Source of the DNA: Opitutales bacterium
Lineage (GTDB): Bacteria > Verrucomicrobiota > Verrucomicrobiia > Opitutales > UBA953
Assembly: GCA_024697185.1 (NCBI GenBank)
Contig: JAILGB010000030.1
Span: forward strand, 1 to 45,247
Reading direction: 5' to 3'
Length of the DNA: 45,247 nucleotides
Both the position numbers and the translations under genes were made by a program. A model generated the notes under the pieces. That model was not told the DNA's origin. It worked only from the letters and a program-made list of their open reading frames with translations, and did no database searches. Positions 1-45,247 of this stretch are shown here, one piece after another (position 1 is the first letter of the stretch; the number at the start of each line of letters is the position of its first letter).

Positions 1-237
1 TTTTTTAAAGTTTTTGTCCAACAGAGAAAATCTTCTCGTGAACGGGGGTGGGGTAATTCGATTTACATATATAATATTACCGCGTTTTTGTTTTTGTAAA
101 ACAAATTTTTAGATATTTTTCTGCTCCGCTGCCATTCATCGGGAACAAAACTGCCGGGTGAGCAAGCCGTTCCCGCTATGAATAAGATCGTTCCCGCGCA
201 CCACGACGCCGGCGGCGCTTCATTTGGCGGCGCTGTC

Positions 238-1032
238 TTATTTGCCCTTCTTTTTGGGTTCGGGAGGAAGTGCCTCCGGGAACTCCATCCCCTCTGCCAT
301 ATAACTGCACATTGAGCACATTCCCACATAAATGCCGTGCAGATACATACCGAGTTCCCGATTGCGGTCGAGCATCTCGATCGAGAGTTTGTTGATGCTC
401 TCGATAAAAAGGTCCTCTCCGGATGCCTTGTCCAAGAAGATATGCAGCCGCCCTCTCACGTCTTCGTCACAAAACTTCGCGCCGTTGGCGATCAGCTCGA
501 TCGCTTTATACATTTTCGCTTTGTCAAAAACGTCTCCCAATGCCAAAATAAGCTCCTTTTGCGCATAGACTCTGTCGTCAACTGTCATTTGATAAGGTTT
601 AACCTCGTTCATATCAAAGGTCTGATCAAAATCGTCTGGCGACCAGTCGATCCCGCACATCGCGTAGGCCTTCAAATCGTCCGCGAGTGCGTTCCCGTCA
701 CTGTGTTGGCAAAACGGGGTGAATTTGCCTTTCGCGTTTTTCAAAAGCCATTCATCGCCCGCGGCGTTGAGTTTGACGCGCCTTTTGTTTTCGCGGAGCC
801 ACAAATCTTGCAAATCGTGCAAGGGCGCCTGGTCGCAGAGCTCTTGTCCCGAATAGGTGGCGACAATTTTATCGTCCATAAGCATCGCGATGTTGCGGAC
901 ATCTTTTGGGCTAACGCCCTCCTGATCGTGGATGAGGGCGAAAGTCGAGCAAAAATCGCGAACGCCGTCAATGTGCTCAAAAGGAACGAGAATCGATCCG
1001 TTTTTAAATACAATGTTTCGTTTTGTTCTCAT
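238..1032 (-). CDS. Hypothetical protein, 264 aa
   Basis: I do not recognise a family. The protein has no signal peptide or membrane segment. It is acidic in the middle and ends in a short basic tail (PEPKKKGK). The C-terminal third is helical-looking and has a Cys/Met-rich stretch (GMCSMCSYM) near residue 240. It lies 49 nt downstream of the small YqaE-like gene and on the same strand, so it is probably the last gene of a three-gene unit starting at 1905. The ATG at 1032 is the first in-frame start. The long open frame on the opposite strand looks like a shadow. Confidence 0.75.
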   Translation of the reverse strand: MRTKRNIVFKNGSILVPFEHIDGVRDFCSTFALIHDQEGVSPKDVRNIAMLMDDKIVATYSGQELCDQAPLHDLQDLWLRENKRRVKLNAAGDEWLLKNAKGKFTPFCQHSDGNALADDLKAYAMCGIDWSPDDFDQTFDMNEVKPYQMTVDDRVYAQKELILALGDVFDKAKMYKAIELIANGAKFCDEDVRGRLHIFLDKASGEDLFIESINKLSIEMLDRNRELGMYLHGIYVGMCSMCSYMAEGMEFPEALPPEPKKKGK

Positions 1033-1081
1033 AGTGTTTGATTGTGTTAATGATTAAAAGATAAATTGTTCCCGTGACGCC

Positions 1082-1252
1082 TCAGTCCCGGTTCGTATTG
1101 TTCGCCTCGCTGCAATACAACAACGCGACCATGACGCCTGGGAGCCAGCCGCAGCTGGTCGCAAAGAGCGTGATGAAAAACGCGTCGCAACCCTTGTCGA
1201 TCACGGCGAGCGGCGGGAAAATAAAAACAAGCAGGACTTCAGTACAGCTCAT
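1082..1252 (-). CDS. YqaE/Pmp3 family small membrane protein, 56 aa
   Basis: This small gene matches the Pmp3/UPF0057 (YqaE) pattern. An N-terminal hydrophobic segment contains FPPLAV (residues 12-17), followed by a Gly-Cys pair at 21-22. A second hydrophobic helix carries the hallmark GWLPG (35-39) and ends in ALLY. Members of the family are about 50-residue, two-helix inner-membrane proteins linked to membrane potential and stress; the molecular role is unclear. Its ATG overlaps the stop of the upstream gene as ATGA, which suggests translational coupling. The hydrophilic tail after the second helix is short. Confidence 0.85.
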   Translation of the reverse strand: MSCTEVLLVFIFPPLAVIDKGCDAFFITLFATSCGWLPGVMVALLYCSEANNTNRD

Positions 1253-1905
1253 TTTTTGCCCTCCAAATCCACGGGATCGATACCAAGGCGGCGACAGATG
1301 CGTTTGTGGCGGGCAAATGTTTTTTTGAACATGTCTTTCTCCCAGACATAGGGATCTGGATCTAACATGATAATCCCGTTGAAAAATCCCGCGCGCTCCG
1401 CAGCTTTATCATTAAGAAAAAGCCAAAAATATCCCCGAAGCATCGTTTCAAAGGTCGGGGTGCGTTTCTTGGAGTATTTTTTACAGATCGGCCAATCTTT
1501 GAAACGAAGCTCATACATGATGAGAGAATCCGCGTAATATGTAGCCACGCCGATCGTAAGATCAAGATGATATCTACTGAAAAAAAAGTCCGTCCAAAAA
1601 CCAAGAATTGTTTCGGGATGTTCCAGTTCCCACGAAGAAAAACGAAAAATCTCCCTGCCTCCCTCCGAGACGATGAAATTGTCCTCTGCAAAATTTTTTT
1701 CATCTGCAAACTCCATGCGCAAATACTGCATATCCCGGAGAAACCACGCCAAACAGTTGTAGTGATAGCGGGTCTCGCCGTGCACCAACTCAAAATCGTG
1801 CTGGAGATAGAGCGGTTCCGTTTGGTTTTCCGCATCGTATTCAAAAACTTCGCGCATGAGTTCCCGCATTTTGCGGATATAAGAGACTTTGTCTGCCGAC
1901 AACAT
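1249..1905 (-). CDS. Hypothetical protein, 218 aa
   Basis: No family recognised. The protein is soluble, with no signal peptide, and is rich in aromatic residues (many F, Y and W). It has a basic C-terminus (residues about 195-218). It is the first gene of a unit with the YqaE-like protein (4-nt ATGA overlap) and the 264-aa hypothetical. Because such coupling often joins functionally linked genes, a membrane-associated role is possible, but this is only inference. Upstream is an AT-rich 278-bp intergenic region shared with the divergent secreted protein gene; I see no convincing promoter there. Confidence 0.75.
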   Translation of the reverse strand: MLSADKVSYIRKMRELMREVFEYDAENQTEPLYLQHDFELVHGETRYHYNCLAWFLRDMQYLRMEFADEKNFAEDNFIVSEGGREIFRFSSWELEHPETILGFWTDFFFSRYHLDLTIGVATYYADSLIMYELRFKDWPICKKYSKKRTPTFETMLRGYFWLFLNDKAAERAGFFNGIIMLDPDPYVWEKDMFKKTFARHKRICRRLGIDPVDLEGKK

Positions 1906-2183
1906 AAGACTATTGTTTTAAAAGGGTTAAAAACTAATTGATTTTTTTATCCAACGAAGAAAATTCACCGCGTAGGGGGCTTCGCTCTTTTTATCCTACG
2001 ACCAATTTATAATTTTGTCAAATTTTATCTGCGGGAACGCGGGAAATGGCGGGAACGCTTGCTGCGGGAACGCGCGTTTTAAATTTTTCTTAATTTTTTT
2101 GAAACATTTTTGAAAATCTTTCGTTTAACCTAATGAAGCGGCAAAAAGCCCTTCTCTTTTAACCATTCAAAAAACACATCGTT

Positions 2184-2768
2184 ATGAAAAAATTCATCGT
2201 TATTCTCTCGGCACTCATGATTGCTGGAGTTTCTGCCTTTGCTCAAGAAGCGACGCAGACGGCTCCCGCCAATGAGACCGCTGTCGAAAAAAGCTGCCCC
2301 GGCTGCGCCAAACGCGAAGCCTTGAAAAAGGCCTGGCAGGAGAAAATGGCTGCCCGCAAGGCGGTCTTCGAACAAATCCGCAATGCCGGAAAAGCTGCCG
2401 GCAAAGCGACCTATGACAAGCTGATCGCGGAAAACGGCGACAAGGAACTCACACCTGAAGCCCGTCGCGAGATTATGAAAAAAGCTTGGCAAGCCGGACT
2501 CGAAGCGTCCAAGGCGGAAGTGGAAAAACTCCGCGCAGAAGGCAAACTTCCCCAGCCGCGCCAAGGCAAAGTCTGCAAGCGTCCGGCTCCTCAAAAGCGC
2601 GCTTGCTGCTGCCCGTGCAACAAAGGCCCGCGTCAGGGTTTCCGCCCCGCTCCGCGCCAAGGCATGAAAAAGTGCGGCCATCGCCCCCACGGCAAATGCG
2701 GACCTCGTCCCGGCAAATGCCCCAAAGGCGCTCCCGAGCAGGCTCCTGAAGTTCCGGCAGCAGAATAA
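2184..2768 (+). CDS. Secreted Cys-rich, basic protein of unknown function, 194 aa
   Basis: An N-terminal signal peptide (basic MKKF, hydrophobic core, AFA-Q cleavage near residues 19-21) shows export. The mature part has three zones: a CPGC motif near residue 40; a charged, helical Lys/Ala/Glu-rich middle (about 45-125); and a C-terminal zone rich in Pro, Gly, Arg, Lys and Cys, with a CCCPC cluster near 145 and spaced HGKC/GPRPGKC elements. The Cys/His content suggests metal binding or disulfide cross-linking in the envelope, but no known family is evident. A terminator follows within 25 nt. The gene has no copy of the CGGGAACG repeat. Confidence 0.85.
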   Translation: MKKFIVILSALMIAGVSAFAQEATQTAPANETAVEKSCPGCAKREALKKAWQEKMAARKAVFEQIRNAGKAAGKATYDKLIAENGDKELTPEARREIMKKAWQAGLEASKAEVEKLRAEGKLPQPRQGKVCKRPAPQKRACCCPCNKGPRQGFRPAPRQGMKKCGHRPHGKCGPRPGKCPKGAPEQAPEVPAAE

Positions 2769-2792
2769 TCCGCCATTATAAATCAACAAACA

Positions 2793-2826
2793 AATGCGTT
2801 TCCGCCACGGGAACGCATTTTTTTTA
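2793..2826 (+). terminator. Rho-independent terminator after the Cys-rich protein gene
   Basis: An 11-bp stem, AATGCGTTTCC paired with GGGAACGCATT (one G-U pair) around a 5-nt loop, is followed by a run of T. The 3' arm carries the CGGGAACG repeat core. Confidence 0.85.
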
Positions 2827-2893
2827 TCGCTCAAATCTGCGGGAACGAAGCGCGTTGCCGTTCCCGTCACAAAAAAAACGGCGTTCCCGCAGA

Positions 2894-2925
2894 TAAAAAA
2901 ACGTTCCCGCAGATTTGCGGGAACG
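2894..2925 (-). terminator. Rho-independent terminator of the RRM gene
   Basis: Read on the minus strand, CGTTCCCGC and GCGGGAACG (2902-2910 and 2917-2925) form a perfect 9-bp stem around a 6-nt loop, followed by seven T. Both arms are copies of the genome-wide repeat in opposite orientation. Confidence 0.85.
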
Positions 2926-2972
2926 CTTGGAGTTTAAAATTCAATCGATTCTATTTGAAAAACGATTTGATC

Positions 2973-3476
2973 TTATTCGTCATTGTTTTGATCGCCCGGG
3001 CGAAACCCGCCGGAGCGGCGACCTCCGAAGCCGCGTCCGTGTGCGTTGGAAAATCCTCCGTCGCGGCGGCGAAAACCGCCAAAGCGGGAACGGCCGCCAA
3101 AGCCGCGATTCTCTTCTCCGTAAGCGCCGTCTTTTGAGGCAAATTCGCGATGACCGCCAAAATCGCCGCCAAAACGGGAATGACCGTATCCGCCACGGAA
3201 CGAACGACGTCTCGGCGACGGCTCTTCCGTCTTGGGACGGGCGACATTGACCACGAGGGCTCTGCCCATAAAATCGACATTGTGAGTGCGTTTGACCGCC
3301 TCTGCCGCTTCTTCTGTTGATGACATCACCACAAAACCGAAGCCGCGGGAACGTCCGTTGAACTTGTCAAACATCACTTCTGCGGATTCGACCGTGCCGA
3401 ACTGGGAGAAGTAATTTTTCAAATCGTCGCCTGTTGTCTCCCAAGAGAGATTGCCGACGAATAACTTATTATCCAT
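2973..3476 (-). CDS. RRM-domain RNA-binding protein, 167 aa
   Basis: A single RNA-recognition motif spans about residues 4-82, with RNP2 LFVGNL (5-10) and RNP1 RGFGFVVM (44-51). A Gly/Arg/Phe-rich tail follows (about 90-165) with many FGG, RGFGG and GGRR elements. Bacterial RRM proteins of this cold-shock/Rbp type bind single-stranded RNA, and the RG-rich tail resembles eukaryotic hnRNPs and cyanobacterial Rbp proteins. I chose the start at MDNKLF because it sits directly before RNP2; an upstream in-frame start would add nine residues. No SD is visible. The gene converges on the Cys-rich protein gene. Confidence 0.92.
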   Translation of the reverse strand: MDNKLFVGNLSWETTGDDLKNYFSQFGTVESAEVMFDKFNGRSRGFGFVVMSSTEEAAEAVKRTHNVDFMGRALVVNVARPKTEEPSPRRRSFRGGYGHSRFGGDFGGHREFASKDGAYGEENRGFGGRSRFGGFRRRDGGFSNAHGRGFGGRRSGGFRPGDQNNDE

Positions 3477-3726
3477 TGATGAACTATCTATTCTAAAAAA
3501 CAAAGCCTAATGTTCCCGACTATCGAGTTTCAAAACAACCTACTGCGGCCATTTTCCAATTCTGCTCTGCCAACCGGTAAACCGGTATTGCTACAATTCT
3601 CTCAAAAAAAACACGGATATGCAACGCTTAATCACGATAAAAAATGTAAAATCCGAAAAAACTTTGTGCACTTTTTCGGGAAAGAAAAAAAAGTTCGGAG
3701 CGCATCGATTTTTTTTGACGGCAAAA

Positions 3727-3752
3727 ACAAAAAAGCGCGTTCCCGCGCGCTT
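3727..3752 (-). terminator. Terminator after the TatD-like gene
   Basis: On the minus strand, AAGCGCG and CGCGCTT (7-bp stem, loop containing GGGAA) are followed by a T-rich run. The loop and stem edge contain the CGGGAACG repeat. The rest of 3504-3777 is AT-rich and shows no gene. Confidence 0.75.
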
Positions 3753-3777
3753 GAAAGGCAAAGACTTTTCCTTCGTT

Positions 3778-4434
3778 TTATGATTTGCCGCCTGCGGATT
3801 TTGAGGCGGGCGCCAGCGGGCTGTCGCTTTCGGGAAAAATCTTTTGGGCGGGAACGAGATTCAGGACTTCCTGCAGTTTTCGGGAAGGATTTTTGAGGTC
3901 TTTTTCCAAAAAGGAAAAAATGACGTTCCCGTCGCGACTCAAAAGTTTTTTTGCGATCTGCGCATTGCCGGAAAAGCGATGAAAATGCAAGGCGGTCGCG
4001 CGGTGTTGGGGCTTGTTGAGGATTTGTAAAATTTCGTTCCAGGCGCGGACGCAATGGACGGTGGCTTGGCGATTGAGCGTTCCCGCGAGGGAAAGTTGGA
4101 GGGTGAAGGCTTCGACTTGCGCTTCAAAATTTTCCCGGCATTTGTCGAGTCCGATTTCGCCGACTTGCGCTTCCGGATCTTCGATAAGAGCTTGGCGGAT
4201 GATTTGGATCTGGCTTTTAAAATCGTCTTTGACAAACCACGGGTGCAGTCCGTAGGCAATTTGCAGCCCGATATTGCGTTCCCGCGCGAGTAAGCGCAAA
4301 TCTCTCAGCCGCCCGATGTCAGCGGCTTGGGTCGCGCAGACAAAAATTTGCGTTCCCGCAGGAATTGTTTTTAGCAATTCGTCTGCGGGAACGTCGATAG
4401 ATTCAGGCAAATGCGCGTGAAAATCCACCTTCAT
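3778..4434 (-). CDS. TatD-family metal-dependent hydrolase, 218 aa
   Basis: The protein shows the TatD/amidohydrolase metal site in order: HAH (residues 6-8), GLHPW (62-66), GEIGLD (92-97, metal-binding Glu), HC (127-128), HFH (150-152) and ESDSP (202-206, where most members have ETDxP). TatD proteins are metal-dependent DNases/hydrolases of the TIM-barrel amidohydrolase superfamily. At 218 residues it is shorter than the usual 255-265. The start overlaps the stop of the upstream coiled-coil gene by one base (TAATG), indicating coupling. The physiological substrate is unknown. Confidence 0.85.
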   Translation of the reverse strand: MKVDFHAHLPESIDVPADELLKTIPAGTQIFVCATQAADIGRLRDLRLLARERNIGLQIAYGLHPWFVKDDFKSQIQIIRQALIEDPEAQVGEIGLDKCRENFEAQVEAFTLQLSLAGTLNRQATVHCVRAWNEILQILNKPQHRATALHFHRFSGNAQIAKKLLSRDGNVIFSFLEKDLKNPSRKLQEVLNLVPAQKIFPESDSPLAPASKSAGGKS

Positions 4435-5222
4435 TAGCGGCGCACATAGCGATGGCGGAGATCACGATTTTGTTGGTCGAGATCTTCACAACGCTCTTTG
4501 AGGTCTTCGATTTGCTTATTCAGTTTTTTGATGTTTTCCTCCAAGGATTTTTCGCGAGGATTTTTGGCGGCGTTTTCAATTTGCGCCTTCAAGGCTGCGA
4601 TTTCTTTTTGATAGGCTGCCTTTTCCTTTTGAAAATCTTCAAATTGTGCGAGGTTTGCAAACTGTGCGCGATCGAGCTGTTTGTTGAGGTCGGCGATTTT
4701 CGCGTCGCGCTCTTCGATCTGGCTGTTGCTTTGGATTTCCTTGTCTTCAACGACTTTCGCCTCTTGGCTGTTGCGGAGAGAGACGAGTTCGCCGTTCAAG
4801 GATTCGGAGCGTTCTTTTTCCGCCGCCAATTGTTGTTGGAGCTCGGAGATCTGGGCTTTTTTTGCCGTCAGTTCTTTTTCGGACTCCTCGCCGGACTTTT
4901 TGGATTTTTCGACTTCCTGTTTTGCCGCCTTGAGTTCTTTGTCGTTAGCGGCGAGTTTTTGTGTCAAGTCGTCATTTTTGACGGCGAGATTGTTGATGGC
5001 GGCCTCTTTTTCGGAATTTGCCTTTTTGTATTTGTCGAGATCGCGTTGGAGGGTCGGCAGTTCGGCAGTTTTTGCGCGGAGTTCGACATTGTTGTTGCGT
5101 GCCGCGTCCAATTCCTGCTTGATGCCGTCCGCGAGAACATAGATATAAACGACGGCGGCGACAGAAAGGCTGGTGATCAGGAGGCTGATGACGTTCACTT
5201 TTGAAAGTTTGTGCAGTTTCAT
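4434..5222 (-). CDS. Membrane-anchored coiled-coil protein, 262 aa
   Basis: One N-terminal membrane segment (about residues 10-30) is followed by a nearly uninterrupted Lys/Glu/Gln/Leu-rich coiled coil to the C-terminus (about 35-250), ending in a basic RHRYVRR. No catalytic domain is visible. Such proteins are often envelope or division scaffolds, but nothing here identifies a partner. The gene is coupled to the TatD-like gene by TAATG and lies only 99 nt after tsf, with a terminator between. It contains no copy of the CGGGAACG repeat. Confidence 0.8.
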   Translation of the reverse strand: MKLHKLSKVNVISLLITSLSVAAVVYIYVLADGIKQELDAARNNNVELRAKTAELPTLQRDLDKYKKANSEKEAAINNLAVKNDDLTQKLAANDKELKAAKQEVEKSKKSGEESEKELTAKKAQISELQQQLAAEKERSESLNGELVSLRNSQEAKVVEDKEIQSNSQIEERDAKIADLNKQLDRAQFANLAQFEDFQKEKAAYQKEIAALKAQIENAAKNPREKSLEENIKKLNKQIEDLKERCEDLDQQNRDLRHRYVRR

Positions 5223-5256
5223 TGTAAAAAAAATTTGGAGTTGCTTTTGTTTTATT

Positions 5257-5299
5257 TTAAAAAATGCGTTCCCGCAAGTTGTTTTTACGGAAACGCATT
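5257..5299 (-). terminator. Terminator of the rpsB-tsf operon
   Basis: A 12-bp stem is formed by AATGCGTTCCCG (5263-5274) and CGGAAACGCATT (5288-5299), with one wobble/mismatch. It is followed on the minus strand by a T-run. One arm is a repeat copy; the other differs from it by a single base. Confidence 0.85.
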
Positions 5300-5321
5300 C
5301 TCTTGTTTTTTTTCTTAAGGG

Positions 5322-5912
5322 TTATTCGCCGACGACATAGCGAACAAATCGGCGGATGACGATATTTTCGCCGGTCTTGGTGATTTGCTCGGTGATGAGA
5401 TCGTTGATGCTCTTCTTGTCGTCCATGACGAACGGCTGATCGAGGAGGCAGACTTCAGAGTAGAATTTCTTCAACTTGCCTTCGACGATCTTGGCGATCG
5501 CCTGCTCGGGCTTGCCGACGCACTGCGCCTTGACGATTTCGGCTTCCTTTTCAACTTCTTCCGCCGGGACTTCGGCGCTGGAGAGGAAGCGGGGAGCTGC
5601 AGCTGCGATGTGCATGCAGATCTTGTGCGCGAAATCCTTGAAGAGGTCGTTTTTGGCGACGAAATCGGATTCGCAGTTGATTTCGAGGATGACGCCGACT
5701 TTGCCGTTGCTGTGAATATAGGAGGAAACGAGTCCTTCCTTGGCGGCGCGTCCCGCTTTTTTGTCACGGGTTGCGATGCCCTTCTTGCGGAGGATTTCGG
5801 CAGCTGCGTCCATGTCGCCGTCGGATTCGACGAGGGCACGTTTGCAGTCCATCAAACCTGCGCCCGTGCGGGAACGCAAGTCATTAACAATCTGTGCTGT
5901 AATATTTGCCAT
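5322..5912 (-). CDS. tsf: Elongation factor Ts, 196 aa
   Basis: EF-Ts is the guanine-nucleotide exchange factor for EF-Tu. The N-terminal UBA-like domain has the signature LRSRTGAGLMDCKRAL (about residues 12-27). The core carries ESDFVAKND (about 83-91), the EF-Ts signature 2 region. At 196 residues it is the short form with one core subdomain, like Thermus EF-Ts and unlike the 283-residue E. coli protein. I placed the start at the ATG giving MANITAQ; an upstream TTG would add three residues. It follows rpsB by 26 nt in the classic rpsB-tsf order. Confidence 0.97.
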   Translation of the reverse strand: MANITAQIVNDLRSRTGAGLMDCKRALVESDGDMDAAAEILRKKGIATRDKKAGRAAKEGLVSSYIHSNGKVGVILEINCESDFVAKNDLFKDFAHKICMHIAAAAPRFLSSAEVPAEEVEKEAEIVKAQCVGKPEQAIAKIVEGKLKKFYSEVCLLDQPFVMDDKKSINDLITEQITKTGENIVIRRFVRYVVGE

Positions 5913-5938
5913 ATTAGTCAAATGTATGGAGGTTAATC

Positions 5939-6775
5939 TTATTCGGCCTTGGGAGCCGCTTTTTTGCTGCGACGACGAACAGGCTTGTTGATCGTCTTGG
6001 CGGGAGCGTCTTCGGTAGCGTTAAGCTCCTTGACGGCTTCAGCGGGATCGACGGTCGCCACTTCCTTTTTGGGAGCGACAAACTGCTTTGCAGCCGGACG
6101 GCGTGCAATGCCCGCTTCGATCGCGTCCTTGATCACGGAAACGATCAGACGGACGGATTTGACCGCGTCATCGTTGCCGGGAATCGCGTAAGTGACCTTG
6201 GTAGGATCCGAGTTGGTATCGACCAAACCGACAGTCGGGATGTGAAGACGATTGGCTTCGTTGACCGCGATCTCTTCGTTTTTGATATCGACGATAAAGA
6301 GGGCGCCGGGCAACTTGTTGAAAGTGCGGAGACCTTCAAAGCCGCGGTTCATGCGTTTCATCTGACGCTTGATGACCGCCACTTCCTTCTTGGGCATACC
6401 TCTGAATTCTTCTGCTTCGAGCTTGAGGTATTTGTTGTATTTTTCCAAAGAAGTTTTGAGTGTCTCGAAATTAGTCAGGCAGCCGCCGAGCCAGCGGTTG
6501 ACGGCATAGGGCATTCCCGTTTGGGTAGCCGCGTCGCGGACGAGCTCCTGAGCCTGGCGTTTTGTCGCCACGAGGAGAATGTCTTTGCCGGAAGCGACCG
6601 TTTCTTCGACAAACTTGGTCGCCGCTTCGAGAGCATTGTAGGTTTTTTCGAGGTCAATGATCGAAACATTGCCTTCGTGCTTATAGACGAACTCGCGTGA
6701 TTTCGGGTTCCAACGGCGAAGTTGGTGACCGATGTGAACGCCTGCGTCGAGGAGATCTTTGGGTGTGATATTCAT
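5939..6775 (-). CDS. rpsB: 30S ribosomal protein S2, 278 aa
   Basis: S2 binds the 30S head-body junction. Typical signatures are seen: GVHIGHQLRRWNPK at residues 12-25 and RWLGGCLTNF around 95-104. The conserved central segment contains FIVDIKNEEIAVNEA. After about residue 225 there is a non-conserved Ala/Lys/Pro-rich basic tail, common in S2 of many phyla. It is the first gene of rpsB-tsf. The upstream 195 bp contains an AT-rich TATAAATTAT stretch about 50 nt before the start, which may be the -10 region. No copy of the CGGGAACG repeat lies in this gene. Confidence 0.98.
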   Translation of the reverse strand: MNITPKDLLDAGVHIGHQLRRWNPKSREFVYKHEGNVSIIDLEKTYNALEAATKFVEETVASGKDILLVATKRQAQELVRDAATQTGMPYAVNRWLGGCLTNFETLKTSLEKYNKYLKLEAEEFRGMPKKEVAVIKRQMKRMNRGFEGLRTFNKLPGALFIVDIKNEEIAVNEANRLHIPTVGLVDTNSDPTKVTYAIPGNDDAVKSVRLIVSVIKDAIEAGIARRPAAKQFVAPKKEVATVDPAEAVKELNATEDAPAKTINKPVRRRSKKAAPKAE

Positions 6776-6927
6776 AATGAATGGCTCCGTATTTCTGCGC
6801 CTACCAGCGAACGCGAAACATTGGATAATTTATATTTTAACGGTTGTTTTATTGATTAAAACTTTTCTCTGGTCGCAAAAAGTTTTGTTAAAGGAAATTA
6901 AATCATTTTTTTTGCAAAAAAGCAAAT

Positions 6928-6957
6928 AAAAAACGCGCACGGAGCCGTGACGGGCGT
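6928..6957 (-). terminator. Terminator after the DUF362 gene
   Basis: On the minus strand, a hairpin with stem CACGG/CCGTG and outer ACGC/GCGT pairs is followed by a run of six T. A repeat copy lies immediately upstream. This ends the purA-DUF362 unit. Confidence 0.65.
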
Positions 6958-6970
6958 TCCCGCAAAAGCT

Positions 6971-8161
6971 CTATTTTCCGGAGGCTTCGTCCTTGGGGCG
7001 GACCAGGTTGATTTCTTCGGGAACGCAGCTTCCCAGGGATTTTTCCCCCTTGCTCGCCAATGCGAAAACGGGAGGTTCGGGCAAAATCAGTTCGAATCCG
7101 CGTTTTTGGCGGGCGGCATTGACGCGCTGCCACATAATAAAGTCGAGCACGACGGGGTTGGCGGAGAGCCAGAGGGATTTTTCGGAAACCGCATAATTGG
7201 CGTTGAACGCCGGTCCGCCGATAAACTGGTATTTTTCGAGCGACAAAATCGACAGTTCGCATTTGTCTCGCAACTCCGGTGTCGTCGCCACTGTGTAAAC
7301 CATATTGACGGCATTGGCGGGATTGTCCAAAAAGCGCCGCTGATTGCTGACGCTCCACAAGGTGGCGTTTGCCAACGCTCCCGAAATCCCGAGGGAACGG
7401 CTGTCGCAAACGACCGGGAGGGAGATCCAAAAATCGACTCCGAACATAAGGGGAATCGGATAAAAACTTTTCCGTTCGTTTTCGATCGACTCCTCATCCG
7501 CCCGATAATAGGCGTCGGCGTCCTTGGAGGGCAACGCGCATTCGAAAAACCAGCGGGCGTCGTAAAATTTTCCCGTGTCCAATGCGATTACCGGCGAGCC
7601 CTGCCAGACAAAATCGCCCGACTTGCGCCGGAATGGCGGCAAATAGCCGGTCTGCCGCATTGTTTTTTCTTGCAGGCCGACAATATAAATGTCTTCCTTG
7701 GCGAAACCGCGCCTGACGAGCGCGTCGCGCGTCGCCAATGTCAAATTTTTGGGAGTTTCAAGCCCTCGCCCGGACTCGGCATAAATTTTCAAGGCGCATT
7801 TTTTCGCCTTGCCGGGAACGAGTTTTCTCCCCGTTGTCCGCTCATAGGCCGCCAGAAGCCGTTCGACTTCCTCCGCATAGGCGTTTTGTGAAAAATCCGC
7901 CAGGTCGCTTTCAAAAATAAACGCGCGGTGCGGTTCCGGATAAACTTTTTTTGCCGCTTCTTCGGGAACGCTCGCTGAAACGTCATTTATGGTTTCCGCT
8001 CCCGACGTGATTGTCAGTTGCGGGAACGAGCTAAAACTTAAATCTTCCGTTCCCGACAAATTTTCACCGGAACCGACGATCGACTGATAAAAATTTTTGT
8101 CTTCTTCGGCGACAAGCGTCAATGGCAAAAGCGCCAGGAGCGGCAAAAATTTTTTGATCAT
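6971..8161 (-). CDS. Secreted DUF362-family protein, 396 aa
   Basis: The C-terminal two-thirds matches the DUF362 pattern: a segment like RRGFAKEDIYIVGLQ, then VDFWISLPV, then SLGISGALAN and VSNQRRF (where the family reads as an inter-domain LKN/LG motif), then an ISxLEKYQFIGGP-like segment and a final SANPVVLDFIMWQR. Functions in DUF362 are largely unknown; some members are fused to ferredoxin domains, and none is seen here. An N-terminal signal peptide (residues 1-18, LVA-E) places it outside the cytoplasm. I chose the ATG giving MIKKFL over an upstream TTG. It lies 43 nt after purA on the same strand. Confidence 0.75.
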   Translation of the reverse strand: MIKKFLPLLALLPLTLVAEEDKNFYQSIVGSGENLSGTEDLSFSSFPQLTITSGAETINDVSASVPEEAAKKVYPEPHRAFIFESDLADFSQNAYAEEVERLLAAYERTTGRKLVPGKAKKCALKIYAESGRGLETPKNLTLATRDALVRRGFAKEDIYIVGLQEKTMRQTGYLPPFRRKSGDFVWQGSPVIALDTGKFYDARWFFECALPSKDADAYYRADEESIENERKSFYPIPLMFGVDFWISLPVVCDSRSLGISGALANATLWSVSNQRRFLDNPANAVNMVYTVATTPELRDKCELSILSLEKYQFIGGPAFNANYAVSEKSLWLSANPVVLDFIMWQRVNAARQKRGFELILPEPPVFALASKGEKSLGSCVPEEINLVRPKDEASGK

Positions 8162-8204
8162 GGGTGGTCTCAAATCTGTTTTGACGGGAACGGGTGAAAA
8201 CGCC

Positions 8205-9737
8205 TTAGAACATTTTGATCAGTTCTTCCGTCGCGGGAACGTCTTTGATGATTTGCGAGGGCAGCGGTCCGACGCCGATATAGCGCAAGTTGGGCAGCTG
8301 GGGCGCGTCGGCGAGTTCGCAGATTTTCTTCATCACAAATGCGATATAGCGTTTTGCGTTTTCCGGCAGATCGTTAAAGGAACGGACATTGGAGATGTCT
8401 TCTGTCCAGCACGGCAACTTTTCATAGACCGGCGTCAATGTTTCGCGCAGCGAGTCGTTGCGGGGAACGTGTTTGTAAATTTTGCCGTCCGCGTCTTTGT
8501 AAGCGACACAAACCTGAAGCTCGCCACCCTGCCATTCGTCTGCCGGCGAAAGGGCGTCGAGTTTGTTGATGACGATATCCTGGTAGCCGCCGTAACGGAG
8601 CGCGTCGGCTTTTTCGACACAGTCGCACCAGCCGACCATGCGCTGGCGTCCGCTGACGACGCCGAATTCGAGTTTTTTGAGCCGGCGGCAAAGCGGATGC
8701 TCATCGTCCATACGCGTCAGGAAAACATGCGTGCCGACCTTGGTGTCGTAAGCCTTGCAGCAGCCCATCGTGTGAACGACTTGGGCGGGGATGCCGGCGC
8801 TTTGGAAAAATTCGGGGGTGAAAGTATGGGACGCTGTGACGTTGGGCGCAAAACCGTGGCGCTTGTCGAGCCAATACGCCTGGCCGAATTCGCCAATAAT
8901 GTATTCGCCACGTTTGAGGGCGCCGAGCACGAGTTCCCGAACGTCGCAAATATTGGCGACGAGAGCCCTGCCCGCCTCCCAATAGGCATCAATAACCGCG
9001 CGGCGATCAAATTTGAAGGCGCCCGCATTGTATTTTTTGAAATCAAAATCGGATTCCCGGAAAATCCCGGCGGCGATGGCGGGAGCGTTCCCGCGAAGTT
9101 CGGCGGCGGTCAGGCGTTCAAAAAAGTCGTTCCAAAGCGTTTCCGTCGTCTGGCAAACATATTGGATGGTGCGTTCGGCGCGATCCATGTGCGCGGTCAT
9201 CTTTTCCTCAAACGCCTCCTTGGAGCCCAAAAAATCGGCGTAAAGAATCTGCCATTGTCCGACTTCGTCGCCATAGGCGGGCGTAATCCCGCGACCGGTC
9301 GAGCCGCGCGGCAGATGGTTGAGGATTTTGACGCGATAGTCTTCAAACGCCAGATCAAGCACACGATGCGTCACGTCGCTGACCATGCAGCGTTCGTCGA
9401 TCCGCAGACGCGAATAGATCGAAATATCCTTGGCTTCGAGCGGTTTCGCCTCCCAATGGAATTTGTGGGGATCGGCGACGACACCCATGCCGATGGCGAG
9501 CACGGGAACATCTTTTTCAATGACGCCGGCAGGCAAAAGATTGAGTTTCAATCCGCCGACGGTGTGGCCGGAATTCGCTCCGCCGTTCACCTTCATCACA
9601 ACGGAGACGATCTCGCGTTTGCCGCTCTCCGCCTGCAATTCGCGGATGACTTCCGGGATAAGACGACCTTTGCCCTCATCGCCCGTGCTAATGCCTGTGT
9701 CCGCGATCAGATGACTTTTAAAAGATGTAAGTGCCAT
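8205..9737 (-). CDS. purA: Adenylosuccinate synthetase, divergent long form, 510 aa
   Basis: PurA makes adenylosuccinate from IMP, aspartate and GTP, the first committed step to AMP. The phosphate-binding GDEGKG is at residues 19-24, the NGGANSGHT loop at 51-59 (usual form GGxNAGHT) and [13 protein letters not shown] at 145-157 (usual form GTTxRGIGPAYxD). At 510 residues it is about 80 longer than the E. coli enzyme, and several motifs depart from consensus, so it belongs to a divergent clade. The purB gene is also in this window. The promoter directly upstream predicts a leaderless mRNA. Confidence 0.9.
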
Positions 9738-9746
9738 AACGCATCC

Positions 9747-9775
9747 ATTATAAATTTATACGCGTTCATTGACAA
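9747..9775 (-). promoter_or_regulatory. purA promoter, predicted leaderless
   Basis: On the minus strand, TTGTCA (9770-9775), a 17-nt spacer and a perfect TATAAT (9747-9752). Only 9 nt separate the -10 box from the purA ATG, so transcription should begin at or next to the start codon. Confidence 0.75.
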
Positions 9776-9840
9776 ATGAGATTTTCGCCAAAAACACAAA
9801 ATCCGCCACGGGAACGGCGGGAACGCGCGCTTTTTATTTT

Positions 9841-9964
9841 TTAACACAGAGACACAGAGATTTTTTTTGGGACTTCCCGCGTTCCCGCGAAACCCAAACA
9901 AAACCTTAAATCCTCCAATCTGTGGATCTTAAAAACCGTTCCCGCGCCTCTGTGACTCTGTGCC
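9841..9964. repeat. Modular interspersed repeat, copy 1
   Basis: Non-coding DNA between the DUF2851 gene and purA holds a module with two CACAGAG units (9841-9872), a CGGGAACG-rich middle, and a module rich in TTAAATCCTCCAAT and TGTGGATC (9904-9930). An inverted CTCTGTGACTCTGTG (9947-9964) pairs with the first module. The same modules occur in opposite orientation at 39350-39506. Such CACAGAG/CCACAGATT elements resemble small non-autonomous palindromic repeats; no transposase is linked. Confidence 0.75.
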
Positions 9965-9984
9965 TTTTTGCGAGTTTTACGCTT

Positions 9985-11187
9985 TTATTTTTGGCGGGAA
10001 CGATCCAGTTCCATTTGCAAAAGTCCCTGAAAAAGTCCGTTGCTCATCGGCGTCAGATTGGAGACGATTCCTGTCTTCGCAAAAATTTTTTTGACACTCG
10101 CGGGAGCGTCGCCCAAAAACCAGTGGAACCAAAAATCAAACAAATCCTGTGCGCTTTCCGACGCGAGCGCCGGCAACACCGCATCGACCATCAGCGTTTC
10201 AAAACGCGTTCCTCCAAAAACGCCGGCAAAAATCGTATCTTTGAAGCGGTCGTGAATAAGTTTCAGATGATTTTGGCTTCTGAAAATTTTTGTCAGGGAA
10301 CTGTTTTCGGGGAGTTTCGGGAAATTGGACGCGGTGGAGCGGAGGCGTTCCCGCCAATCCGGATTTTTTTCCAAAAGTTCCAAATACTGTTCCAAGCGCC
10401 GTTCGGGATGATTGGGCGGGCGCAGAGGGAAAAGTTTCCAGTTTCCCGCTTCGGCGGCGAAAAGGCTTTTGGCGCTCATCGAGAGCATTGTCGTCGGGGA
10501 AAAGCGCTGTGCGAGGTGTGCCATTGTCGGTCGATTGCCTTTTAAGCCGAGTGTTTCGAGGACGATCTGATGACAATAGCTGTCCCAGCCGGCAGCGGCG
10601 ATCCGTTTTTGGGCGAAATGGCATTTGAGCCGCCAACGTTCGCGGGCGCGTTCCCGCAGGATTTGCAAACGTTTGGGCGCGGCGACACTGGCGAGGAGTT
10701 CCGCCGAGTCCGCTTCGCGTTCTTCAAAACGCCGTTCGACGGCGACCAAGGCGTCGTCGATTGCATATTCCTCCAAATCGCGGTTCAGATAAGGCAGGAG
10801 CACCAAGGTTTCCATCGCCTCGTCAGCGGCATTGTATTCCGAGGCGGAAAGCGCCGCTTTGAGCGGAAAAAGCACAACATGCAAAACAACGTTCCCGTAA
10901 GCGGGATTGTGCTCGTGATGATGGGCGCGCCAGTCGCTCGCATAAAAATGGACTTCGACATCTCCGAAAACGATCTTGCCATCGATGCGCAGTTCTGCAT
11001 TTTTAAAATCCGGCCCTTCAAAATGATTCCATTCGCCGGCTTTTAGGATTTCGATTTTTTTGCCCAGCTCGGATTTGAGACCGTCGCGTCTGAAATCGCC
11101 GCTATACCAAATTTTTTGCAAAACCCGTTCCGCGAGGTTGACGGGACCGTAAACGCCTTGGATTTCGGCAACACGATTTTCCATCAT
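9985..11187 (-). CDS. DUF2851 family protein, 400 aa
   Basis: The N-terminal half matches DUF2851: KKIEILKAGEWNHFEGPDF (about residues 44-62), FGDVEVHFYASDW (about 74-86), HHHEHNPAYGNVVLHVV (about 89-105). The conserved acidic and His residues look like a metal or nuclease-type site, but the family has no established function. It is the last gene of the ABC-prenyl synthase-TPR-DUF2851 run and follows the TPR gene with a 2-nt gap. It starts with two adjacent ATGs. The gene carries several CGGGAACG repeats, unlike its upstream neighbour. Confidence 0.85.
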   Translation of the reverse strand: MMENRVAEIQGVYGPVNLAERVLQKIWYSGDFRRDGLKSELGKKIEILKAGEWNHFEGPDFKNAELRIDGKIVFGDVEVHFYASDWRAHHHEHNPAYGNVVLHVVLFPLKAALSASEYNAADEAMETLVLLPYLNRDLEEYAIDDALVAVERRFEEREADSAELLASVAAPKRLQILRERARERWRLKCHFAQKRIAAAGWDSYCHQIVLETLGLKGNRPTMAHLAQRFSPTTMLSMSAKSLFAAEAGNWKLFPLRPPNHPERRLEQYLELLEKNPDWRERLRSTASNFPKLPENSSLTKIFRSQNHLKLIHDRFKDTIFAGVFGGTRFETLMVDAVLPALASESAQDLFDFWFHWFLGDAPASVKKIFAKTGIVSNLTPMSNGLFQGLLQMELDRSRQK

Positions 11188-11189
11188 TT

Positions 11190-13007
11190 TCAGTTAGGCA
11201 AAACGACGGGAGTGTCCAGGCTGTTGTCCTCTTTTGTCAGTTTTGACTCCAAAAGATCTTCGACGAGCAGGAGATATTCGTCGGTTTTTTGTTTGAACAA
11301 CATACGGTCGGATGCCAGAAAATCGCGGACGCGTTCGAGCATCGAACGCGGCGGACGGCGGGTCGCCAAGAGTTCTGGCAGGTAGCGGAAAAGTGCCTCG
11401 ACATCTTGTTTTTTGACCGCATAATCGACGAGCACCAACAAAGCCTGCTGGTTGTAGTTTTCCGTCAAATAGGCGGCGTCATAGGCAATACGGCTTTCTT
11501 CGAGACGGTTCATTTCGCTCAGGCGTTTGCCGACGATTAAAAGCTGTGCCGCCGTCGCCGTGCGATTTTTGATCGTTTTGTCCAAAGCGAGTTTGCCGGA
11601 CATTTCGTCTCCCATTTTGTAATAGGCCATCGTGCGAAGGCTGTCGAAGGTCGCTGAATTTTTTTCCACCCAGCCGAGATTCTGTCTGCCGAGTTCGTCG
11701 ATCGCGTCCAAGGCTTTTTGCGCTTCGCCTCTTGCGATCATAGATTCGATGTGGTGGAGTTCAAAGCGCGGGAGCTCTTCATAGACATTGCGTTCGGCGA
11801 TCTTATAAATCCGGTCGCTCAATTCGTATTTGTTGTAATCCGTCGCATACTGCGAAAGCGCCAGAAGCGCCGCCTGATTGTGATGGTCGCCGGAGGTGCA
11901 GGAAGTGATAAAGGAATCGACCAGGCGCTTCCAGACGTCCTGAGTCTCCGCCTTGTCGAGCATCGTGATGATGCGGATGCGAATATCCGGCTCGTCCGTT
12001 TGAACGGCGGTCTTCAGAAGGGACGTTCTCGCGCGCAGTTCTTCGCCCATCTCCATCAGATACATCGCGCGCAGGACGATGACTTGCAAATTGTTGTTGG
12101 AACGCTCGCAAGCCTTGTCCAAAAACTCGATCGCTTTTTGACGGTCGCCCGTTTCCCAAAGAATTTGCGCATACAAGACTTCGCCGGTCGTCATATTTTT
12201 GATATTGAACGATTCCAAGCGGGCGTTGGCCTCGTCAAAATAACCGCGCAAGATCAGGGACTGGACAAGCCCGACCTGCAAAATCATCTTGTTGGCCAAA
12301 CAGGTTTCGTAGCGTTTTTTTGCCGCGGCCGCCGCTTTCGCCAAATCGTCATTTTCGGGAGCGCCGAGTCCGCCCGCGGCTTCGAGAGCTTTCCCTGCCG
12401 CTTCGTATTCTTTCTTGTAACGCTCGATTTTTTCCTCATAGACCGGCAATGCCTCGTCAACGGCTTTGATCAAAACATCGTCTTCCGTGCAGGCGAGTGC
12501 GCGACGGATAAAATAATTGGCGTATTCCGAATGGTCCGCAGCATCCTTCAACCCGCTCGCCAGATTAACGCACGCCACATGATACATACGCTGGTAAAAG
12601 AGCAGATAGGAATAATAGATCAAACCGTCCGGATTTGTCGGCGCAAGGTTCAGACCCGCACGAATACCGCCGATGACGGATGCCGGATCTTTCGCCTTGA
12701 GCGCTTTTTCAATAAGCTTGTCACCCATCGCCCGGCGACACCTGATGCGCACATCGCGGGAAAAAAGATACATCATCATGTCCGAATAGGAGACGCTCTC
12801 GACCTCTGCGCGCCGATATTTCGAATAATGGAATGTCGTCACCCCAAAATAAAATGTCAGAACAACCGTAACGCCGAGCGTAATGATCCGCGGCCAGTTA
12901 AAACGAAGCGGCCAGGAGCCGTCCGTCTGCTTGACATAGTCAAAAAGTCCCAACCAGTAGGAGTTTCTAAATTTCGGCGATTGCTTTTCCTCTTTTTCTG
13001 TTTCCAT
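11190..13007 (-). CDS. Membrane-anchored TPR-like protein, 605 aa
   Basis: A short cytoplasmic N-terminus is followed by one membrane helix (about residues 40-58). The rest is an array of helical hairpins with TPR character, for example ILWETGDRQKAIEFLDKA and EMGEELRARTSLL. The C-terminal domain probably faces the periplasm and serves as a protein-binding scaffold. No enzyme signature is visible. It follows the prenyl synthase by 11 nt and precedes DUF2851 by 2 nt, so it is co-transcribed with them. The 1.8-kb gene has no CGGGAACG repeat, in contrast to the genes on both sides. Confidence 0.85.
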   Translation of the reverse strand: METEKEEKQSPKFRNSYWLGLFDYVKQTDGSWPLRFNWPRIITLGVTVVLTFYFGVTTFHYSKYRRAEVESVSYSDMMMYLFSRDVRIRCRRAMGDKLIEKALKAKDPASVIGGIRAGLNLAPTNPDGLIYYSYLLFYQRMYHVACVNLASGLKDAADHSEYANYFIRRALACTEDDVLIKAVDEALPVYEEKIERYKKEYEAAGKALEAAGGLGAPENDDLAKAAAAAKKRYETCLANKMILQVGLVQSLILRGYFDEANARLESFNIKNMTTGEVLYAQILWETGDRQKAIEFLDKACERSNNNLQVIVLRAMYLMEMGEELRARTSLLKTAVQTDEPDIRIRIITMLDKAETQDVWKRLVDSFITSCTSGDHHNQAALLALSQYATDYNKYELSDRIYKIAERNVYEELPRFELHHIESMIARGEAQKALDAIDELGRQNLGWVEKNSATFDSLRTMAYYKMGDEMSGKLALDKTIKNRTATAAQLLIVGKRLSEMNRLEESRIAYDAAYLTENYNQQALLVLVDYAVKKQDVEALFRYLPELLATRRPPRSMLERVRDFLASDRMLFKQKTDEYLLLVEDLLESKLTKEDNSLDTPVVLPN

Positions 13008-13018
13008 AAACTAAAAAA

Positions 13019-13957
13019 TTAAAATGTTCTCCGGAGCAAATGTCTGGCGAGTTCCCGCAAAATTTTTGCGTTCCCGCCGAGTCCGTCCAATTCGTCGCAG
13101 ATTTTCAGCGCGCGCTCCGTCAGCGCTCCCGCGTCTTCCTTGGCTTTTGACATTCCGTAAAGTTTCGGATAAGTCGTTTTTTTGTTGTCCTCGTCAGCGC
13201 GGACAGGTTTCCCCAATGTGTTTTCGTCCGCGGTTTCGTCCAAAATATCGTCGATGATCTGAAAGGCGACGCCGACACAGAAACCGAATTCGCAGAGGAG
13301 ATTTTCGACGCGTTCCCGCAAAGGCTCCGGGAGATCCGCCAAAGTCGCTCCCATCAGCAATGCCGCCGAAATCAGCGCCGCCGTTTTGTTTTGGTGAATA
13401 TACGCCAGACGCTCCGGCGTCATCTCTTCTTTTTCCCCCAAGGTGTCTTCGACTTGCCCGCCGATCATCCGTTGCGAATCCGCCGCCGTGCCCAGGATGC
13501 GCGTCAACCGTGCCGCCACCGCCGGATGCTCCGCGTAGGCGATCGTCGGCAATGTCAGCGCATGCGTCAAAAGCGCGTCTCCGGCGAGCAAGGCGATCGT
13601 CTCGCCGTAAACTTTGTGGCAAGTCGGCTTGCCTCGACGCAAATCCGCATTGTCCATGCACGGCAAATCATCGTGAATCAAAGAATAGGTATGCAGGCAT
13701 TCCACCGCCACCGCCGCCGGCAAAAAATCAAGGCGTTCCCGCGAAATCCCCGTTCCCGCGAAATCCCCAAATGCCGTTCCCGCGGCGATCAGCAAAAGCG
13801 GCCGCAAACGCTTGCCGCCCGCATTCAGACTGTAACGCATCGCTTCATGAATCAGCGACGGGCGCGTTCCCGCCGGCGGCAAGCAACGGTCCAAAGCCGA
13901 CTCGACTTCCCTGACCGACTCCGCCATCCACTGTGACAAATCAAAACTTTCCGTCAT
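13019..13957 (-). CDS. ispA: Short-chain polyprenyl diphosphate synthase (farnesyl type), 312 aa
   Basis: This trans-prenyltransferase condenses isopentenyl diphosphate with allylic diphosphates. GGKRLRP is at residues 47-53, the first Asp-rich motif DDLPCMD at 96-102 (with RRGKP following), and the second, DDILD, at 236-240. The 312-residue length and the small insertion in the first Asp motif are typical of bacterial FPP/GGPP synthases, so the product is probably farnesyl diphosphate, though chain length cannot be read with certainty. Seven copies of GTTCCCG fall within this 939-bp gene. It starts 2 nt after the ABC ATPase gene. Confidence 0.93.
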   Translation of the reverse strand: MTESFDLSQWMAESVREVESALDRCLPPAGTRPSLIHEAMRYSLNAGGKRLRPLLLIAAGTAFGDFAGTGISRERLDFLPAAVAVECLHTYSLIHDDLPCMDNADLRRGKPTCHKVYGETIALLAGDALLTHALTLPTIAYAEHPAVAARLTRILGTAADSQRMIGGQVEDTLGEKEEMTPERLAYIHQNKTAALISAALLMGATLADLPEPLRERVENLLCEFGFCVGVAFQIIDDILDETADENTLGKPVRADEDNKKTTYPKLYGMSKAKEDAGALTERALKICDELDGLGGNAKILRELARHLLRRTF

Positions 13958-13959
13958 GG

Positions 13960-14784
13960 CTACAAATCCGAAATTTGCGTTCCCGGCTTGGCGATATATT
14001 GCTTGAGCGCCATTGTTATCGGGATCGATTTTTGAGTGAGCGCGGGATCGTTGATGTCGCGGGGACGCGGCAAATCGACCGAAAAATCGCTGGCGATGCG
14101 TCCCGGATGCGGCGACAACAGCACAATGCGGTCGCCGAGACAGGCGGCTTCACGAATGTTGTGCGTCACAAAAATGATTGTTTTTTGCCGCTGCACAAAA
14201 ATCCGCTGCAAATCTCCGTAGAGCTGTTCCCGCGTCAAGGCGTCGAGGGCGGAAAAGGGCTCGTCCATCAACAGAATTTTAGGATTGGGCGCCAATGCGC
14301 GCGCCAGCGCGACGCGTTGCCGCATGCCGCCCGAAAGCTGGTGAATGTTAGCCCGCGCATAATGGGAGAGTCCGACGAGCGTCAGATAATACATCGCCAC
14401 CTCGCGGCGTTCCGCGTTGGTCAGGTTTGGCTTGAGCTTGAGGCCAAAAATAACATTGTCGAGCACGTCCAGCCACGGGAACAATGCGGAATCCTGAAAC
14501 ATTACCAGGCGTTCCCGCCCCGGCGACAAAATCGGCACTCCGTCCATCAGAACCTCGCCCTCCGTCGGCTGTTCAAGTCCGGCGATAATATTCAAAATCG
14601 TCGATTTGCCGCAGCCGCTCGGACCGACAAGACACAAAAACTCCCCTTCGTTGACATCGAGAGAAACATTGTCGAGTGCCAAAACCGACCCCTGTCCGCG
14701 CGACGTGAACGTTTTGCTGACGTTGCGTAAACTGATTTTTGCCGGAGCCACCGATTCTCCCGCAACCGAAAGTGGAGCTATCAT
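13960..14784 (-). CDS. ABC transporter ATP-binding protein, nitrate/sulfonate/taurine type, 274 aa
   Basis: Complete ABC ATPase: Walker A GPSGCGKS (54-61), Q-loop Gln97, signature LSGGMRQ (150-156), Walker B ILLMDEP (170-176), and an H-loop in IIFVTHNI. The sequence style ([31 protein letters not shown]) is that of the SsuB/TauB/NrtD group. The permease and binding protein normally found beside it are absent; the neighbours are prenyl synthase and HIT genes. The substrate therefore cannot be assigned, and the subunit may serve a transporter encoded elsewhere. A TATAAA lies 11 nt before the start. Confidence 0.9.
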
Positions 14785-14830
14785 AGGATTTGAAATTTAT
14801 AAAACTGAAAAAACAACGCCGTTCCCGCGA

Positions 14831-15172
14831 TTATCCGGGAGGCCATCCCAGGGCACGGCCGCCAACGACATGGACATGGAGGTGCGGCACCGTTTCGCCG
14901 GCATCAGCGCCCGAATTGATCACCGCACGAAAACCGCTCGCCGCCACGCCGCGTTCCCGCGCCACCTGACCGGCGACGACGAGAAGATGTCCCAAGAGCG
15001 CCGAGTCCTCCGCCGAAACCTCCCCGAGACGCACGATCACACGTTTGGGAATCACCAAAATATGCACCGGCGCCTGCGGATTGATGTCTTCGATCGCAAA
15101 ACATTGATCGTCTTCATAAACCATCTTGGAGGGAATCTCACGATCCGCGATTTTTTGAAATAGGGTTTTCAT
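14831..15172 (-). CDS. HIT family nucleotide hydrolase (HinT type), 113 aa
   Basis: HIT proteins hydrolyse nucleoside phosphoramidates and related nucleotides. The catalytic triad motif HLHVH is at residues 97-101, followed by VVGG. IEDINPQAPVHILVIPK at about 27-43 is the usual N-terminal HIT signature. The 113-residue length is typical for bacterial HinT. It follows shikimate kinase by 8 nt in the riboflavin synthase-aroK-hinT run. Confidence 0.95.
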   Translation of the reverse strand: MKTLFQKIADREIPSKMVYEDDQCFAIEDINPQAPVHILVIPKRVIVRLGEVSAEDSALLGHLLVVAGQVARERGVAASGFRAVINSGADAGETVPHLHVHVVGGRALGWPPG

Positions 15173-15180
15173 AAAAACAA

Positions 15181-15729
15181 TTAAACAGACTTGCGGGAAC
15201 AGGCGCGATTATAAATTTTTGTAACGCGCTCAACAAGCTCTTCGACAGAGCAGAAATCCGTCATCACGTTGACACCCGAACGCATATAGGCGCGTTCCCG
15301 CGACGCATAGAGTTCGCGAATCTTCGCCAAACGCTCCGCGGGATCTTCGATCTGCAGCAAAGGACGCGATTTGTTGCCGGCAATGCGCGAAAAAATCACC
15401 TCCGGGCTCGCAAACAACGCGACCACCACGCCTTTTTTGGCAAGCGCCTCCGACATCCCGTCAATCGTCACGATTCCGCCACCCGTCGAAATGATGGCGC
15501 CGCTGTCCGGCAGCCATTCCGCGACACAGCGCTGTTCGAGCCGGCGGAAAAACGCTTCCCCGTCCGTCGCAAAAATTTCAGAAATCTTGCGTCCCGTCCG
15601 CTCCTGGATCAATTTGTCCGTATCAATGAACGGACGCCGCCAGACTTGCGACAGCATCCGACCGAGCGCCGTTTTACCGGTGCCCATAAAACCCGTCAGG
15701 ATCAAGTTGTCGCTGCCCAAGAGACGCAT
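15181..15729 (-). CDS. aroK: Shikimate kinase, 182 aa
   Basis: This enzyme phosphorylates shikimate at O3 in chorismate synthesis. Walker A GFMGTGKT is at residues 13-20, DTD at 36-38 binds Mg/shikimate, FRRLE at 61-65 holds the shikimate-binding Arg, and GGG at 83-85 is conserved. The lid region contains RPLL. Length is normal. It lies 13 nt after riboflavin synthase. Chorismate synthase (17157-18248) and 3-dehydroquinate synthase (42524-43609) are in the same window but in other transcription units. Confidence 0.95.
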   Translation of the reverse strand: MRLLGSDNLILTGFMGTGKTALGRMLSQVWRRPFIDTDKLIQERTGRKISEIFATDGEAFFRRLEQRCVAEWLPDSGAIISTGGGIVTIDGMSEALAKKGVVVALFASPEVIFSRIAGNKSRPLLQIEDPAERLAKIRELYASRERAYMRSGVNVMTDFCSVEELVERVTKIYNRACSRKSV

Positions 15730-15742
15730 CTGCTTTTACCGC

Positions 15743-16357
15743 CTATTTTTTTGAAAACAATGCCGCCCGCTCCATATATTTGGCGAGAATGTCGAACTCG
15801 AGATTGACCGGATCGCCCGCACGGCGTTCCCGCAGGTTGGTCGCCTCCATCGTGTGCGGAATCAGCCAAATGTCAAACGTTCCCGCGACATCGTCGAGAG
15901 CCGCCACCGTCAAAGAAATCCCGTCAACGGCAATGCTGCCCTTGTAAACCAGATATTTTAAAAAGTCCCGGGGCGCACGCACGCAGAGCCTGAAATTGGC
16001 ACCTTCCTGCGCGAGCGAAACGATCGTTCCCGTCGCATCGACATGTCCCGTCACAAAATGTCCGCCCATACGCGCGCCGACGGCGAGACTGCGTTCGAGA
16101 TTGACCGCCGAACCCTGCGCCAGGAGTGAAAAAGACGTGCGGCGCAACGTTTCATCCAAAACATCAAAACCCAACTGCGTTCCCGCCATCGCCACCACCG
16201 TCAGGCAGCAGCCGTTGTTGGCGACGCTGTCGCCGACCGCCAATGTTCCCGCAAACGCCGGAGCATCAACCGTCAAACGCCAGACGGCATCGGCGTTCCC
16301 GCCGGATTTTTCCAAGGAAATCACCGTTCCCGTCGTCTCTACAAGCCCTGTAAACAT
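15743..16357 (-). CDS. ribE: Riboflavin synthase, alpha type, 204 aa
   Basis: The enzyme dismutates two 6,7-dimethyl-8-ribityllumazine molecules to riboflavin. Two lumazine-binding barrels are seen: the first begins MFTGLVETTGTV, the second GHFVTGHVDATGTI near residues 99-112. NNGCCLTV and the equivalent VDGISLTV lie in matching positions. I chose the ATG at 16357 because MFTGLVE is the universal N-terminus; an upstream start would add 12 residues. The promoter below ends 7 nt from this ATG, which supports the choice. No FMN riboswitch is visible. Confidence 0.96.
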   Translation of the reverse strand: MFTGLVETTGTVISLEKSGGNADAVWRLTVDAPAFAGTLAVGDSVANNGCCLTVVAMAGTQLGFDVLDETLRRTSFSLLAQGSAVNLERSLAVGARMGGHFVTGHVDATGTIVSLAQEGANFRLCVRAPRDFLKYLVYKGSIAVDGISLTVAALDDVAGTFDIWLIPHTMEATNLRERRAGDPVNLEFDILAKYMERAALFSKK

Positions 16358-16364
16358 ATTGCCA

Positions 16365-16393
16365 ATTATAAATGGGAATCCCCGTTCCCGCAA
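16365..16393 (-). promoter_or_regulatory. ribE-aroK-hinT promoter, predicted leaderless; -35 provided by the repeat
   Basis: On the minus strand, TTGCGG (16388-16393), 17 nt, TATAAT (16365-16370), then 7 nt to the ATG. The -35 hexamer and start of the spacer read TTGCGGGAACGG, a copy of the genome-wide repeat. Confidence 0.65.
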
Positions 16394-16442
16394 ATCTCGA
16401 ACACTGCGGATCTTCCTCGACCGCCGTCCAAGATTTTAGCCA

Positions 16443-16471
16443 TTGCGGGAACAGGTTTTTAAAACTATCAT
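16443..16471 (+). promoter_or_regulatory. rpe promoter, predicted leaderless; -35 provided by the repeat
   Basis: TTGCGG (16443-16448), 17 nt, TATCAT (16466-16471), then 10 nt to the rpe ATG. The -35 region reads TTGCGGGAACAGG, the same register as in the divergent ribE promoter. Confidence 0.6.
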
Positions 16472-16481
16472 TAATAGAAGC

Positions 16482-17144
16482 ATGAAACACTTCAACACGA
16501 TTCTTTCACCCTCGATTTTGGCGGCAAACCACGCTGCGCTCGGTGAAGGCTTAAAAACCGTCCTCGACTGTCATTTGCCCTGGGTTCATCTCGATATTAT
16601 GGACGGCAATTTCGTTCCCAACATTTCTTTCGGCCCACAGGCGGTCAAAGATTTGCGCAAGCAAAACATCTCCATTTTTTTTGACACGCACCTGATGCTG
16701 GCGCGCCCGGACAAATATATCGAAAACTTTGCCGCAGCCGGCTCACAACTGATCACCATCCATGTCGAACCCGACGGCTACGATGTCGCGGGAACCCTCG
16801 CGGACATCCGCTCCAAAGGCCTCCACGCGGGAATTTCCCTCAATCCCGACACACCCGTCGAACGCGTCCTGCCCTACCTCGACAAGGTCGATCTGGTCCT
16901 CGTCATGTCCGTGTTCCCGGGATTCGGCGGACAATCGTTCATGGACTCCGTTTTGCCCAAAGTGGAAAAACTGGCGCGGCTGCGCGATGAAGGCGCCGGG
17001 GAATTCCGCATCGAAATGGACGGAGGGATCGACCTCAAAACCGCCCCGCTCTGCAAAAACGCCGGAGCCGACACGCTCGTCGCGGGAACGGCATTTTTCA
17101 AAGCCCAGGACAAAGCGAAATTCATCGAAGAGATCACCCGCTAA
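16482..17144 (+). CDS. rpe: Ribulose-phosphate 3-epimerase, 220 aa
   Basis: This pentose phosphate pathway enzyme interconverts ribulose 5-phosphate and xylulose 5-phosphate. Signatures: LSPSILAAN near the N-terminus, HLDIMDGNFVPN (metal His/Asp), VMSVFPGFGGQSF (phosphate loop region) and DGGI (second metal Asp). I chose the ATG giving MKHFNTIL; a TTG 39 nt upstream is in frame but overlaps the likely -35 box. It heads a run with aroC (12-nt gap) and rarA. Confidence 0.96.
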   Translation: MKHFNTILSPSILAANHAALGEGLKTVLDCHLPWVHLDIMDGNFVPNISFGPQAVKDLRKQNISIFFDTHLMLARPDKYIENFAAAGSQLITIHVEPDGYDVAGTLADIRSKGLHAGISLNPDTPVERVLPYLDKVDLVLVMSVFPGFGGQSFMDSVLPKVEKLARLRDEGAGEFRIEMDGGIDLKTAPLCKNAGADTLVAGTAFFKAQDKAKFIEEITR

Positions 17145-17156
17145 TTTTCCCGATTT

Positions 17157-18248
17157 ATGAGCAGCGTTTCAGGAAAAATTTTTCAAATCGCCACCTTTGG
17201 CGAAAGTCACGGTCCCGCAATCGGTGTTGTCATTGACGGCGTTCCCGCACAGCTCCCGCTGAGCGCTGAAGAAATCCAGCGGGAACTCGACAGGCGCCGT
17301 CCCGGGCAGAGCGATCTCTCGACCGCGCGCAACGAATCCGATCTCGTCGAAATCCTCTCGGGCGTCTATGAAGGCAAAACGACGGGAACGCCGATCGCGC
17401 TCGTCGTCGCCAACTGCGACCAACGCCCCGGCGCCTACGACAAACTGCGCGAACAGTTTCGCCCGAGTCACGCGGATTTCACCTACATCGCAAAATACGG
17501 TTTTAGAAATCCCGAAGGCGGCGGACGCGCCTCCGCCCGCGAGACAATCGCCAGAGTCGCCGCCGGAGCCGTGGCAAAAAAAGTTTTGAAACAGCTCGCG
17601 CCCGACTTGGATTTTTCCTGCTATGTCGAAAGCGTCGCCGACATTTGTATGGATGCGGACGAAAATTTTTATGACCGCTCCGTCATCGACGCAAGTCCGA
17701 CGCGCTGTCCCGTTCCCGCCGTCGCCGATGCGATGGCAGCCAAAATCAAAGCAATCCGCGCCAGCGGCGATTCTCTCGGCGGCACAGTCCGCTGCAAAAT
17801 CCGCGGCGTTCCCGCCGGCTGGGGCGAGCCCGTCTTTGACCGTCTCGAAGCGGATCTCGCCAAGGCAATGCTCTCGATCCCGGCGACAAAAGGTTTTGAA
17901 ATCGGCAGCGGTTTTGCGGGAACACTGATGACGGGCTCGCAGCACAACGATCCCTTTGTCATAGGAGAAGACAAGAAAATACATACCGCAAGCAATCGTT
18001 CCGGCGGCATTCAAGGCGGGATTTCCAACGGCGAAGTCATCAATTTCAGAGTCGCCTTCAAACCGACGCCGACGATCGCCAAAACACAGCAGAGCGTCGA
18101 TGTTCGCGGGAACGCCTGCGAAGTCGTCGGCAAAGGCCGTCACGATCCCTGCGTGCTCCCGCGCGCCGTCCCAATTGTCGAGGCGATGGCGGCGCTAACC
18201 CTTGTCGAACACGCCTTGCGACAACGCGCGACCGCACCGATTCTTTGA
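17157..18248 (+). CDS. aroC: Chorismate synthase, 363 aa
   Basis: AroC eliminates phosphate from EPSP to give chorismate using reduced FMN. The three family signatures are seen: GESHGPAIGVVIDG at the N-terminus (residues 15-28), the central GGGRASARETIARVAAGAVAKK region (about 121-142), and the C-terminal RHDPCVLPRAVPIVEAM. Length is normal. Repeat copies are accommodated even inside conserved stretches, for example DGVPAQL. The ATG at 17157 gives the standard N-terminus. Confidence 0.97.
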   Translation: MSSVSGKIFQIATFGESHGPAIGVVIDGVPAQLPLSAEEIQRELDRRRPGQSDLSTARNESDLVEILSGVYEGKTTGTPIALVVANCDQRPGAYDKLREQFRPSHADFTYIAKYGFRNPEGGGRASARETIARVAAGAVAKKVLKQLAPDLDFSCYVESVADICMDADENFYDRSVIDASPTRCPVPAVADAMAAKIKAIRASGDSLGGTVRCKIRGVPAGWGEPVFDRLEADLAKAMLSIPATKGFEIGSGFAGTLMTGSQHNDPFVIGEDKKIHTASNRSGGIQGGISNGEVINFRVAFKPTPTIAKTQQSVDVRGNACEVVGKGRHDPCVLPRAVPIVEAMAALTLVEHALRQRATAPIL

Positions 18249-18256
18249 TTTTAACA

Positions 18257-19609
18257 ATGACCGACGACCTTTTTAACATGCCGGAAGGCGACGCGGGAAC
18301 GACAAAACAAAGCGATCCCGCAGCAGAAGGTTTCCGTCGGCCGCTGGCGGCGCGTATGCGTCCGCGCGATTTGAGCGAAGTCCTGGGGCAGGAAAAAATC
18401 TTGGGCGCGGGAACGCTTTTACCCAAACTCATCGAAACCGACAGTTTCGGCTCCCTGCTTTTTTACGGTCCTCCCGGCTGCGGCAAGACGACGCTCGCCG
18501 AAGTCATCGCGCACATGGCGCACTGCCACTGCGTCCGCATCAACGCCGTTCTCTCCAACAGCGGGGAGTTGCGGGAAATCCTCCGAATGGCCCGCAGCAA
18601 TCCCTCCATGCGCACGCTTTTGCTGATTGACGAGATTCATCGCTTTAACAAAGCGCAGCAGGATTTGCTCCTGCCGGATGTCGAAGCGGGCAACATCCGC
18701 CTGATCGGCTGCACGACGCACAATCCCGGATTTTATATCATTCCGCCCCTGCTGTCGCGCTCACATCTTTTCAGGCTCGAACCGGCAAACGCAGCCAATA
18801 TTTTGGCGGCTCTCAAACGCGCGCTCGCCGACAAGGAGCGCGGACTCGGCATGCTCGAGCTCAACGCCGACGACAAGGCGCTGACCGCGCTCGCGAATAT
18901 GAGCGACGGCGATATGCGGCGCGCCCTCAACGCCCTTGAAACCATCGCCCTCGCCCACGCGCCCAAAAGCGAAATCCGTCCCGACGATATCGCAACCTGG
19001 GCGAAAGAACGCCAAATCCGCTACGACCGGGACGAGGACGACCACTACGACACGATTTCCGCCTTTATCAAATCCGTCCGCGGGAGCGATCCCGACGCCG
19101 CCGTCTATTGGCTCGCCGTAATGTTGGAAGGCGGCGAAGATCCCCGCTTTATCGCGCGGCGGCTGGTGATTTTGGCGAGCGAAGACATCGGGCTGGCGGA
19201 TTCCCGGGGACTGCTCGTCGCCGTCGCCGCCCAACAAGCCGTCGATTTTATCGGAATGCCCGAAGCCCAGCTGACGCTTGCTCACGCGACGCTCTTTTTG
19301 GCGACCTGCCCCAAAAGCAATTCCGCCACAAACGCCATTTTCGCCGCGCAAAAATCCGTACGGGAAGGACGTCAGGCCGTGCCGCTCCATCTCAGAGACG
19401 CGCACAGCAAATTTAACACTTCGCTCGGCAACGGGAACGACTATCTTTATTCCCACGAGTTTCCGGAGGGGATTTCTGGGCAAAACTACATGGAAGAGCC
19501 CAAAAATTTTTATAAACCCCTCGGGAACGGCGCAGAAGCAGCCATCGCCGAACGCCTCGCCCACTGGAACGAACTCCGCCGACAAATCCGAAACCGCGGC
19601 AAAAAATAA
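18257..19609 (+). CDS. rarA: Replication-associated recombination protein A (RarA/MgsA), 450 aa
   Basis: RarA is a AAA+ ATPase of the clamp-loader superfamily that acts at stalled forks. RPRDLSEVLGQEKILG precedes Walker A GPPGCGKTT (71-79); Walker B LLLIDEIHRF is at 121-130, followed by NKAQQD; sensor 1 and the GCTT motif follow. The C-terminal tetramerisation domain has DPDAAVYWLAVMLEGGEDPRFIARR-like sequence. The ATG at 18257 is 8 nt after the aroC stop. The next gene is recC, so two recombination functions are adjacent. Confidence 0.96.
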   Translation: MTDDLFNMPEGDAGTTKQSDPAAEGFRRPLAARMRPRDLSEVLGQEKILGAGTLLPKLIETDSFGSLLFYGPPGCGKTTLAEVIAHMAHCHCVRINAVLSNSGELREILRMARSNPSMRTLLLIDEIHRFNKAQQDLLLPDVEAGNIRLIGCTTHNPGFYIIPPLLSRSHLFRLEPANAANILAALKRALADKERGLGMLELNADDKALTALANMSDGDMRRALNALETIALAHAPKSEIRPDDIATWAKERQIRYDRDEDDHYDTISAFIKSVRGSDPDAAVYWLAVMLEGGEDPRFIARRLVILASEDIGLADSRGLLVAVAAQQAVDFIGMPEAQLTLAHATLFLATCPKSNSATNAIFAAQKSVREGRQAVPLHLRDAHSKFNTSLGNGNDYLYSHEFPEGISGQNYMEEPKNFYKPLGNGAEAAIAERLAHWNELRRQIRNRGKK

Positions 19610-19636
19610 AATCCGCGTTCCCGCAAATCAAAATCG

Positions 19637-19642
19637 TATAAT
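19637..19642 (+). promoter_or_regulatory. recC -10 box
   Basis: A perfect TATAAT ends 6 nt before the recC ATG. No good -35 is visible at 16-18 nt; a repeat copy in the CGTTCCCGC orientation (19616-19624) covers that region. If it is used, the mRNA is leaderless. Confidence 0.45.
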
Positions 19643-19648
19643 TTCATT

Positions 19649-22600
19649 ATGAACCATACGCATTTTAATTTCGTTCCCGCTTTTTCCCTCGAAACGCTCG
19701 CCGACCGGATGATCGACGATATGAAAAGGGCAGAGGGCGACATCATGGAGGAAAAAATCGTATTGGTGATGAATCCGGCGCAAGGCTCGTGGCTCAAACA
19801 ATACATCGCACGCAAGACCGGCATCTGCGCCAACATTCATTTCTGTAGCCCGGACAAATATTTCAACTCCCTTCTCGCCCGACATTCCGGAGATGAAATC
19901 TTCGCGCAACTCCCGCTCGCCTGGCGGATTTTCAAAACATTCCAAAAAAATCCGGACCATTTCAATTTCAAATTTCGGGACAATTCAGAAAACGACCTAA
20001 TGGTCCTGGCTGACATTCTCGCGAAACTTTTTTGGAGCTATCAGACGCGCCGTCCCGAAATGATCGATGTCTGGCAGCGGAAACTCGATGACAGCGCCTA
20101 CACCGGAGAAACGATCCAAAAAGAGTTTCGCGACGAATACCATCGTCAAAAAAAACTCTGGCAGGCGCTCGAACTCAAGACGCACGATGTCCCCGCCTGT
20201 CGTTTTGTCGATTTTTTGTCGAACAAGATTTCCGTTCCCGTGCCGCGGCAAATCTTTGTTTTCGCTCCGACGGCAATGCCGCGCCTGCACTATCGTTTTT
20301 TACAAAAACTCTCCGACGGCGACTGCACGGTCAACTTTTATTACCACAATCTCTCCTCCGATCTCTGGACGGAGACGGAGAGTGAAAAAAAGATAGAAAA
20401 AGACAAACTGCGTTCCCGCCCGCAACTCGAAAGCGAAGAAAAATGGATCGAGAGCGTTCGCGGGAACGAGCTTTTGACAACTTGGGGAAAAGCCGCAAGA
20501 AAAATGGCGATGCAGCTCATCGACGACAATTTGCTCGACGGCGACAACAGAGACGAGGCACCCGCGGGAACGACCCTTTTGCAACGCGTGCAGGCGGATA
20601 TTCGCGGGAACGTCGCCGATCCCGAAAAATACGAACGCGACGACGATTCGCTCCTCATCCATGCGGCGCGTTCGCCATTGCGGGAGATCGAAATCCTCTA
20701 CGACGAGCTCTCAAAAATCTTTGAAAAAGAAAAAAATATGAACGCGCGCGATGTTATCGTCCTCGTTCCCGACATCGAATCCTACGCCCAGGAAATCCAC
20801 GCGGTTTTCGGCGCAGACGACTCGGCGTTCCGCTACACCGTCAACGACCGGAAATCCTCCGTCGCAAGATCTGGTGTGCGAACATTTTTAAACCTGCTCG
20901 GAATCATTCAAAACAGCTTGAAAATCTCCGACATCCTCGAACTTTTCAACTGCCAGGCAGTGCTTAAAAAATTTTCCATCGAAAAAGACCGCGTCAAAAC
21001 ACTGCGAAAGCTTATCCTCGACAGCAACTGGAAAAACGGATATGACGCGGAAACACGGCGCAGGGAACTCGAAGAATTTTGCAATCTCGGCGAAAATGCT
21101 CCCGAGGACTCGCGCTTTTTTTATCAAAACAGCTACGAATTCGCGAAACGACGCTTGATTTTGGGGCTTGCGCTCAATAACGATTTTGATGACGAAGTGC
21201 TCGAAGAAGAGGACGGCAACGGCATCGCGCCCGTTAAAGGTCTCAAAGCCGACAAAGACAGTCAAGACCTGCTCGAAATCTTTTTTAAAGTCATCGAAAA
21301 ACTCCAGCAGCTGAGCACGAGGATCAAAAACTCCCGCAGCCCGGAAGAATGGTCGCTCTTCATCAAAGAGGAAATCCTTGAGGAATTTTTCTGCCTCGAC
21401 AACGAATTTGACATTTTTAAAATCAACAGCGCACTCGACACTCTCAGTGCCAGCGCCAAAAAAGTCGCTTTTGAAGACAAATGCAATTTCGCAAGCTTCC
21501 TTACGCTTTTGAAAAAAAACATCGACACGATCAAACACCGCGCGCCGGAGATATTGAGAGGCGGGATCACTTTTTGTGAACTCCAGCCGATGAGAAACAT
21601 TTCCAGCGACGTCGTCTGCATCGTCGGACTCTCGACCGGCGAGTTCCCGCGACAAAACAAAAATAGCAACAACGACCTGACCTATCTTTGGGACAAAAAA
21701 ATAAAAGTCGCAGGCGAAAACAAAATTTATCTCTGGGACAGAACCGCCCGTGAAGACGATTGCCTTCTCCTGCTCGAATCTGTTCTCGCGGCAAAAAAAT
21801 ATCTGCGGCTCTCCTATATCAGCGGCAAACAAACCGACAACAAGGAAAAACCACCCGCCTCACCCCTCGGAAAATTTATCGAATACCTCTGCAAAATCGT
21901 CGGCGGGAACGACAAAAAAAGCGCCGCCGAAAAATTTATCAAAAAACACCCGCTGCAGGATTTTGAAGACGCGGGAACGAGAATCCCGTCCCTCGCAAAA
22001 CTGAACAAAGCGCTCTCCGAAGATTTGAAAGGGAAAATGCAGATAAAGCCGATCCCGACAGACAAAGAGCACTTGGGATTTGATCCAAAAAATTTCAGCC
22101 TCAACGAAATCCTCGATTTTTACAACAATCCGGGAGAATATCTTTTCAAAAAACTCAATCTGCGGCTCCCCTACAACAAAAGCGAAGAAACAGAAAATCC
22201 CGAACTCGACCCGCTTAAAAAACTCGATCCGCTCAAAATGCTGAAATTAAAGGCTGCCGAAATCGCTTTTAAAACAGTCCTCTCCGAACTCGAAAACGGG
22301 AACCGCGACCAGCAAAAGCTACAGAAAAACGTCAACGACAGCGTCAACGGCAAACTCAAAGAAATCCAAAAAGCGAAATTCGCCGCCGGATCTGCCAGCG
22401 CCTTTGACAAAGCCGAATCCGAAACGATAAGTTACAATCTCAACAAAAAGCCGTTTCTTGAAGAGGGATTAGAACTCAATAAAGAATTGGAACTGGAGAT
22501 CAACGAACGCAAGATCTCCTACTCGTTCCCGATTTTTGAAATCGAGACCACGCAAAAAACAAAAAAGAAAACAACAATCACAAATCACTATTACATTTTA

Positions 22601-22912
22601 GAAAAACCCGAACACGATATAAAAATCGTCTATGCCTTCTTAAACGAAATCGAAAAAGACAAAAGCGGCACTTTCAATGAAGGCGAAGCGGAAATTACAT
22701 ACGACTTCAAACTTAATCGTTTTAGTAAAAACAAAATTCCGCGTCCGGATAAGCAGGATTGCAAGCCGCTCAAAACCTACATCGAAGACTTTTTCAAAGC
22801 CCTCAAATTAGATCGAGCGACTTTGGAAAAATTAGAGAAAGAAGCGGCATCTTACCAAAAGCCGTATTTCGACTTTCTTCTCAATAGCGTTCCCGCAGAG
22901 GCGGCTACTTAA
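19649..22912 (+). CDS. recC: Exodeoxyribonuclease V gamma subunit, RecC-like, 1087 aa
   Basis: RecC is the Chi-recognising, inactivated-helicase subunit of RecBCD. Evidence: an N-terminal WLKQYIARKTGICANIHF segment (RecC form WLxxxLAxxxGIxAN), FVFAPTAMPRLHYRFLQKL (usual FGxSxLPPxxLxxLxxL), and the hallmark ITFCELQPMRNI followed by VVCIVGLSTGEFPR near residues 640-668. Length (1087) is close to E. coli RecC (1122). No recB or recD is adjacent. The 3' third is more AT- and Lys-rich than the rest. Its stop overlaps the convergent GH20 gene by 8 bp. Confidence 0.92.
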   Translation: MNHTHFNFVPAFSLETLADRMIDDMKRAEGDIMEEKIVLVMNPAQGSWLKQYIARKTGICANIHFCSPDKYFNSLLARHSGDEIFAQLPLAWRIFKTFQKNPDHFNFKFRDNSENDLMVLADILAKLFWSYQTRRPEMIDVWQRKLDDSAYTGETIQKEFRDEYHRQKKLWQALELKTHDVPACRFVDFLSNKISVPVPRQIFVFAPTAMPRLHYRFLQKLSDGDCTVNFYYHNLSSDLWTETESEKKIEKDKLRSRPQLESEEKWIESVRGNELLTTWGKAARKMAMQLIDDNLLDGDNRDEAPAGTTLLQRVQADIRGNVADPEKYERDDDSLLIHAARSPLREIEILYDELSKIFEKEKNMNARDVIVLVPDIESYAQEIHAVFGADDSAFRYTVNDRKSSVARSGVRTFLNLLGIIQNSLKISDILELFNCQAVLKKFSIEKDRVKTLRKLILDSNWKNGYDAETRRRELEEFCNLGENAPEDSRFFYQNSYEFAKRRLILGLALNNDFDDEVLEEEDGNGIAPVKGLKADKDSQDLLEIFFKVIEKLQQLSTRIKNSRSPEEWSLFIKEEILEEFFCLDNEFDIFKINSALDTLSASAKKVAFEDKCNFASFLTLLKKNIDTIKHRAPEILRGGITFCELQPMRNISSDVVCIVGLSTGEFPRQNKNSNNDLTYLWDKKIKVAGENKIYLWDRTAREDDCLLLLESVLAAKKYLRLSYISGKQTDNKEKPPASPLGKFIEYLCKIVGGNDKKSAAEKFIKKHPLQDFEDAGTRIPSLAKLNKALSEDLKGKMQIKPIPTDKEHLGFDPKNFSLNEILDFYNNPGEYLFKKLNLRLPYNKSEETENPELDPLKKLDPLKMLKLKAAEIAFKTVLSELENGNRDQQKLQKNVNDSVNGKLKEIQKAKFAAGSASAFDKAESETISYNLNKKPFLEEGLELNKELELEINERKISYSFPIFEIETTQKTKKKTTITNHYYILEKPEHDIKIVYAFLNEIEKDKSGTFNEGEAEITYDFKLNRFSKNKIPRPDKQDCKPLKTYIEDFFKALKLDRATLEKLEKEAASYQKPYFDFLLNSVPAEAAT

Positions 22913-24836
22913 CCGACTCGGGATTGACAAATTCGATACTTTTGACCGGAGCGTTCCCGTCGAGAGAGACTGGAGCGAATGTAAACATCCAGCGTGAGAG
23001 ACGAAGTTGCGGCAAGGAAAACGTTCCGGCGGGCAGCTTGAACAAAATGCGATTGATGCCCGGCTTCAACTGAATCTGCATCGGCGGGCGCGTGGTCCAG
23101 TTTTCGTTTTGCAAAGGGATTTCCTGGCTTTTGTTTTTGTGGCTGTTTTTCCAATCCGGCGGCGGGAGTTCTTTGCCGTTGATCCAAACTTTACTGTCAA
23201 AATAATCCCATTTTCCCGCGGGTGGCGGAAGATCCGGCTCGGAGGCGCTATAATAGTGCGTTTGGATATAGGCGCCGATTTTTTGCGCCTTGTCGGACTT
23301 GATGAAGGCTTCGGCGTAAACGGTTGAGTTTTTTTGCGGATTTTTGAAAAATCCGGCGACGGTGTCCTCGCCCCAAACATGTCGCAGGTAGATTGCCGCG
23401 CCGCGAGCGAGACGTGTCTTGAAGCCGGCGAGCGATTTTTCTTTTTCCGGCGGGAACGCCTTTTTAAAATCGCCGCCGTTGTCGAACGGCTCATCGGTGA
23501 TGCGCCAGATGATGTCTGCCTGCGGCACCCACGGGAACGCCTTTCCCATCTCGCGTTTCACGTAGAGTTCCCGCCGTTCAAAATCCTTAAAATATTCGAG
23601 TTCCTCGCCGTCAAACGGAATATTGACGCCTTGGGTTTTAAAAAGATCCTTGCGTCCGCCGCGCCAAACCGACTCCGCGAAAGCGAGCATCGAGGCGTGA
23701 AAAGCATTATTTTGCAAAAGTCCCTCCGTACCGACAATGTATCGGTCAGCCCAAATGGCAGCTTCTCCGCCGCCGATGGTGCCGTTACACTCGGGAACGC
23801 CGCCAAAGTTTGAAAACAAGACCGCTACGGGATCGGCGAAACCGTCAAAATGGTTCAAATAATGCAGCCTGCCGTCCACCGACAGCGTTCCCGTGAGGGG
23901 ACATCCGCGGGAACTCCACATATTCACGAGATCGACTTCGCCGGGAGCGACCTGCGCGCCGGGATTCCAAATGCCGACTTTACGGCCGGCGTCGCGAACA
24001 TGCTTGCGCACGGCGGGAACGAAATTCGTATCGTCGATCCGGACCTCATCCGTGCCGATATGGAAAAACGGAGTTTTGTCAAGCTGCGGGAACGCGTTTT
24101 CAAACGCTTCCGTCAAAAGACGTTTGACGGCGACAAGTCCCTGCTCCGACTGCGGGTCAAAGCCCATCGCCTTGACAAAAGCGCGATTGTGGCCGGGAAC
24201 GTCGATTTCGGGAACGACCGTAACTCCGCGCGCATAACAATAATCGACAAATTCCCGCAGTTCTGAAAACTTATAAAATTTGCCGGGATCGCGCTCATAG
24301 GACGCGGGCGCGTTAAGTTTGGGATAAATTTTTGACTCGAGCCGCCACCCCTGATTATCGGTGAGATGCCAGTGAAAAACATTGATTTTTCGCGCCGCCA
24401 AAAAATCGATAATGCCTTTGAGGTCTTTGATCGGGATATAGGAACGTCCGCAATCGATCATAAATGAGCGATAGGGATAAGCGGGCCAGTCCTTGATTTT
24501 GCAGGCGGGAACGGTCTGGCTCTTGTCGAGTTCCGCCGCCCAGAGCATTTGGTCGAGAGTTTTTTGAGCGTTGGCGATGCCGAGTTTTGATGTGGCGCTG
24601 ATCTTGGCGCCCGCCGCCGTAATCGTCAAAAGATAGGCTTCCGCCTGCGCATGCTCGGGAACGCCGTCAATTTTTTTGAGCATTTTGACAGCCGGCTTCG
24701 TTTTTAGTTTCGCCACCGGACATTTTTGAGTCTTGTGCTCCTCATATTTTTGCGGGAGCGGTATCACATTGCAAACCGCCTGTGCCAACAATGAAAAAAG
24801 CAAAAATAAAAGTGAGGAAAGAACAGCCTTTTTCAT
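22905..24836 (-). CDS. Secreted beta-N-acetylhexosaminidase, GH20, 643 aa
   Basis: The enzyme removes terminal N-acetylhexosamines by substrate-assisted catalysis. A signal peptide (residues 1-20, AQA-V) shows export. The N-terminal GH20b-like domain is followed by the catalytic barrel with CGRSYIPIKDLKGIIDF, HWHLTDNQGWRLE and the catalytic Asp-Glu pair in HIGTDEV (about 257-263; most members have HIGGDEV). The C-terminal region after about residue 480 is a beta-rich accessory domain. It starts 24 nt after dapA on the same strand, so the two may be co-transcribed. Host glycans or recycled cell wall are possible substrates. Confidence 0.93.
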   Translation of the reverse strand: MKKAVLSSLLFLLFSLLAQAVCNVIPLPQKYEEHKTQKCPVAKLKTKPAVKMLKKIDGVPEHAQAEAYLLTITAAGAKISATSKLGIANAQKTLDQMLWAAELDKSQTVPACKIKDWPAYPYRSFMIDCGRSYIPIKDLKGIIDFLAARKINVFHWHLTDNQGWRLESKIYPKLNAPASYERDPGKFYKFSELREFVDYCYARGVTVVPEIDVPGHNRAFVKAMGFDPQSEQGLVAVKRLLTEAFENAFPQLDKTPFFHIGTDEVRIDDTNFVPAVRKHVRDAGRKVGIWNPGAQVAPGEVDLVNMWSSRGCPLTGTLSVDGRLHYLNHFDGFADPVAVLFSNFGGVPECNGTIGGGEAAIWADRYIVGTEGLLQNNAFHASMLAFAESVWRGGRKDLFKTQGVNIPFDGEELEYFKDFERRELYVKREMGKAFPWVPQADIIWRITDEPFDNGGDFKKAFPPEKEKSLAGFKTRLARGAAIYLRHVWGEDTVAGFFKNPQKNSTVYAEAFIKSDKAQKIGAYIQTHYYSASEPDLPPPAGKWDYFDSKVWINGKELPPPDWKNSHKNKSQEIPLQNENWTTRPPMQIQLKPGINRILFKLPAGTFSLPQLRLSRWMFTFAPVSLDGNAPVKSIEFVNPESVK

Positions 24837-24860
24837 TCTCGATTTCGCTTTTAATATTTT

Positions 24861-25769
24861 TTAAAATTTGATTCCCTCAAGTTTTTGTCGGGCTGCGTCC
24901 ATTGCCTCCGCGACGATTTGCCGGTTGGCGTCGCTCATCTCGACGAGCGGCAGACGGACTTCCTCCGATGAAATCAGCCCGGCGCGCGCGCAAGCAAATT
25001 TTGCGGGAACGGGATTGGGCTCGATAAAAAACTTTTTAGACAGATCGATCAAAATATCGTTGAGCGCCTTGGCGCCCAGATAATCGCCGGCAGCCATTTT
25101 GGCGACCATCGCAGCCACTGCCCTCGGCAGATAATTTGAAACAACGGAAATCACACCGCGCGCGCCCAATGTCATAAACGGCAGAACCAAAGAATCGTCA
25201 CCGCTCGTCACTAAAAAATCCTCGTCGAGTGTGTTCACAAGCTTTTGCACCTTGTCGCACGAACCTCCGGCTTCTTTGATACCGACAATATTTTTGTAAT
25301 TTTCGCGCAAGCGTTTTACGGTTTCCGTGGCAATCTCGATCCCGCAACGGCCGGGAATGGAATATAAAATGATCGGCTTTTGCGTCGCCTCGGCAACGGC
25401 GGCAAAATGGCGATAAACGCCTTCCTGATTGGGTTTGTTGTAATACGGCGCGACCAAAAGGAACGCGTCCGCGCCGACTTTTTCCGCTTCCTTTGTCAGA
25501 TGAATGGCCTCCGATGTGGAGTTGGAGCCCGTTCCCGCCACCACGGGAACGCGACCTGCCGCGTATTCCACCGTGCGCGCAATGACCTCGATATGTTCTT
25601 CATGCGTCAATGTCGGACTCTCGCCGGTCGTTCCCACGGAAACGATCCCGTCGATACCTTCGCTCACTTGGTATTCAACCAATTTTTTCAAATCGCCGTA
25701 ATCGACTTCGCCATGGCTCATCGGGGTGATGAGCGCCGTTAACGCACCGGAAAAAATATGCTTAGACAT
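24861..25769 (-). CDS. dapA: 4-hydroxy-tetrahydrodipicolinate synthase, 302 aa
   Basis: DapA condenses pyruvate with aspartate semialdehyde in lysine/diaminopimelate synthesis. GTTGES is at residues 46-51, Tyr109-Tyr110 in APYYNKP, catalytic Tyr136 in YSIPGRCG (usually YNVPGRT), and the Schiff-base Lys165 in GIKEA. The GRCG variant and the close neighbour GH20 leave a small chance of a related aldolase (for example a sialate lyase), but the motifs favour DapA. It has its own promoter. Confidence 0.93.
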   Translation of the reverse strand: MSKHIFSGALTALITPMSHGEVDYGDLKKLVEYQVSEGIDGIVSVGTTGESPTLTHEEHIEVIARTVEYAAGRVPVVAGTGSNSTSEAIHLTKEAEKVGADAFLLVAPYYNKPNQEGVYRHFAAVAEATQKPIILYSIPGRCGIEIATETVKRLRENYKNIVGIKEAGGSCDKVQKLVNTLDEDFLVTSGDDSLVLPFMTLGARGVISVVSNYLPRAVAAMVAKMAAGDYLGAKALNDILIDLSKKFFIEPNPVPAKFACARAGLISSEEVRLPLVEMSDANRQIVAEAMDAARQKLEGIKF

Positions 25770-25777
25770 AATGAGTC

Positions 25778-25806
25778 ATTATAAAATAGAGCCCTTGAAT
25801 TGGCAA
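25778..25806 (-). promoter_or_regulatory. dapA promoter, predicted leaderless
   Basis: On the minus strand, TTGCCA (25801-25806), 17 nt, TATAAT (25778-25783), then 8 nt to the dapA ATG. Confidence 0.75.
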
Positions 25807-25813
25807 TTTTAAA

Positions 25814-25856
25814 GGCAATCACGGGAACGGAAAAATCTCGCGTTCCCGTGATTGCC
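25814..25856 (-). terminator. Terminator of purB
   Basis: A perfect 16-bp inverted repeat, GGCAATCACGGGAACG and its complement, around an 11-nt loop, with TTTAAAATT following on the minus strand. Each arm contains one repeat copy in opposite orientation. Confidence 0.8.
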
Positions 25857-25872
25857 TCCCTTAAAAAAATCC

Positions 25873-27297
25873 TTAGAGAATAGCGCCGGGCTGAATAGCG
25901 GCAGCCGCCGGATTTTCCTGCAACAATTTTTCCGCCGTCGCGACAAAATTGTCAACCTGCATCCCCGCCGTTCCCGTCTCGAGGGCGGCGATAGCGGCGA
26001 TCTTGTCAAAATCCTCCCGGGTCAGATTGAGGCGTCCGTCCTCGGCGAGCCGGTCAAAGAGATTGTTTTCGGTGATCTTGCCCTGGCGAATATCGCGCGC
26101 GGTGGCGACGGCGTGCGTCTTGATCACTTCGTGCGCGGTCTCGCGTCCGACACCGCGTTTGACAGCTTCCATCATGATTGTCGTCGTCAGGAGGAAGGGC
26201 AGATAATAATTCTTTTCCCGCTCGATGACCGGGCGGTTGATTTCCATCTGTTTAAGGATCACCAGGAAAGTTTCGAGCATGGCATCGATGGCGAAAAACG
26301 CGTCCGGCAACGCGACGCGACGGACGACGGAGCAGCTCACGTCGCCTTCGTTCCACTGGTCTCCGGCGAGCGCTTCGAGCATCGTCAAATGTCCCTTCAA
26401 GATGACATGCAGACCGTTGAGGCGTTCGCAACTGCGCGAATTCATCTTGTGCGGCATCGCCGACGAACCGACCTGTCCCGGCAAAAAGCCTTCGCTGGCA
26501 AGTTCATGTCCCGCCATCAGGCGCAAAGTCTTTGCAAAACTCGACAGGCCGGATCCGATATGCACGAGTGTTGCGACGGTGGCGAAATCAAGCGAACGCG
26601 GATAAACCTGTCCTGTCGCGTTAAACGCGTGCGGAATGCCGAGATGCTGGCGGACACGGCTGTCAAATTCCATCACCTTGTTGACATCCTGATCAAAAAG
26701 CGTGAGCAAATCGAGTTGCGTTCCAACGGCGCCTTTGACACCGCGAGCCGGATAATTGGCGATCAAGGCGTCGAGTTCCCGCAGGGCGACAATTATATCT
26801 TCGCCAAACATTGCAAAACGTTTGCCGAGCGTCGTCAACTGCGCGGCGACATTGTGGGTGCGCGAAGTCATGGCGAGATCGCGCGTCTCCGCGGCACGCT
26901 CCGCCAGGCGTTTGAGAGCGGCGATTGTCTTGAGGCGGATATATTTGAGGGATTTGAAAATTTGCAACTGCTCCACAGACTCCGTCAAGTCGCGGGAAGT
27001 CATGCCCTTGTGAATGTGCTGCCAGCCGGCGAGATCGCAAAATTCCTCAATGCGAGCCTTCACGTCGTGGCGCGTGATGCGTTCCCGCGCGTTGATGGAG
27101 TCGAGATTGACATTCTCCTTCACTTTTTCATACGCGTCAATCGCCTCTTGGGGAATATCGAGGCCGAGATCTTTTTGCGCCTTCATCACGGCGATCCAAA
27201 ATTCGCGCTCGAGAATAATGCGGCCCGTCGCAGACCAGATTTTTTTTACAGCCTCGGTGGCGTAACGTTGTGCCAAAACATTTGCAATGACTTCCAT
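25873..27297 (-). CDS. purB: Adenylosuccinate lyase, 474 aa
   Basis: PurB cleaves SAICAR and adenylosuccinate, releasing fumarate. The superfamily signature GSSAMPHKMN is at about residues 275-284. TSRDLTE and SRTHNVAAQ (usual TxxQPA) lie in the N-terminal half and supply active-site residues. The length and RxALPD-type segments match the longer, eukaryote-like purB clade. The start at 27297 gives the usual short N-terminus. A possible promoter shares its DNA with the terminator of the upstream gene. Confidence 0.95.
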   Translation of the reverse strand: MEVIANVLAQRYATEAVKKIWSATGRIILEREFWIAVMKAQKDLGLDIPQEAIDAYEKVKENVNLDSINARERITRHDVKARIEEFCDLAGWQHIHKGMTSRDLTESVEQLQIFKSLKYIRLKTIAALKRLAERAAETRDLAMTSRTHNVAAQLTTLGKRFAMFGEDIIVALRELDALIANYPARGVKGAVGTQLDLLTLFDQDVNKVMEFDSRVRQHLGIPHAFNATGQVYPRSLDFATVATLVHIGSGLSSFAKTLRLMAGHELASEGFLPGQVGSSAMPHKMNSRSCERLNGLHVILKGHLTMLEALAGDQWNEGDVSCSVVRRVALPDAFFAIDAMLETFLVILKQMEINRPVIEREKNYYLPFLLTTTIMMEAVKRGVGRETAHEVIKTHAVATARDIRQGKITENNLFDRLAEDGRLNLTREDFDKIAAIAALETGTAGMQVDNFVATAEKLLQENPAAAAIQPGAIL

Positions 27298-27307
27298 AAT
27301 AAATATG

Positions 27308-27336
27308 AGTTTAAATAAAAAAAAGCGTTCCCGCGA
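27308..27336 (-). promoter_or_regulatory. Possible purB promoter overlapping a terminator
   Basis: On the minus strand, TCGCGG (27331-27336), 17 nt, TAAACT (27308-27313), then 10 nt to the ATG. Both boxes are weak, but the layout and the position of the repeat copy are the same as in the hisS, ribE and rpe promoters. Confidence 0.35.
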
Positions 27337-27356
27337 GAATATTCCCTCGGGAACGC
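27317..27356 (-). terminator. Terminator after the tandem paralogue genes
   Basis: On the minus strand, GCGTTCCCGAGG and CTCGCGGGAACGC form a stem followed by a run of eight T. Both arms are repeat copies in opposite orientation. Confidence 0.85.
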
Positions 27357-27376
27357 GATTTAAATCGAGCGAGAGC

Positions 27377-28096
27377 CTATTCCTTCGCCGGCGCTTCTTC
27401 GGCGGGCTTCGCCTGCTGCGCCTTGAGGAACTCTTCCTCGTTGACAGCCGTGTAGAGCTTGGACTCGACGACTTGGAGGAGATAGTTACGGGTGAGCGAG
27501 AAACCGTATTTTTCAGTCATCGTCTTGTTGTCCGCTTCGAGACGCTGGGTCGCGGTCTTGATTTCCTCCTCGAGCTTGCTCTTGGCTTCGCCGTCCTGCA
27601 TTTGGGCTAACGCGGCATTCATCTGCACCAGACGGTCGCGTTGCGCCTGCACGATTTGGACATTGTGGCGGAAAAGATCATTTTCAACAGCACCGGGGAT
27701 TTTGGCGATCAAACGGAATTTGTCGTTAGCGCGCACCAAAAACTGGTCTGCGGGAACGCCCTCTTCCTTCGCCTTGTTGTATTCTTCGTCCGTCAACTTG
27801 ATAAAAACTTGCGAATTGACGATCTGGTGCACATAGTTTCTCGCGAGCGAAAAACCGTAGGACTGTGTCATCTGCGCATTGTTTTTGTTAAGTGCGGCCT
27901 CGCGATCCTTGATCGCTCCCGCCATCAGTTCTTTTTCCTTGGGGGAAAGGATCTGCGAGAGAGCGACGAGCGCTTGGCGCTGACGCTGGACAAGCTGGAC
28001 ATTTTGCATAAACTGCTCGTTGGCCGCAGCCGTCGAGATCGTTGACACATGAATGAATTTTTGTCCGTTCTGTTCGATGTAATCTAAATCTGCCAT
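27377..28096 (-). CDS. Unknown protein with two internal helical repeats, no signal peptide, 239 aa
   Basis: No family recognised. The protein consists of two copies of a helical unit of about 85-90 residues. Each unit has FxxNVQxxQxxRxxLV, a Glu/Lys-rich helix, a KNN or DNKTM turn, YGFSLxRNY, and an ending like LTDEEYNKA or VNEEEFLKA. It is a close paralogue of the gene directly upstream, but it lacks that protein's signal peptide and starts at the shared IEQNGQKFIHVSTIS segment. It is therefore predicted to stay in the cytoplasm. The tail is Ala/Glu/Pro-rich. The gap to the upstream paralogue is 25 nt, and a strong terminator follows. Confidence 0.85.
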   Translation of the reverse strand: MADLDYIEQNGQKFIHVSTISTAAANEQFMQNVQLVQRQRQALVALSQILSPKEKELMAGAIKDREAALNKNNAQMTQSYGFSLARNYVHQIVNSQVFIKLTDEEYNKAKEEGVPADQFLVRANDKFRLIAKIPGAVENDLFRHNVQIVQAQRDRLVQMNAALAQMQDGEAKSKLEEEIKTATQRLEADNKTMTEKYGFSLTRNYLLQVVESKLYTAVNEEEFLKAQQAKPAEEAPAKE

Positions 28097-28121
28097 TTTG
28101 ATTTATATATTGGTTTTTTTC

Positions 28122-28991
28122 TTAGATTTGAGACTCCGCGTCCGTTTTTTCGGATTTTTCGGCGGCTTCCAAACGCGCCTGAGCTTCTGCCTTCAAATAT
28201 TCTTCTTCGTTGACTTTCATGAAGAGCTTGATTTTTTCAACCTGCATCATGTAGTTGCGGGTGAGCGAAAAACCGTAGTGCTTGATCATTTCGTCATTGT
28301 TCTTCTTAAGAGTTTCCTCTTCATTTTTGAACTGCTCTTCAAGCTTGGTTTTTTCTTCGCCGTCCTCCATTTGCGCGATGACGTTATTCATTTGAATCAG
28401 ACGCTCGCGACCGTTTTGCATGATCTGCACATTGCGACGGAACAAATCGTTTTCCTCCGCAGTCGGGATTGTCGCGACCAATTGATATTTGTCGTCGCCC
28501 TTGACTTCAAAAACCGGTTTTTCACCGTCTTTTTTATTTTCAGCCTCTTCGCGCGCTTTCTTGTATTCTTCGTCGCTGAGTTTGAGGAAAATCTTAGTGG
28601 AAACGATCTGCTGCACATAGTCGCGAGTGATGTTAAAGCCGTAGGCCTTTGTCATCGCCTCATTGTTTTTGGCAAACGCTTCCGTGCGGTTTTTGATAGA
28701 GTCCTTCAACAACTCTTTTTCCTCCGGCGAAAGAATCCGGTCGAGTTCGACCAACGCCTGACGCTGCGCGCCCAAAATCTGCACATTCTTCATAAACTCC
28801 TCACAAGCGCTAACCTGCGAGATCGTCGAAATATGAATATATTTCTGACCATTTTGTTCGATTGTCTCGAACGCATCCGTTTTCGCGGGCGCGGGAGCTG
28901 CGGTCGTCGCTGCCGGCTCATCGGCCGCATTTGCGAAAGTTACCGCGGGAAGCATTGCTGCAAGAGCAAGGAGGGTATTTTTAAGTTTCAT
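28122..28991 (-). CDS. Secreted unknown protein with two internal helical repeats, 289 aa
   Basis: No family recognised. A signal peptide (residues 1-22, ANA-A) and a short Ala/Pro/Thr linker precede IEQNGQKYIHISTIS. Two copies of the same helical unit as in the downstream paralogue follow (about residues 65-155 and 180-270), with the conserved YGFNITRDY and YGFSLTRNY. Predicted helices are rich in Glu and Lys and look coiled-coil-like. Export suggests an envelope or periplasmic role. It has a good promoter and leads the two-gene unit. It contains no copy of the CGGGAACG repeat. Confidence 0.85.
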   Translation of the reverse strand: MKLKNTLLALAAMLPAVTFANAADEPAATTAAPAPAKTDAFETIEQNGQKYIHISTISQVSACEEFMKNVQILGAQRQALVELDRILSPEEKELLKDSIKNRTEAFAKNNEAMTKAYGFNITRDYVQQIVSTKIFLKLSDEEYKKAREEAENKKDGEKPVFEVKGDDKYQLVATIPTAEENDLFRRNVQIMQNGRERLIQMNNVIAQMEDGEEKTKLEEQFKNEEETLKKNNDEMIKHYGFSLTRNYMMQVEKIKLFMKVNEEEYLKAEAQARLEAAEKSEKTDAESQI

Positions 28992-29017
28992 AGGATTTAA
29001 TAATGATTTACCTGTTT

Positions 29018-29046
29018 ATAATAAGATTTATACGTTTGCTTTTCAA
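29018..29046 (-). promoter_or_regulatory. Promoter of the tandem paralogue operon
   Basis: On the minus strand, TTGAAA (29041-29046), 17 nt, TATTAT (29018-29023). The -10 box ends 26 nt before the start codon, so this transcript should have a short leader. Confidence 0.7.
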
Positions 29047-29091
29047 GCGTATTCAAAATAAAAGCGACGCAATTTGAAAATTTTATCTAAA

Positions 29092-29445
29092 TCACCATTT
29101 GTTGCGAAAAACGAAAAAGACGGCGCCGACAATACAGAAAAACGCCCACAAATAATCCCAGCGCCATTTTTCGTCCATCAGCAGCAGCGAAAACGGGACA
29201 AAGACCAAAAGCGTAATGACTTCCTGCATCACCTTCAACTGTCCCAGCTCCAAACCGCCGGCATAACCGATCCGGTTGGCGGGCACCATGATCATATACT
29301 CAAAAAACGCCACGCCCCAGCTCATCAAAATCACCCAGAACAGCGGCTTGTCCGTTCCCGTGCGCAAATGCCCGTACCACGCATAGGTCATAAACAAATT
29401 GGACAAAATCAAAAGCCCGGAAACTTTCAAAAACGTCAATGCCAT
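29092..29445 (-). CDS. DUF486 family small multidrug-like membrane protein, 117 aa
   Basis: The four-helix protein matches DUF486: SNLFMTYAWYGHLR near the N-terminus, SWGVAFFEYMIMVPANRIG in the middle, and GQLKVMQEVITL followed by a last helix ending AVFFVFRNKW. Members resemble half-size drug/metabolite transporter subunits, but transport has not been established for the family. It lies 27 nt after ruvB and is probably co-transcribed. Confidence 0.92.
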   Translation of the reverse strand: MALTFLKVSGLLILSNLFMTYAWYGHLRTGTDKPLFWVILMSWGVAFFEYMIMVPANRIGYAGGLELGQLKVMQEVITLLVFVPFSLLLMDEKWRWDYLWAFFCIVGAVFFVFRNKW

Positions 29446-29472
29446 TTTTAAAAAAATGCGCTTTTTAAAAAC

Positions 29473-30546
29473 TCAAAGTCCAAGTTCGCCCTGCCCGGGA
29501 CCGCGCTTGACGCCGCAGACCTGCCAGCCTTTTTCCGTCAAAAGTCTGCCCTGTGGCGTTCTCGCGATATAGCCTTCCTGGATCAAATACGGCTCGTGAA
29601 CTTCCTCCAAAGTGTTGGCATCCTCGCCGACAGCAACGGCAATCGTCGTCAGGCCGACAGGACCGCCGCCATAATTTTCCGCCATGACGCGCAAAATCCG
29701 CTTGTCCATTTCATCAAGCCCGAAACGGTCGATCTCCAAAAGCTCCAAAGCCTGCGACGCCATCGCCTGCGTAATATCGCCGTTCCCGCGCTCAATCGCA
29801 TAGTCGCGGGAAAAACGGATCAGATTGTTGACAATACGCGGCGTCCCGCGGGCGCGCCTGGCGATCTCCATCGCTCCCGCCTCGTCGATTTTGACACCCA
29901 GCTTGGCGCAGTTGCGCTGCACGATCTTAAAAAGATCCGCCACCGCATAATAATCAAGACGCGTCTGCAAAGTGAAACGGGAACGCATCGGCGCCGTCAA
30001 AAGACCCGTCCGCGTCGTCGCGCCCACCAACGTAAAACGCGGGATCGTCAAACGGACACTCCGCGCATTGGGACCCTGATCAATCATAATGTCAATCCGG
30101 AAATCCTCCATCGCAGAATACAAAAATTCCTCCACCACGCGGGAAATGCGATGAATCTCGTCAATAAACAAAATCTCACCCTCCTCGAGCGATGTCAGCA
30201 GACCCGCCAAGTCCGCAGGCTTCTCAATCACGGGGCCCGACGTAATCTTCACCTTCGTCCCCATCTCCTCCGCCAAAATCAACGCCAATGTCGTCTTGCC
30301 CAAACCGGGCGGACCATGCAGCAAAATATGATCCAACGCGCGCCCCTCACGACGCGCCGCCCCCACCATAACACGCAAGCGCTCAACCGTCCGCGCCTGC
30401 CCCGTAAAATCGTCAAAGTTCGGCGGGCGCAAAACCTGATCCATCGAAGACTCCTTCTTGTTCAAAGCCTCCTCAAAATAACTGCGCGCCCCGACACCCT
30501 CCGCGGGATCGGACTCGACAGAATTCGCGCTCCTTTTACTTGCCAT
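29473..30546 (-). CDS. ruvB: Holliday junction branch migration helicase RuvB, 357 aa
   Basis: RuvB is the AAA+ motor that drives branch migration with RuvA. After a short non-conserved N-terminus, RPPNFDDFTGQ leads into Walker A GPPGLGKTT and Walker B FIDEIHR. GATTRTGLLTAPMRSRF holds sensor 1 and the Arg finger. The C-terminal winged helix has GPVGLTTIAVAVGED and EPYLIQEGYIARTPQGR. ruvA and ruvC are not in the window. Its promoter lies directly upstream. Confidence 0.98.
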   Translation of the reverse strand: MASKRSANSVESDPAEGVGARSYFEEALNKKESSMDQVLRPPNFDDFTGQARTVERLRVMVGAARREGRALDHILLHGPPGLGKTTLALILAEEMGTKVKITSGPVIEKPADLAGLLTSLEEGEILFIDEIHRISRVVEEFLYSAMEDFRIDIMIDQGPNARSVRLTIPRFTLVGATTRTGLLTAPMRSRFTLQTRLDYYAVADLFKIVQRNCAKLGVKIDEAGAMEIARRARGTPRIVNNLIRFSRDYAIERGNGDITQAMASQALELLEIDRFGLDEMDKRILRVMAENYGGGPVGLTTIAVAVGEDANTLEEVHEPYLIQEGYIARTPQGRLLTEKGWQVCGVKRGPGQGELGL

Positions 30547-30557
30547 TTCAAAAAAAC

Positions 30558-30586
30558 ATTATAAAAACGATCCCGCCGATTCTCAA
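30558..30586 (-). promoter_or_regulatory. ruvB promoter, predicted leaderless or nearly so
   Basis: On the minus strand, TTGAGA (30581-30586), 17 nt, TATAAT (30558-30563), then 11 nt to the ruvB ATG. Confidence 0.75.
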
Positions 30587-30687
30587 TTCATAAAAACAAA
30601 AATATCAAAAACAAAACATAAAAAATTCTTGCGTTTTTTTTTTTGAATACTAGGATATGAGAAGAAATTGCTTATCTCTTTTTTACT

Positions 30688-31404
30688 ATGAAAAAATTGT
30701 TTTTGATCCTAATATCCCTCTTGCCCGCATTAAGCACATTTGCGCAAGAATTCCATGAAGACAAATTTGCGCTCACTTACTACAATTTAAACTACGACCC
30801 GCAAGGGAATCCGACAGAACCCTATTTTGTAATAACAAAAGTCGATCAACCAACTGAAAAAGTTTCCCCCGTACGACACCTGCACCGCGAAGGGAAGCCG
30901 GGAGCCTACAACTTCGGAAAATTTAAAAACAAATGGAAAAAAGGAAAAACCTTTTATTTCGAAAATAATGATATTAAATTAGACGTTCCAAAGCTTCTAA
31001 GCATTTCTCCGGGAGAACGGCAAAATAAACTATTATTCGTATTCTCCGGCGTTTTTACAGTAAAAGAAACCGGATTTTATAGATTTGAGTATCAAAAATT
31101 TTATGAAATTATTGGACTAGGGGAAGCTCCAACAACCTTGCGAACATCGTTCTGTTGGCACGATCGCGACGGGCATCCCTATTTCACTCCTCCCACGGGG
31201 AAAAACACTGACAAAGTCCCTTTTGAACCGCAAACATATGCAGAACAATGGCAACGATATGGCGGGCACTGGACTAAATTGGTCGCGGGAACGAAATATT
31301 ATTTCGTCGCAATTCATCCTCACCTTCCCCAAAACTTTTCACTAAAACTGATAAAGCATCCAAAGAACGAGAAAATTTCCATAACACCTTTTTCTCAAAA
31401 ATAA
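30688..31404 (+). CDS. Secreted protein of unknown function, 238 aa
   Basis: A signal peptide (residues 1-19, TFA-Q) shows export. The mature protein is rich in Tyr, Phe, Pro and Lys and looks beta-rich, with a segment of the form VFTVKETGFYRFEYQ, as in carbohydrate-binding or jelly-roll type domains; this is only an impression. No family is recognised. The gene stands alone, with ruvB divergent upstream and its own terminator downstream. It is more AT-rich than its neighbours, with one repeat copy near the end. Confidence 0.85.
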   Translation: MKKLFLILISLLPALSTFAQEFHEDKFALTYYNLNYDPQGNPTEPYFVITKVDQPTEKVSPVRHLHREGKPGAYNFGKFKNKWKKGKTFYFENNDIKLDVPKLLSISPGERQNKLLFVFSGVFTVKETGFYRFEYQKFYEIIGLGEAPTTLRTSFCWHDRDGHPYFTPPTGKNTDKVPFEPQTYAEQWQRYGGHWTKLVAGTKYYFVAIHPHLPQNFSLKLIKHPKNEKISITPFSQK

Positions 31405-31410
31405 ACCCCC

Positions 31411-31444
31411 GTTCCCGCGGAGCTAATCTGCGGGAACTTTTTTT
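31411..31444 (+). terminator. Terminator of the secreted unknown protein gene
   Basis: GTTCCCGC (31411-31418) and GCGGGAAC (31430-31437) form a perfect 8-bp stem with an 11-nt loop, followed by a T-run. Both arms are repeat copies. Confidence 0.85.
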
Positions 31445-31510
31445 GGCGGGAACGGCTTTTAGCCACGCTTCGTCCGCTTGCCGCACATTGGCTTGCCGTT
31501 CCCGCAAAAC

Positions 31511-31548
31511 AAAAAAAAAACGCGCGGCGGGCGTTCCCGCGGCGCGTT
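31511..31548 (-). terminator. Terminator of tmRNA
   Basis: On the minus strand, AACGCGC and GCGCGTT (31542-31548 and 31519-31525) pair, with inner CGGG/CCCG, and are followed by about ten T. The loop carries a repeat copy. Confidence 0.8.
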
Positions 31549-31554
31549 AAAAAT

Positions 31555-31926
31555 TGGTGGAGATGGCGGGAGTTGAACCCGCGTCTTTTTGCCTTTCAGC
31601 AATAACCGCTACATGCTTAGTCGCAAATTTGATTTCGCGCGCAAATGTCGTTGCAACACGGCATTTGTTTGCTATCGGCGTTTTCAGGTTTTGGCTCGTG
31701 CTAACGCGGACAAAATCGAGGTTGCCTACTTTTGAACCAGCCCCGGCGCTCAGTAGGTGTCGGCGTCGGTGACTGACTGCTTACAACTTAAGCAGCAACA
31801 GCGAGCGCAGGGCGCTCGAAGTTGATAGAGTTGCCATTTAACCGGCGATACGTGATTAAAGAGGTAAGTGTCATCCTCTGCATGCTGTCACGGCCTATTT
31901 GCAAAAATCGAATCCGGAACATCCCC
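31555..31926 (-). ncRNA. ssrA: Transfer-messenger RNA (tmRNA)
   Basis: tmRNA rescues stalled ribosomes and tags the nascent peptide. The 5' end (GGGGATGTTCCGGATTCGA, minus strand from 31926) and the 3' end (a T-arm with GGGTTCAACTCCC, then CATCTCCACCA, with CCA encoded) are the conserved tRNA-like halves. The mature length is about 372 nt in one piece, not permuted. The tag reading frame is at 31788-31835; read from a GGC resume codon it gives GNSINFERPALAVAA and then TAA. The exact resume codon is inferred. It has its own promoter and terminator. Confidence 0.95.
31788..31835 (-). other. tmRNA proteolysis-tag reading frame
   Basis: The frame GGC...GCTGCT-TAA encodes a 15-residue tag ending ALAVAA, the hydrophobic end expected of an SsrA degron. 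The stop codon is certain; the first codon is inferred. Confidence 0.8.
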
Positions 31927-31958
31927 AATAAAAAAGAACAAAAATGAATTATGCGATT

Positions 31959-31987
31959 ATTATACTATTTCGGCAGCGAATCGTAAA
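31959..31987 (-). promoter_or_regulatory. tmRNA promoter
   Basis: On the minus strand, TTTACG (31982-31987), 17 nt, perfect TATAAT (31959-31964). The -10 box ends 32 nt before the mature 5' end, which leaves a short 5' precursor for RNase P to remove. Confidence 0.75.
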
Positions 31988-32152
31988 TATTTTTATTCTC
32001 AAAAATTAAAAAAAAGACTTTTCACAGGAATCCTTTTTTGTTTTAATTAGTTAATATTTTTTAATCGTCTCTGAACTACCGGGCGTCTTTTTTATATCCT
32101 AAAAAATCACTTCTTTGCCCGGCAAGCAAGACTCAACCAACAATAAATAACC

Positions 32153-32911
32153 ATGTCTGATAATACACCAGAAAACGGCGTCGAAGAAAATCCGACAGCC
32201 GTTCCCGCATCAGATGCCACGCCGACAACGGCTCCCGAAGCCGTTCCCGCGGAGGAAACAGTCGAGGCTCCCAAAGCGCCCTTGGCGGAAAATGCCCTCG
32301 AATCCGCGCACGCGGACGCACTCCCGCTCTGCCCTATCGGCAATGAAGAAAAAGCAAGCCCCACGACCAAAAAATACAATAACAACGGTCATCGCGGACT
32401 GCATCGTGGCAACAAAAGCAATACAAAATCCGGAACGCCCTCAAGCCAACCGGGACTGATCGACAACAACGAAGGATTCAAAGAAACGCTCTCCGGCGCC
32501 GGCGTCAACAAAGCCCGCCGCCAGCGTCCGCGAACCAACGAAAATGTCATCAACAAAAACATCGAAGAAGCTCGCGAATCCGGCAGCTGGCGCGTCGAAA
32601 GCGCTGTCAAGGAACCGCGAAAATTCCATCCGCAGTCAAACATCGTTGACTCCAACGGCAAACTCCACATTGAGCCGGCAGCCATGCCCGTCCAGGCAAA
32701 AGAACCGTCCCTGCTCTCCAAACTGTGGACAAAAGTCTGCAAACTTTTTGGCGTAAAAACCAAAAAACACGGCAAAAAATTCGACAAAAAACACAACGGA
32801 AAACGCTATTACAAAAACGACAAGAAGTTTAATAAGGGCAATTTCCGTCATGGTGGCAAAAATCGCAATTTTCGCCGTCGCGGCAAAGACTTTAAAGCCA
32901 ACAAGGACTAA
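32153..32911 (+). CDS. Low-complexity, strongly basic protein, 252 aa
   Basis: No family recognised. The N-terminal 60 residues are acidic and rich in Ala, Pro, Thr and Glu (including two repeat-encoded VPA units). The middle is polar. The C-terminal 60 residues are extremely Lys/Arg/His/Asn/Gly-rich (elements such as KKHGKKFDKK and NFRRRGK), suggesting nucleic acid or ribosome binding. No signal peptide is present. It is flanked by tmRNA (divergent) and terC, with a clean terminator after it. Confidence 0.8.
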   Translation: MSDNTPENGVEENPTAVPASDATPTTAPEAVPAEETVEAPKAPLAENALESAHADALPLCPIGNEEKASPTTKKYNNNGHRGLHRGNKSNTKSGTPSSQPGLIDNNEGFKETLSGAGVNKARRQRPRTNENVINKNIEEARESGSWRVESAVKEPRKFHPQSNIVDSNGKLHIEPAAMPVQAKEPSLLSKLWTKVCKLFGVKTKKHGKKFDKKHNGKRYYKNDKKFNKGNFRHGGKNRNFRRRGKDFKANKD

Positions 32912-32932
32912 TCCGCCGAGATGATCCTTTCC

Positions 32933-32969
32933 AAGCGTCCGTCGCCCTGTGTGCCGGACGCTTTTTTTG
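32933..32969 (+). terminator. Terminator of the basic protein gene
   Basis: AAGCGTCCG (32933-32941) and CGGACGCTT (32955-32963), a perfect 9-bp stem followed by a T-run. Unlike most terminators here it does not use the CGGGAACG repeat. Confidence 0.9.
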
Positions 32970-33017
32970 TCCACGGGAACGGCATTCTTTCTTCTTCAAT
33001 CCTTTTGTTCACTTTGC

Positions 33018-33023
33018 TATACT
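33018..33023 (+). promoter_or_regulatory. terC-HAD -10 box
   Basis: TATACT ends 9 nt before the ATG at 33033. At 17 nt upstream lies TTCAAT (32995-33000), a weak -35. A leaderless mRNA is possible. Confidence 0.4.
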
Positions 33024-33032
33024 AACTTATAT

Positions 33033-34487
33033 ATGATTTCGATTTGGACAGTATTTCTTGTTTTTGTCGTCGTCATGCTTTCGCTTGACCTCTTCGTTTT
33101 TCACCGCAAAGACGAATCTGTTTCACTCAAAAACGCTCTTGTCTGGAGCGCGGTTTGGATTGGCTTGGCAGCGGTGGCGACCCTAATGATCGCCTATGCC
33201 TGCTCGGCGCTTTTCGACTCAGAAAATCCGATTTACAGCCCCGGAACGATCGCGACAATCTTTGCAACCGGCTATCTGCTCGAATTTTCCCTGAGCATCG
33301 ACAATCTCTTCGTCTTTCTGGTGATTTTCTCATTTTTCGGCGTTCCCGAAAAATACATGCATCGCGTTCTTTTTTGGGGAATTTTGGGCGCGGTCCTCTT
33401 CAGGGCGATTTTCATTTTGGGCGGTGTCGCGCTGGTTTCCAAATTTTCGTGGATCATCTATTTCTTCTCGGCGTTCTTGATTTATACCGCCGTCAAACTG
33501 ATTTTCAGCGGTCAGAACGATGACACCGCGTTGGAAAAAAAGCCCATTATCCGCCTGTTTTCAAAATGGAAGCGTTTTTCGCGGGAACTCCACGGTCACG
33601 ATTTCATTTTTGTCAAAGACGGACTTTTGGTGCTGACACCTTTGGCTTTAGTTTTGATCATCATCGAGTCGTCGGACGTGCTTTTTGCCGTGGACAGCGT
33701 TCCCGCAATCCTCGGCGTCCTGCCCAAGGAATGGGACGAATCGCTCAAAATGTTCATCGCGTTCAGCTCGAACATTTTTGCGATCTTGGGACTTCGCTCC
33801 TTCTTTTTCGCCTTGGCGGGCGTTATGAAAATGCTGCGCTTTTTGCGCTACGGCCTGGCGGTCGTCCTGGCGTTTATCGGCGTTAAACTGGGCTTGGGCG
33901 AAGCGGACATCTGGCACCCGGGCATCGCGCTTTCCCTTATTGTCTTGCTGGGCATCCTGGGATTGTCGGTCGCGCTCTCCTTGATTTTTCCCGACAAGAA
34001 AAAATCCGTCGCCGACGTCATCAAAGAAGAACCCCTGCCCGCCAAAAAAACGGATTTTGAAATCAGCCTCAAAAAAAGCGATCCGTGGATCGGCGTCGAT
34101 TTTGACGGCACGCTCGCCCAATACACGAGCAGCAAAAACATAGAAAAAATCGGCAAGCCCGTTCCCATTATGCTCGAACGCGTCCGCCACTGGATCAAAC
34201 ACGGCTACACCGTCAAAATCTTTACCGCGCGCGCCGCTCTCGGCGAAGCGGGAATCGCGCCCGTCAAAAAATGGCTCAAGGAAAACGGTCTCCCGGAGCT
34301 CGAAGTCACCAACCAAAAAGATTTTTCAATGATCGAACTCTGGGACGACAGGGCAATCCAGGTTGTCCAAAACACCGGCAAACCCTTCCTCGGGCTCTCC
34401 ATCATCGGCAGACCGTCGGCACCGATCCTCCCCGACGAAAAAGCCAGCGAGACTTTTTACCTCCTCAAAAAACAAACGGACGCCTAA
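33033..34487 (+). CDS. TerC-family membrane protein fused to a C-terminal HAD-like phosphatase domain, 484 aa
   Basis: The first 330 residues form a polytopic TerC/Alx-type protein, with two acidic signature segments: LEFSLSIDNLFVF and ESSDVLFAVDSVPA. The family is linked to Mn export and tellurium/metal resistance. From about residue 350 a soluble HAD-like domain follows: motif I DFDGT (about 356-360), motif II in KIFTARAA, and a later KDFSMIELWDDRA with the acidic motif IV. The joining segment (about 330-350) is charged. The ATG at 33033 gives the normal TerC N-terminus; an earlier in-frame ATG at 32949 overlaps the preceding terminator and is unlikely. The frame is continuous, with no internal stop. 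Confidence 0.9.
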   Translation: MISIWTVFLVFVVVMLSLDLFVFHRKDESVSLKNALVWSAVWIGLAAVATLMIAYACSALFDSENPIYSPGTIATIFATGYLLEFSLSIDNLFVFLVIFSFFGVPEKYMHRVLFWGILGAVLFRAIFILGGVALVSKFSWIIYFFSAFLIYTAVKLIFSGQNDDTALEKKPIIRLFSKWKRFSRELHGHDFIFVKDGLLVLTPLALVLIIIESSDVLFAVDSVPAILGVLPKEWDESLKMFIAFSSNIFAILGLRSFFFALAGVMKMLRFLRYGLAVVLAFIGVKLGLGEADIWHPGIALSLIVLLGILGLSVALSLIFPDKKKSVADVIKEEPLPAKKTDFEISLKKSDPWIGVDFDGTLAQYTSSKNIEKIGKPVPIMLERVRHWIKHGYTVKIFTARAALGEAGIAPVKKWLKENGLPELEVTNQKDFSMIELWDDRAIQVVQNTGKPFLGLSIIGRPSAPILPDEKASETFYLLKKQTDA

Positions 34488-34523
34488 AGCGCGTTCCCGA
34501 CAAATTCACAGCAAAAACCATTT

Positions 34524-35543
34524 ATGTTTTTTAAAACGGAATCCGAAAAATTTTCGCGGCTCTTGGAATCCCTGCGCGACAAAAAAGTCGCTGTCATCGG
34601 GCATTTGCGTCCGGACGGCGACTGCATCGGTTCCCAAATCGCGCTCTGTCGCGTTTTGCGTTCCCGCGGGATCGACACCGTCTGCGTCAACCGCGACAAA
34701 GTTCCCTTCAATCTGACAGATTTTGTCGAAGACACACCGTTTTTTACAAATGAAACTTTTAAAAACGACGGGCGCGTCATCGTCGCGGTCGATTGCAGCG
34801 ACCGTTCCCGCTTAGGCGAAGCCCTGCTCGAAAAACATTTTGCGGGAACGCCGATTTTTGCCGTCATCGACCATCACCAAAGCCACAACGGCGATGCCGG
34901 GCAGTCCATCGTCGTGCCGACGGCGGCTGCGACCTGTTTCTTGCTCGCGGCGATGCTGATCGACAACGGCATCGCCTTTGACGGCTGCACCGCGCGCGCA
35001 CTTTACGCCGGCATTGTCACCGACACGGGACGTTTTCAGTATTCCTCAACCGACGAAACCGTCTTTGAAGTGGCGGGAACGCTCATCCGCAACGGAGCCG
35101 ACGCCGAACAGATCGGCAGACGGATTTACGGACAGGAAAAATACGGAACCCTCAAACTCCTCGGACGCTTTTTGGAAACCGTCCGGCTGTGCGCCGACGG
35201 CAAACTTGCCCTCGCCTACATTCCCAAAGACGCCTACGAACAAACGGGAACGAGCCCGGAGGACACTGAAACCTTTGTCAATTATCTGAAAAATCTCGCC
35301 GGCGTCGCCATCGCCTGCAAACTGGAACAGTCAACAAAATCACTCAAAGGCTCCTTGCGCGCCAACGGCGATCGCTACCGCGTCGATCTGCTCGCGGCAA
35401 AACTCGCCGGAACATTTGGCGGGAACGGCGGCGGACACAAGCAGGCTGCCGGTTTTTCGTTGGACGGACTCGATCTCGAAAAAGACCGGGAACGCGTTTT
35501 TGAACAAATCCGGGAATGGCTCGAAAATCCTCAAAATTTTTAA
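34524..35543 (+). CDS. DHH/DHHA1 phosphoesterase, NrnA-like (nanoRNase/pAp phosphatase), 339 aa
   Basis: NrnA-type enzymes degrade 2-5 nt RNAs and 3'-phosphoadenosine 5'-phosphate. GHLRPDGDCIGS (about residues 26-37) and VDCSD supply metal ligands, DHH is at 116-118, and the C-terminal DHHA1 domain ends with GGGHKQAAG. TDTGRFQYSST is typical of the NrnA group. It lies 36 nt after terC-HAD and 4 nt before the SPOUT-like gene, in a plus-strand run to sdaAB. Confidence 0.92.
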   Translation: MFFKTESEKFSRLLESLRDKKVAVIGHLRPDGDCIGSQIALCRVLRSRGIDTVCVNRDKVPFNLTDFVEDTPFFTNETFKNDGRVIVAVDCSDRSRLGEALLEKHFAGTPIFAVIDHHQSHNGDAGQSIVVPTAAATCFLLAAMLIDNGIAFDGCTARALYAGIVTDTGRFQYSSTDETVFEVAGTLIRNGADAEQIGRRIYGQEKYGTLKLLGRFLETVRLCADGKLALAYIPKDAYEQTGTSPEDTETFVNYLKNLAGVAIACKLEQSTKSLKGSLRANGDRYRVDLLAAKLAGTFGGNGGGHKQAAGFSLDGLDLEKDRERVFEQIREWLENPQNF

Positions 35544-35547
35544 AACC

Positions 35548-36096
35548 ATGACGGACGATAACATTTTTCATCCCTTTGTTCCCGGCAAAGTCAAACCGCC
35601 GTTGCGCGATGAATGGGCGGCGGCGCGGGAACGCATTCTCTTTATCGACAAAGGCATTGACGCCGCACAGTTCGGCGCTATCGCCCATACGGCAGCCGTT
35701 GTCGGGATCACGCGCATCGTCGTCGCCGAGTCCGCCTTGCCGGCACTGCTCTGCCAGGAAGCCTGGACCGCCGCCGCGGGAGCGCTCGGCACGATCAAAA
35801 TCTACTGCGCCGAAAATATGAGAAATGCGCTCGGCATGTTCTCGGAACGTTTTTTTATCCTCGGGCTCGTCCGCGAAGGCGGCAGGCGCATCGAATACGG
35901 CAAACCCGTCGTTTTCCCGGGCAAAAGCGTCGCCCTCTATCTCAGCGGCGACAAAAACGGCGTTCCCGCAGACAACATCTCGCGCTGCGATTATCTGCTG
36001 CATATTCCGGAAGCGGCGGGAACGGCTTTTCACTACACGCCGCGGGAACTCGCCGCGCAGATTTTGCCCTGGCTGTATTTTAAACACAAAAAATAA
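35548..36096 (+). CDS. SPOUT/TrmH-like protein with eroded methyltransferase motifs, 182 aa
   Basis: The middle resembles SpoU/TrmH RNA 2'-O-methyltransferases: FGAIAHTAAVVGITRIVV corresponds to motif 1 (NxGAIxRTAxxFG), and VALYLSGDKNGVP followed by CDYLLHIPE to motif 2 (FGxExxGL followed by CDxxVxIPM). The motif 1 Asn and Arg are replaced (near Gln-Phe and His) and no motif 3 SLNVSxA is visible; GTAFHYTPRELAAQI lies there instead. It may therefore bind RNA or SAM without normal activity. I placed the start 4 nt after the nrnA-like stop; a longer frame overlapping nrnA exists but is less likely. Confidence 0.6.
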   Translation: MTDDNIFHPFVPGKVKPPLRDEWAAARERILFIDKGIDAAQFGAIAHTAAVVGITRIVVAESALPALLCQEAWTAAAGALGTIKIYCAENMRNALGMFSERFFILGLVREGGRRIEYGKPVVFPGKSVALYLSGDKNGVPADNISRCDYLLHIPEAAGTAFHYTPRELAAQILPWLYFKHKK

Positions 36097-36132
36097 ACAA
36101 AACCGCCGCGGGAACGACAAAAAAGCAAGCTT

Positions 36133-37380
36133 ATGAAATCCTTCAAATGGATCATCTACGATCTCGGTCACACGGGCTTTACCATGATCGTCATGGCAAT
36201 GCTTTTCCCGATTTTGTTCAACCAGTATTACGCGGACGGGCTGAGCGACGCCGACAAAACTTCCTACTACGGACTGACGCTCGGGATCGCGAGCATTGTC
36301 GTCGCGGTCTTGTCGCCGTTTTTGGCGACCTTCGCCCAGGCGAGCGGCTTGCGGATGAAACTGATGCGAATTTTCGCGGGAACGGGCATTGCCGGGATGG
36401 CGGCGCTCTATTGCGTCAACGGCGGCGACTGGCTCGGCGCGTCACTCATTTATATTTTTGCCGCCATCGGTTTTTACGGCGCCAATCTCTTTTACGACTC
36501 GCTCCTGCTTGATTTTTCAAACCCGCAAAATCGCCACATCATCAGCGGAGCGGCTTTTTCTGTCGGCTATGTCGGCGGCGTGATCCTGCTTTTTTTGATC
36601 GGGTTTTGGACACTCAAAACCGCGTTCCCGCCCCAGATGCTTTTTGTCGTCGGCGCCGCATGGTGGCTGATCTTCGCCCTGCCGCTCCTCCTCCACCGGG
36701 AACAGCAAACGCCTGACGCAAAAACCTCGCTCGCCTCGGCATTCGGGGAACTTAAAAACACGACGATGGAATTTTGGCGCAACAGACAATTGCGCTATTT
36801 TATCCTCGCCTATTTTCTCTACATCGACGGCGTCGGCACCGTCGTCACCTCCGCCGTCCGCTACGGGAACGCCCTCGGTTTTTCACAGATGCAGCTCTTC
36901 ATCGCCTTGCTCTTAGTGCAAATTTTCGGAATCCCCTGCGCGCTCATTTTCGGATGGCTCGGCAAAAAATTCGGCGCCAAACCCATCCTGCTCACAGCCC
37001 TGGCAATCTATGTCGCCATTACATTTTTTGGAGCGACGATCCCGACGACATCGCTCAATATTTTTAATCTCGAACTTTCGCCGATGTTCATCCTCGCAAT
37101 CGGCATCGGTATGGTCCAAGGCGGCGTGCAGGCACTTTCGCGCTCTTATTTTTCATCGATCGTTCCCGCAAAAAAAGAAGTGGCGTTTTTCGGCTTCTAC
37201 AGTATGATCGGACGCTGCTCCACCGTCATCGGACCCTTTATTTTGAGCGCGGCAGCAATCGCTTTTGACCGCCCCGGACAACCGCTTTTCTCAACGCGCG
37301 CAGGCTTCGCCTGCCTCTCCCTGCTCTTTGTCACGGGAGCGCTCTTTCTTATTTGCGTCCCTACCAAAAACAAATCTTAA
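36133..37380 (+). CDS. MFS transporter, UMF1/Atg22-like family, 415 aa
   Basis: A 12-helix major facilitator with the UMF1-type opening (IIYDLGHTGFTMIVMAMLFP; the family usually has YDWANSAF) and the central GFYGANLFYDSLL motif. The second half has GWLGKKFGAKPILL, a loop 8-9 type MFS motif, and QGGVQALSRSYFSSIVP, characteristic of UMF1. The bacterial substrate is unknown; the yeast homologue exports amino acids from the vacuole. It lies 3 nt before sdaAB, which is suggestive of amino acid metabolism, but that is inference. Confidence 0.88.
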   Translation: MKSFKWIIYDLGHTGFTMIVMAMLFPILFNQYYADGLSDADKTSYYGLTLGIASIVVAVLSPFLATFAQASGLRMKLMRIFAGTGIAGMAALYCVNGGDWLGASLIYIFAAIGFYGANLFYDSLLLDFSNPQNRHIISGAAFSVGYVGGVILLFLIGFWTLKTAFPPQMLFVVGAAWWLIFALPLLLHREQQTPDAKTSLASAFGELKNTTMEFWRNRQLRYFILAYFLYIDGVGTVVTSAVRYGNALGFSQMQLFIALLLVQIFGIPCALIFGWLGKKFGAKPILLTALAIYVAITFFGATIPTTSLNIFNLELSPMFILAIGIGMVQGGVQALSRSYFSSIVPAKKEVAFFGFYSMIGRCSTVIGPFILSAAAIAFDRPGQPLFSTRAGFACLSLLFVTGALFLICVPTKNKS

Positions 37381-37383
37381 GCT

Positions 37384-38067
37384 ATGGAAACCTCCTCTTT
37401 TGACATCATCGGTCCCGCAATGGTCGGTCCCTCCAGCTCTCATACCGCAGGAGCCGTGCGCATCGGACTGCTCGCACATCATATCATCAAAGAATTCCCA
37501 ACTATCGACAACACCCTGATCGAACTCCACGGCTCCTTTGCCGCCACGGGACGAGGCCACGCCACCGATCGCGGGATCGTCGCCGGGCTCATGGGCTTTC
37601 ACCCCGATGACGAACGAATCAAAAACGCAATCCAAATCGCCGAAAAATCCGGTATAAAAGTCGATATCAAAAATGTCGATCTCGGCTCCGAAGCCCACCC
37701 CAACACCGCACGCCTCACCTTCAATTTTGGCGGACACCACGCCGGACAATCCCTCGTCATCATCGGCGCCAGCGTCGGAGGAGGCAATGTCGAGATCCAA
37801 AAAGTTGACAATTACGATACCAATCTGACCGGTGCACTCGACGCACTTGTCATCTGGCACCTCGACAGACCCGGATTTCTCGCGCGCGTGACCGCCCTGC
37901 TCGCCTGCGTCGATCTCAATATCGCCACCATTCTCACCGGACGACGCATGCGCGACAGCGAAGCCCTAACCGTCATCAAAACCGACTCCCCCGTTCCCGA
38001 CGACTGCCTCAGCATGATGAAACGCATTCCCATCGTCAATCGCGTCGCCCGTATTCCAAAATTTTAA
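37384..38067 (+). CDS. sdaAB: L-serine dehydratase, iron-sulfur type, beta subunit, 227 aa
   Basis: The beta chain works with the 4Fe-4S alpha chain to convert L-serine to pyruvate and ammonia. GPSSSHTAGAVRIG (about residues 15-28) is the family hallmark, followed by ELHGSFAATGRGHATD. A C-terminal ACT domain (about 148-227) starts near DRPGFLARVTALL and probably binds serine. The alpha-chain gene, usually adjacent, is not found; a tRNA follows. It is the last gene of the plus-strand run beginning at terC. Confidence 0.93.
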   Translation: METSSFDIIGPAMVGPSSSHTAGAVRIGLLAHHIIKEFPTIDNTLIELHGSFAATGRGHATDRGIVAGLMGFHPDDERIKNAIQIAEKSGIKVDIKNVDLGSEAHPNTARLTFNFGGHHAGQSLVIIGASVGGGNVEIQKVDNYDTNLTGALDALVIWHLDRPGFLARVTALLACVDLNIATILTGRRMRDSEALTVIKTDSPVPDDCLSMMKRIPIVNRVARIPKF

Positions 38068-38090
38068 AATTTCCCCAAAACGCTTTTTGC

Positions 38091-38120
38091 TTGATTTTAA
38101 TCGCGCAAAACGCTTTAATA
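38091..38120 (+). promoter_or_regulatory. Possible tRNA-Cys promoter
   Basis: TTGATT (38091-38096) and TTAATA (38115-38120) with an 18-nt spacer, 15 nt before the tRNA. The -10 box is poor. Confidence 0.35.
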
Positions 38121-38135
38121 GATATCTACAACAAT

Positions 38136-38210
38136 GGTGCGGTAGCCAAGTGGTAAGGCCTCGGTTTGCAAAACCGCCATTCGTCGGTTCGATTCCGACC
38201 CGCACCTCCA
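38136..38210 (+). tRNA. tRNA-Cys (anticodon GCA)
   Basis: A cloverleaf of 75 nt can be drawn. Acceptor GGTGCGG pairs with CCGCACC; the anticodon loop TTGCAAA gives GCA; T-arm GTCGG-TTCGATT-CCGAC; discriminator T and encoded CCA. The first anticodon-stem pair appears to be a T-C mismatch. A terminator follows. Confidence 0.95.
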
Positions 38211-38223
38211 CTTTCAACCCGAT

Positions 38224-38258
38224 CGTTCCCGTGAAAATTTCGCGGGAACGTTTTTTTT
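38224..38258 (+). terminator. Terminator after tRNA-Cys
   Basis: CGTTCCCG (38224-38231) and CGGGAACG (38243-38250) form a perfect 8-bp stem followed by eight T. Both arms are exactly the repeat core, and two more copies follow within 30 nt. Confidence 0.85.
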
Positions 38259-38291
38259 ACGGGAACGCAGAGGCGGGAACGGGAAAAGTGC

Positions 38292-38320
38292 TTGACTCGA
38301 GGAGGGTTTTTAAAGATACT
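38292..38320 (+). promoter_or_regulatory. Promoter of the AT-rich lipoprotein gene
   Basis: TTGACT (38292-38297), 17 nt, GATACT (38315-38320). Unlike the leaderless promoters in this window it leaves a leader of about 80 nt, with a strong SD (AGGAGGT near 38395-38401) before the ATG at 38410. Confidence 0.65.
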
Positions 38321-38409
38321 GAATGAGGTTTCCGGCGGGGGCGCCGGAGTTTAAATCAAATTCCATTACGATGAAAAAGAGAGAGGTTTCAAGAGGAGGT
38401 AAAACGAAA

Positions 38410-38967
38410 ATGAAATTGCTATCCTTGTTCGTGGTTGGATTGATGTTTTTATGCGGATGTCATATGCAAAACGATATCGTGTCGAATAGGCTTAGATTTA
38501 CATATGAAGAAATCCTTATTCCAGTTAATACAGATGCTCCAGTAAATCTAAAATTTAAAAACGGTTATTTTGATTCGGAGGTTTCTGTTTTTAATTTTCC
38601 TAAAAATGGTGTGAAGTATAACATCGTTGTTACGATTGGAAATATTATAGTTATATTAAAAGATGAAGAGTGGATTGCTAATTGCGGGAACGAGCGCGTT
38701 TTTTCAGGGGAGCCCTGTCCCGCTTCATGTTTTCTCATTAGCGCTATAAACGCAAAAGGAAAACCATATATTCATATTCAAGCAAGAGTCAAAGGTTTAG
38801 ATGGAATAACTCTCCCATTAAGCGAGGATTGTTATAAAATTATCGATAATGACATTCTTGAAATTCCGATTTCTGTGAAAGTTTTAAATTGTGATCCGCC
38901 AATTCAAAATAATCAAATTCGGCTGTTTGTTTGTTCAAACTGGTATAATCATGGGCGAGCAGAGTAA
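38410..38967 (+). CDS. Predicted lipoprotein of unknown function, 185 aa, AT-rich
   Basis: The signal peptide ends in a lipobox (FLCGC, cysteine near residue 18), so the protein is probably lipid-anchored. The mature part is beta-rich and of no recognised family. I chose the ATG at 38410 because AGGAGGT lies 9 nt upstream and the signal peptide starts there (MKLLSLF); an earlier in-frame ATG would give an implausible basic extension. Codon use is markedly AT-rich compared with neighbours. Only one repeat copy is present (38686-38694). The end overlaps an RHS fragment by 17 nt. These signs suggest recent acquisition. Confidence 0.8.
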   Translation: MKLLSLFVVGLMFLCGCHMQNDIVSNRLRFTYEEILIPVNTDAPVNLKFKNGYFDSEVSVFNFPKNGVKYNIVVTIGNIIVILKDEEWIANCGNERVFSGEPCPASCFLISAINAKGKPYIHIQARVKGLDGITLPLSEDCYKIIDNDILEIPISVKVLNCDPPIQNNQIRLFVCSNWYNHGRAE

Positions 38968-39349
38968 TTTCATAATCGCCTGCGATTTGCAAAGTCGCAA
39001 CTTTAAAAAGAACGTCGCCTTTACGGGAACGAATCTTTTGGCGAGCGTGGGAAATTATTTTGTCACGAAGACGATAACTTACGAGTCTTCGCGTGACTTG
39101 CCGGTGAAAATCGCTTATAATGACAGCGTGAGCCACCTCCTCGCAAAACGGAATTATTCTTACGACTCGCTCGGGCGCGTTGTGTCGCGCACGCAAATAC
39201 GCGGCACGGGAACGCCGCGTGCAGATTCGTTCGGGTATAATTCCCGCTCGGAGCTTATTTCCGCGACTCTCGGGAACGACAGTTTTGCTTACAATTACGA
39301 CAATATCGGGAACCGTCAAACGGCGACTGAAGTGGGAACGGTTTTTTAG
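38951..39349 (+). pseudogene. RHS-repeat protein fragment, 132 codons
   Basis: The frame encodes YD-repeat sequence: SYDSLGRVVSRTQ, FGYNSRSELISATLG and FAYNYDNIGNRQTATE are typical RHS units. A full RHS protein has hundreds to thousands of residues, a core ending in DPxGL-like sequence and a variable toxin tip. Here the frame begins inside the lipoprotein gene and stops after TEVGTVF, exactly where the modular repeat at 39350 begins. No start signal is seen. It is most likely the remnant of an RHS gene cut at both ends. Confidence 0.8.
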
Positions 39350-39512
39350 GATCCACAGATTAGAGGATTTAAGAGATTTTTGTTTTGGGTTTGCGGGAAC
39401 GGGAACGCGGGAACTCCCAAAAAAATCTCTGTGTCTTCGTGTCTCTGTGTTAAAAAATAAAAGCACGCGTTCCCGTTTCCAATCTTTAAATCCTCCAATC
39501 GGTGGCTAATTT
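39350..39512. repeat. Modular interspersed repeat, copy 2
   Basis: Contains GATCCACAGATTAGAGGATT (39350-39369), a middle with tandem CGGGAACG copies, CTCTGTGTCTTCGTGTCTCT (39426-39445), and an inverted TTTAAATCCTCCAATCGGTGG (39486-39506) that pairs with the first module. It is related in opposite orientation to 9841-9930. Being flanked by inverted modules, it could fold into a large hairpin. It directly abuts the RHS fragment. Confidence 0.75.
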
Positions 39513-39552
39513 TATTCCCGCGACACGCGTTCCCGCCGTTCCGGCGTTCCCG

Positions 39553-41385
39553 TCAGTTATCAAACTTCGCGCCAAATTTGCCGAGGATGTCACCGTAGGG
39601 GATTTCGGCGAAGACGCGGAAGCCGCGCGGGCTGGTGTTGGGCTGGGCGCATTTGAAAAGTTCCTTGAGGACCTGCTCTGTTTTGGCGCGGTCGAGCATT
39701 TGTGTTTTTTTGCCGATTTTCTCGCAGGCGAGTTTTGCCAGCGTCTCGGCGGCGACGTTCCCGCGAGAATAATCGCTCGGGAAGCGTCGGAAACGCTCTA
39801 TCAGGTCGCGCACAAATATTTTGGCGTCCTCCGCCTCGTCGAGCCATTCGGGAACCGTATGAAGCCGGAAGGCGTCCCTGCCGAAGGTCTCAATTTCAAA
39901 TCCGGCGTTTTTGAAAACCTCCAAACCTTGTCGCAAGGCGTCGCTCTCCAGGGGCGAAAGTTCGAGGACTTCGGGGAAAAGCAACTGTTGCGCCGGCGCA
40001 GCCCGCCCTTCTTCAAAACCGCGCAAGATCTGCTCATAGACGATGCGTTCCCGCGCGTATTTTTCATTAAACAAAATCAGTTTTTCACCCGCCTGAAAAA
40101 GAATGACGGGCGAATCGCTCATCTGTCCGAGGTAACGCCAGCTTTTTTGCCAACGCGCGAGGTCTTCGCCCGTCATCAGTCCGCGTTCCCGCGAAGGCGG
40201 CGTTCCCGCGGGAATGATTTTGGCGGGAACGGGAACGGAAACCTGTTCGCGCGCGCTTGCCGTCGGGACGGTGGCGGGAACGGGGATTTTTGCCGCGGGA
40301 GCAGCCGTTGCGGGAGCAGCCGTTGCGGGAACGGGATTTGCCGCGGGAACGTGTTCATGCGGCTCGGGAACGGGTTTCCCGGCGTCGTCGTCCCGCATCA
40401 GTCCCAATGCGGTGAGGACAGCGACCATTATAAAGTTGCGCACTTTTGACTCGTCACGAAAACGAATCTCGCGTTTTGCGGGGTGAATATTGACATCGAT
40501 GGCGTGCGGATCGATTTCGAGAAAAATATAAGCCAGCGGATAGCGTCCCCGCGGGATCAGGGTGTGATAGCTCTCGATGAGGCTGTTGACCATGAGCCGG
40601 TTATCGACGGGACGGCGGTTGACGATGGTGACGATCTCCTGTCTGCCCGCGCGGCTGACGCCGGGTTTGCCGAGCAGTCCCCAGACTTTGATGCCCGGGG
40701 CTTCGCGCGGCGGGAGTATCATCAGATCGGCGTAAAGCTGCCTGCCCCAAATCCGGCAGACGCGGTCGAGCAGTTCGGTTTTTGCCGGGGAGATAAAAAT
40801 CTGCCTGCCGTCGCCGACGAGTTCAAAATGAATATCGGGATGCGCCAAAGCATAAAGCCGCACCGCGCGCGTGATGTGCGCGGTCTCGGTGGAGAGGGAT
40901 TTCAAAAACTTGAGTCGCGCGGGAACATTGTAAAAAAGCGTCTCGACAACAATCGTCGTTCCCGCCGCCATGCCGCAGTCCTGACAAGTTGTGTAGCGCC
41001 CGCCGTTGACGCGGATCTCCGTTCCCGCGGGCTGATCGGCGGGACGGGTCTTGATCGTCATGCGCGACACGGACGCGATGGACGGGATCGCCTCCCCGCG
41101 AAAACCGAAGGTGTGGATATTGTCGAGATCGTCGGACGTCGTAAGCTTGGACGTCGCATGGCGTTCGAGCGCGGTCATGGCGTCTTCGCGCGTCATGCCG
41201 CAGCCGTTGTCCTCGACGGAAATATAACTGCGGCCGGCGTCGTTAAAACAGATCCTAATCCGCGTCGCCCCCGAATCAACAGCATTTTCCAAGAGTTCCT
41301 TGATGACCGAGACGGGACGCTCGACCACTTCGCCGGCGGCGATCTGGTTGGCGACATGTTCGGACAATATTTTTACTCTCGGCAT
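39553..41385 (-). CDS. mutL: DNA mismatch repair protein MutL, atypical C-terminus, 610 aa
   Basis: MutL couples mismatch recognition by MutS to strand removal. The GHKL ATPase N-terminus is intact: ELLENAVDSGA (Asn34), DNGCG (59-63) and GFRGEA (94-99). The linker (about 335-385) is rich in Pro, Val and Ala and is largely encoded by tandem copies of GTTCCCGC. In the C-terminal domain, the endonuclease motif DQHAxxERxxYE is replaced by NEKYARERIVYE (about 438-449), and the CPHGRP metal motif near the end is replaced by CAQPNTSPRG. It is the last gene of the hisS-aroB-AsmA-like run (6-nt gap). Confidence 0.95.
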   Translation of the reverse strand: MPRVKILSEHVANQIAAGEVVERPVSVIKELLENAVDSGATRIRICFNDAGRSYISVEDNGCGMTREDAMTALERHATSKLTTSDDLDNIHTFGFRGEAIPSIASVSRMTIKTRPADQPAGTEIRVNGGRYTTCQDCGMAAGTTIVVETLFYNVPARLKFLKSLSTETAHITRAVRLYALAHPDIHFELVGDGRQIFISPAKTELLDRVCRIWGRQLYADLMILPPREAPGIKVWGLLGKPGVSRAGRQEIVTIVNRRPVDNRLMVNSLIESYHTLIPRGRYPLAYIFLEIDPHAIDVNIHPAKREIRFRDESKVRNFIMVAVLTALGLMRDDDAGKPVPEPHEHVPAANPVPATAAPATAAPAAKIPVPATVPTASAREQVSVPVPAKIIPAGTPPSRERGLMTGEDLARWQKSWRYLGQMSDSPVILFQAGEKLILFNEKYARERIVYEQILRGFEEGRAAPAQQLLFPEVLELSPLESDALRQGLEVFKNAGFEIETFGRDAFRLHTVPEWLDEAEDAKIFVRDLIERFRRFPSDYSRGNVAAETLAKLACEKIGKKTQMLDRAKTEQVLKELFKCAQPNTSPRGFRVFAEIPYGDILGKFGAKFDN

Positions 41386-41391
41386 AAAAAA

Positions 41392-42522
41392 TCACCACTG
41401 CCGGTCAAAATGGAGCGGGTAAGGATTCCGATCGACATTTTCAAAAATTTCCGCCAAATCGCCCTTGCCTTCGAGCTCTCCGTCAAAACGGACTTGGCGC
41501 ACGTCCAGCTCCGCGACAGCGTTCCCGCGGAGTTCCAAAATCTCGTTGCGCAAGAGCAGCGAACGCATCGTCAACGCGTTCCCGCCGTCAAAAGAAAAGG
41601 CGACACGCCCGTCGTCGATCTGCGTCTCGCGCAAAGCGGCGTAAAGCTGGTTGACGGCGCCCAAGGTCCGAGTCGCCTTCCCCAGTTTGGAGTCCTGCGG
41701 CATCGAAAAATTCCCCGCGAGCAGCGTTCCCGCGTTGAGGAGATTGCCGACCGCGACAGCGTTGCGGTTGTCGTTCAAAAAATGATTGTCGAGCTCCGCG
41801 CGAATACGGGCGATTTTGAGTTCCCCGCCGGCATCGGATGTAGTCTGAAGTCTGAAATCCGCCGCGGCGCTTTTGATCTGCGGGCGCACGACGGCGCGCT
41901 TTTCGAGCCAGGGCGAGAGATCGAGGTCGAGCACGGAGACATTGCCCTCCGCCAAAACCGTTCCCGTATCGCGGTCGCGCACAAGGGCGGGAACGCTCAA
42001 AAACCATTGCGAGCCGTGCTTCTCTGCGAGTTCCGCCTTGAGCTGCAAGCGCTCGTCCCGCCAGTCAACGACGGCGGACTGCACCTTAAATCCCGTTCCC
42101 GCGACAAAATCCGTCGAGAAGGAAAGATTGATTTTTTCACAAATCCCGCGCTCAAAATCCAGCGTCATGGCGTCAAGCTGCGCGGGAACGCTCCATTCGC
42201 CGTGCAGCGCCTCGACATCCGCGGGTTCCGCAAGCTGCAGCGTTCCCGTAAAAAAGAGTCCCCAATAGTCCGACGCCAGCACGAGCGACGGCGAGGACAA
42301 AACCGTCCCGTCCTTAAAACGCAAACGAACATCGCTGATGCGGTAGTCGCTAAAATGCGAAACGCAAAATTCCCCGCAGTCCGCCTCGATCCCCGCGCTA
42401 CGCAAGGCGGCGACGACAATGCGCCTTTGCACGCCGTCACTCGACAGGACCGCCAGTCCCGCCAATCCCAAAACGACGGGAACGCCCAAGGCGCAAAGCA
42501 AAATGACCGCCCATTTTTTCAT
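41392..42522 (-). CDS. Membrane-anchored protein, AsmA-like architecture, 376 aa
   Basis: An N-terminal membrane helix (about residues 5-27) is followed by a long beta-rich region with repeated patterns such as ISDVRLRFKDGTVLSSPSLVLASD and MRSLLLRNEILELRGNAVAELDV. This is the style of AsmA/TamB-type envelope proteins, which bridge membranes to move lipids, but no diagnostic motif is certain. It sits 1 nt after aroB and 6 nt before mutL. At 376 residues it is shorter than E. coli AsmA (617). Confidence 0.6.
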   Translation of the reverse strand: MKKWAVILLCALGVPVVLGLAGLAVLSSDGVQRRIVVAALRSAGIEADCGEFCVSHFSDYRISDVRLRFKDGTVLSSPSLVLASDYWGLFFTGTLQLAEPADVEALHGEWSVPAQLDAMTLDFERGICEKINLSFSTDFVAGTGFKVQSAVVDWRDERLQLKAELAEKHGSQWFLSVPALVRDRDTGTVLAEGNVSVLDLDLSPWLEKRAVVRPQIKSAAADFRLQTTSDAGGELKIARIRAELDNHFLNDNRNAVAVGNLLNAGTLLAGNFSMPQDSKLGKATRTLGAVNQLYAALRETQIDDGRVAFSFDGGNALTMRSLLLRNEILELRGNAVAELDVRQVRFDGELEGKGDLAEIFENVDRNPYPLHFDRQW

Positions 42523-42523
42523 C

Positions 42524-43609
42524 TCAGTCGCAAGCCCCCAGTTCCCGCCAAATGTTTTTCACAGTTTCCGCGGGAACGTCGCGCGTCGTAAACGCGTTCC
42601 CGAGCGAGCGCAGGAGCACAAATTTCAGTGTTCCCGCCGAAACTTTTTTATCGGACGCCATCGCCGCCGCCAGCGCCTCCACGGGCAGCGCCTTGCGGAG
42701 CCGGGACGGCAGCTTGTATTTTGCCAAAAGCGCCTCCACGCGCGGCGAAACGCTTTTGTCGGGAACAAAGCCGAGCTGTTCGGAGAGTCGCGCCGCGCCC
42801 ATCAGACCGACGGCGACCGCCTCACCGTGCAGGTAAGAACCGTAACCCGCGACTTTTTCGATCGCGTGTCCGAAGGTGTGGCCGAGATTGAGCAGCGCCC
42901 TGCCGCCGTCGCCCGCCGTCTCGCGTTCGTCCGCCGCGACAATCGCCGCCTTGATCTCACAGCAGCGCCGGACGATCGGAGCGAGCGAGTCCGCGTTTGT
43001 CTCTTCGAGCGTTTCAAAAAGCCGCGCGTCGCCCAAAAGCCCGTATTTGACAACTTCGCCCATGCCCGCGGCAAATTCGCCCGCCGGCAGGGTTTTCAAA
43101 AAATCCAAATCTGCGATGACCGCCTTGGGCTGGTAAAACGCGCCGACGAGATTTTTGCCCTCCGCCAGATTGACCGCCGTTTTGCCGCCGACAGAACTGT
43201 CCACCATCGCCAGCAAAGTCGTAGGCACCTGGACAAAGTCGATCCCGCGCAAAAATGTCGCCGCCGCAAAACCGCCCAGATCGCCGACCACGCCGCCGCC
43301 GATCGCGAGCAAAACGCCGCTGCGGTCGATATGCGCCTGCGCGAGCGTTTCCCAGAGATTGACGAGTTCCGCCGTGGACTTGGCGCCCTCGCCGTCAACG
43401 CTCGTCACATAGATCACCGACGCGATCTCATCGAGCGATTTGAAAAGCCCCCGATAAAGTCCGAAAAGCGCCGGCGACGTCACGACGGCGATCGGACGAT
43501 GCGCCTGACGATACGCCTCAAGGCGTTCCCGCAGTTGGGACTCAACAATCCCCTCGCCGATGACGATGGGATAGGAACGCGCGCCCAAGGAAAGTTCCAG
43601 TGTTGTCAT
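42524..43609 (-). CDS. aroB: 3-dehydroquinate synthase, 361 aa
   Basis: AroB cyclises DAHP to 3-dehydroquinate, the second shikimate-pathway step. GGGVVGDLGGFAAATFLRG holds the NAD-binding Gly-rich loop, followed by QVPTTLLAMVDSSVGGKT (phosphate and Zn region), GMGEVVKYGLL and LNLGHTFGHAIE (Zn ligands). I chose the ATG giving MTTLELSLG; an upstream start in the same frame would overlap hisS and add 39 non-conserved residues. It lies 13 nt after hisS. Confidence 0.96.
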   Translation of the reverse strand: MTTLELSLGARSYPIVIGEGIVESQLRERLEAYRQAHRPIAVVTSPALFGLYRGLFKSLDEIASVIYVTSVDGEGAKSTAELVNLWETLAQAHIDRSGVLLAIGGGVVGDLGGFAAATFLRGIDFVQVPTTLLAMVDSSVGGKTAVNLAEGKNLVGAFYQPKAVIADLDFLKTLPAGEFAAGMGEVVKYGLLGDARLFETLEETNADSLAPIVRRCCEIKAAIVAADERETAGDGGRALLNLGHTFGHAIEKVAGYGSYLHGEAVAVGLMGAARLSEQLGFVPDKSVSPRVEALLAKYKLPSRLRKALPVEALAAAMASDKKVSAGTLKFVLLRSLGNAFTTRDVPAETVKNIWRELGACD

Positions 43610-43622
43610 TTTGCCAAAAAAA

Positions 43623-45029
43623 CTATTTTTGCTCCGCGTCCTTTTTGCCGCAGGTGCAGTGTTCGCAATGGCCGTCGCCGTGGCAGACGGGCTCTTCGAC
43701 GACGGGAAGACCGTTGTCGAGCACATCCGCCAGCGCCGCCGCCAGTTGGGCGCGCGGGAACGCGATCTCGCGGCGTTCCCGTGTGTCGCGGACCTTGACG
43801 ACGCCCGCGGCGACTTCGTCGGGACCGTAGATCAGCGCATAGCGCGCGCCCGTCTGCTCCGCCGCCTGGATGAGCTTGCCAAACTTGCCCGTCTTGAACG
43901 CGTATTCGACGCGCATGCCGATACGGCGGAGATTGCCGACGTCTTCGAGCGCCGCGCGCCGGGCGTCTTCAGAGAGCGCCAGCGCATAAAAATCAGGCGC
44001 GAAAGAAATTTCCGGCATCAGCCCGCGCTCTTCGAGGAGATTGCGCAAAGTCACATCGCCCATGCCGAATCCGACCGCGGGCATATCGGGACCGCCGAGT
44101 TTTTTGACCAGTTTGTCATAGCGGCCGCCGCCCGCGAGCGCGCGACCCTCGCTGCCGAGCTGGAAGGCTTCAAAGACAAAACCCGTATAATAGGCGAGCC
44201 CGCGGACAATCAGCAGATCGACCGCGACAAAGTCCGCGACGCCGAGCGCACCGAGCGTCTCAAGCAGCGTCGTCCAGTCGGCAAGACGCGACTCGATGAC
44301 CGCGTTCCCGGCAAAATGCTTTTTTAACGCCTCCAAAGAATCGAGCGCGATAAAGGCGCGAACCTGCGCCAAAAGCGTTCCCGCGTCGAGGGAAGTGCCC
44401 TCAAGCGCTTTTTTCATCATGTCGAGCGCATCCTCGGGACTGACGCGTTCCAGTTTGTCCACGACACCGAGCGCCTTGGTCGCCAGCGCCTCGTCCTCGA
44501 GCCCGACCGACGCCAAAAACAAAAACCAGAGCGTGCGGTCGCTCAGACGGATCTTGAAATCCTTTTGCTGCAGACCGAAGGCGCGCAAAGCCTCGACCGT
44601 GAGCGCGATCACCTCCGCATCCGCCGAAGGACCCGGCTCGCCAAAAATGTCCGCGTTAAACTGATAAAACGCGCGCAGACGGCCCTTCTGCTGTTTTTCA
44701 TAACGGTAATTTTCGCCGATCCCAAACCATTTGACGGGACGGCGGAGCGTTCCCGCGCGCGCGCCGATGAGACGCGCCAGACTCGGCGTCATCTCGGGAC
44801 GCAGGGAAACCTTGCGGCCGCCCTTGTCTTCAAAATTAAAAAGCTGGGAGACGATCTCCTCGCCACTTTTTTCCGTAAAAAGCTCCAAGGGCTCCAAGGC
44901 GGGAGCGTCCCATTCGCTAAAACCGAAACGGCGGGCAGCCTCGCGCCAAGCGGCAAAAGTATAGTTGCGGATCGCGCAGTCTTCGGGATAAAAATCACGG
45001 AATCCCGGCAAAGCTTTAAATGTAGGCAT
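43623..45029 (-). CDS. hisS: Histidyl-tRNA synthetase with a Cys/His-rich tail, 468 aa
   Basis: HisRS charges tRNA-His. Class II motif 2 (FGIGENYRYEKQQKGRLRAFYQFNADIFG region) and the histidine-binding RGLAYYTG are clear, with motif 3 region GGGRYDKL. The C-terminal anticodon-binding domain follows (about 345-440). After it come about 20 extra residues with CHGDGHCEHCTC (449-460), a cluster of four Cys and three His not normally present in HisRS. The standard enzyme is about 420-430 residues. It is preceded by a 48-residue membrane protein gene with an 18-nt gap. Confidence 0.96.
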   Translation of the reverse strand: MPTFKALPGFRDFYPEDCAIRNYTFAAWREAARRFGFSEWDAPALEPLELFTEKSGEEIVSQLFNFEDKGGRKVSLRPEMTPSLARLIGARAGTLRRPVKWFGIGENYRYEKQQKGRLRAFYQFNADIFGEPGPSADAEVIALTVEALRAFGLQQKDFKIRLSDRTLWFLFLASVGLEDEALATKALGVVDKLERVSPEDALDMMKKALEGTSLDAGTLLAQVRAFIALDSLEALKKHFAGNAVIESRLADWTTLLETLGALGVADFVAVDLLIVRGLAYYTGFVFEAFQLGSEGRALAGGGRYDKLVKKLGGPDMPAVGFGMGDVTLRNLLEERGLMPEISFAPDFYALALSEDARRAALEDVGNLRRIGMRVEYAFKTGKFGKLIQAAEQTGARYALIYGPDEVAAGVVKVRDTRERREIAFPRAQLAAALADVLDNGLPVVEEPVCHGDGHCEHCTCGKKDAEQK

Positions 45030-45047
45030 TTTTATAAAAATAGAAGT

Positions 45048-45194
45048 TTAAAAAATATCGAGGCAAAACATCGCCAAAAGTTCCACCAACAAAAGCACAA
45101 AAACGGCAAGATAGACGCCTGTCGAAAAATTGTCTTTTGCCTGACGGCGGTAAAGCCCTTTCTTTTGGGGAACGTTTGTAGAATTCGCTTGCAT
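45048..45194 (-). CDS. Small single-pass membrane protein, 48 aa
   Basis: The frame runs from the ATG at 45194 to TAA at 45048. The N-terminal 25 residues are basic and polar (PQKKGLYRRQAKDN), followed by one membrane helix (about 27-47, LAVFVLLLVELLAMFCL). It is the first gene after the promoter and precedes hisS by 18 nt, so it is likely translated with it. No family is recognised; the support is the clean reading frame, the hydrophobic segment and the promoter placement. Confidence 0.65.
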   Translation of the reverse strand: MQANSTNVPQKKGLYRRQAKDNFSTGVYLAVFVLLLVELLAMFCLDIF

Positions 45195-45204
45195 CTCTAA
45201 ACTA

Positions 45205-45233
45205 ATTATAGACGCAAAAAGCCGTTCCCGCGA
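45205..45233 (-). promoter_or_regulatory. Promoter of the small membrane protein-hisS-aroB-mutL unit; -35 in the repeat
   Basis: On the minus strand, perfect TATAAT (45205-45210) ends 10 nt before the ATG. At 17 nt upstream lies TCGCGG (45228-45233), the start of a GCGGGAACG repeat copy, in the same register as the ribE and rpe promoters. As a -35 it is a poor consensus match. Confidence 0.5.
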
Positions 45234-45247
45234 GTGTGTTTTAGAAC

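Follow-up and report, generated by a model that had tools for sequence, protein, structure and literature searches.

The window, that is, the whole stretch of 45,247 nucleotides of Opitutales DNA analysed here, contains two adjacent genes on the minus strand, called A and B below, between a ruvB-DUF486 gene pair and purB. The features of the locus, in the order of transcription, are the following.

29018-29046, minus strand: promoter-like site TTGAAA-N17-TATTAT (10 of 12 matches; the number of such sites is not above chance)
28122-28991, minus strand: gene A, exported two-unit protein of 289 amino acids (open reading frame and signal peptide in the sequence)
28926-28991, minus strand: signal peptide of A, residues 1-22, MKLKNTLLALAAMLPAVTFANA (sequence features and hydrophobicity screen)
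28869-28925, minus strand: linker of A, residues 23-41, rich in alanine and proline and without methionine
28500-28862, minus strand: A, unit 1
28182-28499, minus strand: A, unit 2
28097-28121, minus strand: gap of 25 bp between the stop of A and the start of B
27377-28096, minus strand: gene B, two-unit protein of 239 amino acids without a signal peptide, predicted to be cytoplasmic (open reading frame)
27731-28078, minus strand: B, unit 1
27413-27730, minus strand: B, unit 2
27317-27356, minus strand: intrinsic terminator, with the hairpin at 27325-27356 and the U8 tract at 27317-27324

The first-pass annotation described tandem paralogues here, and both reading frames are indeed present. 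Its observation that only the upstream copy has a signal peptide and a linker also holds. The signal peptide of A, as read from the sequence, has a basic N-terminal start, a hydrophobic core and the cleavage site A-N-A, and is followed by a linker of about 20 residues, whereas B begins at the shared domain. A missed upstream start that would give B a signal peptide, named in the annotation as its refutation, is ruled out, since the frame of B is closed by an in-frame stop three codons before the ATG and has no alternative start. The cytoplasmic location of B is predicted from the absent signal peptide alone. The terminator behind B is as strong as had been claimed (-23.1 kcal/mol, z-score -3.37, U8 after the hairpin), and none of 200 shuffled sequences was equally good. 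The strong promoter is unsupported: the consensus match lies 27 bp ahead of the ATG of A, in a region where three such sites were found against 1.3 expected, that is, near chance. Further upstream, the window contains a tmRNA gene (31555-31926) with the tag GNSINFERPALAVAA.

Each protein contains two copies of a unit, as had been noted, and the unit length is about 110 rather than 85-90 residues. Units 1 and 2 of the same protein are 36-38% identical, with alignment scores of 200 in A and 176 in B, where shuffled sequences reached 61-63 at most, and a family-wide profile comparison of the two units gives a probability of 99.8%. Corresponding units of the two proteins are closer: the first units have a score of 339 and about 60% identity, the second units a score of 328 and 54% identity. 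The conserved motif of the unit, present in one or two copies per protein, consists of a helix F..NV...Q(R) and a helix-strand segment N..M.K.YGFSL.RNY, and single-unit and double-unit relatives align across the full unit length. In the unit tree of the window's bacterial family (f1), unit 2 forms its own group (support 100/99), and the first units of separate genes resemble one another more than they resemble the second units; thus the doubling of the unit preceded the doubling of the gene in f1. The claim of four related units in two compartments is therefore retained, the compartments being predicted ones.

The AlphaFold2 model of B, run with seven alignment rows, has pLDDT 89.4 and pTM 0.75. 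In this model each unit starts with a strand (9-10 residues), continues with a pair of helices of about 27 residues and ends with a second strand, 14 residues long, and a short helix; the two-unit protein has four long strands in all. Thus the unit is predicted to be alpha/beta and not purely helical, as had been assumed. When unit 2 is modelled alone, the hairpin is kept at pLDDT 91 and the strands are gone. Since the strands vanish in the single-unit model, the two units probably share one sheet that is formed between them, and the two-unit protein probably works as a dimer within one chain, equivalent to two copies of the single-unit proteins of other Opitutales.

Scans of A, B and their relatives with Pfam and NCBIfam gave no described family, OmpH (PF03938) included, and a sequence search of PDB gave no relative (best E-value 0.15). 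Weak matches to Nas2_N, CASP_C, RpoD, Syntaxin and HlyD occur in single members; they are of the coiled-coil type and inconsistent across the family, and were rejected. A literature search found nothing on this protein family. The absence of a known family match thus agrees with the first-pass annotation, but the pair is no local oddity, as the family is widespread (see below). Judged by sequence, A and B belong to a new family of Verrucomicrobiota repeat proteins built from units of about 110 amino acids.

The order of elements in the unit, strand - helical hairpin - strand, is shared with Skp, a trimer that binds outer-membrane proteins, and prompted a comparison with the Skp/OmpH family. 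Foldseek searches of PDB with the whole protein and with one unit gave no match with E-value below 0.001. In VIA-align searches of PDB, Skp was at the top both times (Z 7.2 and 6.9; Z 9.4 and 9.1), with the match covering the hairpin only; however, Z below 13 may be meaningless for helical pieces, hairpin matches are common, and the scores of unrelated hairpins lie within 0.5 of that of Skp. Comparison by hhalign with the OmpH proteins that these genomes encode gave scores equal to those of reversed OmpH. Thus homology to Skp/OmpH is ruled out at the level of sequence profiles and membership in that family is unsupported; a relationship in fold may exist, and a mode of action like that of Skp is no more than a lead. 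The genome of the window has a separate true OmpH gene elsewhere. The resemblance is that of a small exported protein with a strand, a long helical hairpin and a strand, whose hairpin has Skp as its top solved structure. However, A and B have two fused units, a shorter hairpin and no profile relationship to OmpH, and of the two only A has a signal peptide, B being a predicted cytoplasmic copy. The Spy/CpxP/ZraP (LTXXQ) proteins are likewise small exported hairpin proteins of the periplasm, and the ZraP structure 3lay occurs low in the VIA-align list (Z 7.6). Unlike them, A and B have beta strands, another conserved motif and no Pfam match, and LTxxQ is not among the conserved columns of the A/B family.

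In whole-genome searches the protein was found in all 36 near-complete genomes of f1, in 75 of 273 sampled Opitutales and in a few other Verrucomicrobiota. It is thus no orphan but a core gene of f1 and a member of a wider Verrucomicrobiota family. By its named relatives the window falls within the gut Opitutales, close to Candidatus Spyradosoma. Relatives outside f1 have one or two units and are nearly all secreted, some of them as lipoproteins. Secreted proteins with one unit, about 140-190 residues long, occur in the bacterial families f2, f5, f14, f21 and f52, double-unit secreted proteins in f17 and f95, and weak double-unit matches in f57 and f87. In f5 there is a tandem pair of single-unit genes, seen at L104 (4652-5741) and at L105 (2569-3729), in which the upstream gene encodes a Sec signal peptide and its partner a lipoprotein signal (LGSC/LSSC); here, too, paired units carry unlike addresses. 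Two genomes of f14 have copies that lack a signal peptide and combine a full unit with a shortened second one (L117, 5029-5622; L118, 5073-5666; L119, 4307-4894), and G188 carries two unlinked copies.

The pairing was surveyed at 37 loci from f1 genomes. In four of the five genera (g1, to which the window belongs, g2, g4 and g5) a gene with a signal peptide is followed by a gene lacking one, and the latter is downstream in every pair. A signal peptide is present in every one of the 27 A copies, and the 28 B copies lack any start that would yield one. In the phylogenetic tree, A and B are grouped by lineage and not by type: placing all A copies in one clade costs 121 log-likelihood units (p = 2e-5). 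The same test within g1 alone does not reject such a clade (p = 0.31), and in g2 and g5 the two copies are strongly diverged. A deletion of four residues in the hairpin of unit 1 is present in A and B of the window and in B of G006, and absent from A of G006 and from both copies of G001. Since this derived deletion is shared with B and not with A of G006, it suggests that in the lineage of the window the B sequence was copied into A by gene conversion, which would have spared the N-terminal difference. The first-pass annotation regarded the gene pair as a duplication. The paralogy stands (A and B are 55-56% identical), but one simple duplication does not account for the pair, because of the sorting by lineage and the shared deletion. 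The clustering by lineage is therefore read as repeated origin or homogenisation, with the difference in address kept; either three independent duplications or a single one combined with conversion could account for it.

In five genomes of g1 and one of g3 there is a single gene at the site, encoding a signal peptide and a linker with a methionine. In these single-gene species, which include G003, G004, G005, G007 and G009, the linker methionine is followed by serine or threonine, at the position where the B proteins begin. No methionine past the signal-peptide region was found in the 27 linkers of A proteins; one A has a methionine at the cleavage site. The linker ATG has the best start-context score of the internal ATGs of its gene and falls in the 87-90th percentile of internal ATGs, yet in g1 only in the 13-16th percentile of true starts. 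The classifier was built on 31 starts in G003 (AUC 0.94) and 14 starts in G009 (AUC 0.75); its result is suggestive of a working start at the linker ATG and no proof of one. The Shine-Dalgarno test is uninformative in g1, because true starts are no richer in such sites than internal ATGs (0.16 versus 0.17). In G002, an otherwise single-gene species, there is a second gene on contig 158 (L139, 4293-5645) with a lipoprotein-like signal LCGC, a linker with an internal methionine and a C-terminus that ends before the usual TEEEF motif.

The linker methionine may serve as a start, or it may be left over from an event that fused the signal of A to B. One possible, though doubtful, reading is that of a dual-address gene with an exported form and a cytoplasmic form from the internal start, repeatedly split by tandem duplication into genes with and without a signal peptide. 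Dual-compartment gene pairs and dual-start genes are known mainly from organelle targeting in eukaryotes (e.g. PMC12718117). The likeness is in the address-bearing and address-less forms, here with single-gene relatives that have an internal start candidate. The difference is that A and B are bacterial, that the choice is between Sec export and the cytoplasm, that the arrangement recurs within one bacterial family, and that dual initiation is a candidate.

In genera g2-g5 the gene or gene pair is located behind an APH-type kinase gene and a gene for a CvpA-like membrane protein (25 loci, gaps of 49-131 bp), and this includes the single-gene genus g3. In g1 the linkage is lost, and CvpA (PF02674) was not found in two of the eight g1 genomes, that of the window among them; six of its seven g1 relatives have a weak or clear match. 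Neighbourhoods are not conserved between bacterial families, and neighbour clustering and inspection found no CvpA-type neighbour in other families. Large or giant secreted beta-repeat genes adjoin the gene in f2-g70, f5, two f14 genomes and f95; the giant neighbours in G209 and G066 encode 2938 and 3905 amino acids, and in the 5.4-Mb genome of G209 all eight Calx-beta matches fall in a single gene, 22 bp from the unit gene. This adjacency was noticed post hoc, against a background of up to 5%; in three such genomes, 6 of 254 genes were next to an ORF of at least 1200 amino acids. It does not hold in f1, f17, f21, f11, f52 and most of f2. In these distant lineages, the single- or double-unit genes at L106 (5460-5921), L104 (4652-5741), L113 (4241-4759), L117 (5029-5622) and L207 (1848-2645) adjoin giant secreted Calx-beta, cadherin, InlB-repeat or PATR genes.

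We tentatively regard A and B as a single kind of two-unit protein in an exported and a cytoplasmic form, which would work in both compartments as a holdase or scaffold with hairpin arms, although this is itself well short of probable. Two hairpin arms on the shared sheet would bind a partner via a conserved face near the hairpin base (in B: F29, N32, Q39, R40, N73, M76, Y80-G81-F82, R86, Y88 and their unit 2 counterparts). The clients would most likely be envelope or secreted proteins, attended by B before export and by A after it. This reading draws on the presence of the gene in all 36 near-complete f1 genomes and the constant order in four genera; on the strands of the two-unit model (pLDDT 89), lost in the lone unit; on the secretion of nearly all outside relatives and the hairpin-only match that places Skp at the head of the VIA-align list; and on the giant beta-repeat neighbours in distant lineages and the CvpA-type linkage at 25 loci. 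Against it, hairpin matches are common, with unrelated hairpins within 0.5 of Skp, no Foldseek match reaches E-value below 0.001, and the OmpH profile does no better than its reverse in a genome that has its own OmpH. In addition, neighbourhoods differ between families, the genus of the window lacks the CvpA linkage, the giant-gene adjacency is post hoc with a background of up to 5%, and the place of B in the cytoplasm follows solely from its missing signal peptide.

Because units pair with units, cytoplasmic B could instead be dedicated to A, binding it ahead of export as a pilot or brake and not serving other clients. The adjacency of the genes with the signal-less partner always downstream, the strands appearing only when two units are present, and the similarity of A and B kept in g1 by conversion or re-duplication are consistent with this. 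However, G003, G004, G005, G007 and G009 manage without a separate B, most single-unit relatives have no cytoplasmic partner, and A and B are strongly diverged in g2 and g5, so that we consider a dedicated partner rather unlikely. We hold it to be equally unlikely that A outside and B inside form one membrane complex, an envelope scaffold, with the CvpA-like protein. Such a complex would fit the close upstream position of the CvpA-like gene at the 25 loci of g2-g5, single-gene g3 included, but the linkage is lost in g1, CvpA was not found in two of eight g1 genomes including that of the window, and no such neighbour was seen in other bacterial families. Finally, A and B might be redundant duplicates, similar through gene conversion or a need for dosage, the loss of the signal peptide in B being a near-neutral accident. 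The deletion shared by both window copies with B but not A of G006, and the clustering by lineage, are in line with this. It is nevertheless improbable, as the same order and the same split recur in every pair of four genera, the gene is kept in 36 of 36 genomes, and B is conserved across species, which argues for selection on both addresses.

The pairing of exported and internal versions of one protein suggests that one and the same function is exercised on either side of the inner membrane. Being undescribed and yet present throughout a family of gut bacteria, the protein family is well worth structural and functional study. The repeated pairing of exported and internal forms beside single-gene species constitutes a natural experiment that bears on the ways in which a bacterial protein can acquire a second compartment, the routes being two starts in one gene, duplication, or conversion that spares the address.
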